Assembly: GCA_034401795.1 (NCBI GenBank)
Contig: CM067360.1
Span: 55,043,768 to 55,107,767, forward strand
DNA: 64,000 nt
From: Chaetoderma sp. LZ-2023a
Taxonomy: Eukaryota > Mollusca > Caudofoveata > Chaetodermatida > Chaetodermatidae
Direction: 5' to 3'
In this document: piece after piece, positions 1 to 64,000 of the stretch
How positions within the stretch are numbered: position 1 is the first letter of the stretch
Layout of the letters: the number at the start of each line of letters is the position of its first letter
The notes under the pieces: model-generated
Seen by the model: the letters and a program-made list of their open reading frames with translations, nothing else
Database searches by the model: none
Told to the model about the DNA's origin: nothing
Made by a program: the position numbers and the translations under genes

Positions 1-1543
1 TGTGGTCGCCTAGAAATAGTGTTTCTTTCAGGGCAGGTTCACCGCGTAATGCATCAATGAAGGTATCGAGATGCAAATGGATCATGCCCTCCATATTTGT
101 GCTCGGATATGCATGGGTGACTAGCCTCCTGATTTGGCTAGCTAACTCGGGAAGAGTTTCTCCCACGCATCGTCAGAGATTTTTAAGCTGAAGATGACTG
201 GTTTCTCCGAGGGCTGTGGTGCCAAATCACTCCGTCAGTGCTCGTTCCAATTGTGTGTAGGCGGGTGTGTAATCAGTTCCCAGATCCGCAAGAACTTGGA
301 TGGCTTTTCCGGAAAGATTTGCGGCGTGATAGTCACCCATTTGCTGATTGTTCCAGCAGTTATGATTTCGAAATGTATTTTATAATTGGTCCAGTCATTC
401 TCCCCACTAAACTCGGGAGGCAGGATGACTCGGCCAAGACCGCGGGAAGAATGCAGCGGTTGAAATACGGGTGGTGTGGGTATCTGGGAAGTTGATGAAT
501 ATGCTGAGGTTGGTCATGGTGCAGGTAGTGGTGGTGTTGTGTTTCCCATCGATGCCGATGCTGAGGACCCAGGACACGCATACTCCAATTCAATGAGTCT
601 GCCCTGTTTGTAGAGCCATAGAGCGGCATGGGTCTATGGACGGGAGGCGGATTGTTGTGAAGATTGCGCGTCGTTCCTCCCGAGGTGAGGACTGACATTG
701 CTCATATGGTGGTGGTTCAGTCGGCTGACCATCGTGATGTGTTGCGTGACTGATATACCGGCGAAATGGTGGTGCCGATTCCTCTCAATAATGCTGCGGT
801 GTTCCCCTTGAGTATAGCGCTGCGCTAGAAGGGGGCGGTGCGGGAAGTTGTCTGTATTGTGGATTATCACCTGGCCATACAGTTTCCGTGGATGACACAG
901 GTGAACGATAGTTGCCTGAAGGGCTGTTGATATGCCCGTAATCGGGTCTTTGTCGGCGTCGTCCACAATTCGGCCCTGTTGGTGGTGGCCTGTCGTGGAC
1001 GTCTCGAAAGGTGCCATCACTAACAGGCGAAAACAGGTTATAGTGCGGCGTTGTTGATCCCACTGATTTTCTGGCATAGTCGGTGAGCATGTTCGCTGAA
1101 AATCCATTGTAGGGCGCTACCTCTTGATCAAGGTAGTCGTCGCTAAATGGAGAATGTATAGAACTGAGCTCACTATATGGTGTGGGCGTGAGTTCGCTGC
1201 GTGTTATTAATGATGTTCTTCGAGCCCCACATCGGGTGCCACTTGTAGCTTGCCGGGTAGTGTCGGGCTGTTCCGGTGTATCATGTCGACCTGCCGCGAC
1301 GCAAGTGCACGACGAGTGATGACGCTGGTTAGCATCTGGTCTCAGGGTGACAGACCCTGTACGAGACTGCCATGCGGGAAACAAAAAACGGCTCCTAAGG
1401 CTGGTGGAAATCAATCGTTCCGGTGGGGCAGTGCGACCATCGTCGCAAACATTAAACACAACTGTCTCATCCCAAGAATTTGTGTCACCAGTATGCCTGT
1501 CCATAGCAATTTCGTGATCTATGGACAAGATTTGATTTGGTGA
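1..1543 (-). pseudogene. gag-like region of Gypsy fossil copy A
   Basis: The minus strand encodes a Pro/Ser/Arg-rich N-terminal stretch followed, nearer the left edge, by a segment resembling the capsid part of Ty3/Gypsy gag proteins. The short motifs FSGE-DW--Y--HFE and, later, FIDALRGEPAL are recognisable. No protease, reverse transcriptase or integrase lies inside the window; they would be expected beyond position 1. The reading frame is broken in several places, so this is a fossil. The beginning of the same coding region recurs at about 7,245-7,375 and 10,205-10,330, which ties the three copies together. Confidence 0.6.
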
Positions 1544-4244
1544 CCTAAAAATATAAGTCTATACAATGAGTTTACCTAAACAATTATAAATATGCTAGAT
1601 AATACTACAGTAAGAGCATACGAAAATACGAGACATAAAGACAGGTAGATGCACATTTAAACATGGGGCTCCCGGAGGTACCACACAGACTCGTAGGTCC
1701 ACAGAGGTATCCCCGCAAGGGAGGCTCCCGTACACGAGACTTAGCTAATTAACTTAATATATGTTATTATTTCGCTAAGCTGAAAGGAAGAAGGTTATCT
1801 CGGACGAAAAGTTACTCCTAGTACTAGTTTGGGTGAGGAGTATTATCCTGGCGTTGACTGTCGTCACTGAATCCTTGCGAGAGGCAAGTGGCTCACGCGG
1901 GCCTCCGTCTCAGGAAGGTGTCGCCACTGCTTAAAGCGGGAGAAGATGAGTAGGCAAAAATGGGCCCACTCTGATATTTCAACCAAAATGCTTTAGAAAG
2001 AAAGGACCATACCTAGTGAGATTATGACTATAGGGGTGCGTACTGTTTTACGTGAAGACGGGACCGACGATTCCCGATGGATTACCTCGTCACCGTCTTA
2101 TGTGATTCTTGGTATGCTGAATTAGTAGTTGCCGCTTTATTTATCGAGGCCTTCTGCTTTGCATAATTAGCTTTTAGTTGTTTTCAAAACAAGAATTATT
2201 TTTGGCCACAACTGGCTGGTATCTACCTAGCTATTAGACACGACTGTCACTGAGAACAGATGCCCTAAGACATCAATACTGAAGACAGCGCTCATACATG
2301 TTACATAGCAAGATCTCCGAACTGGATAAGAATTCGGACATCCCACCCCGTAACCACATAAAACGTTACAAGACATGGGCTACTTTTCACGAAAACATTA
2401 TTAGACAATTGTTCTATCGTTATGGTTGGGGGTGAGAGAGATGAATACAAACCGTAAATGTCCTTCCCGCAAGGTCGCGGCAGATCTAAATATCATGCCC
2501 AGACATTCTTATTGAATTCGGTGGGGAAACGTATCTCGCCCGTCACTGGTCCTATGAAACTAACCGAACCTGTCATTAGGTTTATATACAAGTTGCCCAG
2601 TTTTGCACTGCGGTGTGGGAGGTTAGTTTAGTAAATATACAATAATTAATACATGTGTTTTCGCAGTGCTTTCCTACATTGGCTAAAGTGCTAACTACTA
2701 AGCATCCAAAGATACCGGGAATGTGTGTGATACCACACCCTGGCCATCACCGCTCAGAAACCCCAACAGTTTCCCAGAGTCGGATCAGCCCATGGTGTGG
2801 ATGGGGACATCCAAACAATTAAGAAGGCACTAGGCTGAGTGGAACATGAAGAGAGACAAAATCTTGGAGTTATGAGTCTTACCAGAGTGCGGGGCTAGAT
2901 TATCGCAATACCGGAAGAGAAGAGTATATTACAGAGTATTTAATGTAGAAAGTGTCTCTAATCATTTTGAACCTATCCTATTAAGCTGAATAGAAAAGGT
3001 TTAGTCGGTAGCACGCCGGGCTAAACAGAGTTATAGCACGGACAGCGACCTGAGTGAAAAATTGTTGGTGGCGGGAGAAAGTGCTGCATATATAAGTGTT
3101 GCTGTATAGTGTTTCCTACGTGCACTGCAGTCCTATATTTTCTATGAATAAGCAAAACATATGAACGGATGGCCACTGGCCATATATATACATAATCTAA
3201 CCAGAACAATCAATATGGAATCAAATGATCAAGGTAAATATATCAGTACAGGTCAACGAACCTACTACAGTGCGGTTAGCAACACATGGAGGAAAATGAG
3301 AATAACTATAAACAGATACATTAATTATAACTATCGGTCCTAAAACCGTTACGTTTCCTTTAAGTCATCGGGGCCATTCTTACGGATACAATATAACTAA
3401 TGAACCCTATATAGAGAAATAATTAAACTGTAAAGTATAGTTACTTGAATACTCGGTAGTCATTCTTAAGTTAGGCTACCATGTTACTGAAAGTGATACG
3501 TCATTCCGTAGTTTGCGTGAGATGATGCATTTTCCGGAAGCTGGAAAGTTCCCGCAGGTTGGTTCCCACAAGCTGTTTTCCGCAAACAAGATTTCCGCAA
3601 GAACACTCATGGTGGGAGTACATCGCTCAGTGCTGTAAGCCTAATAGGATGTCTAACGAGCAGTTAGCAAAAGATACGATGGTAGTACTGTGGTGAAGGC
3701 ATTTCACGTACACCGATGGCACAGATGGAAGTTGTAAACAACCCGATCACAAGCGGGGGTTGTCAGAGGCAAGCGAAGATACAAAACAAAATTCACGGTG
3801 CTGGGTACGTCAGCCAGCTCTGAAGATTCACCGGGCAGAGTTTACTTGCTGCGGTCGAACGTTAGAAGAACCTACATGATATTAGTGCGGTGACAGTTGA
3901 AATAGCACTTTTAGGTGTGGCCGGCAGATCCGGCGAGCCATCCATCAAAGAACATCCTGCCTCTACATCTGTAGAATCACAGATTCAGGCTGTAAAGGTC
4001 TCACCACAAATTTGTATTCCGAAGTAGATATTGATATTCGTGAACAGTAATCAGAAAGTTCCAAATTACTCCCGTAAGTAGGGAGTTACAAATTTGTTCT
4101 TACTGCGGTGGGTTGGCTACTGCTAGCTACGGGAGAAGAGCAGAAAACTGAAGTCATATGCGTAATATCTGTTGATCGCAGCTAGTACAGGTCCAACCTG
4201 TTCGGCCCCTGGCCGAGGATGCTATAGCTCACTGGATTGTGTCT

Positions 4245-4311
4245 CCTTTTATACTCCTCGTGATGTCACAGGCGCAGGCTCCAACCAATCATCGTTCGAG
4301 CAACAACCAAT
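4245..4311 (-). promoter_or_regulatory. TATA and CCAAT boxes of Gypsy fossil copy A
   Basis: On the minus strand TATAAAAGG lies at 4,253-4,245. Two CCAAT pentamers (plus-strand sense) lie upstream at 4,285-4,289 and 4,307-4,311, and a perfect CRE octamer TGACGTCA lies at 4,382-4,389. The TATA box and one CCAAT keep the same order and similar spacing in copy C, which supports a real pol II promoter in the ancestral element. Transcription would run toward the gag-like region. Confidence 0.5.
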
Positions 4312-4860
4312 CAGCGCGTAGCTAATAATAGCGCAGCCGAATGTTCTAGAACATTCTAGAAGTTTTCTGTCCACGTGGTTATGACGTCACGGCAATATTT
4401 TAAAGATAATCAAGAAGGGTTTTCCATGGTTTTCCGTGGATAACTCAGCCATTTCTCAACCGATATTGAAATGGTTTACATATTTAAAAACCCTTTGAAT
4501 TCTGGTCTTGATCAATGCCAACTCTAACGGTAACAGGCAATCAATAAGGATTACATAGTACCATCTCAGTACACTAAAAGCGCCATCCAATCTTGGTCGT
4601 AACTATGCGCTCTATCAAAAACAGCATCCGGGCGCGCGCATGCGCATCATGCATTTTAACGAACTTAGTCGTTTCGCAACGCTATCTTACCCATAGGCCT
4701 ATACGGCTGTACCCAGGGGGGCGTGTTCAGGAAACGAAACAAGGACGGGCGGCACGTACCCAGCTTAGCTGGTATGGCCGGTATCCGACCGGTCGATCCG
4801 AACTACACAATCCTCCTGTACAACTAGGGTGTTCCTTTGTTTCAAGTTCAGACTAACGGT

Positions 4861-5489
4861 AGCATTCTCAAAACATATGTGTAACATCATCGTGTCTCAA
4901 GTTCGCGCTCTCGCGGCTTTATCTGGTTTTATACACACATGAAACATTGCTTTAAAATCTCTCCAAACTTTCTAACATTTAAACAAAGTATCTACTACAA
5001 TGAGTTTAGTAAAAAACTGTCTTCCAGATCTCAGCAGTTTTCACAGCTCGTATGATAAGTCGGACTATTTTTTGTATAATAGCTGAAAGACTAAACATTC
5101 TCTGACAGGAGATAGGCTCCAGTCAGTGTAGCTTCCAGGGGTACGCTCTGCTTTATATTTTCGTCTTTCATGTCTGAGATTCCGAAGGCGAGCGTCCGCA
5201 TGTTTAGAATGAGTACATGCTGTCACACATGTACCTAGTATTCTATCTTAAAGACAGTTTCCGTCATATAAAACACCTGAAATAAGCAATGTTACGTAGT
5301 CGTGCAGCTCTCACTGTCAAACAGGGGGTTCTCCTAAGTGAAATAATGAGGAAAATATGTAATTACCAGTTTTCGTAAATATGTGGTGTTGCAATTCTTT
5401 CTTATCAAAATTTCAAATGGCAAGTTCACGGCGACCAGATTGTTCACAATTATCACGATTTAATAATATCACAGGCCTTTCTAATTTCG
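4861..5489. other. unassigned stretch
   Basis: No gene or repeat family was recognised here. It is AT-rich single-copy-looking sequence between Gypsy copy A and the first piggyBac-type MITE. The first unit of the tandem duplication at 5.4-6.8 kb begins near its right end. Confidence 0.4.
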
Positions 5490-5614
5490 TCCATTTGCAG
5501 ACCAAGAGAAGACTATTTTTGACAATTTACCACTGGAATGACCGGCTCAATAACCGAGCCAGTAATTCCAATGGTAAGTTTTCAAAAATAGTCTTCTCTT
5601 GCTCTGTAATTACA
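5490..5614. mobile_element. piggyBac-type MITE, hairpin core
   Basis: Long palindrome: gaagactatttttga-aatttaccactgga... is mirrored by its reverse complement around a central ggctc-gagcc turn. It belongs to the family defined by the complete copy at 52,622-52,862. The outer CCCTTT ends are not recognisable in this copy. Confidence 0.65.
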
Positions 5615-6084
5615 AATACCAGATTTTCCATTTTAATTTTTCCTGTTTTGTCAATAGCAAGTAATTATCTAATTTCATTTTCCAGATTTATTCATTCAGA
5701 CTGCCCTCCCCTCTACCTCGATTAAGGGTCCCCACCCCTCATGGCATGGATGCACACACCATACCCCCTCCAAATCCACCGTTAGGAGTTTCGGGGCGAC
5801 TGATTAGAAAATTGTAAAAAAACCTACACGCTTGGAGAGACATTTGGAGTACAATTTGGGAAAGGGTTATAAGTGGTTGGTTCTCGGGCTGGGTGTTCAC
5901 TATTATTTCACATAGAAATGTGTGTATTAACATGTTTTCAGGGTTTTCATGATTGTGATGAATGTAAATCCCAGCATTCTTCACTGAAATTGCTGCCGGT
6001 TTGCTTGCATCCATCTCGGACGTAGCGTTTGACTTTGTTTTATATTTCCGACAACCTAAATGTATTTTTTCTTAAGTTTAGGAG

Positions 6085-6200
6085 TTATCGAAACAAGACT
6101 ATTTTTGAAAATTTACCACTGAACTGACTGGCGCGGTAACCGAATCAGTCATTCCATCGAAAATTTTCAAAAATAAATTTCTCCCGAACTGTAAATGGAC
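6085..6200. mobile_element. piggyBac-type MITE, hairpin core
   Basis: Diverged copy of the palindromic family, with arms around gactatttttgaaaattta and its complement. It sits in the second unit of the 5.4-6.8 kb tandem duplication. Confidence 0.6.
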
Positions 6201-6519
6201 ATATGAGAGTGTGCTTACAACAGTGGCTTGAATTGCAAAAAATTACAATTATATAACAACATTCGAATCAACCTATTATTTCAGATAGCAACAGGTTTTA
6301 ATTCTAAGTCTTTGCCAGGGATATTTCTTTTACAAACACTAGATTTTCTGTTCTCTAGTTTTCCTGTGTCTTGTTTATTTAATCACATGGAAATTATCTA
6401 AATTTAATTAATTTTATTTGGTATCCTTGACTATGACTTTCATCTCTTAATATTTGTATTTCATAATTCTCACCTGAGTTCATTTTATAGATTTAATTAT
6501 ACAGACTGCCCTCCACCAC

Positions 6520-6800
6520 CTATCAAGGGTGTCCATCCACCCACCCACCCCAAGCCACCCCCCCCACCACCACCCCACCCACCTACACCCCTAATATGGC
6601 ATGGATGCACACTCACCATGCCATCCAATCCTTCTCCCATCCAAATACCCCTTTGGGAGATTTGGGGGTGAGATCAGAAAATTTTGAAAAACTTCAACCC
6701 TGGAGACAGCATTTAGGCTGCAATGGGTGAGGGTGGGGTGGGGTGGAGGGGGTGGGGGGGGGTGGGGTGGCGGGAGGGTGTATGGGAGTTGGTTCCTGGG
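6520..6800. repeat. C-rich then G-rich low-complexity tracts
   Basis: A CCCACCC-type run at about 6,535-6,590 is followed by GGGGTGGGGT-type runs at about 6,725-6,780. These are strand-asymmetric and lie inside the second unit of the tandem duplication; the first unit lacks them. Another G-run lies at 7,010-7,026. Confidence 0.6.
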
Positions 6801-7209
6801 CTTAATACTCTGGAAAATTAGGCGGTCCTGGGATCCTCCCCCAGGAAAATTCTGATAATTTGTCTCTGAGAGGCCATTTCAGACAATATTTCTAATAAAT
6901 TGGCTTAATAATGTGTGGGTGGGGCACTGGTGGCGTGGCTGGATGTTTGGTTCCAACACCCGTGTTTGCAGGGGCCATGGTTTTTAGGTTTTTTTTTGTG
7001 GGAGGCCTTGGTGTGGGGGGGGGGGCATGGTGGTGACGACGGAATTGATTTTCCCCCTGATTTGATGAGGATGCAAACTTAATCTCTCCCCCCTTCCACT
7101 GTGGAAGCCCCTGAGTCCCCATCCTACCCCCAAGTGAAATAAAGTGACCCCCTTCAACCCTTTCGCAACCCCTCGGGAACAAATTCGTACCCATGCTGGC
7201 CTCGTGGAT

Positions 7210-9640
7210 TGTGAAGGGTTACTGGTGTCCACAAAGACCGACCTCTAGAGTCGGTGGAACATCATGTTCCAGTGGGGCTGTGCGACCATTGCCATAGAAG
7301 TTGAACATCACCGTATCATCTTGGGTGTTTGTGTTACCGGTGTGTAGGTTCATTCCATCAATTTTGATGTGTGGGGATCAGGGAGTTGAAGCTGATCTTA
7401 CGAAAAAGTATGTAAGCTGCTAAACAATCGTACTCGTTTGCTGCTAATGCATATAGGTATCTAGAAACAAAATGGTGCTGTTTGTTCTGTATCTCGCAAG
7501 AGATACCTAACCAATCTTTAATTGGTATATTCTGAATTGTATCCCCGCAAGGGAGAATCCTAACATGGCTACTTGCTGGTTTAATATAAACTATATATGT
7601 CTCATGCCAGCCAATAATTATTGGTTGCGAGAGGAAACTGTCTCCATCACAGGAAAGTGCCTACAACGCTGAATCGGATGAGAAGATGTGGCAAAAAGGA
7701 CTGCTCTCCCATTCAAACAATGCGATGAGAAAATGAATCAACCAAGTGTAATTATTTGCATGAGGGATGTACGCTAGTTTACGTGAAGATGGTGTTGCTG
7801 ATTTCCGAGGAATTCAACGCTGCCACCTTGTGTGTTTTAAAGTACTGATGTAGTAGTCGTGGCTCTATTTCCGCTGACCTTTTTGTGGCGCTAGACTATC
7901 ATTTAGTTTTTAACTCCAAGCATTCATGATTTAGGCCGCACGTGGCTTGGTACCTACTTAACTTTGTAATGGGTTGCCTTCCTGGCTGATGACCCTGGGT
8001 AGCCACGTCTCATGGCACATAGCCACTGGGACACTCCCTCAGGCCGGTGGCGCACACATGACGTCTGGTGGTAGCTTCAGAACCAATGAGCGATCCCTCC
8101 GCATACCACCGGACAACCACAAATAATAAGTCACATTACAAAACCATTAGAAAGCACGTATCTATTTACGGTGGGGAGAAAGAAAAAGATAACTAACTGT
8201 GGTGACCTTCCTGTGAAGGCATGGATGGCTTGTAGGCCGAACTTAGGCACCGTTGAGTTAGAGGGTGATCTGTGTCTTTATCCGAGAGTGAACCATGTGA
8301 GATCCACTCCCTGGAGCTACCGTTTACCTAGTTTAGGATTATGGAAAGTTTCCCAAAAGAATGCAATGCTGGCCATGCTGCCATGATTATATTTTCGCAG
8401 TGATTCCTACTTTGGCAAAAAGGCTTAGCTAACAAGTATCCGAGGATACACATGGCGAGTACGTGAGTCATAGGCACCTTGATTCTGACCGCTAAGAAAC
8501 ACCAATAGGTTGTTAGATCGGCCCTAACCAATGCGGCGGAGGGAGATCCAAACAATCAATAGGCCATGTGGCCGGAGAAGCGTAGGAAGAGACAACTACT
8601 CATGTATTAGATATAGAAGGCCTTAAAGTTAGTGGCCAATTATTAAAACTGCGGGTGCGTGTGGGTAGTGGAGCCGCAGCAGTTGGGAAAGAGGCGTTAC
8701 ATTAAACCGTCTCCTTCAGGTGAGTAAATGTTCCTAGCTACTTTTAACCTATCCTATTGAGCTATCATAGTAAGATTTAGTGGCCGCATTTTGTGCTTAC
8801 TGAGTGAGCACGAGCAGTGACCTTAATGAAAAATTGTTGCTGTGGGGGGAAACAAGGTAGTGTGCTTGTTGATGATGTATAGTGTAACCTAAGCGGTGTG
8901 CAGTCCAAATATTTTTGAAGAACAATAACTAACTACAAAATGAATAACTCAGATGGCTTCTGCCGCATTATAGTTTCATACGATATAATGAAAACGATGA
9001 GGTCACAACCGACCCTGCGGAGCCTGTTAGTCATCAGCACTTGATAAATAAAAATAAATATAATATACAGTTAAAATAGTAGTGGAGGTCACAACCGCCC
9101 TTATTGTACCTTTTAGTTATTGGTACGCAAGAAAATGAAAGTAATTAAATATATATTCTAAAGTGAACCTATTAGTCATCAGTGTTATGTTCGTAAATGT
9201 TGCATGTCATTGATACGTCAAATAATTGCGGAGAGAGCTGGCTCGATTATGTAGTTGCTGTGTGGCAGATTGCTGCAGGCTGTGTAACTGATGCAGCTCG
9301 TACTCATGAACGGTGAAGAATAAGTCACATTTGATGGCTCATAGATGATCGCACATATTTTACATTGTCTAATTTACCGCAATGGTGATTGCATCCGTTT
9401 TGGTGCGATTTGAAGATGCATTCCTTGTTATGAAGGCTACGTTTGTAGTAAAAAGTATGCAGGATTAATGATTGGCAGCACAAGACGATACATGTCGTTT
9501 AGCTCTTATCGGTGTGTAAGGCAATGTTCTAATCAGGACGGCAGTCTAAAACATTAAGACTAAGGCACTAGCTACGTGCATTTTTTGTTCACCATCATTT
9601 CGACGTGGTACGGCAGATCTGGTAAGATATCAGCAAACAC
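7210..9640 (-). mobile_element. Ty3/Gypsy-lineage fossil, copy B (leader and start of gag)
   Basis: The segment matches the leader of copies A and C in the same orientation: landmarks are ccccgcaaggg, the gaaaaattgttg box near 8,830 and the cattccagtgggg box near 7,270. It is more diverged than the other two and lacks the TATA/CCAAT end. A roughly 100-bp motif beginning gaggtcacaaccg is repeated near 9,000 and 9,095. It is broken and incomplete, the oldest or most rearranged of the three copies. Confidence 0.5.
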
Positions 9641-9784
9641 CAAAGGTCCTACATACTGGCTAGGATGATAACTTGCGGCCAAAGGGCCACGCCGCAGAGA
9701 AGGTTCCTCTGAGGTTGTTGTAGTGGGAAATCGTTCTTTAAATTTAGATTATCACCCCTGGTGATATCTCAAGGAGTGTACAAA

Positions 9785-9910
9785 AACTAGATGTGGCGTG
9801 GAACGTGGTCCCCAGAGATTCGAACTCAAAACCGATTTGCACTGTGTCTGGTTAGCAATGCTAGATTACCGTTGCGATACAGTAAGCAGTATTCCACGTC
9901 TTGTCTCTGG
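9785..9910 (-). mobile_element. possible tRNA-derived SINE head
   Basis: On the minus strand a tRNA-like stretch shows a good pol III B box (GTTCGAATC, near 9,830) and a plausible A-box region about 50-60 bases upstream. The T-stem pairing is imperfect, so this is not a functional tRNA gene. A body and tail were not delimited; they would lie toward 9,700. Chance similarity or an old tRNA pseudogene is possible. Confidence 0.4.
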
Positions 9911-10345
9911 CAGACCCACGTCCCAACTGTCTCTTGGTCGAAGAAGTTATTGGTTTGGTTGGCGTCTATCGAGTCCCTTATTCCAGGTCCCATTCACGCC
10001 ATTCTAGGCTTGTTTTTATTTCAGTCTATTAATGGTAACTTCTCCAGCTTTTAACTGGTACCTGTAGCTCACTGGGTTCCGTCGGGTCATTCCGACATGA
10101 ATCGCTCAGCCGTTGCGCCGCATGTGCATGATGAAAGATGGGACTGGCTAGCTCCGAGTCTCGGGGTTTCGGATACTGCATGCCGTAGCTCCGCAAAGGA
10201 CATAGACCGGCTCCTAAGGCTGGTGGAACTCAATCATTCCAGTGGGGCCGTGCGACCATTGCCGCTAAGATTAAACTGCACAGTGTCATCCCAGCTATTC
10301 ATGTCACCGGTATGTCGTTCCATGTTAATTTAAACTATGGGGAAT

Positions 10346-10456
<111 letters not shown>

Positions 10457-12866
10457 AAAGGAATAACAGTTTGTCAAGCAAGGTAGATCGTCTGACAGTA
10501 ATTGAGCATATAATAATAATACATAAAGTAGAGCTAGCTGGTATGCTTTGCACATGGGGTCGGCGGAGGTACCACACAGATTCGTAAATCCGCAGAGGTA
10601 TCCCGGCAAGGGAAGCATCCACACAACGAGGTCACTATTTAACTTAATATAAGCTATTATACCTTCACCATACAAATAAAGAGATTCCGATCATTGCGAG
10701 AGAGATTTGCCTCACGCAGGCCGTTGTCACCTATATGGCTATTTAGTGGTGTGAGAGGTAGTAGCCTCATGCGGGACTCCATCTAGGATATCTGGCTTAT
10801 GCGAGAGGCAAGTGCCTCGCGTGGGCTCGCGTCACAGAAAAATGCCTTCGACGCCGAAGTGGAGGAAAAGAGCTGGCAAAAAGGGCCACTCTTTTATTTA
10901 ACAAAAATGCTAGGGAAAAGGACCATCCTAGTGAAAATATAATTAACGTGATGCATACTGGTTTACGTGAAGACGGCGCGAGCGACTCCTTGAGGATTCA
11001 CAAGTCACCGACTTATGTCATTCCAAGATACTGTATTGGTAGGTGCTGCTTTATTTATGCGGGCCTTTTGCTATTCCTAACCTACCATTTAGGTGTTAGA
11101 AACGAGAACTAGTTTAGGCCGCAAGTGGCAGAGATTCCTACCTATCAGTAGACATGGCTATCCAACGGGCGCAGACGCCCCACTTCCCATGGGTTGCCTT
11201 CGAAAGCATCTACCTCCATGGATAGCAGCGTATATGTTACTTTGCAGGACATCTGAACTTGGTGAGAATCCAGGTGCACTGCTCCGTAAGCACATAAAAC
11301 ATCACCGGACGATGGCTACATTTTACACAAGCAAATTTAGTGACTGACATATAGTTATGGTGGGGGTAGGGAGACGAATAACCACCGCGAGTGTCCTTCC
11401 AATACGGGCGTGGCAGATTCCAAGATCTTGCCCAGACACTTCAACGAGTTGGGTGGAGATGCACGCCTCATCCATTACCAGTCCTATGGATCCAACTATT
11501 GTACTGGCGTTAGGTTTAATTTCCAATACGCCAATATGCACTGCAGGCCAGGAACAAAATATCATCCTAATAATATAATAACTACATATTTTCGTCGTGC
11601 TTTTGTTCTTTGGCAAGAGTCTAACTAATAAGTATCCGAAGATACAGGACAAGGGAATGTATGTGAACCATTCACTTTGGCCATCACTGCTCGAAAACCT
11701 CCGATAGTTTCCCAGAGTCAGATCAGTCCAATGTGCGGGCAGGGTCTTCCAAACAATTAAAAAGCCTTGCGACTTGGTGGATCGTGGGAAGAGACAATAA
11801 CTTGATAAATGTGAGGCTCTATAGGTATTTGGCCAATTTTACACAACCTTGCCAGAGTGCGGGGCTAGATTACCGCAACAGCCGGAAAGGAGGCATACAC
11901 TATGTATCTCCTAATGAAGAAATTGTCCCTAGCCACTATTAACCTATCCTATTGAGCTGAATAGAAAGGTTAGTCGGTAGCATGACAGGCTCAAATATGT
12001 AGAGCATGGTCAGCGACCTCAGTGTAAAATTGCATATATTATTGCTGTATAGTATCTCCTAGCATACTGCGGTCCAAGTTTTCTACAAAATAAACAAAAC
12101 TATGAACTGAATGGCTAGCTGCCATATACATAACTAACCCCTACACTAGAACAATATCACAGTTTTTACAGAATGATTGATATGAGGTAGTAAGTATATT
12201 ACGGTCAATAACCTATAACGGTGCGGTTAGTCAAAGCACCACTGTAAACAATGATAATATGAACAGTAATACAGAAATTATAAGTTGCGGTCCGAAGACC
12301 GGTGCGGTACCTATTAGTCATTAGTACCCTATACAGATGTAAATTATGACACGTAGCGCGAGTTGACACGTTCTTTGAGGATGGAAGGTTTCCGCATGCT
12401 GATTCCGCAGCTGGTTTCCGTAGATGGGTCTCCGCATGCTGATTCCACGACGATATGGTACAAACTCAGGACGGTAACACAGAGCAATGAACTAATATAC
12501 TAGATCATCTCTATAACTAAATCAGAATTTAAACAGTGTGAAGAAAGTTCTCCATCTGGCTACATAACGAGTCCGAGGACCCTCCCGCAGAAAGTTCCGC
12601 TTATAGGTCTTCACAAATGGGAACCATAATTTACTTTATTATTGCTCCCGGATGGCCATCTGGGAGCATCCAAAATTGATTAGTGCGGGTTAGCCAAGAA
12701 CTGCTTTTACGTGTGGGTGAGCTGAAAGCCACAAGGAACTGTGGGGGATGTTCTGTATCATTCTTATCCACAGGTGTTCCGGGTCACTCGTCAAGTCCAC
12801 ACCTCCAGTCAGTTCTTGACTCTCAGCCTCCACGCCGACGATGCTCCTGATCTTCGAATTTCACCC

Positions 12867-12934
12867 CCTTTTATACTCGCTGGGACGTCAGCGCTGGCTG
12901 CCTGAACCAACCAGAGATGGCTGTACCAACCAAT
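12867..12934 (-). promoter_or_regulatory. TATA and CCAAT boxes of Gypsy fossil copy C
   Basis: TATAAAAGG on the minus strand (12,875-12,867) with a CCAAT (plus-strand sense) at 12,930-12,934 followed by cagcg, as in copy A. The shared boxes in two diverged copies argue for an ancestral promoter. Confidence 0.45.
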
Positions 12935-13768
12935 CAGCGTGCTAGAATACTGTGACGTATACACAAATAACTATGTATTACGATATGCATAGATATGTGT
13001 AGTGACGTTGTAAGTCACATGTACACAAATCACTGTGTATTCAGCTATGTATATATACGCGATTAGGACGTTACAGTAATATTCAAAGTATATTTTAACT
13101 GGGAGCTTCGATGATAACTCAGCCATTTCTGGACCGATTTTAAAATGGTTTTGAAATGCTCGTCAAATCCTGTCTTGATCGACACCAAGAACGACGAGAA
13201 TAAACGAATTATAAATATTTACGAGTACCATCTCGGTACACCACAGGTATATACACGCTCCTATCTTGACACACGTGTTGTTGAGGAAGCTTTAGACTGC
13301 GCACATGCGCACCACGCGTTCTAACGAACTTAGTCGTTTTCACGACGAAATACCTCTCGTATAGGCTTATACACGCTCATTGCTCTACCCATGGGGGTGC
13401 GCTTCCGGGAACGAATCCAGGATGGGCGGCCCGTACCTAGCTTGGCTGGGACCGCCAGTACCCTCCTGGTCGATCCGCGCTGCATACCCATTTATACTCC
13501 CTTGGTGGAGAGAGGCAACGATGAGTGAAGGAGATTACCTATGTTCCCAGCGATCGTCAGTTCACCGAACAGAGATGCGGTCCCGGCGTCGCTGGTTTCA
13601 CAGGTCTGCTTGTTACCGCACGTTATATACGCGGTACGGTCCCTGACCACGTGATAGGTGGCCTTCACCCTACCAATACGTGCGCTATGGCGATGTCTCT
13701 TTTAGTCGGAGCTTCAAAATAATGCCTGAATATTCTCTGATTTCTCCGCCAGTTCTTTACCGATTTCA

Positions 13769-15669
13769 GTGCATCCGCAACGGGCCATCTCACGGACAAG
13801 AAATAATGATGCACAATTTAAAAAGTACAGAAACAGATTAAATCAGATAATCAGGATGGCAAAGATAAACTATTATCATTATAAATTTGAAGAGCAAAAG
13901 AACAATATAAAAGAAACATGGAAATTAATAAAAACACAATTGAATAAACAAAAAGGCAGTTCAGAAACATCCCGGTTCATTTATAATAATACAATTATAA
14001 CTGACAAAAAAGAAATTGCGGATAAATTTAATGAATACTTTATAAATATTGGGCCTAATTTGTCTAAAAAAATACAGACCAGTCCTGGAATAAATGTGCA
14101 AGACTATCTGACAGGCGACTACCAATCCTCAATGTTCCTGACCCCTACTGACAATGAAGAGATTTACAAAATCTTAATGAAAATTAACCCAACTAAGAGT
14201 GCCGGCATTGATAACTTTAAATGGAAAATCTTTAAAAACTGTGCTAGAGAAATACTAACTCCACTGAATCACATCTGCAATCTATCATTTTCACAGGGTA
14301 TATTTCCATCCCGAGTAAAAACTGCATGCGTAACACCTATATTCAAAGCTAAAGACCCATCTGATTTTACTAACTATAGGCCAGTCTCAGTACTTCCGCT
14401 TTTCTCTAAACTTCTGGAAAGATTATACTACAATAGAACTATAAAATATCTTAATAAAAACTCTATAATCTATGAATCCCAGTACGGCTTCAGAGAAAAA
14501 CACTCTCCCATGCTTGCCATTGTGGATATGCTGGAAAAAATAACCACATCCCTTGAGAGAAATGAACACACTCTAGGTGTATTCTTGGACCTCTCCAAAG
14601 CATTCGATACTATTGATCATGAAATATTACTTTAAAAACTAGCCCACTATGGAATTAGGGGCATTGCATTAAATTGGACATATAGCTATTTAACTAACAG
14701 AACACAATGTGTAAAATTCAGTGGGGCCATGTCAGGAGACAGGAAATTAGTCTGTGGTGTTCCACAAGGATCAATTCTTGGACCTCTGTTGTTTTTGCTA
14801 TACATGAATGACCTACCCAAAGCATGTAATCACCTCTCACTAATATTGTTTGCGGATGATACCAATGCCTTTTGTAGTCACAAGGGCATAGACACTGTAT
14901 ACAAGTATGTAAATAATGAAATGAAAAAATCATAGACTGGTTTAAAGTGAATAAATTATCTCTGAATGTCGATAAAACTAACTATATACTTTTCACAAAA
15001 TCTAAGAATTTAAAACAAATAGCTCTCCCCAAAATGCATGTAAATAATCAAGAAATTCACGAAGCACAATATGTCAAATTTCTCGGCGTCTATCTGGATA
15101 AAAGCTTAACCTGGGAGAAGCATATAGAAATAGTGAGATCCAAGGTAGCAAAGAACATAGGTATCATGCGCAGACTTGAGCCATATCTTCCCCCTAATAT
15201 CCTAAAAACTCTATATTGTACACTGATCCTTCCACAGATCACATATTGCAATGTAATATGGACTAACACGCATAAAACTAAACTAGCACATCTAAAATCA
15301 CTACAAAAGCAGGCAATCAAGTTATTCGCACAGCCAGCAGAGGGCCAGGATGTCTTTAAAACCGAAAAAATGCTAAAACTTGAAGACATTGGAGCTGTCC
15401 AACTATACACTATCTTAAGGGACTACCATAATGGCAATCTACCCTCCTCATTACCAAACCTTTTTAGGAACAACTCCGATATACACTCGCACAACACACG
15501 AACTAAGAATAACTTACACCAAACCTAATGAACAATGACAGCTACACAAAAACCATCTCACCAAGCAATACAACTTTGGAACAACACAGATATAAATATA
15601 CGCACACAAATTCTAACACAAAGCTCTTTTAAACAAAATATTAAAAAAATAATCTTAGAAAGATACTAA
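13769..15669 (+). pseudogene. LINE-1 reverse transcriptase, broken
   Basis: RT landmarks occur in order: [49 protein letters not shown], the catalytic FADD at 14,849-14,860, KLSLNVDKT, VKFLGVYLD and a C-terminal domain ending ILERY then stop near 15,669. There is an in-frame stop just after the DTIDHEILL block (about 14,633), a frame change near 14,930 and another near 15,528. Catalytic aspartates are otherwise retained, so the decay looks moderate. The protein would copy LINE RNA by target-primed reverse transcription. The start of the fragment is not a natural initiator. Confidence 0.85.
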
Positions 15670-15827
15670 AAATCCAAACCAATGAGATGAATGCAGAAGT
15701 CACCACCATGGCAGTACAAAAACAAGTATGTACCCAGTTGCCAGGATAACAACTAGAATGTAAAATACACATCTGCAATAATAATAATAATGCATCCGTA
15801 ATTGTTGATGTGGATGATGCAGTTGTG

Positions 15828-15828
<1 letters not shown>

Positions 15829-15888
<60 letters not shown>

Positions 15889-15938
15889 CACCAAGAAATG
15901 TTGATACAAATTAGGCCGCATTGTTATATATGATAATA

Positions 15939-16001
<63 letters not shown>

Positions 16002-16048
16002 CTGCACCAAGAAATGTTGATACAAATTAGGCCGTTATTATATATGAC

Positions 16049-16103
<55 letters not shown>
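15829..16103. repeat. three (ATA)n blocks in a duplicated unit, LINE-1 3' region
   Basis: ATA/AAT trinucleotide arrays lie at about 15,829-15,886, 15,930-16,001 and 16,047-16,103. The two spacers are near-identical copies of caccaagaaatgttgatac plus attaggccg, so a unit of roughly 105 bp consisting of spacer plus microsatellite has been duplicated. Confidence 0.9.
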
Positions 16104-16138
16104 TTGTAAACAAGATATGCATGTGTTTTCCCCATTCC

Positions 16139-16140
<2 letters not shown>

Positions 16141-16222
<82 letters not shown>
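16141..16222. repeat. (TG)n microsatellite
   Basis: About 80 bases of pure TG followed by a mixed tgtgcgtgcgcg tail, within the 3' region of LINE-1. Confidence 0.95.
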
Positions 16223-16226
<4 letters not shown>

Positions 16227-16353
16227 TGTGCGTGCGCGTGCGTGTGTGTTAATTGTCTATTGTCTTAAATGTATACATGTAAATATTATATTATCTTCAC
16301 CCATGATCCAACTATTACTGAATTATATGTTTATTTTATGTTAAATGTAAGGG

Positions 16354-16447
16354 GTCCACCGCTGTATAGGCTCAGCCTTTGGTGGACTGCCTGTTGTGTA
16401 AATGTAAAATCTATGTGTTATAAATAATCTTGAATCTTGAATCTTGA
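16354..16447 (+). other. LINE-1 3' hairpin and tail repeats
   Basis: gtccacc (16,354-16,360) pairs with ggtggac (16,381-16,387), and the loop itself contains aggc-tca-gcct. Sixty bases later three copies of AATCTTG end the element. In LINEs of this type such 3' hairpins are thought to be recognised by the element's own RT. Confidence 0.6.
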
Positions 16448-17390
16448 CCCTGAGGCTCTACCATATAGTTATACGCGCTTGTCTAGGCTACAAAGACGAA
16501 CTACCGGTATACTGTATGCAACATACTGTGACACAGACAATAACTTAGGACCAGACATGTTACAGGACCGTGTCCTTACAAGTGAAACTACATTACAGAG
16601 GGCTTTCATTCCGTGATCACGGTCTTTACCAAGCTCATATGGTCAACATAGTTAGAGACTTACAGCCTTGGTTATGTAACTATACCACAATGGAAGGAAA
16701 ATGTCTTCTTGTAAATGAGTCCGTATATATATATATATGCCAAACACGGACAAATCGAGTTTGTCAGGTTATTTCTTGCACTAATATACCAATGTTGGCA
16801 TTCCATAACACGGCACGCCAATCGTATAGGTTCTTAAAGGTAAGATGCAAAGCTTTGCAAACTTTCGCCCAGTTTTAGTTCAGGGTATGCATAATAAGAA
16901 GTTCAAATTATCCAGTAATTTTCTTTAATGTAATACACCAGAAAGCACTATAATAATTATGAAATCGTTTAGGAACAATTCTCTGAGCACCTATTTTCTA
17001 CGAGGGTTCTCCATTTATGTCGTAGCAAGTTAGAGTCTTACTTTTGCTGAAACAACCTCCAAATCTTAATCATAACATCCATTTATAAATGTTTCATCTT
17101 TCAGCGTGTACTCTGGTTAAACACGGCAACCCTGGGAAATGCCGAAAGTGAAATGTTGTCGCAGAAAGGATTCATATGATGTCACTCACTAAATAGATTA
17201 TTCTGTTCAGGATTTTGACCTTAGATTGCTCGAAGAATCTTGAGTTTTATGTGAGGAGATTTTAAATACGGTAGTCATTGTTACGTCCATTACCTTTGAT
17301 GTACTACGACGGGAAAATAACTCGCGGTGAAAAATATATATGTTAACTTGCCGATTATCTCCCCTGATCACATACTTGTTGGAGAGAGGG
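16448..17390. other. unassigned stretch
   Basis: An open frame on the plus strand at 16,570-16,878 has no recognisable motif and looks like chance. No repeat family was recognised. Confidence 0.4.
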
Positions 17391-17394
17391 ATCC

Positions 17395-17760
17395 ATTTCT
17401 AGGTATGCCTTGTCAATTTCTAGCTAAGCTCCACCCACTGTTTTCAATGTGTTGGAAAAATTTATATACTTTGACCCTTGAATTCCCCCATACCCCAATT
17501 TTGTAACTTAGGCTGCTATATAGGTAAGCAAATGGATATATTTGAAACTAATTTGACTGTGTTGTTGCTGTCTATGGTGGAAACGCTGTCTAGATAGATT
17601 TGTTTCAAAATATTCAACAGAATATTTATTAAATAGTCAATCCATCAAAGACATATAATTCGTACAATTATCGGATCTTTGAATGGCTACGATGGAGTTT
17701 TATTCGCCAATTATGATTGTGACGTCAAAACGTTTGACGTAATTGATTATGACATTATAT
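17395..17760 (-). mobile_element. CTTTCCA-family MITE
   Basis: Diverged copy: the ctaagctccacccac box, the inner palindrome around gaaactaatttgactg, ttcaacagaatatttatta, a tccatcaaagacatataatt box and TGACGTCA near 17,730. Reverse orientation relative to the reference copy at 36,389-36,754. Confidence 0.6.
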
Positions 17761-17766
17761 AATTTA

Positions 17767-18010
17767 TAGCCTATTGCGCACCTATGGCTCAGGTAAGCCT
17801 AAGTTACCGGCTGAGTTGGGGGATCAGGTAATCGCGACTTAGACCTGACTTGAGCCGAGATCGACTGAGAAGGACTTCGCTTGCAGATTGGCAAATTGAG
17901 ATTGGGTTACGTGAAGTAAGCTCAAGCCCGACTTCGCTTCTGATTCAGTAATTTTCACAATGTTTTCTAAAGCAAAAACGCCAAATTTTACAGCGCAAGC
18001 TTGTATAGAG
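17767..18010 (+). mobile_element. Harbinger relic (5' end only)
   Basis: The stretch starts with cctattgcgcacctatggct, matching the terminal repeat of the Harbinger element at 49,114, and runs in parallel with its 5' leader (gagaaggacttcgcttgc, gattgggttacgtgaa) into the first codons of the Myb-like gene (ATG near 17,960 followed by KAKTPNFT). Similarity stops about 18,010. It is an old, truncated copy of the same family. Confidence 0.7.
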
Positions 18011-18120
18011 ACGGGAAGACATTATAGATGACGTAAACTATTTAAATGACACTGATTTCACTCATTATTTCTTAGATGCTGCTATACCAGATCCACTTGC
18101 CTAATCCATATGATCGGATT

Positions 18121-18416
18121 ATGATGATGCGGATGCCGCGGATGATGATGATGGTGGTGGTGGTGGTGGTGGTGGTGGTGGTGGTGGTGGTCGTTTTGGT
18201 GGTGCGGTGGTGGTGGTGGTGCATGTGTTTTTGGGCAGGATGGGTCCTGGTCGTGTGCTCAGCCACAATAACGAAAAAATTGTTTTACATTTTGTTAATT
18301 AAAGTCCTATATGCTTTTATTGAGGGCATTGATTGCATGTCATGTTCGGTAGCTGCATCATCATCATCGTCAAAATCATCAGCAGCAGTAACATTAGCAG
18401 TAGCAGTAGCAGCATG

Positions 18417-18491
<75 letters not shown>

Positions 18492-18525
18492 TCGGTAGCG
18501 GCAGTAGCAGCGGTAGTAGCAGTCA
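18121..18525. repeat. (GGT)n and (TAG)n microsatellites
   Basis: ATG/GGT-rich tract at 18,121-18,225 and a pure (TAG)n array at about 18,415-18,490 with gcagtagcag-type flanks. Predicted proteins here are translations of simple repeats, not genes. Confidence 0.95.
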
Positions 18526-18529
18526 ATTG

Positions 18530-19250
18530 TAGTTAACAACAACATCCATTTGGCCAATTATAATGAAAATAATATGCCATTTCCTACAATGTTCTTAGGT
18601 CTGAAGCCAAATTCTTATAGGCATATACAATATCTTGTGTGAAAAAGCTAAATGAAAATGTCGGAAGAAAATACTGTCTTCTGTCTTTTCCAATCAACAT
18701 ATTGTTACATTCATGTTGTACGCAGGGATCAATTTTCTGCATACAACTATTGCATACAACTTGTTGGCTCGTGTGTATAGCCTACAAATTCAAGATGTTA
18801 TTTGCGAATTGATTATTCTGTGTGTATCGCCATTTAGACATTTACTTTGTAGACCCGTGGTCTGGCACTATGCGCAGCCCACATTCTCATTGAGATCAAG
18901 ATCAATTAGTGCGCTTGTTGACAATCTCAACGGAACCATTCGCTTGCAGTCTATGCAATTTCTCATCTAACATTAAACATGACAATAAAATCTAAACCTT
19001 AAACTACGTGTATGAGTGCTTGTTGGCCACGATATGCACGTATGCACATGCGAAAACTGAAAATATAATGTGCGCTTTCTTGTATGCATACCTTCAGGTG
19101 TACGCAAATTCACGCTCACTAGGGCGTGCATGCGTGAATCATGATTGAAACATGAGTTGCAATATTATTTGAATAGACCAGGTATTCTTGCATTTACAAG
19201 TATAGATCACTGCCCTCCCGTGCGGCTGCATGCTCTTTGATGTATGGCTG
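18530..19250. other. unassigned stretch
   Basis: Nothing recognised apart from a short open frame at 18,713-18,970 without known motifs. Confidence 0.4.
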
Positions 19251-19254
19251 TGTT

Positions 19255-19335
19255 TTATATCGACATTGGCAACATAACTATTATTCAGCTCCGGAACCCG
19301 TGACCACCAGACCGAGTGCTTAATCATGCGGCCAA
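19255..19335 (-). mobile_element. possible tRNA-derived SINE fragment
   Basis: On the minus strand TGGCCGCATGATTAAG resembles a pol III A box, and CGGGTTCC about 30 bases on resembles a degraded B box, with the spacing of a tRNA. No tail was found. This is weak evidence. Confidence 0.35.
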
Positions 19336-19339
19336 CTGT

Positions 19340-20170
19340 TTACTGCCATCTGAAACTCTAATTGTCCCGCTCCTCTCTCACCACCGATAACCTTTCCATC
19401 TCTATGCATTACATCCATTGGATGTATTACTTTACATGAAACACTTGCATTTTAAAAAGCAATTTTAGTGCAAGAACTCCCCTACCTGGCGTCAGCGTCC
19501 AGCCAAACTATTTCGATATTAATGAGCATCTTTCAGGTATCATTGAGTTGAAATTGAGATATTGAATTTCCATGATTGAAAGGTTAATAAGGAAAGGGCG
19601 TTAATGAAATGCTTCCCATTCATGGTTTTATATATCTGCGATCGACCCTCCCCCGCAATGCCGTTTGATTAATGAATTAGCTATCAGAATAAAACTCCAT
19701 AACACTGAGTGAACCCGGGTGACTGACTTAGCAAATAGTGAAAACTTGACAATGAATTCTGAATAACATCATTATCTGACATGATAGAGAGAAGTAGAAT
19801 AATTCAAAGTTCAGACATGCGCAATGATGTATGTAAAATGCGAACATATCTATAGGTCTACTGGGAACGTACGCGGGGTGACTTCTTAATGATTAACTAT
19901 TGTTTATGCGTTTATGTTATCATCGGTAGAGACGCGTCATAGGTCAGTTCAGTTCAGTTCCGTGCTTCCCGCCTTTTCATTAGGCGCACCCAGCTCACAA
20001 TGGTGTGGTTGTCGGTTAGATGTTCAGTCAGGTTTCTGGCGTATTCTGTAGTTTTAAAACGTCAGGAACATCACTTTTACATGTGGTAGAGACCTATAGA
20101 AGTATCTATGCAAGGTTGGAGTTGATACGCAAGCACAAACGAAATATTTTTAGAGTTTGTATGATGCTGG
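19340..20170. other. unassigned stretch
   Basis: No gene or repeat recognised. A tcagttcagttcagttcc short tandem occurs at about 19,941. Confidence 0.4.
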
Positions 20171-20179
20171 TGGTTTACT

Positions 20180-20860
20180 ATGTCCTAGTGGGTGGTGGAC
20201 CAGGCACTCTTGTATTCTCACCCTCAGGTGCTGGCCCCGTCTGGTGTGTAATTTGTGTTATTATTATTTATTTGACCGTATTTATAGAAGGTAACATGAT
20301 TAATGTATGTAACATTATCTTCCCCACGGCCCTCTTTATTTAATTAATTTGTTCAATTAGGTGATGGTAGTGTTGTAGTTGTATTTGCTATCTGAAATGC
20401 TCAGTACATTAGGATTTGAATGAATTGTATGTTTTGGCTCGCCTAATTTTCAGTGGTAGCTCATTCCAGATTTGTACTCCAGAATATGCCAACTGGTTTT
20501 AAGTGCTTCGGATTGCAACCTTGGTATAGCGAGCATCTGATTGGTGGTATTTCTAGTTCGCATGTTTCCTGTATTTGCATACTTATACTGTGATGCGAGG
20601 TAGCATGGTGCATTATGGCACAAGATCTTATATATCATCTTTGATTTATTTGGTTTTTACGTTTGCAAGTTGGCATGATGTTTGCGTTTTTGAGGAGTTC
20701 GTCTCCTGCTATCCTCTCATGTGTAAGAAATCTCTGCTGCCTTTCTCAACGCTACGTAGTAGCTCACTGTCGGTGGAGATCACATGGTATCCTTCATCAC
20801 TGGTCAGCATTAGAGAAGCGTCAAGTGTCAAGTGTGCTTGAGATTCAGGATCGGTAGTTA
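20180..20860 (-). mobile_element. LINE 3' fragment
   Basis: The minus strand encodes, within 20,450-20,638, a stretch of the form MIYKIL-xx-APCYLAS...RNTTNQMLAIPR, which matches the conserved C-terminus of CR1/L2-type reverse transcriptases. On the far side, near 20,195-20,240, a possible hairpin (ggaccaggcac with gtgctggcc) resembles the 3' hairpin of LINE-1. Only the 3' end remains and it is frame-broken. Confidence 0.5.
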
Positions 20861-20974
20861 GGCTGGTTTAATCGAGGCAGACATTCGAATCACGGACACT
20901 TCTATCTACTATTTTGTTAACCATTTGAATGTTAAAATCCAAATATTACAATTTCACGGTAACCATGCAGCTAT

Positions 20975-21065
20975 GCTGCTGAATATTTTGAAACACGGTC
21001 GACAGGAGCCAGATACTACCATAGGCAGCAGCTTCCAGTAAAAGTACTTTCAACATATTCAACAG
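20975..21065. mobile_element. CTTTCCA-family MITE, partial
   Basis: Only the inner palindrome region remains: tgctgaatattttgaaac on one side and ttcaacatattcaacag on the other, with ccataggcagcagc between. Confidence 0.5.
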
Positions 21066-21206
21066 ATTTAAAATTAAAGGTGCGTATTCACACCAAAATG
21101 CTTCAAAATAAAATTGTTAAAATTATATACATTAAGAAGCTTAAATTGTGTGGCTATGTAATGACACGAAATAAATCCTAGGCCTCTTTCTCATTGTCTA
21201 TCCTGT

Positions 21207-21373
21207 TTAACCCTTTAATGACAACATTTCTTCAAAAAATTTAAATGTTTACTTATTGAATGTCCATTTCCAGGCCAATAGAAAATCATTTTTGAAAATC
21301 TACCACTGGAATGACTGGCTCGTCAAGACCCCTACAGATCCGGTTTTGGCCGGCTTCGTCAGGAGAGGGTTAA
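21207..21373. mobile_element. piggyBac-type MITE, one-armed copy
   Basis: TTAA-ccctttaatg on the left and gagaggg-TTAA on the right. It contains one arm of the family hairpin (cactggaatgactggctcg) and the gccggcttcgtca end, but not the second arm. It is nested in the element at 21,074-21,969. Confidence 0.75.
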
Positions 21374-21433
21374 CTAATTTGTGTGCTATGTAGGTTAATA
21401 TATTGCCGATATATCGGTTTGCATTCTCACTAG

Positions 21434-21740
21434 TAAGGCCGCGTTCTCACTAGTGACTTAATCAGAAATAACGCCATATTGGACGGTGGCACTACCTGGT
21501 GGAGGGCGAGATAAAATGTTGATCGTAGCGCTACCTGGCAGACAGTGAGAGTAAATGCAGACGGTAACGCTACTTGGCAAATTTTGAGGGAATATATTGG
21601 AAGATAAACCGTCGATTTGGCGGGATTAAATTTCCAAATAAATGACGTATTTATTCCGGTACAAGAGCCAGTCCGATGAGAACGCTAGCCGACATACCTG
21701 GTGTTTACCAAACTAGTGGCTGTATGAGAACATGGCCTTA
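21434..21740. mobile_element. GGCC-TTCTCAC family MITE, about 300 bp
   Basis: The ends taaggccgcgttctcactag and tgagaacatggcctta are inverted. TAA/TTA flanks and GGCC start suggest a PIF/Harbinger-type MITE. The interior repeats a ggt-gc-ctacctgg-type motif about three times. Nested in the element at 21,074-21,969. Confidence 0.6.
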
Positions 21741-21984
21741 GCATATGATGATTTCATTACGTATGAATTAATATAATCTTTTAAGTTGTGAAATTGAATT
21801 AGAGACACGAGTCCCAAATTCAACTTCGCAATTTAAAAAATAACGAAACCATCATATGTTAAGATTAATTCGCTTCGTTATTTTCAGTTACCACAATTTA
21901 AACCTCTCAAGCTATAGAATTTTAAAATTTTTACTTTCGAGAAATTATGGTGTGAATATGCACCTTTAAATCATTGTAAATAAG

Positions 21985-22515
21985 TTTAATGTTTTTTGCC
22001 TTTCCGGTTCAGAGGGTTAACGCATGCGGACTCAGGGCAGACTTTGCTTTGGCATTTGAACCAAAAGCACTGGTTCATCAGCCAATCTAAAAATAGAGCC
22101 GTGGCTTCGCGCCTAGTCGTTTCTCGATATGGTATCGAAGAGGATCTTGCGAGACATGAATGGGTCATCAGCCGCTTGTAAGGATCCGTCGGTGCGAGAA
22201 TGTGCAGATCTTGAAAACCGACAACACGCCCCCGCTTAGGCACAAGGTAACTTAAATCATATGGAGCGCGGGTATCCATGACATCACTGTGAGAGGGTAT
22301 CCTGTCATCCGGTGTATACCGGAAATGAGTATACGGTACACAGCACGACACTATAGGGATCTTCATTATACTGTAATAATGTACTCCGGGAAAAGCAAGC
22401 AGAAAGAAAAGAAATGTAGGCACAGGTATCACAAAGTACGACGAGGACAGCGACCATATCAGAATTTATTTATTTATCAGAAAATAAGGACAACATTGGC
22501 CGGTAGAAATAACTT
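21985..22515. other. unassigned stretch with a short motif shared with 56,045
   Basis: Open frames on both strands have no recognised motif. About 45 bases near 22,115 (gtttctcgatatggtatcga and following) resemble 56,045-56,090, hinting at an undescribed dispersed repeat. Confidence 0.35.
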
Positions 22516-22521
22516 TGCTAA

Positions 22522-22605
22522 GGTCGTGTTCTCACTAGCGAGTTAATCAGGAATAACGCCATAGCTCAGTATGCCTGATTAAGTCTCTAGTGAGAACCGA
22601 CCTAA
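22522..22605. mobile_element. GGCC-TTCTCAC family MITE, short form
   Basis: taaggtcgtgttctcactag and ctagtgagaaccgacctaa bracket a core of about 45 bp, with a TAA flank on each side consistent with a 3-bp Harbinger-type target duplication. Confidence 0.65.
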
Positions 22606-22724
22606 TATTGATATTATCTACACTATTAAGCACCGGTATGTCTTTGACCAGTCAAGATTAGAAAAATGATTTAAAAAAATATTGTCACCTTTCCAAAGTA
22701 CCTACCCATCATATCCCAACCAGC

Positions 22725-23130
22725 ATTACTTGCTGGGGCCCAATTGGGCCCCAGATAGGCTCCCATGTGGGGCCCAGTTGGGCCACAGCCAGTTTTGTCA
22801 CTGGGTGCCACTCGGGCCCCAACTGGGACAGCCCACAATGGGCTACATATGGGCCCCAACTGGGCCCCACAAGGGCTAGATGTGGGCCCTAACCGGGTAC
22901 AATAATGGCTACAGGTGGGCTCCACAAGGGCTACAGGTGTTATCAGAGTGGGCTCCACAAGGGCTAGATGCGAGTCCCAAATAGGCTCTGGGATCGGACT
23001 GGGCCGGACACGGGCTACAGGTTGGTCGGACGAGGATCCACAAGCTCTGAGTGGGCCCCAAGTTTTGTGGGGTATTCTGGGCTTCATAAGGGCTGCAGCC
23101 GGTCCCACAGGGACTACAGATATGGGCCTC
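22725..23130. repeat. GGGCCC-rich minisatellite
   Basis: Degenerate tandem units built from tgggccccaactgggcccc, acaagggctaca and ggtgggctccacaagggcta, roughly 20-35 bp each, change gradually along the array. A related short array lies at 30,170-30,295. The open frames on both strands here are by-products of the repeat. Confidence 0.8.
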
Positions 23131-24233
23131 CATGTACTATGAATGATATGCTCTTTGAGGCAATGGTAACCTCTGAATAGGTAATGTCATGGCAAAACAT
23201 CCACCATCGGTTTAGACGAGGCATCCTTTCATTGAGTCAGTCACATAGTTGAGTGGGCAGCCATGGCACGATCACATTTGAGCAATATGGAAAGTAGCAA
23301 TACTTTCTCAATAATTCAAGTTATCTTCCGGAAGCAAATTTCCATAGAGGTTCCTGATGGTGACCTTTTAACCCCAGCAATAAATATGGGGTTCAACGAT
23401 TATGAATAAACATTATGGACCATGATCAGTGATGTGTCCAACATAGCAGCTAGATAGACCAAGTTCATGCTATCTACGGTCATAGCGTGGCAATGCGATG
23501 ATGTGGACCTTTGTGACATGAGGATACTGCGCTTTCAGACAAAGTAGTTTCAAAATACTCAAACAAATATTTCTTATATTACATATAATTTGTCATTCCT
23601 GAACTGTAAATGCCAAAGCGGCAATTGAAACAAGTGTGGGGCAGTAAGGAGCAAGTGACCGATTGATTAGATGCCAGAGTTATACTTGCGATGTCACCCG
23701 CAATTAGAACATGCCTAACCCATGGTTCATATAAGAATTTGACTGATTCCTCCAAGCACTTTTTAAGGATCATGTCTCATTTTCAAGGTCTTTCAAACTG
23801 AGCTCTCTGTAGGGGATGCAGGAGATTTTGCAAATTCCTGAAACGCATTCTCCTGCAGAGCCGATTGATAATCAGTAGCCTTATATTGTATGCAAACTTT
23901 ACCAATAATTGAGAAAACCGTTTCCTGTACTTTTCATGACTGATACACAAAAACGACCTGTGATTTCCATAAGTTAGGCATACGTCATCAAATACTAGCA
24001 ATGTATGGATCTGTATGGGTGGGGGCAGTGCAAATGGGAAACAAACTCTTTCCAATGGGAATAATTGGAGAAGCAGAAAACAAAAGGATAACAACAGCTT
24101 GAATAAGATATTAAAATGCATTTACTGTTCTGTAAACAAGCAGAAAATGGTGCATATACGAATCACATACAATAACTATAATAATACAACAATGAAACCC
24201 ATCTGATTGATATAACAGTACCTGCGAAAAATT
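23131..24233. other. unassigned stretch
   Basis: No gene or repeat family recognised; only short open frames. Confidence 0.4.
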
Positions 24234-24341
24234 ACATGGTAAAAGACATAAAAATATCTATATGTTTGCACACTGTGCACAAGGCTTATTCTGAAATCAG
24301 AATGTTTAAACATATAAATATATTTATATCTTTTACCATGT
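24234..24341. repeat. imperfect hairpin, 34-bp arms
   Basis: Arms 24,234-24,267 and 24,308-24,341 (acatggtaaaagacata... mirrored by ...atatcttttaccatgt) match at roughly 30 of 34 positions around a 40-base loop. Probably a small foldback element. Confidence 0.6.
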
Positions 24342-24559
24342 CATTTTGTGCATGCAGTGTCATTTAAGGTTAGAGAAACTACATGGCAGAACAATATAAA
24401 TGCATTGTAGAATTGATATAAATTTAGTTGCAGTACAAAGCTTTGTATCGAGGTTGGTAACTACAGACTGGGTAGTAGATTCTTAGCCACAGCCAATTTT
24501 TTTTTATAAAGAAGCAAACACACAGCTGTTGAATGACAACCCAATATTCAATAGAAGGA

Positions 24560-24740
24560 TCCATTTCCAGCGTTGGCACGCCCATTTCTAACCAAGCTCT
24601 GCCCATGCTGTGCACCTGATGGGATCAATAGAACCCTGAATTGCCGGAATCGCAATATCAAGGTAACTATACAAGTAAGCTGTTGAATGTTTTGAAACAA
24701 ATTTGACTGATTGCTGGTGAAGGCAACAGTTTGCAGATTC
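24560..24740 (-). mobile_element. CTTTCCA-family MITE, partial
   Basis: Carries the aaccaagctctgcccat box, aaggtaactatacaagtaag and gctgttgaatgttttgaaac; the second palindrome arm is lost. Confidence 0.55.
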
Positions 24741-24887
24741 AATGAGTGCTTTTAGCAATTACATCAGAGAGATTTTACCATTCAATATCCTTTCGAATGA
24801 CAATTTGTGTAATGAATTGAAATTGTGCTACTGCACACTGTTAATGGCTAAAACAATTCCAACTCTCAGACACACCAAGACTGTATG

Positions 24888-25345
24888 AACAAGAGGCCCA
24901 AGAAGGACATGTGGTGTTCACCTGAACCATTAGCACATGGTGGGTAATTTTAGTACAGTAGGAAGAAGGATCCTTCCAGTAAAATTAGGATAAAATCCAT
25001 CAAGCGGTTAAGGAAGAGATCGATACATTTTGACAATATCAGGTACATTTTTCATAAAAGCTAGGATCTTCACACAAACAATTTACCAAACAGAATTCTG
25101 AATTGAAGTCCTAGAGCCCAGCATGCTAGAATCCTAGCTTCCACTCCGTCCAGTCAAAATCCATAAATCTGTTAATTAGATGTGTTTTGAAAATTTCCTT
25201 ATTTTTCATACAATCTAAGATTTTCACGAAAAAATAATATGGTAATTCTAACCAAATTTGGGTGAAATCCGTCAAGAGGATAAGAAGATGTGTGTTGACG
25301 ATATCTGGTATATCTTTCATCATAACACCTAAGATGTTCACTCAA
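24888..25345. mobile_element. aacaagaggccca element, degenerate
   Basis: Starts with aacaagaggcccaag and gttcacctgaa, a sequence type I recall as widespread in mollusc genomes. It is followed by two diverged units of about 160 bp that both contain aaatccrtcaag, then gacaatatcaggta or gacgatatctggta, and an end in cttcac/gttcac. No coding capacity is seen. Confidence 0.5.
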
Positions 25346-25360
25346 ATACATAACTAATAT

Positions 25361-25503
25361 CCATTTACAGACAAAGAGAAGACTATTTTTGAAAATTTAC
25401 CACTGAAATGACAGTGGGAAAATTTCAAAAATAGTCTTCTCTTTTTCTGTAAATGGACATTTCTCAAGACCGTGTTTGGCTGATATGAGTGTTAAAGAGT
25501 TAA
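25361..25503. mobile_element. piggyBac-type MITE
   Basis: Hairpin arms gaagactatttttgaaaatt and its complement, flanked on both sides by ccatttacag/ctgtaaatgg. The central turn is shortened. The right end decays into gttaaagagttaa. Confidence 0.7.
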
Positions 25504-25504
25504 A

Positions 25505-26390
25505 ACATCAAAGGATATCAATACTGAATGATAAAAACACTTAAATAGGTTGTGTTAACACTGAAATAGATCTATAGCAGGTTGTGTTAGCAGTGCTGCT
25601 ATGGTAGAGTGATACACATTCAATTCATCCATATGCGAAGTTTCAGTGTTACTTCAAAATAAGTAAATATCAGATTTTCACTGCACAATTCATGTAATGT
25701 GCTAGGCGTTTAGGGTCAAAGTCATCCATGCGAATGAACATTTACGCTGGAGCCCTCTGTCTGACGATATCTGCTGATGATGTTACACATTTTGACTGCC
25801 ATTATAGTCTCGACATCAGTTCTAAATATATTTTACAAGACTGCCATTGCTCAAGATGTCCAGCAGAGACCAGCCACAACCGTGGTGATTCCCAATGATT
25901 AATCTTGCGACTGTTTTATCAGATTGGTTCAAAACTTCATAAGTAAATCGAAGTAGGTTTGTGAAAGAACCCTGTCGAAATGGATGATGGGTCAGAAATC
26001 CAGTATATATGTGTGCCAATTACAAGTAGTGATACGAGCTGTGGCATTGAGTTATACATGTTATGAACCAAATTTAACTCGTTTTCAAGATTATTGATTA
26101 CATTCTCCTTAACATATCATCATACTATGCACCATTTACATAGCTCTGGCTAGCATCCAGAAAGCGCAAACTACAGCATGCTCTATGCTGAAATGTACAA
26201 TTATCTGGTATTGTCAACAGGATTGTATTTGCATATGTAAATGCTTCGCTGGACACAGCAACTGATCAAATGCCTGGTGATGAAACCATCTATGGTTGAC
26301 ATGTTGCCTGAAATATAAACAAAATACAACATGTATGTTCTAAATAAAAAGAATCACAACATTAGCAATCGCAAGAAAATCCAAATTGTT
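25505..26390. other. unassigned stretch
   Basis: No gene or repeat family recognised. Confidence 0.4.
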
Positions 26391-26394
26391 GCAG

Positions 26395-26510
26395 ACTAAG
26401 ATACTATTCTTTTTTAATTTACCACTGGAATGACTCGCTCTGTCATTGAGCCAGTCATTCCAGTGGTACACTCTCTAAAATAGTGTTCTTGGCCAAGAAA
26501 TGCACATTTC
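26395..26510. mobile_element. piggyBac-type MITE, hairpin core
   Basis: Palindrome around accactggaatgactcgctc and gagccagtcattccagtggt. The outer arms are diverged. Confidence 0.65.
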
Positions 26511-26558
26511 TCAAGTTTGAAAGCCACTCTAAATGCTGGTCTTTGATCAGTATGACCA

Positions 26559-26740
26559 TTAACCCTTTAACACATAGGATATCTACTGGATATAATACAA
26601 ATAAATATGACTGGAAGCCATTGCTGCCTAATGGCTGCCTTAGGCAGCAACAGCTTTCAGTCATATTAATTTCAAAATATTGGACAAAATATGATACATA
26701 TTGCAAGGAATGTACTTGGACTTGTCGTTGAAAGGGTTAA
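26559..26740. mobile_element. piggyBac-type MITE with a different core
   Basis: TTAA-ccctttaaca at the left and gttgaaaggg-TTAA at the right. The core has an inverted repeat (aatatgactggaa / ctttcagtcatatt) and a gctgcc...ggcagc turn resembling the CTTTCCA family palindrome. Its right TTAA is shared with the next element. Confidence 0.65.
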
Positions 26741-26905
26741 CCCTTTCATGGTGAAGCCGACCAAAACCAGTCTGTAGTGGACTAGTGGTCTTGAGGAATG
26801 TCAATTTGTGGGCCAAGAGAAGACTATTTTTTAAAAGTGTAAGACTGGCTTGGGAACTGAGTTAGTCCTTTCAGCGGTAAGTTTTCTAAATACTCTTATT
26901 ATACC
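26737..26905. mobile_element. piggyBac-type MITE abutting its neighbour
   Basis: TTAA-ccctttcatggtgaagccg, then the standard interior to a diverged hairpin at 26,808-26,905. The right terminus is lost. Confidence 0.6.
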
Positions 26906-26924
26906 AAACGACTGACGACCGACT

Positions 26925-27030
26925 GAGAGACAACTATCTTTTTTAAAGTTTACCACTCAAATGACTTGCGCCGTCATCGAGCCAGTCATTCCAGTGGTAA
27001 AATTTCAAAAATAGCCTCCTTGGCCAACAA
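26925..27030. mobile_element. piggyBac-type MITE, hairpin core
   Basis: Arms around tttaccactcaaatgac and gtcattccagtggtaaaa, central gccgtcatcgagc turn, right flank ggccaacaaatg. Confidence 0.6.
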
Positions 27031-27265
27031 ATGATATCATATTGTTTACAGCTGAGAGGAAATTTTGGCTGAACTATACTTTTTAGTTAGATTGCTTTTT
27101 AAACAGATGGGTCAAGCAATTCGGAAATGTAAAGATATGGGTCGTATTATATACAGTCATAATTTTTCATAGTGTATGTAGTGCAAGTTAGGGTAAGGCT
27201 TTAGCCTGGTCAAACGAAGAGACTGGTGTTGTTCGACCCACTGCCTAATAGTGATAATATATACC
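27031..27265. other. unassigned stretch
   Basis: Nothing recognised. Confidence 0.4.
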
Positions 27266-27267
27266 TG

Positions 27268-27545
27268 TAGCATACCTCAAATTTTTGACTTGGGTGTACC
27301 AAGTCCTGCTTTCTTGAGGTCACCTCGTAGCACGCTTAGCAGATTTATGCAGTGGCGTCATCTCCTGGCTTTGTATTTGCTGGCTCCGAGTAGGGCGAAT
27401 TCGAAGGCTCTCTGTGCACGTGTCTCTTTTGGCATCCTAAGCACATGGCCAAACATGGACCATCGGTGTCCAATGTTGGTGCATAGGTGTTTGCGGTGGC
27501 AGGCATCGAATTTGTCTAGAGCTACCTTCGGAGCTTTTAGATTAA
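27268..27545 (-). mobile_element. 3' relic of LINE-3
   Basis: Closely matches 61,290-61,640 (ttcttgaggtcacctcgtag, ggctttgtatttgctggctc, aagcacatggccaaacatgg). It lacks about 85 bases present in the other copy between gacc and the ggtgtccarrkg box; both sides of the missing part carry ccatc. It encodes the antisense of the LINE-3 C-terminus. Confidence 0.85.
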
Positions 27546-27547
27546 AT

Positions 27548-28480
27548 TGTGTACTACGAAATTACTTCATGGTATAAATCTTTTAAACTCAATACTTCAT
27601 TAACGTATTCATATACATATGTAAACATATGGCTGTCATTTTGGGGTCGAAGCTATTACATGCAATATGCCAGGACATATCAACAGCTATCGGAATGTGG
27701 TGAATGTGACGAATGTGAACCAACTATCTTACAATCGTGGCATATGTCGATTATATAACTACATACTATGAAATTACTTGGTGGTAGAATCGTGCAATAT
27801 TCCGTACAACACTATAAAGAGTTCTATATGTAAATATGTTTGAAAGCAGAATGAAAACAGATTATGCAGATATTGGTAATTAAAATAGTAAATTATTGAC
27901 TTCTGATAACTGTTGGACGCAACTAAATTACATATTGCGAGATTACTTTATGGTAGACTATTTTTAAACTCGACATTTTAAAAGTGCATTCATATACCTA
28001 TCTAAACACATCAGTGGAATTCTGGGACAGAATCTATTGCAGACAGTAGCATACTGAAAACCGTGGATCTGACAAATTACTTCGCTGTAGAATTTCTTTT
28101 GAATTGGCAATATTATGTGTCTGAAATACTGGGGCCGAATGTATTACAGACAGTAGAGCACTGAAAAGCATGTATCAGATACAATTTTCACAAGTTTTCA
28201 GTAAGGATTTGCATACTATGAAATTACTTCATCTAGAAATCTTTTATATAGCTAGCATAATCAAACTCAAGTCTATGTGGATGAAAATCTGGGGCCGAGC
28301 ATAACCTACAGACAATAGGGCAGTGAAGAATGTGAATTGGCTAAAATTTCAGCTAATTTTCAGTATGAAATTGTGTACAACGAATTAGATTACTTCATGG
28401 AAAACATGTTTAACTCAATACTTCATTAGCATATTCAAATACATATCTAACCATATGGGTGGAATTTTTTAACTGAGCAC
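27548..28480. repeat. degenerate tandem array, about six units
   Basis: Units of about 110-210 bp start with a form of actatgaaattacttcatgg (near 27,550, 27,765, 27,935, 28,075, 28,210 and 28,385). They continue with aaactcaatacttcatta, a tacatatctaa box and ctggggccga--ctattacagaca. Unit length and sequence differ strongly, so the array is old. Confidence 0.7.
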
Positions 28481-28744
28481 ATTGCAGGCATTACTAACTT
28501 AGCACATTCATACCCTTTCTGTTGATTTCTGTATCTAAACCACCTGCTACAATGTTATTGACGGCCGTTTTGACTGGAATTTCAGAACATCAGTTATCTA
28601 TCCATAGTGCTAAATAATTGCATGCATAGCTCTTTTCCCAGTGAAGGATTAAGGACAATAAATTACTAATGAAAATCCCACGTACATTATTTTTAGCGAA
28701 TTTTGTCTACTTTTTCATGCTCTACAATATTATTATACATGTTT
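28481..28744. other. unassigned stretch
   Basis: Nothing recognised. Confidence 0.4.
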
Positions 28745-28985
28745 TACATATGACGTCATAACCAACTAAGTGACATGTATGCTGACATCATAACCATTAT
28801 GTCATAAATGCTTGTATTTGGCCAGTCTTTAACTCTTAATAGTCCAACATGTTGTAAGAATTGTATGTTTTTGCTATTTAATAAACCTGCTGTTTTATAT
28901 TTAGAAACTAATTTGACTGGTTGCTGTTGCTGCCGTAAGCAGCAACAGCATCCACTCAAGTTAGTTTCAAAATATTACCAGCTTA
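28745..28985 (+). mobile_element. CTTTCCA-family MITE, 5' part
   Basis: TGACGTCA near 28,750, then tctttaactcttaatagtcc, ctatttaataaacctgctg and a good inner palindrome (aactaatttgactgg...ttgctgc / gcagcaaca...agttagtttcaaaat). The right half is missing. Confidence 0.7.
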
Positions 28986-29044
28986 GCTACAATATTTGAC
29001 CTTTCTTGCTAAAATATGTGCTCACTTATTACCAGTGATTCGAA

Positions 29045-29280
29045 CGCTTAGGCTACCTTTTACAGCTCATAAATAAGTTAATATACCCACAAAATATAAA
29101 CTGAAATTCTGTCTTGTTTTGCAAACATGTTATTTTATTTTTTAGATGTTCTATATCATCGATTTTACAGTACAGCTCATACATGTATATAATTTACTAT
29201 ATTAACAAAGAAAAAGATCAATTCTACCTTGTTTTGAAAACGTGTTAATTTATTTTTAGGTCTTCTATACCAAACGGTGT
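29045..29280. repeat. two-unit tandem duplication, about 120 bp
   Basis: Both units contain tttacag...agctcat, aatatac/aatttac, cttgttttgcaaacatgtta or cttgttttgaaaacgtgtta, and ttttagrtgttctata. Clearly diverged. Confidence 0.65.
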
Positions 29281-29814
29281 CAGGGTTCGAGGAAACCGAG
29301 ATATTGAAAAACTCGCTTTAACCATTATCTTGCTGGTTTCAAAGGCCTAGTTGTTTCACGGCCAGTACAAGAAAGATTTGTGTAGATTATGTTAGCAATA
29401 ATGCTGAAAGTTGTCTACATGTATGCAGGAATAGCTTACGGCAGCGGTTTCCAAAATGATTAGAAGTTATCATAATTTAGATGTACAGAAATATGTGGAA
29501 TGTCAGCAATGTATGAGTTAGGTTTTAACACATTTCTGTAATTCCTAACATCCTTCCGGATTACCGTATTTCCCCAATTTCTTTTTTTACCGTAGTTTTG
29601 TAGTTCCGTATTTTGCATGCTATTTAAGCATAATTTCTATTCCAATTACCAATAAAGGATTTACTTACTTTTGAAGGCTATATACACAGCTAATTGTCTG
29701 CGTCAGATGGCAGGCAGTCAGTCCGCCAGCCCCCCTAGTGAGCGTATGCGAATGAGCGATCTAGCCAATATATATCCTAAATCTATGGCTACAATCTAAA
29801 AATAAAGACGCGCG

Positions 29815-29818
<4 letters not shown>
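29281..29818. other. unassigned stretch
   Basis: Nothing recognised. Confidence 0.4.

Positions 29819-29880
<62 letters not shown>
29819..29880. repeat. (CT)n microsatellite
   Basis: Sixty-two bases of uninterrupted CT. Confidence 0.97.
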
Positions 29881-29881
<1 letters not shown>

Positions 29882-30169
29882 GTTAGCGGTTGGCGACCAC
29901 AATCCCTTGCGCAAAATGGCCGCCCCTATGGGCAATTCTAGACACAAGCACGTATAGGCTTGACCGCTCGAGCAGCCACGCAATAAGACGAGATCGCTCT
30001 GAGGGTGTGCATGCGCAAAACGGACATCATAGAGCGACGTAAAATAACCAAGTCCGAATCAATCTTGATTTTCGAAAACTGCATATGTCAAAAGTTTTGA
30101 GATTCAAAGGAAGAAATTCTTTTGGTGCACTGGATGAGACCCATAGAAGATATTTCTTGATTTCCGTAA

Positions 30170-30295
30170 ATTCAATTGAGCCCAACTGGGCCCCATTCAG
30201 AGCCCACGCAATAGCCCAGTCAGAGCCCTAGCCCAGTTGAGCCCAGTCATCCCTCTCGAAACCCAACTGGGGCCCGGGTGGGCTTGCAGGCTGGG
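30170..30295. repeat. GGGCCC-type minisatellite, short array
   Basis: Units such as gagcccaactgggcccc and agcccagtcagagccc, related to the longer array at 22,725-23,130 but on the opposite sense. It directly abuts a CTTTCCA-family MITE. Confidence 0.65.
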
Positions 30296-30640
30296 ATGAC
30301 GTCATAATGAACTGCGTGATGTGTACAATGGCATTATAATGAATGACGTCGTGAATGACGTCGATAAGTACGTCACGAACGCATATTTGAAGAAGGTATA
30401 TGCGTTGTTGTACAAATTGTTTGCTTTTACTATTTAATAAATATTCTGTTGAATATTTTGAAACTAATTTGACTGGGCGCTGTTGCTGCCAGCTTCCCTA
30501 TATAGTTTTCAGGAAATTGATAGCTAGAGCATTTGGGGGATCGATCAATCCCAACACGACGAGCTGTGGGTGGAGCTTAGCTAGTGATGGGCGGGGCATG
30601 GCTAAAAATGGAAAGGTCCATTATAGACCTATGTGCATTT
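30296..30640 (+). mobile_element. CTTTCCA-family MITE
   Basis: TGACGTCA near 30,298, ctatttaataaatattctgt, one palindrome arm (gaaactaatttgactgggcg), then ttttcaggaaattgatagct, gatgggcggggcatggct and the right end tggaaaggtcc. The second palindrome arm is deleted. Confidence 0.7.
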
Positions 30641-31025
30641 CGTCATATTTTGTAAAATGTTCTGTTGAATATTTTCAATATAATTGGAATGGAAGTCATT
30701 GATACCTTATATCCAAACAATGCAAGAGGACGTTTTTATTTGATTCGGAAACGTCCGAGTTATTTCTCAGCTGTAGGGCCTACTGTAGCATGGTGTTTTA
30801 AAGAGCATTAGATGTGACATTTTTAAGAAGGACTTTCATTAGCATATTTGATCAGTATAATTTATTATCTGGTATAAATCACGCCTGATGATACGATGTT
30901 TCTGCCTCTAAAAGAGACCATTCCCTACTGCTTTACAGTTGTCATGAAATCCATGGACATAAATATACCTGCGACAGGTAAGTGCTTGTGAGCGGAGAGA
31001 CACCGTTCCGTGGAACGGAAATCTA
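30641..31025. other. unassigned stretch
   Basis: Nothing recognised beyond a trailing tctgttgaatattttc remnant near 30,660. Confidence 0.4.
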
Positions 31026-31029
31026 CGAC

Positions 31030-31125
31030 TCAGGCCGAGTTCTCACTAGAGAGTGAATTCTGAATAACGCCATACGTCAGTATGCCCTTATTCAGGATTA
31101 AGTGTTTAATGAGGACACGGCCTAA
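31030..31125. mobile_element. GGCC-TTCTCAC family MITE, short form
   Basis: aggccgagttctcactagag and gaggacacggcctaa are inverted ends; the core contains ataacgccatacgtcagtat, as in the copy at 22,522. Confidence 0.65.
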
Positions 31126-31490
31126 GTTTCGTTTGGAAAAGTGTATGTTACAGGGCTAGTTAACAATTTATTCCTGAAGTTGCACGCGGTATAAATAGTT
31201 CACCATCCTGGTCGACGAAACAACCGGTTACAGAGTAGTCGAGGCTGCTATGAACACACGTTCTTTGAGCGTTGGACTGTTGGTGAACCCAATTGTTACT
31301 GATAGAGTCTCTATCATAGAGAAGGAGTGGTGATTGACAGAGTGAATTTATCTTGTTTTATTACTGTTGAACTTGGGACAACAGTGCAGAGGTCAACACT
31401 CTATAAATACTGACTTAGAAAGAGAGACTGCCCTAGAGCTCCGAAAGAATAAATGACCCAGAAGGTTATACATGATTTTGTGCCACGTAG
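31126..31490. other. unassigned stretch
   Basis: Nothing recognised. An inverted pair agagtctctatcat/atgatagagac-like sequence around 31,305-31,320 is too short to interpret. Confidence 0.35.
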
Positions 31491-31494
31491 CTTC

Positions 31495-31850
31495 TTCCAT
31501 GAACCTTTTCAATTTTAGCTATGCCCCGCCCATCTCTATCTAAGCGCCATACACACCACGCTCGGGTTAGAATCGATTGATCTCTGAACTCTCTGACTAT
31601 CAGTTTCCAGAAAACTATGTAGGTAAGCTGTTGAATATTTTGAAACTGATTCGACTGGGTGCGCCCAGTCAAATTAATTTCAAAATATTCAACAGCGTGT
31701 TTATTAAATAACACAGACATACAATTCGTGCAACGTGTCGGACTATTAAGCGTTAAAGACGGACTATTTCGAATCATTCATGGCGTCATGATTATGACGT
31801 CAGCATCCACGTCACATAGTTGATTATGATGTCATATGATGGATGGATAA
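31495..31850 (-). mobile_element. CTTTCCA-family MITE
   Basis: Near-complete reverse copy: ccttttcaattttagctatg at the left, palindrome around gactgggtgcgcccagtc, cggactattaagcgttaaag, TGACGTCA near 31,796 and atatgatggatggataaac at the right. Confidence 0.75.
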
Positions 31851-32049
31851 ACTTATTAATTTATGAATTACTACATGACCTGTACAGCATCACAATTATG
31901 CTGTTAAATTAATGGACTGATTTGATCTGCAACTCGTGTATCATTATGATCAAATACGGCACATGTTAGCTGACATCAAATTAAAAAATTTGGAAAGTGC
32001 GCGATAAACTGCTTGAATTGAATGTCTCTGATGAATTTACATATTAATA

Positions 32050-32135
32050 AGCATTTTGTGGAATATTTAGAAACTAATTTGACGGGGCGTTGTTGCTGCT
32101 ATGGACAAATTAGTTACAAAACATTCAACAGTTTA
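32050..32135 (+). mobile_element. CTTTCCA-family MITE, partial
   Basis: gaaactaatttgacggggcg with a short second arm (acaaattagttacaaaacat). Confidence 0.55.
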
Positions 32136-32139
32136 CTGT

Positions 32140-33105
32140 AATGGTTAACTTGTGGCTTAGATCCTCGGAATTCAGGTTTCAATGTTTCAAATTGATCCCA
32201 ATACGCGCAAAATGTGGGTGGCACTGGTGATACCTGGAGTCAATCACTCAATGATCTGAAAAGCGTAGATCCCTCATGACCCTCGCAAAAGGGGCATTTC
32301 AGAGTTCAGTATATTTCTCGCCGATCTCGTTTATACGAGAATATCATATTACTAACAAAGTCGTATTTTCTGGTGTTAATTCCATTTCCTAGTCAAATAA
32401 AATGCCAGGTTAATACACCCAACCAAATTGTATTTACAATGAAAATATAGAAATTCAGGTCATGAGTGTTCGTTTCTGCTTTCGCCTACCAATCAGTAGA
32501 TATTATGCTACTGAAAAACTTAGAAACATCTTTGTTCGGCCTTTCTCCTGATTACTGAAACAAATTAGAGACACGCCATTATGTATGCTGGCAGGGCATT
32601 ACAGACCGTTGTGATTGGATCGGGCAGTAGCCAAAAGAATGAGAAGACCACTGAGAAACGTCACGATCTACTGATAGTTGTTGACAAATGTAGGAGATGA
32701 AATAAACACATCCGCTGAACAGCTGTTGCTCAACCTGCTGCAATGCATTAAAATCTTAAAATACCCAGTCATGCTGGATGGCGGTTTATTGAACCCGCAT
32801 CACAGGTAGTCTGAACAACTAGCCCCCCCCCCCCCCTACAGCTCCCCCTCCCCCACCCCCGGATTTAACCAGTATTCCTGCTCGCTGGAACTGCTCTAGT
32901 AATTTACCTGGCCTCTTGCCTGCCTCCGCGGTGATAGACTCAAGACTCACTTAGACAAGTGCACCCTTCTCCAAAACTTCAACGACTGGGGTTTAGATGC
33001 ACATAAATAACTTCTTCTCTAACTTCTTCTTCAAATCCGTAAATGGAACCACAGAACGGCAGCTAGTGTTAAACGTATTCGCTAGCACACTGCAGTTGCG
33101 CTAAC
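32140..33105. other. unassigned stretch
   Basis: Contains a short C-run near 32,823-32,836. No gene or repeat family recognised. Confidence 0.4.
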
Positions 33106-33205
33106 TTAGTTTATTTTGACGAGCTTTCACACATAAAAGCTCTTCCACAGGATATAATGAAGCATATTTATGTGCGAAGGCTCGTTAAATTAAACTAAGT
33201 TAGTC
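33106..33205. mobile_element. palindromic MITE, TTAGTTTATTTTGACGAGC family
   Basis: acttagtttattttgacgag at the left is mirrored by ctcgttaaattaaactaagt at the right, with cttt-cacacataaa / tttatgtgcgaag inner arms. A second copy lies at 34,552-34,650. Confidence 0.7.
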
Positions 33206-34400
33206 TTAAAAGCATTACACCGTGAGTGACATTTAACCTGTGTTCGCTATTGCTGGTCTGTTAACAGGACAATGTCTGCTCGATGTTTTAACATGATCAT
33301 TATATCTGGCGGTACAGTTCCGAATTCACACTGTTGAGTCCATTCTCCGGACCAACGAACGAGTTTCTTACAAACACGGCATAAGAACCTTTCCAAAAGC
33401 AGACGGATAACCAGGGTGCTTGATTACTTTCGCAAATGTTACCAGTCAAAAGCAAGTAAAATACGTAGGGAATATCATTCCTGATGGTGACAGACTACCA
33501 GCTATTAGAGATAGTGGTAACCGTTTAGGGAACAGTATCGGTCTTATGAGTCTTTGCGAACGTGAGAAAGCTAAAGATGATTGATTCGCCTTGCCACCGT
33601 GGACCACTGACGTGATTTCTTCATGCATAGCATTGGAACAGCGTCTGGGGCAACTATTATCATATTGGCGGCAACAATATCGTTGATACCTGGGCTCTGA
33701 TATTCCCACTAGAATATCTCAACAGATATCCAAAACGGTTGGCAGCACGTGGTCTGACATCTGTAAGGACAATGCCATGGCCTCCTAAGTAAACCTAACA
33801 AAACACAACTTTCACTCAAGGACCAAAGTGGGATAGCCCGGTTATGATGAATCCGACGTTCACGATCTGCAGCATGTGGGACACACGCCCCAATTTTTTT
33901 TTTTAATGATTTGCGAAACCTAATAATTTAGGGTTCACGCCGACGTTACAGTTGTTGCCGTGACAGGATCGCCATCACTTTGACGTAAGAAACTACGTCG
34001 AAGACATGGTTAGCAACACCCCACCCAATTCGAATGGTTGTTTACACCAATGACCACGTAGAATGCGCATGCCTACGATGGATAATATGGGAGACAATGC
34101 CTCTATATTCCAGATTTTATTTTAGCTATGAATGCGTTGCATATGTTCTGCTAGCCTAGTTGCGTGGCTATAAAAGATGAAGTGCCTATAATCCAGTAAT
34201 GAATTCTAACACAATAACGCTCGCATTTAAACAGAGTATGGCACTGCGTATGTTGACAAAAAATTAACCAGCTGCTATGAGCAGAATGTAGGGCCTATAT
34301 ATGGGTTTATGTGAATAAACGTTTCTCAATTACTCTTGAGATAAAAGGTAGGTAGCCTCGTTAGTGTGTACGTATAGACAGACTGTTTAAGATTAACTAA
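33206..34400. other. unassigned stretch
   Basis: The minus-strand open frame at 33,446-33,709 has no recognised motif. Nothing else supported. Confidence 0.4.
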
Positions 34401-34403
34401 TGA

Positions 34404-34553
34404 TGTGTTCACACAGCTAATCAGATGTAAGTCTAATCGACCACAAAATGTCGTTTTAGTCATGCAAGCGTTCACATTTACACAAGTTATGACGAGTAAA
34501 CAAGGTTTTGTGGACTTGCTTCTGATTAGCCTTCCTAGTGTGAACACCGCCTT
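34404..34553. mobile_element. MITE with GTGTTCACAC ends, copy 1
   Basis: gtgttcacacagctaatcag and ctgattagccttcctagtgtgaacac are inverted ends of a 150-bp element with no coding region. Confidence 0.65.
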
Positions 34554-34650
34554 AATTTATTTTAACGAGCTTTCGCACAGAAATGAGCTACATCGAGTGA
34601 CCTGATAAAGCATATCTGTGCACGAAAGCTAGTCAAAATAAACTAAGGAG
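34552..34650. mobile_element. palindromic MITE, TTAGTTTATTTTGACGAGC family
   Basis: ttaatttattttaacgagct and agctagtcaaaataaactaa form the arms. It lies between the two GTGTTCACAC-family copies. Confidence 0.7.
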
Positions 34651-34654
34651 ATAT

Positions 34655-34800
34655 CCAGACTATGAGGGCTAATCAGAAGTACGTCCGGTCAATCACAGAC
34701 ATTCATGTTACTCATGTAAACAGTCACTCACATTATGTTATGACAAATAAGCGAATCAGATCAGACTTACTTCAGATTAGTCATCTAATCTGAACACCGC
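34655..34800. mobile_element. MITE with GTGTTCACAC ends, copy 2
   Basis: Interior collinear with copy 1 (ctaatcagaagtacgtc..., tgttatgacaaataa..., cagattagtcatctaatctgaacacc). The left end is diverged. Confidence 0.55.
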
Positions 34801-35385
34801 ATTAGTTAGTCTTAATATGTACTACCGTTGAATCCTGTTTTATTGTCAATTAGGGCCACACGTGTGTCTATATCACGTTTATGTCAAGGTTGTTATGCGT
34901 CGCAGCACCTCTCGAGTGGACACCGTGTAAGCCATCAAAAGGGGCCCACTAAAGACAGGTGGTCGCTTAATGCAACGCATTTGCTCTGCTAAATAGCTCT
35001 TGTGGACGAAGTGGTAGCGGTCGTATGACAGGATTGGTTTTTGCTGTTTTCTATATACTTCAGACATCAATCCACATATGACAACACAAGTATGGCTTGT
35101 GATCCCGGAGATGTGTACACTCATGCGCTATTACTCATTAGAAAATACCGACGTCATATCGACCGCCATGTATCCTGGTTAAAAGATGAATAGTGCTTTA
35201 CACCGTTTTAATTGTTAATGCGGCGGATCATCTTGGTTAATTAAATTACTAATAGGTGTGGCAATATGTGCTATGATAATGATCATTTTGGAAGCGTCTG
35301 CTAAATTTGATTAATTGGTCATGTATAACAGTAGCAAAATAGATACGCATGAAATATCCAAAAATGACTAAAATACTGATTTTAG
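34801..35385. other. unassigned stretch
   Basis: Only chance-length open frames on the minus strand. Confidence 0.4.
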
Positions 35386-35389
35386 CATT

Positions 35390-35695
35390 TGACATTGACA
35401 CATGGAAATGGCGCTTGATGCTCATGAAACCGATTCCACCAGTTTGACCACCCAAAGAACTATTATGATAGCGCCCACGTTTGTTTTAATTGGCCAAGTA
35501 GAAGCAGGGATATGCGAGGAATATGACATGAATTTTGATTCTGTTGACTGATCTTGACATTTACTCTTGAACTGTTGACTCTCTAAGAATGTCATGAAAC
35601 CTATTCCATTTGTTTGACCACGGGAAGATTATCGTGATAGACACCGAGTGTGTCTTAACCGGGCAAGTAGAAGCAGACTGTAGAGGTATACAAGT
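35390..35695. repeat. two-unit tandem duplication, about 170 bp
   Basis: tcatgaaaccgattcca...tttgaccac...gccaagtagaagcag (first unit, from 35,420) matches tcatgaaacctattcca...tttgaccac...gggcaagtagaagcag (second unit, from 35,593). Confidence 0.65.
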
Positions 35696-35954
35696 ATCGG
35701 ACATGGGTTCATTTTCGATGACGGTCATCGTGGATTAATGCAAATGAGATCGCTCGCCAGCTCGGTGTCATTTTTTCAATGGTTCACCATACAGAAAGGT
35801 TTCTATAGGCCTACATATTGATGAACAGGCGTAAAAATTCGGACAGGCTCGGTCAAAATGGCACTATCGTAGCAGATTTGCGCCCACAACCGCCTACTAT
35901 TACGCCTACTACTATGATAAGTGAGGTGTGTTTTATGGATGACACAACCAATCT

Positions 35955-35957
<3 letters not shown>

Positions 35958-36025
<68 letters not shown>

Positions 36026-36111
36026 GGAGGGAGGGAGAGGGAGAGGGGGGAGGGAGGGAGAGGGGTGGCTGTGGTGAGGGATGGAGGGATGGAGGGAGGG
36101 AGGGAGGGAGG

Positions 36112-36152
<41 letters not shown>
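35958..36152. repeat. (GA)n and purine-only tract, about 195 bp
   Basis: Pure (GA)n, then GGGA/GGA-rich sequence with one short gtggctgtggtg break, then (GA)n again. Long open frames here (Arg-Glu repeats, Ser-Leu repeats) are artefacts of the repeat. Confidence 0.95.
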
Positions 36153-36388
36153 GCTATATGGTAGTCCAGCAACCAAACATCACACATGTAGCAGCTTGAC
36201 AGGACGGAGAAGTGCTATGAACGGGCGAGTGTGTATGTGAATTGGCGGACACCGTGATATATGATATAGAAATACGCATTCATTCTAACATTTACAGATA
36301 TTTCAGAGAAGTAAAAGATCAAGTTTTCGTATTCTATTTGCTTCCAGACTTTTATTCTGAATGGAAAGGCTAGATACTAAAAGTAATT

Positions 36389-36754
36389 GACCTTTCCAAG
36401 TTTATCCATCCATCATATGACGTCATAATCAACTACTGTAAGTATAGGATGACGTCATAATCATGATTCGAAATAGTCCGTCTTTAATACTTAATAGTCC
36501 GACGAACTGTATGTCTTTACCATTTAATAAACATTCTGTTGAATATTTTGAAATTAATTTGATTGGGCGCTGTTGCTGCCATAGGCAGTAGCAGCGCCCA
36601 GTCAAATTAGTTAGAAAATATTTAACAGCTTATTTGTATAGTTTTCTGGAAATTGATAGTCGGGGAATTCAGAGATCGATCGATCCCAAAATGAGCGAGC
36701 TGTAGGCGGAGCTTAACTAGGGATGGGCTGGGCATAACTAAAGCTGGAAAGATC
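36389..36754 (+). mobile_element. CTTTCCA-family MITE, reference copy
   Basis: The best delimited copy. GACCTTTCCA (36,389-36,398) and TGGAAAGATC (36,745-36,754) are the inverted ends. Inside are two perfect CRE octamers, ttaatagtccgacgaactgt, ctatgtctttaccatttaataaac-like sequence, an inner palindrome of about 90 bp (ttgaatattttgaaatt... / ...aaaatatttaacag with the gctgcc-ggcagt turn), a cgatcgatccc box and atgggctgggcata. No coding capacity. Confidence 0.75.
36418..36457. promoter_or_regulatory. paired CRE (TGACGTCA) motifs inside a MITE
   Basis: Perfect palindromic ATF/CREB-type octamers at 36,418-36,425 and 36,450-36,457. Perfect octamers recur in other copies of this MITE (near 17,730, 28,750, 30,298, 31,796, 57,213, 57,221 and 57,433). 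Binding is not shown by sequence. Confidence 0.4.
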
Positions 36755-37115
36755 GATTGTTTGGCGTGTGATACTGTGTGGCGCACACCACGTAGTCTGC
36801 GAATAACACATGGTGACGTACGTCCATAATTACAAAACAATGACAAAATCCAATAGCATCAAGCATTAAATCAACTCATGCATAGATGAAATAATTACAG
36901 TCAAACCTGTTTATAACGGACGTTGTATGGATCATAAGATAATAGCTTATTTTAAACGAATTGGGGCCATATGCTGGTCGTTCCATAGCGCTAAGGTATA
37001 CGCTTGTGCCCATTATAGGAAGGTTTCACTCTAAATGATTAGCACATTTCTGGCACTGGCTATATTAATAATCAATTACATCCGTGTAGTATTATAGCGG
37101 AGGAATACATTTCTC
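36755..37115. other. unassigned stretch
   Basis: Nothing recognised. Confidence 0.4.
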
Positions 37116-37119
37116 GCTA

Positions 37120-39290
37120 TGCCACGGCCATTTCTAGAAAAAATCTATCCACTTTCTATGCGTGTAGGAATCATTTTGAAACTTTGAAATCTTAATTCCC
37201 TGAATCCCAAATTCACCGTAAAATACAGGTAGGCTGTTGAATACTTTGAAAATAATTTGCCTGGGGATGTTGCTATCTATCGCACAACAGCACCCAGTCA
37301 AATTAATTTCATAATAGTCAACTCTTGACGAGCTTCACAAGCTTCATGAGAGAGCTATACGTCAGTATGATTGTGACGTCGGCTAACTAGTCTAAATTCA
37401 TTGGTCAAAGATTTGTGTGTCTGTAATACACGTGGTTCTTTAATACAGGTGGTCGATACATCATCCGTTTTTGTTAACTATGTAACGTTACGATTGGAAT
37501 GCATGTGCCTTAATTTCAAGAGAATTATACAGGGCAACTGTTGAATGTTTTGAAATTAACTCGACCGAAACCTAATGCTCATTATCCAGCTACAACTTCC
37601 AGTTAAATTACTTTCACAATATTGCCTAGAATAGGCCTACTCCATATATCTTAACGAATTTGCCGTTTTAGTACTGTAAGTGTTAATGAGTTACAAACCA
37701 CGTGTCTTAGAGAACCACCTGCCTTGGCGAATTTTGACAACTTACTTGTACTGAGAGACAATCTCTTTAATGGACGGCTCGATTTCTGGCTAAGCTCCGC
37801 CCACTCATTGCACGTGCTTGAATCGATTTGAAACTTTGAAACATGAATTCCGAGAATCCAAATTTCAAGGTAACTATACAGATAGGCTAAGCTGTTGAAT
37901 ATGTTGAGACTAATTTGACTGGGGGCTAGCAGCAACATTTCCCAGTCAAATTTGTTTCAAAATATTTAACAGAATGTTTATTAAATTGTAAGTTCATCAA
38001 AGACATAAAATTAGTTCACTTTCGGGACGTCACGGAGGTACGTCATCTTGATTGTAACGTCAGCTAACATATGACGAATTTAATTATGGCTTATGGCGTC
38101 GGATACGTGAGTGACAGATATGGTTCCACCATTATCATTGCGCGGTGGTCCATAAGGTGCTCAATATATTCATGACGCCCTGCGATGTATGCATAGTAGA
38201 CAGGGGAGACGTGTTTATAGACAGTTGTATTTACGTAATATTAACATAGCACATTTTGATACTGGGACGATATACATGTATACACATACACAATATTTAA
38301 ACAATTAAAGTATAATTAATTTAAAAAAATCTGGTTTTATGGTTCACTCTCTGCCAACACGTGCGAGGGGGGGGGGGCATACAATAAGTAGCTAGTGAGT
38401 CTTCAGTGGAAATTTGACATCAACCGTCGAAATAGAGGGTTTCCTCTCTAACTATGCCCCTCCCATTTCTATCTATTCTCATCCCTCGTTTTTTACTTTT
38501 AGTGGAATCAATTTAAATACTTTGAAACTTGAATTCCCAAGATCTCAATTTCATGGTCATCTGGCATGTATACGAGTAAGATGCTGAATATGTTGAAACT
38601 AATCTGACCGGGTGCGGTTGCTGCCTATGGCAGCAACAACGCCCAGTCAAATTAGTTTATAAATATTTAACAGAATGTACACCTGAGGGACTTTTCAATG
38701 TTCATGACGGAGTTACATACATCACTAGGTATGGTTACCTTAGCCTACAAGTGACGTAATTGCTTATTACGTTATACGCTTGAGTGACAGACCTGAGCCC
38801 TCCATCATCTAAACTTGTAATGGCCCTTTAGTGCTTAGCTTACAAACACGTTAGCGCCGTAACCCTTGAAAGTCCAGTGTCTCAGTTTCAAAACAACAGA
38901 ATGGCACAGTTTTTAAATATTTTGAAACAAATTCGACTGAAACCGGTTGCATGCACCTCCTAGCTAAATTGGTTTTAAAATATCCAACAGAATCGTCCTT
39001 ATATTACAAAGAACATGCTGCGTCTGGTATGTACGGGTTAAAAGTTTAAGCCAGCAATAAATTTAATAAAACTCGCTTTAGATCACAGTCATCAGTTTCA
39101 GTGTTCAAAATTATGCTGCTTGTTTAACTGGAAATTAGTTACATTTATTGACGCTTAACCCCTACCATTCTGACGTCACTATTCTATCTTTTAGCAATAG
39201 GAGAGAAACTGGTTGATATTTACTAAACAATTTTGGTGGACGATGCTCCTGACTACGATAGCAACATCTTCCACCAAATTTGTTGAATAA
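37120..39290. mobile_element. cluster of CTTTCCA-family MITE copies
   Basis: At least three fairly complete reverse copies (about 37,120-37,390; 37,765-38,110; 38,450-38,765) and three palindrome-only fragments (about 37,540-37,620; 38,915-38,995; 39,215-39,285). Each shows some form of gaaactaatttgactg and its complement. A G-run lies at 38,367-38,377. The cluster lies directly downstream of the Trunk-like gene. Confidence 0.7.
39144..39149 (-). terminator. candidate poly(A) signal of the Trunk-like gene
   Basis: AATAAA on the minus strand, about 200 bases after the stop codon at 39,347-39,349. It is the nearest canonical hexamer in the right orientation. Confidence 0.4.
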
Positions 39291-39346
39291 TGAACACCAG
39301 TTAATCTTTTAATTTAATTTTAACATGTAAGTTTTGACATTAAGCT

Positions 39347-40609
39347 TTAAGATAACGTACATTCACAGCAAAATGTTATTGCCCGTTCTTCGAGTATCCA
39401 GTGCTCCTCGTAGTGAGTCATGGGGGAGTCTGATCTGGGTACTGGAACGCATTGTCTCGGGTTCCTCCTAAGGACTTTCACGGTGAAGGCTTTAGCCCGA
39501 CAAGGAAACATTTTAAACCAGCATCTTGTGTTGAGACATAACACGCCACGGAGGTACCTCGGGTAGTAGTCCGAACCTAAATCTTTCCAGTAGACCCGCG
39601 AGTCACATTGCCATGGAAGCGAGTTTGCTTTTTCTGTCCTTCTCTGGCTTATTCTTCGCTTTGTCCGTGATCTTACTAAATCTGTTCTTGAGGGTGTGGC
39701 TGTGGATCGCACACGTTTAATAAATTGCTCATTACTGGGAAGATTCTGTTTATTATTATTGTCACTGAGATCCTTACGAAGTTTATATAAAGCACTATCC
39801 GGAAGATCTCGTCTGAAACCGTTCTCTACAAAGAATTCACGATGTTTAAATCCGTGAGGGTGCCGATAAGATGCTGCTTTATGCTGAAGCGGCCTCTGCA
39901 TCAACCCTAATATTCGTGATTTGTCCAGTTTCTGATACGGTTTACCTGTCGCCATATATCGCGGGTTAAATGCGTTTCCTAGTAACGCTCTAAGATGTAC
40001 GTGCGTCATGTGTGGACATGTAATTTGAATGTTTCTATTAACATTTTCTTGCTGCGTACTTGGTGTAGATGATTTCCATACTTCGTGCTTTGAAAACGTG
40101 GTGTGAGCCGATAGAGTTGTGCTAGGTGACGTTACCTTTGTCGCGGACGTTGATACAGATGTGGCCATACTGGAAGTCGGGTTGCCACGAGTTGGGACGA
40201 TTAGCTTCCGACCATGAGATGTCTCGTTGGCGGGCGTCACGACCTTGTCTTGCGATGGCCGGCTTGTTAACGTCAAATAGCTGGCACTCTCTTCTAAGGA
40301 ACTAGATCTCATTAAACAATCCTTGGATTTTTCATCGCACCGGGAACTGGTTGCATTTTTTATAGCCTTTGTCTGATGATGATTACTTCCAGTTAGGTTC
40401 TGTCCTGATAAAGCTGTGCTATCGTTAACGTGTGTAATCCGACCGCTATCTCGCGTGATGCGGCTATCGACAGTTGAGTTCGTCTCGTCGACCATGCGCC
40501 TTCTTAGTTGGGCACATTCACATACACACAATATACATATGAAATATAGAACAATTAATACCGTGCAGAGACTGTTCTGTCTCTGATCGGTCACATGTGG
40601 TAGCAGCAT
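39347..40609 (-). CDS. Trunk/PTTH-like secreted cystine-knot protein
   Basis: Single open frame of 420 residues. Residues 15-33 are strongly hydrophobic after a short polar N-terminus, a signal peptide or signal anchor. Residues 40-310 are low-complexity, with a Ser/Thr-rich part (about 140-186) and several N-glycosylation sequons. RTKRR at 315-319 is a furin-type site. The C-terminal 90 residues hold eight cysteines, with WKDLGSDYYPRYLR, CWFKMFPC, AKAFTVKVLRR and a terminal FCCEC. This pattern matches the mature domain of Trunk and prothoracicotropic hormone, the ligands of the Torso receptor tyrosine kinase in insects; in a mollusc the receptor and role are unknown. ATG at 40,609 has A at -3, and a CACGTG E-box lies just upstream (40,614-40,619). 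No intron is visible. It is the only convincing host gene here; a recent retrocopy is possible but no poly(A) tract or decay is seen. Confidence 0.8.
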   Translation of the reverse strand: MLLPHVTDQRQNSLCTVLIVLYFICILCVCECAQLRRRMVDETNSTVDSRITRDSGRITHVNDSTALSGQNLTGSNHHQTKAIKNATSSRCDEKSKDCLMRSSSLEESASYLTLTSRPSQDKVVTPANETSHGRKLIVPTRGNPTSSMATSVSTSATKVTSPSTTLSAHTTFSKHEVWKSSTPSTQQENVNRNIQITCPHMTHVHLRALLGNAFNPRYMATGKPYQKLDKSRILGLMQRPLQHKAASYRHPHGFKHREFFVENGFRRDLPDSALYKLRKDLSDNNNKQNLPSNEQFIKRVRSTATPSRTDLVRSRTKRRISQRRTEKANSLPWQCDSRVYWKDLGSDYYPRYLRGVLCLNTRCWFKMFPCRAKAFTVKVLRRNPRQCVPVPRSDSPMTHYEEHWILEERAITFCCECTLS

Positions 40610-41300
40610 CTTTCACGTGACATAAGCATATAACGGTCATTGATAAAACATAGCCTGCCGTCAGTGACGCAATCCAAACAATATCATCACGAATATATAT
40701 TTTAAATCATTTTACTTTACGTAGCGTATATGACCAAGATTTGTTGGATTAAACCGTTCACTGTTCAGTTCTTATCGCAGAAACCATTTAAATTAAATGT
40801 TTACAGACTAAATCACTTTGAATTCGTTAATATTTTTTTTAAATCGCTCCCAAATTAAAATGTACGTGTTTACTCTATTGCGTGTTGTAAGTAAATGGCG
40901 TATTCACGTATGGTGTGGCCACGAGTGAATATTGTCAGCGTGATTATTCATTCAGTTATGGCCGACTTGTTGATCCCATTACACCAATCTGATCAACATC
41001 ACAGCAAGTGTCACTAATGACACACGGGCGTTCACACTTCAATTTCATTCATGATGTGCGCGATACTATAGTCATGCACATGCTCTGAATATTTCAACAA
41101 CAGTTCGACTGAAATTTGAGACAGTGAAATTTCAACCAAATTGTCTTCAAAATAATCCTCACGACTAGATTGTATAATAGATAACAGATAGGGGGCCTAC
41201 GATATATAGAATGAAATTGTTTATCTCGTTTTTATTTCTGGTCGCCATTTTTATAAGATTACATCTTTTGATCCAGGCAGAGCAAAAACGAAAAATCACG
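40610..41300. other. upstream region of the Trunk-like gene
   Basis: No clear TATA box was recognised near the gene. A palindrome-only MITE remnant lies at about 41,085-41,155 (tgaatatttcaacaacagtt...caaccaaattgtcttcaaaa). Confidence 0.4.
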
Positions 41301-41319
41301 TATTCTAGGAAGGCCTATG

Positions 41320-41410
41320 CTGAATATTTTGAAATTAATTTGACTGAAAGGTGTTGCTACCAATGGCAGCACCATCTTCGTGCTATATTAATTTCAGAAT
41401 ACTCAACACC
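41320..41410 (+). mobile_element. CTTTCCA-family MITE, partial
   Basis: gctgaatattttgaaattaa with ttaatttcagaatactcaac as the second arm and a gttgctaccaatggcagcac turn. Confidence 0.6.
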
Positions 41411-41639
41411 TTTTCTGATAGATCGCCTTGAATTTGAGATGCCAGAACTGGGTTTAGCGGGTTAATATAGGGGCATATGTGAATAGTGGCTTATTATTGT
41501 TAGCAAGAAACAAGTAATTCGACCAATCTTAATGCTATCTGTCAATAAGGAATGCTATTATCCCCTCTTGTGTCAAACCCGTTAAAGATCAAACTGACCA
41601 AAAATCCTTTTCAGTGGTCTTCAGACATGGCGATTTGAA

Positions 41640-41830
41640 AAGCCTTGAGAAGAGTATTTTTGAATATTTACCACTAGAATTACTGGCTCGGTAACCGAGC
41701 CAGTCATTCTAGTGGTAAATTTTCAAAAATACTCTTCTCTCGGCCTGCAGATAGCACTGGGTAAGCATAAAATTTAATTTTCTTTACCATTAACCATTTA
41801 ATGGTGAAGCCGGCGAAAAGAATTAAGTGG
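41640..41830. mobile_element. piggyBac-type MITE
   Basis: Excellent hairpin (gagaagagtatttttgaata... / ...aaaaatactcttctc) with perfect inner arms gctcggtaaccgagc. On the right, catttaatggtgaagccgg resembles the terminal region of the family. Confidence 0.7.
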
Positions 41831-43478
41831 CCAATTTACAAAAACAGTCTTCTAAAATTAAAATATCTTGAAAACTATAGACCATCAAAATGTTTAATTG
41901 ATATATCAAGTAGTATTTTGAGCGCTTTGAGGCGCTGTTGACACAAGTGGCGTTAAAAAACTGAACTAAATTTTGCTAACAAAAGTTTTAATTATTGGAA
42001 GTGGGAAAGACATCGCGTGCTCACTACATGTCAATAAATAGCAAGCTGCCCAAGAAGCGTGTTTCATTCACCTGCAGCATCAACACTTGAACACGGAACA
42101 TGCAATATATGAACGTTTTTGTTGGAAATACACAGATTTCTGTACGAACTTAAACATGGAAATCATAAGTTCCAATTTCCAAATGGAATTTTTTTTGAAA
42201 AATGTGCCAATATCCATCAACTAGCAATAGGCGCTGTCAAATTTTCATTGATGGATATGGCCATGTTCTTTCATCTATTAACCTTTGCTGGACAAACTTG
42301 AATGATCGGTAGGCTACATTTGCCAAGTCTCGGTCTGATCAATTCAGCGGCTTAATTTGGCATATTTTGGTGTCCATGCGCTCCATTTTGGTGTCTGGTA
42401 GAAATGAATTTCCCTTGCCCTGAAAAGTTGAGCTCAAAACGGCCGCCAAATGTTTGTGGGCACAAACAACTTTAAACTTGGTATCTTTCTAGGACCTTCT
42501 TGACATTATTGGGTGTAAATATTATGTTGGACTCATGCAATGATTTTCAAAAAGTCTGCTTTTCCGTGACCAAATTATTCCCTATGGCAAATGTATTATA
42601 GCGTTATTTGAACCGCGTCTTCTTAGAAGATTTAAACAATTGACTTGAAATTTGCACATGTCGAACACCATTTGTTTGTATCCTAGAGCTTCTTTTTAAA
42701 AAGCATATTTTATTGTACTAATAATACAACGGGATTGGGCACAATTTCTATTAACGTATCTAGGCTCTCTCCATACATTATCAATAACACGACAAGATTC
42801 TCAAACTAAAACGTATATACACTAAAGAGAGAGCGAGAGCGCGCGCTAGAGAGAGAAAGAGGGTGGGGAGATAGACAGAGGGAGGGAGAGGGAGGGAGGG
42901 AGGGAGGGAGAGAGAGAGAGAGAGAGAGATTAGAGTGGTAGACGGGGGAGGATGATTTGGAGAGATGTTTTATGGTATACTAATTACAACAACATTATTG
43001 TTCAATAACACAACTTTTGTAAAGGCAATCATCTTTGCAATAGTAAATATGATGTTGATATTCTCAACAACAACAAGAGCACGATACAAACAAATAAAAA
43101 ATAAAATAAAATAAAAAAACTACTAGTTTATTCGCCTTCGCATCACTTCTTCCGATATGGATGGAGTCTTGGAAATATGCTTACGAAAAGTGCATCGCTC
43201 CATAAAATAGACAGACATATGTCAAAATCTGACAGTCTGCCTTAAAAAACGATGTACCCTAGTCGCTAGATCCTTGTTCACCTCGGCCGAAAGATTGTCG
43301 CTTCCATTTAAAATCACTTCTAGTAAAACAAATGGGCCACCAGAATTTGTCTTTCATCAGCCCATTTTGAACATATCAGGAAGAAATGTTGAGAAATCTC
43401 AGTTACATGACAATGAATGCAATCGGGTTGGTATATGAGATGATATCCGTGTAAATCAGCATTTATTTGGCTGCTCGT
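41831..43478. other. unassigned stretch with purine-rich low complexity
   Basis: No gene recognised. A GAGA/GGGA tract with a gagcgcgcgc block lies at 42,828-42,930. Confidence 0.4.
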
Positions 43479-43479
43479 C

Positions 43480-43560
43480 AGCAGCTCGAGCTCGTCAAAG
43501 CGGGATGCTCGTCAAAGCGGGATGCTCGTCAGCAGCTCGAGCTCGTCAAAGCGGGATGCT
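43480..43560. repeat. short tandem repeat, gctcgtcaaagcgggat
   Basis: Two copies of gctcgtcagcagctcgag separated and followed by three copies of ctcgtcaaagcgggatgct within 80 bases. Confidence 0.85.
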
Positions 43561-43589
43561 CTGGGTTAGGCCTAAATGGATTTCGAGCT

Positions 43590-43832
43590 ATGAAACTTTA
43601 ACTCTATATCGACGAAGCCGGTCAAATCCAGCCTCTGTAGTGGTCTAGAAGAATGTCCATTTGCAGGCCAGGAGAAGACTATTTTTGAAAATTTACCACT
43701 GGAATAACTGGCTCGATAACCGAGCCAGTCATGCCAATGGAAAATTAAAAAAAGTAATCTTCTCTTGACCTGCAAATGGACATTCAATAAGGAAATATTT
43801 TTATCTTTTCAACAAATTTAGTCATTAAAGGG
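43590..43832. mobile_element. piggyBac-type MITE, near-complete
   Basis: atcgacgaagccggtcaaat, the cctctgtagtggtctagaag box, the tgtccatttgcaggcca arm, hairpin core, ggcctgcaaatggaca-type second arm and cattaaagggttat at the right end. Confidence 0.75.
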
Positions 43833-43989
43833 TTATATTAATTGAGCAGCTTTATTGTGGTCACAGGCATACAACCTATTTCTTGGACGAGTAGAGATGC
43901 GACATTTGGCACAGAGATTGTCAGTGTAGGACTAGTAGATTTTTAAAATACAATCATTAGCACCTATAAAAATCGTTCCACGGTGGATG

Positions 43990-44395
43990 AATCTGATTTG
44001 CTGATCAACTCTATGAAGTCATAATCAATTACGTCCCATCTAGGCAGCTGGCGTAACAATCATAATTGACAGAAATACTTGTTCATGAAGCTGGAATAGT
44101 CAGTCAAATGTACAAATGGTATGTCTTTGATGGACCTACTATTTAATAAACATTCTGATGCAAATTTTGAAACTAATTTGACTGTGCGCGTGACAGCAAC
44201 AGCATCCAGTCAAATTAGTTTAAAAATATTATACAACTTACCTGTATGGGAACCTCGACTGTCTTGATATTGGGATTCTGGGATTTCAGTGTTCGATGGA
44301 GCGTATCACGAGCAAAGCGCCGGCGGAGTTTAGCTACAAATGGGCGGAGATTAACTATAAATAGGCAGGGCATAGCTAGGAATGAATCCCCCTAT
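43990..44395 (+). mobile_element. CTTTCCA-family MITE
   Basis: gaagtcataatcaattacg, ctatttaataaacattctga, palindrome arms gaaactaatttgactgtgcg and agtcaaattagtttaaaaat, then aaatgggcggag and ggcagggcatagctaggaat. Confidence 0.7.
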
Positions 44396-44418
44396 TCCAT
44401 AATAAGTAATTGTCAACT

Positions 44419-44467
44419 GTATCCGTGATTCACAATATACGGGGCGTATATTGTGAATCACGGATAC
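44419..44467. repeat. perfect 23-bp hairpin, 3-base loop
   Basis: 44,419-44,441 is the exact reverse complement of 44,445-44,467, with loop ggg. It begins gtatccgtgattcac. It sits just past the end of a CTTTCCA-family MITE and is not part of the standard family sequence. Confidence 0.95.
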
Positions 44468-44639
44468 ATTTATTAGCAAATTAGAGCGCGTCGAATAGCA
44501 CGACATAGTGAGCGAGCAACTGGTCAAAATCACGAAAACATGTATTCTCAGTGTATCTGATGCGGGTTATATATGCTGATTATAATAAGCTCGGCTATTC
44601 AAGCCTTGATGGTGGTTTCATTGACAGGATTCACTTTCC

Positions 44640-47600
44640 TAAATATTCCATTTATTGCGTAAAAAGCATACAGTATGGTGTCTGCATACAGCACATACAA
44701 TATATACAATAAAAAACATAAAATACACACGCATTAACAATATATACACAATATAACAGTCAGCATATCTACAAAACAGCAGGATAGGTGGAGAGATACA
44801 ATGTATTAAGTTATGGTCACAGAGGCCTATCCGAATGCATGGGATCAATAATTGTAGAATGTTGTTTTAGCACGGATGCAAGAACAAAGGGTAAAACCAG
44901 TTCAGAGATTTCTGTATCGCCGTTATTGCAGGACATGAGGAATACGAACTTCTCATCATCAATTAATGATGGGAAGTCGCAAAAGGAGCCGAGTGCAATG
45001 CAAAGGTTCTGTCTTTCATAATCATAAGCAGAACAATGCAAGATAAAGTGCTTCTCGTCTTCAATACACTCGGATACGCACATCTTGCATATCCTGCGTT
45101 CAACTGGTACCTTTTGGTGTCTTCCGAGTTCAATCACCAGGCTGTGTGCACTAACTCTAAGTTTCGTGAAATCCTTACGAATTAAGAGATTTCAAGAATT
45201 AATCAGATAGTTTTCCATCGCAAAGTTAAGCTTAAACAATCCATAAGTGTGTAATTTAGCATTTATGTTTGGAAGGTTATCTTTCCAAACGTCTACATAT
45301 TTGGACTGCATTAAAAGTTTTAATTTCTTAACATCAAATTCCGTGTGACCAACAACCGTGTTATCTCACGTATAGTCAAAACCAAAATAGGTACACAGTT
45401 CGCTGATGAAGAAAGGCCAATTACAATTACTCGATATATTAGAATAGGATTCACAATACGCTTTGCGGACTATGGAAGTATCATCTAGTGCACGCAGCCT
45501 GTGCCAATATTTCATTGCATGCGCCAAACAGGATATAAGAAGCGTATGATGACCCAATTCGCCGCGGACTGCATCATTGGTTGCATTTCTACGAACACCA
45601 AGTATGTATTTAAAAAATTTCATAACAACCCTTTCTGCTGGTAAATTGTCGCAGATTGTTTTAAAGCCATGAGTCCTAAGACCTTTAAGAAAATATGGAC
45701 CCCAAACTTCGCATCCGTACATTAAAATAGGGGAAATCAATCGCTTGAAGAGAACAAGTCACGTAAATATGTTGGTCCTAACGTTAAATTGCCTTAGTTT
45801 GAAAATGGCTTTAGATGCTTGCTCGCAAAGGCGTTCGCAAGCTGTTTTAAAGTTACCAGAAGCAACAAATGCTATACCCGGGTAGCAATAAGTCTGGACT
45901 ATTTCAATAATGTTACCGTTGTATGTAAACAGATAATTATTTAATAGTTTACCACCTTTATTGAAAATGAGTACCTTAGTTTTTGCAAAATTAACCACCA
46001 GGCCCCATTTATCACAATATGCGCTTAGATTATTGAGTGCAGTTTGGAGCCCGGTATGTGATTTAGACAGTAATATGTCAGCGTACATGAGGCAATTGGT
46101 AGTTATGTTATCTAGTATGACTGGGTCACACTGCTGAGTCAAAATGTTGGGCAGGTCACGAACATACATGTTAAATAAAAGTGGGCTTAATACACAACCC
46201 TGTTTAAGCCCAACACTAGACGGGAAAGGATTACTGTGGTAATTTTGAAGTTTTATGCAATATGAAACTCCGGAATACATGCTCCGTAGCGTATTTAAAA
46301 AGTTACCACCTATGCCGGATAATAGTAATTTATATAAGAGAGCGTTCCTGGAGACAGAGTCAAATGCAGATTTAAAATCCACGAAACAGCAAAAAAATAA
46401 ATATTGTTTAGATGATTTGGCATACCTTTCAATCAAGGTCTTTAAAGCATACATATGATCAGCGGCGCGGCTGTTCTTTTTAAATCCAATTTGTGAATCT
46501 GGTAGCAATTTATGCGCAGTAGAAAATGGTAGAGTCTACTATATAAAATACTACAGAACAGTTTGCATAAATTGCTGCCGACTGCAATACCTCGATAGTT
46601 ACCAGCAACGTGTTTATCTCCCTTTTTGTGTAATGGTGTTAAAAAGTTGCAACGCCCGGCCTCAGGGAAAGCACCATTAATAAGTATATTGTTAAAAATC
46701 CTACATATAATAGGAGTCAGTTGGTGCTGTCCGACTTTTAGCTTTTCATTCGAAATGAAGTCAGGGCCTGAGGACTTGCCATTTTTCAGCTTTGAGATTG
46801 ACGCAATGACTTCATTTACAGTAATTGATTTGTTTAGTTCATTAAAAATTGTGCTCTTATTGGATGCAAGGTAGTCATCCATAAAACTGTGGAATTCACT
46901 ATTTATTAACATGTTGGTGTTGGTAAGTTGGGTGAAATGTGAGGTCCATTCTGCCATTGGGACATGATTTTGAACAACACTTCCCGATCCTTTAAGCTTA
47001 TTAAACAATTTCCAGAAAGATTGAGGGTTACGATCATGCAATGTTTCAAGCTGATTCAAAGTACCTTGCTGAAATTGAATTTTGTTACGATTTATAAGCT
47101 TCTTGTATCTAGAACGAGTTGATCGGAGTTCTTGAAGAAGCTGTGGACGGAATGGGTTAACACAGAGTTTGCTGCTAATCAATTTGAGCTTTTTCTTCAG
47201 CTCAATACAGTCTGGTCCGAACCATTTATTGGTCTTATTCTTGTTTGGCTTAGCAGTTAAGCAGTTAGCCTGCCCAACGACTTACGTTTAACTCCGGCGA
47301 GTTTCGCAGTGGTAATATATAATTCCGTAAGAGAGTTGACGGCCAAGTCACTGGTAGTATCATGGGCCAGGTCAATACAAGCAAGTTTTTGGATATGAGA
47401 TTTGGTCGTCGAATTTCTAGCCCATATGCAAATTTGATGTCATCGCCAGGCGACCACCTGAACGCAGGAATAAATGTAGTGGATGAAACCTCGTCCGCAG
47501 GCTTTAAAATGCCAGTTAAAATGATACAGAATAACATGCAGTGAATATAATATGTGTTAAGTTGGTGCACATGAAAGTATTTTGTATGCCACATGAATGC

Positions 47601-48418
47601 TGGGGAAGTCAGCATGTAGTCAATTGCGCTGGGCTTGCCCCTGTGACCATAACATGTACATTGACCCAGGTAGTCGCCCACAGTCCTACCATTAAGGATC
47701 CGGAGGCCAGCGGATCTGCAAAGCTGAAGGAGTTTCTTTCCGTGACTATCTACTGGCGCGAGGTCACGATTGTTTCTGAGAGTATGAACATCTCTTAGGT
47801 TATTCAAGTCTGTCAATAGCTCAAATGCTAGAGGGACGCCAGCATCAAAACAGTAGTATGCTTCTAGCTCTGTGCTGGCATTACAATCGCCGCAAACCAA
47901 ACAGCTGCCCAATTTTGAATATCTAGCCAAGTCATTCTCTAAGGTATCAAAGATGTCATCACTGGCAGAGGGTGATGCCGGACTGACGTACACCACCGCA
48001 ATGTAGACATCTTCATTTTTATGGCAGAAGTGTTCACAAAACTTTAACCAAGTAATTTCGGTAGATGTAAATGGCAACGCAGATTATACTTAATACAGAT
48101 TGACATGCCTCCATAGTTCTTCGTTGTATTGCGATATCTAGGGCGGGTGTTAGCCGGGAATGTATAATAGCCAGATAGTGACAGTGAATCAGCCTTACTA
48201 CAGTGTGTTTCGGTCAAGCAAATGATGTCCATTCTAGAAAGTGACGCGCAAAGATCAGCATCAGACAATTTGCAGACCCGCTGACCACCAACACGTTTAA
48301 AAGCGCCATCTATGTTCCAATAGGCTAAGGAAACATTATTAAGATATTTCATTATAACAGGGATATTGTGACCAAGATCAAGAATGAATTTGTAAGCTAG
48401 CAATGTGTATAAAATCAA
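44640..48418 (-). pseudogene. LINE-2 ORF2: endonuclease and reverse transcriptase, broken
   Basis: Minus-strand order: APE-type endonuclease (48,355-47,340; WNIDGAFKR, ICLTETHC, GDCNAS, SAIDYML), then RT (47,180-45,380; GKSSGPDFI, GNYRGIAV, GFKKNSRAADH, FVDFKSAFDSVS, LKQGCVLSPLLF), then a C-terminal zinc-knuckle-like part (CKMC...IEDEKHFILHC, near 45,060). The catalytic box reads MYAD-ILLS, so the usual YADD has lost an aspartate. Frame changes occur near 48,060 and 46,500, with further stops near 47,263, 45,755 and 45,365. The 3' end is about 44,640, where AATAAA appears on the minus strand. The clade is uncertain; the GNYRGIA motif is unlike CR1. Confidence 0.85.
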
Positions 48419-49110
48419 ATGTGTAAGTAAGAGATAAAAGTTGTAAAAAAATAAAATAAAATTGCGGCACGTGTACCGATGATAGGCGATACAAGTAACT
48501 CCGCTATCACCAAGACAACATCTATGTAATACATGGTAATAAGAATATGAATATCAGTTTCTTTATATGACCGCCTGTATTTAGTGGCCATATTTATAGG
48601 TGCCTGAAGTTATTAGGTGTGGGAATGCGTAATAAAACGCAGTTGTATAAGTTAAAATATCAATTGTTAAAAAATGGCAAAGGTATGTATTATTAACAAA
48701 CATGTGTACCGCATGCGCTCGTACGCACACACGCATACGAGCACAAACACACGCACAAATATACGCCCGCACGCCCGCACTGTCGATCTCCTCTACAGCA
48801 ACCTCTGTCTTGGTGTCCAAACGACGTCGGCACCCCGAGGCGGATGGCCCCAAGAACACCCGACTTAAGGAACCACTATTCGCTGGCACCAAAAGTTATG
48901 CACATTTGAGGAATGGGATGTATACAGATACATTCCATTCTTCTGTGCCCAGACAGTGGCCGCTATAGGCAGGCTCAACCGCGTACGGTATGAGTAGTTG
49001 CCGGCGCGCAAACATAGGAGGCATACGTACCACTAATATGTTTTGTTAACAATCTGAACAGTAATGCTCAATTAAATCATTTATAGAGTCACAAATAATT
49101 TGTATGAGAC
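48419..49110. other. spacer between LINE-2 ORF2 and the Harbinger element
   Basis: Contains an acgcacacacgcatacg-type simple repeat at 48,716-48,780 and no recognised domain. If the frame at 52.9-55.7 kb is the LINE-2 ORF1, this is part of the ORF1-ORF2 interval. Confidence 0.4.
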
Positions 49111-49305
49111 TATTGGCCGATTGCACACCTATAGATCAGTTAAGCCAGAGTTACCCCTTGAGCGGCGGCTCACGTAAGCACGGCTTAGGACGGGCTTGAG
49201 TTGAGATCAACTGAGAAGGACTTCGCTTGCTGACCGGCAAACTGAGCTTGGATTGCGTGAACTCAGCTCAACCCCGACATCGTGTCTGGTTCAATCATTT
49301 TCGCA

Positions 49306-50014
49306 ATGGCAGGTAAAGCGAAAAGTCCCAATTTTACCGAGATAGAAAAAAGTACTATATTTGAATTAGTAGAAACGAGAAAGGAAATTCTAGAATCTAA
49401 ACTGAATGACGGAAGAAATGTCTGTAAGAAAAATACTGAATGGAGCAAACTTTGTGAAGAATTTAATTGTCGTCTTGGAGTGAATCAAAGATCGGTTTCA
49501 CAATTGAAATCTCTATGGCAAAACCTTGAAGCTAGGACCAAGGCTGCTGTAGCCAAAGGAAGCCTGGAGACGAAGAAGACTGCAGGTGGACCGCCGGAAA
49601 AAAAATTGGACACATTTTCAAGCAGCATCTCGGAAATGCTTCTGCAGCAAATAAACAGTTTGCAAAATCCCTTTGATGATGACGTAAGCTTGCCTGGGGA
49701 TGAAGAAGATGCAATTGCTGACATACATGAGGTAGGTAATGATGACTGCAACAGAAGCAGCAGCAGCACAACCACCACCACTACCACCACCATCAACACC
49801 ACCATAGCCACCAACACCGCCGCCACCACCACCAACAGCAACAAGAGCAACAGCAATAACAGTAGTAGCAACAACACCAACACCACCACCGCCAACAACA
49901 CTAATACTAACACCAACACCAACACAGCCATCAACAACAACAGCAACAACAAAAATAACAGTAGCGGCAGCAGTAGTACCAACACCACTAACACCATGGT
50001 CCACCACCACCACC

Positions 50015-50059
<45 letters not shown>

Positions 50060-50061
50060 AA
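49306..50061 (+). CDS. Harbinger Myb/SANT-like DNA-binding protein
   Basis: The N-terminal 85 residues from MAGKAKSPNFT form a Myb/SANT-like domain of the kind found in the second Harbinger protein (EEFNCRLGVNQRSVSQLK, LWQNLEARTKAAVAKG, TAGGPPEKK). In that family it binds the transposase and the element ends. An acidic patch follows, then a long Thr/Asn/Ser, His and Gln homopolymer region of about 110 residues that ends in a stop after (CAA)n. I chose 49,306 rather than the upstream ATG at 49,282 because the relic at 17,960 starts at the equivalent codon. A second coding patch at 50,550-50,771, preceded by tattttcag, encodes a basic end (RRDQVKSRLLEM, LEHERKMR) typical of these proteins, so an intron probably joins the two. 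The repeat region may have expanded after insertion. Confidence 0.75.
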
Positions 50062-50549
50062 CAACAGCAACAACAACAGCAATTGGAGCAATGGTAGTGA
50101 TAAGAGACTGCCTTCTGGAATTACCGATGATGAAAATGACAACAATCTTGATATAAAAACAAGTGCGATGCGCCGACCGACCACCAGACCGACCGACCGA
50201 CCGACCGACCAATCAATCGTCATACTAACTTATACTAGTTGTTGCCCGCAACTAAAAACAATACCACTATAACCATGACAATACGAACAGATGGGTGAGC
50301 TAACCTGTAAATACGTCCGATGAATCTGGCATGGAACTAATAGGCCTAAGTGTTGTTTATCGAGAAACAATGTTGTGATAAGATGTTTGTGTCTATGACA
50401 GCAACAAATTTCAGCAACATTATTTCGGAAGCTGCTTAAAATGCATAATGTGTATCTTGGTGTTTTGACATTTTATGGATATGTCGTCAACATCATCTAA
50501 ATAACAATACATATATTATTAAATAGTAATTTTATGTTAATATTTTCAG
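50062..50549 (+). other. probable intron of the Harbinger Myb-like gene
   Basis: Lies between the simple-repeat end of the first coding block and a 3' splice-site-like tattttcag at 50,541-50,549. The donor is not certain. It includes a (GACC)n-type run at about 50,177-50,208. Confidence 0.4.
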
Positions 50550-50754
50550 AACAACGCTAATCCATCAGCTTCATCGGCGCAGCAAGACGGTTCAACAGCA
50601 TCATCTTCACTGATATCGTCATTACCGTCAGCTAGTACGCGCCCTACTTGTAGCACTGATCTGCGACGTGACAAAGATAAACGGTCGTCTCCACAAGGAC
50701 GTCGGGACCAGGTGAAATCTAGACTGCTAGAAATGGTAACATTGGAACATGAGA

Positions 50755-50842
50755 GAAAAATGCGTATATAAGACCTAAAAATATATACGCATTTTTCAAA
50801 ACCAATATGTCCTAAAAGAGGACATATTGGTTTTGAAAAATG
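50755..50842. repeat. two overlapping perfect hairpins
   Basis: Hairpin 1: 50,755-50,770 pairs exactly with 50,782-50,797 (16 bp, 11-base loop). Hairpin 2: 50,790-50,813 pairs exactly with 50,819-50,842 (24 bp, 5-base loop). They share the gcatttttc segment, and aaaaatg stands at both outer edges. The insertion interrupts the 3' end of the Myb-like coding region after EHERKMR. Confidence 0.95.
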
Positions 50843-50849
50843 TAAATTG

Positions 50850-51430
50850 GAACGTGATGTAGGCCTATGTTTAGAGCGCAGTGATAGTGGTGCCTGTGCA
50901 GCTGACAGGGAGCCAAATAAAATGAGCAATAATCATAATTTGTGGCAGCCATTCTGACTCTGATTAATTAAGACTATATTATTTATTAATTTGTTTAAAT
51001 CCTTATACGCATCCACATATGTTACTGTAATTTAAGAATACATACAATCAAATCATGTTGTTTTGAAAAGAATTTAACAAATGTTGTTTCATATGACTAA
51101 ATTGGTACTCTCTTGACTATTTTGCAACTAATTTGATTTAAAAGCTCTTTTTCTTAGGCTGCAACGTCTTCTATGCCAAATTAATTTAAAAAAAATATTA
51201 CACATTTAAAAGATATTGCTTACATCATATGCAATTATTACATGTATCGATCAGTCCAAACGCATTATGGTGGATTGTATTTGGTGATGGTTGTGGAGGT
51301 AGTGTGGGAGGGCATAGCGTAGCAGGGATGGAAATCTAGATAAGGGGTGTGTGGTAGCGTGGTGGGGGGGGGACTGTGTGGGTGTGTATAAGATATGGTA
51401 GTTTTATTTACCCTACATTATCCCTCACGA
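50850..51430. other. interval between the convergent Harbinger genes
   Basis: No coding region recognised. A CTTTCCA-family palindrome remnant lies at about 51,115-51,190 (ttttgcaactaatttgattt...), and G-rich gtggtgggggg lies near 51,360. Confidence 0.5.
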
Positions 51431-51440
51431 AAGTTTCAAA

Positions 51441-52444
51441 TCAACATTGCTCTCCTTGGTTTGCAATTTGCAATGCGGGTACCGGCACATCTGCTGGCCC
51501 AGCATCATCTCCATTAGGCAAAGGGACACCTGCTTCTCTTGAGATGTTGTGAAGAACGGAACAGGCGACGATAACTGTTAGGTTGGTCTTAAGCTTTAGT
51601 CTTAGTTGATATCGTAGGCACGGGAATCGACGTTTCCAGATACCAAATGTATTTTCGATGTTCACCCTTGCATTACTCAATGCATAGTTATAACGGCGCT
51701 CTTCCCTGTTGGTACAGTTAAGAAGAGGTGTCATGAGATATTGTCTGAGAGGATAACCATTATCACCAACCAAGATGCCATCAATTTCCCTTCTTTCAAG
51801 TCGCGCACAAATATTACTGTTTTCAAATATCCTGCTATCATGAGTACTACATGGACATCTGGCAACGACGTTTGTAAAATTATAATTATTGTCGCAGATT
51901 GCTTGCACATTTATGTAAAAGTAACCTTTCCGATTTCTGAACAATTCTGCAGTGTTCCTATCTGGTGACTGTATAGGAATGTGAGTACAGTCTATTGCTC
52001 CAATGATACCAGGTATTCTGCTTTGCAGCATAAAACTCATTTGCACCTCTCGTAACGTTGCTCGGTGGGAAATCGTACATAGCGTTTATACAGTGATGCT
52101 AGAGCACAAGAAACACGCTTTACTATACGTGAAACAGTACTTTGGTCCACACCAAATAGATCACCGTCAACTCGTAAAAAACAACCAGTTGTGTAAAAAC
52201 GTAACGTAATTAAAATTTGGTTAAGTGGCGAAATAGTTGACACTTTATTTTGCTTTCTTTCTAACATATTTTGAACGAGTTCCAGCATCATCAACACAGC
52301 ATCCTTATTTAGTCTGAATCTGTACAGAAATTCATCATCAGAATAAAATGTAATAGCGTTCAATCGATCTCTAATCAGTTGTTCCCGCCTAATTAATCTC
52401 TCAACAACATCAATTTGGTCTACTAGATTTAAATACTCCGCCAT
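51441..52444 (-). pseudogene. Harbinger DDE transposase (HARBI1-like), one frameshift
   Basis: The N-terminal block (52,444-52,037) has a helix-turn-helix-like part and FGVDQSTVSRIVKRV. The C-terminal block (52,046-51,441) has the DDE_Tnp_4 core: D in GAIDCTHI, D in VGDNGYPL and E in VNIENTFGIWKRR (residues about 19, 95 and 131 of that block), followed by SVLHNISRE. All three acidic residues are present. The two blocks overlap by ten bases in different frames around 52,040, so a single small indel breaks an otherwise full-length protein of about 335 residues. The enzyme would cut and paste elements bearing the ends at 49,114 and 52,598. Confidence 0.85.
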
Positions 52445-52621
52445 TTTTGGCGCTGATCTTAGCAGGTTCAGATTTTCCAGCGATTTGAGCGGAGTTTACG
52501 TAAGCCAAGCTGGTATGCAAGCGGACAAAAAGTATGAGCTGTGCGTAAGCCCGGGATCACGTTGAGTACAGCTTGAGCTATAGGTGCGCAATCGGCCATA
52601 TATGTCTATCTTATGCGCATT

Positions 52622-52862
52622 TTAACCCTTTAATGTCTAAATTTGGTAGAGAAACTCAAAACATTTCCTTAATGAACGTTAATTTGTAGATCAAGAGAAG
52701 ACTACCTCCAAAAAACCCACCACAGGAATGGCTGGCTCGGCTACTGAGCCAGTCATTTCTGTGGTAAATTACCAAAACCAGCCCTCTCTTGGTCTGCACA
52801 AGGGCATTTCTCAAGACCACTACAGAGGCGGTATTTGGCCGGCTGCGTCATGATAGGGTTAA
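52622..52862. mobile_element. piggyBac-type MITE, complete reference copy
   Basis: TTAA-ccctttaatg at 52,622 and catgataggg-TTAA ending 52,862, with a central hairpin (accacaggaatggctggctc / gagccagtcatttctgtggt) and longer imperfect arms. A TTAA target and CCC/GGG termini define piggyBac-type elements. It sits 20-odd bases from the right end of the Harbinger element. Confidence 0.85.
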
Positions 52863-52884
52863 TTCACTCATGCATACGCGTTTA

Positions 52885-55666
52885 TCATTTTCGTAAGGAG
52901 TGATAGGCCCGCATCATAGATTTGAACAATGATGGCATATTAGGTTCACTATTACTACTTGGTGCAGGTCGCGTATGGTTATGAGGAGGGTGAGCCGCTA
53001 ATTTGTCACTGTTTTGTCTCTGTGCACGACCGTGGAATTGTATCGTGGCAGGAGCACATTTGGCACGAGCAAAGTTAGTGCTGCGCTGATTTGTCTGATT
53101 AGTTTGATCACGCTGAATGCGGGAGTGCCTAGTGTCATTTGTCTGGTACTCATTATAAGCCGTTAGACCGAGTATGGGATTTACTACGCGTTTAAAGTTT
53201 CTGATCAGACGAGTCAAACCCGCCTTTGTGAGGTGGACCCCGTCCCTCACTATAACTCCTTATCCATGACGTGTAGTGAATCATGGGAAACTGCTGGTAC
53301 GTCAAGTGTGTCCAGGAATTTGTTGAACAGTGTCTCCTTCCGGTTGTAATTCTCAGACAATGATACGGATTCAAGAGATCGCGGTAACGCATGTACCATA
53401 CTGATAACAGAATCAGGCATACGCCGATTGCACAGCGACAACAGGTCTTAGGTTAGCTTTTCACAAACGTCCACAGATTGATTGGCGATGCTGTTGTCAG
53501 CCACTTGGAAAACGACACACTTGGCCTTGATGACGTTGTTGTTACTTACAAAGTTCAAAGCGCCATGCATGTTTTTCCTGATAGGATAACTGTAAGACAT
53601 TTTTTGTACCTGTATATTTTATCACTTTGAATGCGACTCACATGAGAATTACCGACGATGAGAAGGTCACACTGATAGTCATTGTTCGACGTTGGCTTAC
53701 CGCGTGGAGTGTTTGCATGTTCCTGATCATTATTTGTCGAAATGGCTTCGAACCTGTTAGGGTGTTGGAAGCTGGACGAGGCACTAGCGGATAGGATGTG
53801 AGACTGACGATCAGCTTTAGCATGATAGGTGTCCACAGTAACAATATTGTTAGTCTCATGACGACCTTGCTGCGTGATGCTTGAGAGTTCAGACTTAAGC
53901 CCACCCATGTCAGAGTGGCAATTTGAGCCATCTTTTTCTACTTTGGACATTTGAACAGGGATTTCAGTGACAGTTTGTTTTATATTGTCCACTGCTTTCG
54001 AGAGTAAACTATTGACGCCACTAGCTTTCTCACATAAGACATGTGATTATACATTTTTTTGTCAAAGCGGTGTGCAGCTCCTCTGTCAGCTTAAGTTTAT
54101 CGGTTTGCAAGGCTGTGCACACCGCTTCACAGTTGGCTAATGAGGACTTTAATTGTTGGCAACATTTGCAAGCATCTGCATTATTACGCGCCTGAGAATT
54201 AGCCAAGGACAATAATGATGCTTCAAGAGTGTGGATGCGTTCACATTTAGATTTAAGTTGGTGTTGTAATTCACGATTTTCTTGTTTTACACAAACGAGT
54301 TCTTTATTAGACAGTTCTGTCAGTAGACATTCATTTTCCTGGGATGATCGCAGAAGTTTATTTATCAGCTTATCTTCCATGTCACGAATGACAGACTGAA
54401 AGTTGCTGGCTTGTTTCAGTTGCTGCCCAGTTTCCATTAAGGTGGACAGCAACAGATTATCCTTTATTGAATCGACGCTAGGCAGTTTATGTGCGTCGTT
54501 AGTGTCACATTGTGTTGAAACGCTTGCGAACACTGGATGTTTGACAGTTCGTTCTTCAGATGACTCGATGGAACATATCGTCTGCATACCATTTTTGCTT
54601 AGGTCCACTTGTGAGTGTGAGCCTGTGTCGCATACTGTATGAGGGCTCTGAGTTTTGCTCAGATGGTACTGCCGTACATTCAAGACACTGAAATCTCCGG
54701 CTTTTACGCGAAAAGAAGAGATAAAGCTGATAAACAGGTAACGGTGTGCAATTGTGATGCATTTTGTGCTTACAGATGCAACATGTGATCATATCCTTGT
54801 TGTTCGGCATTGTACAAAAACGGCATGTTAACGATGTAGATGGGGAACTTTGCGATCTTAATGGCGACATTGCTGACGGCAAACTATCACGGGAATTTTC
54901 CTGATTGGTTGGCGCCGTGGATGATAATAAAGTGTATAGCGTAGCCCCATGATTGGCTAACTTGTCGGCCGCCTCGTTGCCAATGTCCCCCGTGTGTCCC
55001 TTTACGTGAGACCAGTTGATATCGACATTACTGACTAGATCGAATAGACGGATCCAAAGATCGGAGTTTTTTCTGCCTGTCAACCCTTCTTCCACGCAGT
55101 ACTAAACCAGTTATTCCGTTTATTAAGTATACGCTGTCGGATTTAATACATAATTGTTTAATGTTCGAACTGACCGCTTGTTCAAGCGCTATTATTGCGC
55201 CGTAAAGCTCGGCACGGTTATTTGTTGGTTGAATGCCATCTACGTGTAACGGGGCTCCAATGTTGTTAGGGTCATTTTCGCCCCAGAAAACACCGTACCC
55301 ACCCCTCGCACCACTCTCTCCATTGTTCAGGCAAGCGCCATCAACGTACACGGTGTGGATATTAGTGGTCAAATCACGTTTAGACAGGTGGGGTGGTTGG
55401 CAGGTTGGCGGGATATTTAAGTCATGCGAGTTACAATCTGTTGTAAGTTTAGCTGGTAAACTGTCCCTGGCGAACACCAAGATGTCTTCGTGCGTTATTT
55501 CAGCTTCGTTCATGAAGCGGACAGCATCTTCTAACGAATAGAAACTTTGATATTTGGCACCCGCACATTTGTCGACAGAGTCTTTGCAGGCTAACCAGTC
55601 ATTAAAAATACCGGGCTTACAACCCTTACCAATGGCGGAGTACTTAGTTTTCTTGTTGTCCCCCAT
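52885..55666 (-). pseudogene. RNase HI - PHD - coiled coil - SGNH hydrolase, LINE ORF1-like, broken
   Basis: Minus-strand order: (1) RNase H hybrid-binding domain from MGDNKKTKYSAIGKG through GAKYQSFYSLEDAVRFMN; (2) RNase HI core with VYVDGA, NNRAELYGAI, IKSDSVYLI and HVKGHTGDIGNEAADKLA, so all catalytic acids and the histidine are present; (3) PHD finger, CRFC...CCIC...HHNC...CLEC (about 54.8-54.7 kb); (4) coiled coil rich in Glu/Lys/Leu (about 54.6-54.05 kb); (5) SGNH/GDSL hydrolase with block I VGNSHVSRI and C-terminal RDGVHLTKAG, followed by a basic Gln/Arg/Pro-rich tail ending RAYHSLRK. At least four frame changes break it. PHD plus esterase is a known ORF1 composition in CR1-like LINEs, in which the esterase is of unknown role. 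The RNase H at the N-terminus is the unusual part. It could be the ORF1 of LINE-2, or of another element. Confidence 0.75.
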
Positions 55667-55669
55667 GTC

Positions 55670-56850
55670 TCTCGCTATGCAGGACGAAGTAGTTTAAGTG
55701 ATTGAGTAATAATAGTGAACGTACTCACGGGCATGCTGGTATGAATTCCAATACTGAGTTCTACTCACGAAATCACATAAAAACTTGAAATTATCCAAAT
55801 TTAAACCTACCTAGCACAATTAATAACGCCGATTATGTAGTAAGTTATGAAAATATAGTTAAGTTAATAAGTTATGACTTTTATCACACACTATATGTAA
55901 GTTGATTACACATTAACTAGCAAACTAATTCTTCTAACTCTGACTGAAAACTTTCATTTTTCAATCCAAATTCGTTATCGGATGATGAATAAATCATAAA
56001 TAATACGCACAAAACAAACAATAGAGCCTTGGCGTCATGCTGTTTCTCTATCTCGTATCGAAGGAGATCTCGCGAGACACGAATTTAACGCGGACTCGCG
56101 CAGATTTAGAGTTGCTCCAGAAAATGTGTTATAGTTCTATATTTATAAATACTACGCCATTGAATATTATATATGGCATAACTTCTCTAACACCGTGGCC
56201 CAGTATCTTAATTTCGTTATGTTAACAGCAAAGGGGCGTTTTACGTTTTACGCAGTAAAGCGGTCTAAGAATAGAGCTTATTCATTTTAATTAGATGTCT
56301 GTTTTTTCCGGTTTAGAGTCGACCACATGCAAATATTTGCTCTGTACAATCAATATCTAATATCGAGACTCCCGTCTATGATCTCAACCCATTGAGTATA
56401 AAACGTGTGCGACGTGTGATCTCGTAAAGATCAATAAAGCATATTTTCAGAAAGATAGTAACGAGGTGTAGACTTCTGCAGAGAAAGTGGGTACAATCTA
56501 AGAGAAGTGGGACACCAGGGTCCACCCACAGCACCCTTGGGGGTTGTTCAGTATACCCATACGGCATAGTTAATTTGTGATTATTAATTGCTGTACAATC
56601 ATAAATCTTTGTGTTTTATTTTTTGGAATTGTGAATCACTTTCTTCCGCCTGGAGCTTTTGTCAAATTGCCTAGCTATCGCCAAGGAAAACACTTTAATT
56701 CATGGAAAGTACAGAACTACAACGTATATTGTTATCTTACCTGGCCTGAAGGACCAAGTATGGTTATTGTCCGTCGCCCATCTGACGCTATCTGCCATAG
56801 ACGTTTTCTTTTATCCGACTTCATAGACTCCGTAAACATTGGACTGATTC
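55670..56850. other. unassigned stretch
   Basis: Upstream side of the RNase H-bearing frame, so it may include that element's 5' leader. A short motif near 56,045 recurs at about 22,115. No gene recognised. Confidence 0.4.
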
Positions 56851-56858
56851 AAAACAAA

Positions 56859-57757
56859 TGGACCTTTTTTTTAGCTATGCCCAACCCATCTCTAGCTAAG
56901 CTCCACCCACACCTAGCTCGTGTTGGGATCGATCGATCTCTGAACTCCCTGACTATCACTTTCCATAAAACTATGCAGGTAAGCTGTTTAATATTTTGAA
57001 ACTAAACTGACGGGGTTTTGCTGCTGCCTATGGCAGCAACAGCACCCAATCAAATTAATTTCAAAATATTCAACAGCATGTTTATTAAATAGTAGAGCCA
57101 TACAATTCTTACAACGTGTAGGACTATTAAGAGTTAAAGGCGGGCCTAATATAATCATTTATGACGTAATGATTATGGCGTCATCCTACACGCTGCTTAG
57201 CTGAGTATGACGTCATATGACGTCAACTTATCGATGGATACTCTGGAAAGGTGAATTTGCATCACATAGATTCGGGATTGTTTAAATGAAGTTGAATGTT
57301 CGATGTTGCCCTATTTAAAAAAAAAGCCTTTAAACAGCGTCACTGAAACCAACCCGTCGATTCATCTTTCCAGAGTATCCATCGATGATCTGACTTTATA
57401 TGACATCATGGTGGGCTAAGCGGCGAGTAAGATGACGTCATAATCATTACGTCATAAATGATTCTATTGGACCCGTCTTTAACTCTTAATAGTCCGACAC
57501 GTTGTACGAATTGTATGTCTCTACTATTTAATAAACATGCTGTTGAATATTTTGAAATAATTTGACTGGACGCTGTTGATGCCATAGGCAGCAATAGTGC
57601 CCAGTCAAATTAGTTCCAAAATATGCAACAGCTTACCTGTATAGTTTTCTGGAAATTGATAGTTAGGGAGTTCAGTGATCGATCGATGCCAACACAAGCG
57701 AGGTGTGGGTGGAGTTTAGCTGGAGATGGGCGGGGCATAGCTAAAAATGGAAAGGCC
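56859..57757. mobile_element. two CTTTCCA-family MITEs in inverted orientation
   Basis: Left copy (about 56,859-57,251, reverse) and right copy (about 57,367-57,757, forward) form arms of about 390 bp around a 115-bp spacer. The inner ends mirror exactly: cgatggatactctggaaag at 57,233 and ctttccagagtatccatcg at 57,368. Each arm has its own palindrome of about 90 bp and CRE octamers (57,213, 57,221 and 57,433). Confidence 0.75.
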
Positions 57758-57759
57758 CA

Positions 57760-59928
57760 TTGATATGAAACTCAAGAAACAGTGCCTACGGATACGTCTG
57801 CGGGTGAAAAACAAGCCAGCTACTGACCACTCAAAATGAGCATTCGTTGAATGGCTTTGACAGTGAGAATGGTGATATAGAGGTTTTATGAGCGTTAAAT
57901 ACGAATTTAACAAATTCGAAGCAGATCGACCGATCTGATTGTTCAAACGATGATTATCCTGAGTTCTAAGAATTTGATGGAGCTGTTGCTGTTCAACGAC
58001 TGCCAATCATATTGCTCGAAATATATTCAGAAAGTGTTGTGACATTGACTGCACCGCTAATTATCTTGGGAACAATTTGGTTGAAAGTGGTTGAGGCAAC
58101 TATTTTCAAGCAAATCATTTTCAAAACGTAACTTAGTGACGCTTACATTTCCGCTCATTATTTCACGAACAATTTGATGGCAAGTTGTTGCTGCTATGAT
58201 CAGCCACGAACTTCAGTTAATTTGTTTCACCGTTACAATAGGACATGCACAATTAGAACCATACTTCTATACGCGTATTATGCACTATCGAGGTAGCTCT
58301 TCTCACTGTGTAGGCCAACTATCAGGTAATAGAATACTATTGGGCAATAGGCACGCGGTGAGAACAATAGAATCTCAAGTAATGGTTGCTACACATATCA
58401 AACTAAAATTGCGGTTTCTAAGAAGAGGATCATCACTGAATGGTTCTATGTATTTCTTATTCTTGTTACATCAGGATGACGTTAATATTGGCGTTGAAAG
58501 TGAAACTGTTTAGAGTATGGGCAGAAGTCCATTATACTAGTATTATAACTTCTGGTATGGGTGATGTACGAAAAGCAACTACTACGTATAAAAAAGTAGC
58601 CTCAAACAGAAACTGTGCTCTTAAAGAATACCGAAAACATAATTCGATTCCAACACGCGCACAAATCAGGCGGAGATTAAGGGGAAAATGCGCGGGGATT
58701 GGCTAGAAATGCCACCCCCTCCCCCTGCCAATTACATGCTCTGAAAATCTCTCTCGTATTCTGAGTGATAAACAACACAGTTATATTGACTCCTAAACTG
58801 CCTATAATTTACAAACCAGTTTATGCAAATAAAAATTTGAGAAGCAATGGATCACGGTATTTTCGTCCAATTCAACTCACTCTCAATTAACTATAGAGTT
58901 ATGTATGCCTTTAATCAGTTGAAAGATGAATATCATGACGAAGGGACTACGATCATTGTACGCGCGCACGTCTGTGTCCGTGTACCACCTGAAATGACAA
59001 GATTGAAAAAATATTCATTATTTTACGTTTTAATGTTCAATTTTAAATTTAATTGTTATGTGGGTATTCAGCATCAACACATGTACAAATGTAATATGTC
59101 CATAGATATAGAAAACATTCGCCTCAATAAACTCAATACTAAACCTTTTAGATGTTTCAATCGATACCATGCAGATATGCACCAGACATACCGGATACGT
59201 ATGTTATCTAGCTTGTGCCACCTAAGAATCTACCGCCGCTTAGTAGCCTAGTGTCCCCTGATATTACAAAATAATTTCAAAATTTATAATATTTTATTCA
59301 TTCGCGTAGACATCAGTGAAAGAGTCATCATATGCATGATATTTTCATCTTCTAGTCAAATTAGTTTCAAAATAAAATAGACTTAATATTTTGAATTGTC
59401 CGTCAAGTATAATGTGCCAATTTTAATGTCCCATTATATGCCAACAATTCACGTTCAAGTTCTTTATTCTGCCAGGCTATACAATAAACTGCTGCTCTCA
59501 TTGGCGCGTCTAGGAAGGCCGCTATAGGTTAGTTTTGTGCTGCCATGTAGGAGAGATGACCGTGCCCGGGTAGGTGGACAGTCTTTAGTATAGCAGATAC
59601 CCTAACCTATGCATCATGGATTTTCTAGGAAGGTTCAAGGGCATGTTGCCGTTAAAGACACCCCCACCACCCCACCCTCATACACACATTGCGATAGCAT
59701 GTCCCACCCACCCATGAATTTCCTGGATTTACAAACCCGTTCCATTTTAACTATGGGCGCACTCTGGATTCCATTAAGTTTCCTACTGCCCCCAACCCCA
59801 CCACCACCCCGGCTCGAATTCCTGTATAAAACGCTGATGATGTTAGGGTGATGGCACAAATGTTTGGAACCCAACCATATTTCACCGACCCCCACACCAC
59901 TCCTCCCACATGTCACGTGACTGTGTGT
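57760..59928. other. unassigned stretch with MITE remnants
   Basis: Fragments recalling the CTTTCCA family occur near 58,090-58,230, 58,640-58,710 and 59,350-59,375. Plus-strand open frames (58,196-58,513; 58,847-59,251) have no recognised motif. A C-rich polypyrimidine part lies near 59,660-59,810. Confidence 0.4.
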
Positions 59929-59934
59929 AACCCT

Positions 59935-60050
59935 TTAATGACCAAATTTTATTAAGCAAATACAAATATTTGCTCACTCGAATGTCCAGTTATAGGTCAG
60001 TAGAAAACCATTTGTTTTAATCTACCACTTGAATGACCGCCCAGTTTTAA
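59935..60050. mobile_element. piggyBac-type MITE, left half
   Basis: gtaaccctttaatgaccaaa, tgtccagttataggtcagta and ctaccacttgaatgacc, then the hairpin is cut by the adjoining microsatellite. Confidence 0.6.
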
Positions 60051-60059
60051 TGGTGTGAG

Positions 60060-60126
60060 GGGTGAGTGTGTGTGTGTGTGCGTGTGCGTGTGTGTGCGTG
60101 CGTGGGTGCGTGGGTGGGTGGGTGGG

Positions 60127-60210
<84 letters not shown>

Positions 60211-60320
60211 TTCGTGCGTGCGTTCGTGCGTTCGTGCGTGCGTGCGTGCGTGTCTGTGTGTGGGTGTGTGGGCGGGCGGGCGGGCAGGCACACGCGCGCG
60301 CGTGCGTGTGTGTGTGGCGT
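60060..60320. repeat. (GTGC)n / (TG)n microsatellite, about 250 bp
   Basis: tgtgtg grades into gtgggtgcg and a long run of gtgcgtgc with a few ttcg variants, then tgtgtgggcgggcggg. The alternating purine-pyrimidine sequence explains the long Cys-Val-Arg and His-Ala-Arg open frames. Confidence 0.95.
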
Positions 60321-61190
60321 GTGGGGACCCTCCCCGAAACAATTTGAAAATAAGATGCTTCAAGAAGCTATTTCCTACACTCTGAGGGACAAACAGCATC
60401 CTTATATTTCAGTTTTCTAAATTAAATAATTATAAGGAATATCTTCATTGGAAACCTTTATGTAGTGTCGTGAGGACACGTGTGGGGGCGAGGGCGACCA
60501 AGGCATTCTTGGAGTGGGTATTTGTCCCTGCCTCCCCACCACCCATGGCCACGCCACTCGTATGCATACAGATGACTTTACTTCCATTAAACTGCGTGGG
60601 GAATACTGGTTGATTATTTATCAATTGCATCACACTTGCAAGCGATATCATCGGTTCTAAATAAATTACTGATACTGCATGACAAGTGTATGCCAATAAA
60701 CTGCTAGTAATAACCTTTTATCATATTATTACTGGGTAGGCACTATCATGTTTTGAATACCTAGGCGACCGCCTAGTTCGCCTAGTGGTTGCTCCTGGCG
60801 TGCCTGCACTATAGTGAGTTGGTGCAGACCGCGGTATTCCTGCTGATGAAAAAGAAGTTTAGTGTTTGATCATTGTAAGGTATAGCTTCAAACTCAGTTC
60901 ACCCACCAGTTAGGGGAATGCTATGCTATCTATATTTGATAACGTTGCTTGCGTATTATAAGATGTTCAATTATTATTACCGTAGTGTATGCATCAAACA
61001 GATTTATGCATCGATCTACCCACTATCAATAGGTAAGAATCGTTTGAGGTACATGTATCTACTAAAGCGCCACCCACCCATTACTGACCTGTGTCAGCGC
61101 GTAGCTTACGAAACAGAGCAGGCGAACTGATCACCGTCGGTTTGACGTATTTGCCGCGTTATTACGCAAACAGCAATGCGTAGGTCTCTC
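60321..61190. other. unassigned stretch
   Basis: Nothing recognised. Confidence 0.4.
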
Positions 61191-61213
61191 TCTATATATA
61201 TATATATATATAT
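61191..61213. repeat. (TA)n microsatellite
   Basis: Short pure TA run preceded by ctctctc. Confidence 0.85.
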
Positions 61214-61289
61214 CCTATCACACTACCGAAGATACGTGTAATTTTACCGCCAACTTACCAAAATGCCATGTATGATTACTGTATTCTGT

Positions 61290-64000
61290 GCTTCCTCAGG
61301 TCCATACTTGACTTGATGTACCGAGTCCTGCTTTCTTGAGGTCACCTCGTAGCACGCTTAGAAGATTTATGCAATGACGTCGTCTCCTGGCTTTGTATTT
61401 GCTGGCTCCGAGTCGGACGAATTCCAAGGCTCTCTGTGCTGGTGTCTCTTCTGGCATCCTTAGCACATGGCCAAACATGGACCATCTTTGCTGGGCAATT
61501 TTTACAGACAGCGGCGACGTATTACACATCTTGTATAGTGCGTCTTTGGAAATTATGCTGTCTGGCCATCGGTGTCCAGTGGTGGTGCGTAGGTGTTTGC
61601 GGTGGCAGGCATCGAGTTTGTCTAAGGCTGCCTTTTGAGCTGTCTAGCTGTTACAGTTATATAGCATCAAGGATACGCAGGTTGCATTGTATAAACGTAG
61701 CCTCTTTATCAAGGGCATCTTTGATCTACGAATCCATAGCTTCCAGAAGGACTGGAAAGCTATGTTCCCCATGACACAGCGTGCAGAAATGTCAGCAGTA
61801 CTGCAAAGCAGTGAGCCCATGATTTTACTTTTCCTCCATGATTCGCCGCCACGAAGTGGGTCGTCATTTTCTATAGCTGCATGCTTTGTCGATAGGTATG
61901 TGTTGGTGAACTCTGTTTTGGATTCATTCATAAAGAGATTCTCAATTTTTAGTTTGCTTGCAGCTATTGGGAGTAGTTCGTCAAGGGGCTTCTTTTCCTC
62001 GTCTATGAAGTCCACATCATCAGGCATGCCCAGTATTGGTCTTGTGGAACTTCCCCACACAGATTTCAATACGGCAGCAAGGTAGCAGGTGAAAAGCATT
62101 GGCGATAGACCCCCCCCCCCCTCCTGTTAGGAGCCAATTGATGTCTCAAACTGCACATACTTCACTGACTTGACTCATACTCTCATCTTGGTGTCTGCAA
62201 GTAGTAGTCTCACTAGTCGTCGCCCATCTTCATTGCAACTGGCCTGGCGTAGTACATCTAGGATCTGTGAGCATTTAATTGTGTCGAAGGCTCGTGACAT
62301 GGCAATGCCCATTTTGTGGAAGTCCCAGTATTTGCACATGACTACCAACACAAGCATGTGTTGAGTCCATACAATGTCTGCGCAGCTGCGTCCACGTTTG
62401 AAACCACTTTGACATGATCCGGTGAAGTAATCGATCTTGTCTCGGATGCGTCATAGAGTAACATTGGATAGGATTTTCCGTATGCTGTTAAGGAGTACAA
62501 TGGGCCGCAGATTGGCTGGGGCCCAGGTGGCTTCTTGGGTGTGGGTAGTGCGATAAGGGTACCTTGGCCTACAGCGTCGATGGGAAGGTGGTGCATAAAA
62601 GCTGAATTGATTAGGTGCGTGATCAGTTTTGAGATAATGTCACTTGCATATTTGAATAGTTCATTGCTCATGCCATCAGGTCCAGATGCACGTCCATTTT
62701 TCAGGTCTTTAAGTGCCTTCTCAATTTCTGCTGTTTTAATTGGTGTTAGTAATGGCCTGGGGTCTCCTGAGAACGGATGCAAGGGCTCATCATCGTTGTC
62801 AGTGAACTTCACCGTGAACCATTCTCGGATCGCCTCGGCTTTTCCCTGGTCAGTCCCGATAAAGTGTCCTTCAGAGTTGTGTACAATGAGTGGTGGTGTG
62901 TAGTCAGTAACTCTCAGGGGTCAGGTTGTCCGAAACATTTTGTGACAGTCATCCGTGGCAGTGATTTCATCTGCTAGGGAGTCTGCCTGTTGAATAGCAA
63001 GATCTTTTAAGCGTTCGCTAATGTGTGCAGAATAATATTGCGCTCCCGGTGTAGTTTGGTGCAGTGTTCACATTGGCCACTTTGATAGATGTGCAGCCAT
63101 AATGCTTTCTGCTCTGCTGACAGTTTTATTATTAGAGGGTCGTCAGTATCCCTAGTTTGGTTGTTTTTAAGAACACCTATGGTGCTGGGAGCGGATGATT
63201 CCATAGATTTCAGTATTTTGGTTGGGGCTTCGTTTGGATCGGAGCTGACATCGATGTTAGCTATCTGGTCCCCGATGGCTTTTTTGTATGGCATTTGAGT
63301 GTCAGTGTCGCTGATGAGCCTGGGTAGGTTATAGGTGTTTATATATTAGGTAGAGATCGTTCATTTGAAGGCATGTAATGACTACCTTATGGTCAGAATT
63401 GAGGTCTGTGCCTCCATACGAACGAGCGTTCCGGAGTAAGGGTTTTGCTTCTGTCTCGCATAGTCTATTTGGTTGAAGACAGCTGTTGTAGCCTAAGAAC
63501 CTTTTGGGGCTTTGCGATCAGTAATGCGTCCAGCCCATGTTGTCCGGTGATGGCATGAGTGTTTGAAAGTCGTATTTGTGACAAATAGGCCATTGGAACT
63601 AAGAAATGCAACCAGTGCATCTCCATTGATGTTGCGTGTGCCCTCTCCATAGGATCCCATGCATAAGCCAAGTCCTGAACTTTTGTCCGCAGTTCCGAGT
63701 TTACCCAGCTTGGAGTTGAAATCTCCACACACGAACAGTTGCCATCTAGCTGGAATTGTAATTGCGGAGCTCAGTTCTGCATAGAAGGAATCTAATAGTG
63801 CTGGATTCTCTTTGGCTTTTTTGGGTAGTTGGGCCGTAAACGTTGAGGATTCGACACTTAGTGGTGGTGTGTTTTCGCGTAAATGACATACGAGAATTAT
63901 AAACATAACGGTGGTCATTGAATGTCCATTTGAATGTTTTCAAAAATATGAATCTCTTGGCATCCAAATCGCCAAATCGACATGCCTTAAGCAGTAGAGG
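61290..64000 (-). pseudogene. LINE-3 (RTE-like), endonuclease and RT, broken, runs off the window
   Basis: Minus-strand order: partial endonuclease from the right edge (RILNVYGPT; FVCGDFNSKLG near 63,735; TTFKHSCHHRTTW near 63,550), a linker (63,294-63,007), RT (GRASGPDGMSNELF near 62,690; RAFDTIKCSQILDVLRQ near 62,290; PDDVDFIDEEKKPLDELL near 62,010; NESKTEFTNTYLS) and a C-terminal QQRWSMFGHVLRMPEETPAQRAL (about 61,490). Two catalytic sites are altered: the motif A aspartate reads alanine (GIAMSRAFD), and the YADD box reads MPDD. Several frame changes separate the pieces. A 3' relic of the same family is at 27,268-27,545. RTE affinity is inferred from the FGHVLRM end and is moderate. Confidence 0.8.

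Follow-up and report, generated by a model that had tools for sequence, protein, structure and literature searches.

The window analysed here, a stretch of 64,000 nucleotides of DNA from Chaetoderma sp. LZ-2023a, carries on its minus strand what is, judged from its sequence, a dead non-LTR retrotransposon copy, its ORF1 starting with a captured animal-type RNase H1. Comparisons with other copies in the genome show that this fusion is present in multiple copies and multiple families and is linked to an ORF2 encoding an endonuclease (EN) and a reverse transcriptase (RT). Within the open-access literature searched, the element appears to be a LINE with a new ORF1 architecture; ORF1 proteins with a PHD finger or an esterase, and RNase H in ORF2, have already been described. 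As an explanation of the whole, we consider it probable that an RNase H directed at RNA:DNA hybrids is delivered to the insertion site by the ORF1 protein (ORF1p), a delivery that would enable synthesis of the second strand without host RNase H.

Domain structure of the window element

The window element and the repeats lying within it comprise the following features.

52885-55666, minus strand: LINE ORF1, frame-broken, with hybrid-binding domain (HBD), RNase HI, PHD, coiled coil and SGNH (ATG at 55666, last stop at 52885)
55514-55645, minus strand: HBD, the N-terminal domain of RNase H1 (Pfam Cauli_VI, 2.2e-12)
55067-55357, minus strand: N-terminal part of RNase HI with catalytic D, E and D (Pfam RNase_H, 2.2e-14)
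54943-55071, minus strand: C-terminal part of RNase HI, shifted to the adjoining frame and carrying the catalytic H and D (Pfam RNase_H, 1.1e-9)
54676-54825, minus strand: PHD-like C4HC3 zinc finger (pattern match; Pfam PHD, 0.013, below the cut-off)
54174-54299, minus strand: coiled coil, best 42-residue heptad window (heptad periodicity against shuffles)
53142-53672, minus strand: SGNH esterase-like domain in broken frames, GNSH ... ADN ... DGVH (nucleotide match to copy L017 over 53672-53142)
52623-52862, no strand assigned: MITE-like foldback repeat separating ORF1 from ORF2, foreign to the LINE (75.8% copy at 43598-43835, partial copies elsewhere in the window)
49114-52598, minus strand: Harbinger/PIF DNA transposon, likewise lying between the two ORFs and foreign to the LINE (25-nt TIRs, 92%; DDE_Tnp_4, 6e-35)
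44817-48355, minus strand: LINE ORF2, frame-broken, with endonuclease, reverse transcriptase and Cys-rich C terminus (Exo_endo_phos, 7e-7; RVT_1, 4.1e-24)

The preliminary description of this DNA had given the minus-strand order HBD, RNase HI, PHD, coiled coil and SGNH, and this order, with a PHD-like finger in the PHD position, was confirmed by Pfam, the C4HC3 pattern, the heptad test and the match to the sister copy L017; the start ATG at 55666 and the end at 52885 agreed with those given there. Its claim that the RNase H catalytic residues are intact despite the broken frame also held, all five being present because D-E-D lies in one frame and H-D in the adjoining one. The ORF1 pieces were collinear with L017, with 64-68% nucleotide identity, and the window HBD was recovered by a genome-wide HBD search (7.0e-10). 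When the HBD-linker-RNase H region of L017 was used as the query, the best solved structure was human RNASEH1 (1.7e-33). Heptad periodicity at 54299-54174 was higher than in shuffled sequence, 1 of 200 protein shuffles reaching the same level. The SGNH query from L017 matched the window at 53238-53594 and 52888-53253 (1.2e-31), and the window SGNH pieces themselves matched no Pfam model at 0.1. The best PDB match of an SGNH profile built from five other copies was the ORF1 esterase of the LINE ZfL2-1 (4c1b, 6e-8).

Downstream, the window sequence from 48355 to 45079 was collinear with the ORF2 of L017 (68.6% nucleotide identity), in which the corresponding ORF1 and ORF2 come one after the other. 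We read the window element as one LINE that was apparently split afterwards by other transposons. The transposase of the Harbinger element at 49114-52598 is encoded on the minus strand, a plus-strand ORF within it (49261-50061) ends in runs of Asn, Thr, His and Gln, and its flanks suggest a 3-bp ATA duplication. Elsewhere in the window, ORF2 pieces picked up fragments of other RT elements at 13814-14818 and 62597-62740, and a 421-aa open frame on the minus strand at 39347-40612 with a weak match to Noggin (0.001, below the cut-off) may be a host cystine-knot gene.

Copies and families in the genome

At least 116 HBD places were found in the 2.44-Gb genome (150 of 183 candidates scored), one of them being the host RNASEH1. 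From these places, 20 loci selected for long open frames were fetched. An open 912-aa ORF1 with the order HBD-RNase HI-coiled coil-SGNH was present in seven of them, four of which (L009, L010, L012 and L014) also had an open 1198-aa EN-RT ORF2. In L009, Pfam detected HBD (3e-14) and RNase_H (7e-27) in ORF1, with GDSL lipase (2.8e-7, 31.7 bits) just under its cut-off of 32.9, as well as Exo_endo_phos (6e-11) and RVT_1 (8e-33) in ORF2. Both L009 and the window thus encode RT and an AP-type endonuclease in ORF2, as do APE-type non-LTR elements with two ORFs. No RNase_H was detected by Pfam in the ORF2 of L009 or in the scanned ORF2 pieces of L017, the window, L021 and L026.

An 8.2-kb unit with both ends in common was shared by 10 of the 20 loci, including L009, at 95-99.8% identity, and the young L009 family has an ATTTC-type 3' tail, which is a common 3' end for that family only. 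Among 12 copies, no convincing target-site duplication was found flush with the ends. The coiled coil before the esterase was positive in the heptad test in five proteins, L017 and L029 sharing one segment. The preliminary description had named as support multi-copy homologues with the same domain order inside a single LINE family having a 3' end of its own; the copies and the domain order were found, whereas a common 3' end was found only for the young family, which lacks PHD. The opposite outcome named there, that the RNase H part and the PHD-SGNH part belong to unrelated elements, was not seen: in L009 a single open frame of 912 aa spans RNase H and SGNH without interruption, and L029 carries RNase H-PHD-coiled coil-SGNH within 811 aa of one open frame.

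Two observations concern single young copies. L025 (C6:72106870-72116860) contains an in-frame minisatellite with SRSESVKG-like units in ORF1, resulting in a 2127-aa open frame. L010, L011 and L015 have a common sequence beyond the 3' tail, as if they lay beside the same repeat, which could reflect a target preference or a longer 3' end.

The PHD-like finger was found in the window subfamily (L017, L029, L117 and others) and in the subfamilies of L008/L018, L021, L024 and L026, and was absent from the young 912-aa family (L009). Pfam PHD gave 7.4e-5, 9.6e-5, 2.3e-4 and 2.5e-3 across the copies L017, L018, L021 and L026, all below the cut-off (best 23.1 of 24 bits). The C4HC3 pattern was also present in the window, L008, L024, L029 and L117, and in L024 and L008 the finger was identified by the pattern alone. 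That five subfamilies, the window's among them, combine HBD with a PHD-like finger would fit a role in targeting instead of second-strand synthesis, with HBD-RNase HI steering the element to host R-loops in transcribed chromatin, perhaps together with PHD, and opening or clearing them; the common 3' flank in three young copies could likewise mean target choice. However, the young family has spread though it is without PHD, and we consider targeting to R-loops unlikely. Delivery of RNase H for second-strand synthesis is the explanation that we prefer.

Linkage of HBD, RNase H, SGNH and RT

For the genome-wide linkage analysis, 150 RNase H rows were scored (of 7587 candidates), a second class of mostly 384 bp was set aside, and 76 or 74 rows were used. 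With the 76-row set, 63 of the 116 HBD places were followed on the same strand by RNase H at a distance of up to 3 kb. With the 74-row set, 81 of the 116 had an RNase H or an SGNH match and 32 had both. Of the 34 HBD places without neighbouring RNase H or SGNH, 19 were read and appeared LINE-like, some by HBD alone; one further place, at C11:167.37 Mb, is the host gene. When the search started from SGNH (116 places, merged from 128), 57 places were preceded on the same strand by HBD or RNase H at no more than 4.5 kb, and none of the 116 had either within 4.5 kb on the opposite strand. Of 55,300 RT candidates, 67 places were scored; 19 of these had HBD, RNase H or SGNH within 12 kb upstream, and the other 48 had no match to any of the three within that distance. 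Such RT places may belong to 5'-truncated LINEs, for which this is expected, or to LINEs with another ORF1.

Selection on HBD and RNase H

The catalytic residues D-E-D-H-D were complete in 24 of the 27 distinct copies with RNase H in one frame, these counts being 28 of 31 loci minus four duplicate fetches. A residue was missing in L024 (D to N), L026 (D to G) and L114 (D to A), and among the broken copies, catalytic changes were found in L002/L031 (E to G) and in L037 and L038 (D to N). Seven comparisons between divergent copies gave pN of 0.23-0.43 against pS of 0.75-0.83 in HBD-RNase H, and dN/dS for L018/L008 was 0.12-0.13 in the same region, with pS of 0.61-0.70. With synonymous sites near saturation and protein sites constrained, these comparisons point firmly to long purifying selection on HBD-RNase H. 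In young copies, dN/dS in HBD-RNase H was 0.44-0.65, suggesting that recent constraint is weak or is masked by mutations after insertion. For L017/L029, dN/dS was 0.21 in RNase H and 0.66 in the PHD-coiled coil part.

These data bear on the possibility that HBD-RNase HI is a nucleic-acid binding module only, which packages element RNA or RNA:DNA and in which catalysis is not selected. According to the available part of one study, none of the esterase-type ORF1 proteins in Repbase has a structured RNA-binding domain (PMC3905857), so that binding is an open gap, and a catalytic residue has been lost in some copies. Against this, D-E-D-H-D persists in the 24 one-frame copies although the subfamilies are only 32-61% identical over HBD-RNase H, and the active-site D, E, D and H are among the 56 invariant columns of the 293 in a seven-row alignment. 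We regard a purely binding module as unlikely and retain the reading in which ORF1p brings a working RNase H to the insertion site.

Among six copies compared in both regions, the window copy and L017 were mutually nearest in RT (76%) and in HBD-RNase H (61%), and the agreement between the two sets of distances was partial (r 0.62; Mantel 50/720). The farthest copy was L009 in RT and L024 in HBD-RNase H, a swap that may be due either to unequal rates or to ORF1 exchange.

Origin of the ORF1 RNase H

The host RNASEH1 was located at C11:167.33-167.37 Mb by a motif pattern with one match in the genome, the reversed-pattern control giving none. Its HBD match ends after 19 of 44 positions and the catalytic exons lie tens of kb off on the same strand; we read it as a separate, apparently multi-exon gene. 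The host exons were about equally similar to L017 (40/75) and to human RNASEH1 (41/77). As outgroups, 33 prokaryote loci from a genome contig collection and contig C19 of the present genome provided 34 rows, of which 12 (near-duplicates and weak rows) were dropped before the first tree; three further long-branch rows and six ORF2-type rows were dropped before the second. In the second tree, which comprised 33 rows, the 12 ORF1 RNase H domains formed one clade (95/88), and human and host RNASEH1, the only two RNASEH1 sequences in that tree and the host one partial, formed a second clade (98/93). The two clades together were set apart from the 19 prokaryote rows (97/89). A bacterial origin of the ORF1 RNase H was rejected, the prokaryote RNase HI rows falling outside the ORF1-RNASEH1 group. 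The strongest RNase H match of the genome was C19:479305-480703 (L049), a bacterial-looking rnhA on a 539-kb contig whose adjoining frames also look bacterial and which is probably from a bacterial symbiont or contaminant. In a viral contig collection, a window piece used as the query found no match, and the alignment used as the query found 24 loci.

The tree and the linkage data also bear on whether a host RNASEH1 retrocopy came by chance to lie beside an unrelated LINE, or whether a nested insertion mimics a fusion. The sequence is of RNase H1 type with an HBD, and its closest solved structure is the human enzyme. However, the 912-aa frame is uninterrupted in seven of the 20 loci, albeit loci chosen for long frames, and several families carry the fusion; of the 116 SGNH places, 57 are preceded by HBD or RNase H on the same strand and none on the opposite one; and the host gene lies elsewhere, with the ORF1 clade separate from it. 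The uninterrupted frames, the host gene location and the tree rule out the retrocopy, to which, together with nested insertion, we assign next to no probability. The suspicion that the RNase H part matches merely the host RNASEH1 was thus not borne out: the host gene is at another locus and reads as split by introns, and its sequence falls outside the clade that the ORF1 copies form. These results indicate that the RNase H of the ORF1 proteins arose in one clade distinct from the host gene.

The genome also contains a second RNase H class, with frames of up to 1311 aa (e.g. C13:41712672 and C11:111719353), which is probably situated at the end of ORF2 of other LINEs. Given this presumed location, an RNase H of the ORF2 type, as in the I and R1 groups, could have been relocated to ORF1. 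By contrast, such domains from six loci scored 16.7-21.0 bits with the ORF1 profile, against 36-94 bits for the 34 prokaryote RNase HI rows, and formed a distant clade in an earlier tree (100/100). Furthermore, none of 76 second-class rows (two of them also in the 76-row linkage set) had an HBD within 3 kb upstream. The profile scores, the tree and the lack of an upstream HBD led us to reject a move from ORF2, which we hold to be extremely improbable. A farther-reaching reading is a single ancient capture of an animal-type RNase H1 by a group of LINEs into ORF1, not ORF2, which would have turned the packaging protein itself into the hybrid-directed RNase H; in this way the elements would have gained independence from host RNase H in second-strand synthesis and a structured grip on nucleic acids that is otherwise missing from esterase-type ORF1 proteins. 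We judge the chances of this scenario to be about even.

Relation to known elements and proposed mechanism

In the available text on the esterase-type (Type IV) ORF1 represented by zebrafish ZfL2-1 ORF1p (PMC3905857), a coiled coil is followed by an SGNH esterase on the C-terminal side, with an EN-RT ORF2 downstream, as in the element described here. Unlike that type, the present ORF1 begins with an HBD and RNase HI, to which five subfamilies add a PHD-like finger; with HBD and RNase HI present, it departs from the description of esterase-type ORF1 as having no structured nucleic-acid binding domain. PHD-type ORF1 proteins of CR1/L2 lineages have a PHD finger within ORF1 (PMC4120745), to which the PHD-like finger described here may correspond. 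In the accessible portion of that survey, type IVB combines a zinc finger/leucine zipper with the esterase, the esterase type is restricted to two vertebrate groups, and Table 1 includes neither RNase H nor the combination of PHD with esterase. LINE-encoded RNase H is known from the I factor (PMC2881922) and from the aRNH elements of plants and oomycetes (PMC5348765), in which, as far as the available parts of these papers describe it, RNase H follows RT in ORF2, whereas here an RNASEH1-type enzyme with HBD stands at the start of ORF1. Eukaryotic RNASEH1 shares HBD, linker and RNase HI with D-E-D-H-D, and is the best PDB match over all three; the present domains differ in lacking introns, in belonging to a mobile element, in being joined to a coiled coil and an esterase, and in having their own clade. 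No ORF1 with RNase H or HBD was found in the accessible text of the open-access literature searched.

In the mechanism that we propose, ORF1p multimers would use the coiled coil to cover the element RNA, which would place many copies of RNase HI in each particle. RNase H1 cleaves RNA only within hybrids, and the packaged single-stranded element RNA would for this reason be spared. At the target site, during cDNA synthesis by ORF2p, the HBD would grip the new RNA:cDNA hybrid and RNase HI would strip the RNA from it; with the RNA removed by ORF1p, second-strand synthesis would need neither RNase H2 nor RNase H1 of the host. Of the two element proteins, ORF1p is the abundant one, which may be why the RNase H is in ORF1. 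PHD (chromatin) and the esterase (membrane) would serve localisation, as proposed for other ORF1 proteins. The HBD may also provide the nucleic-acid binding that is reportedly missing from esterase-type ORF1 proteins in the available part of the ZfL2-1 study (PMC3905857).

RNA clearance from the first cDNA strand in LINEs without RNase H is only partly understood. According to the available text of one paper, such LINEs rely on host RNase H2 in human cells, where human L1 borrows this enzyme and added RNase H1 rescues partly (PMC6068448), and the fact that LINEs have acquired RNase H repeatedly is called enigmatic in the accessible part of another (PMC5348765). The present element could complete its own insertion without borrowing host RNase H. 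A natural fusion of RNase H1 with a packaging protein is a direct test case of whether RNase H must act in cis with RT or whether delivery in the particle is enough, and since this genome contains young copies whose frames are open, the question is testable by domain removal.
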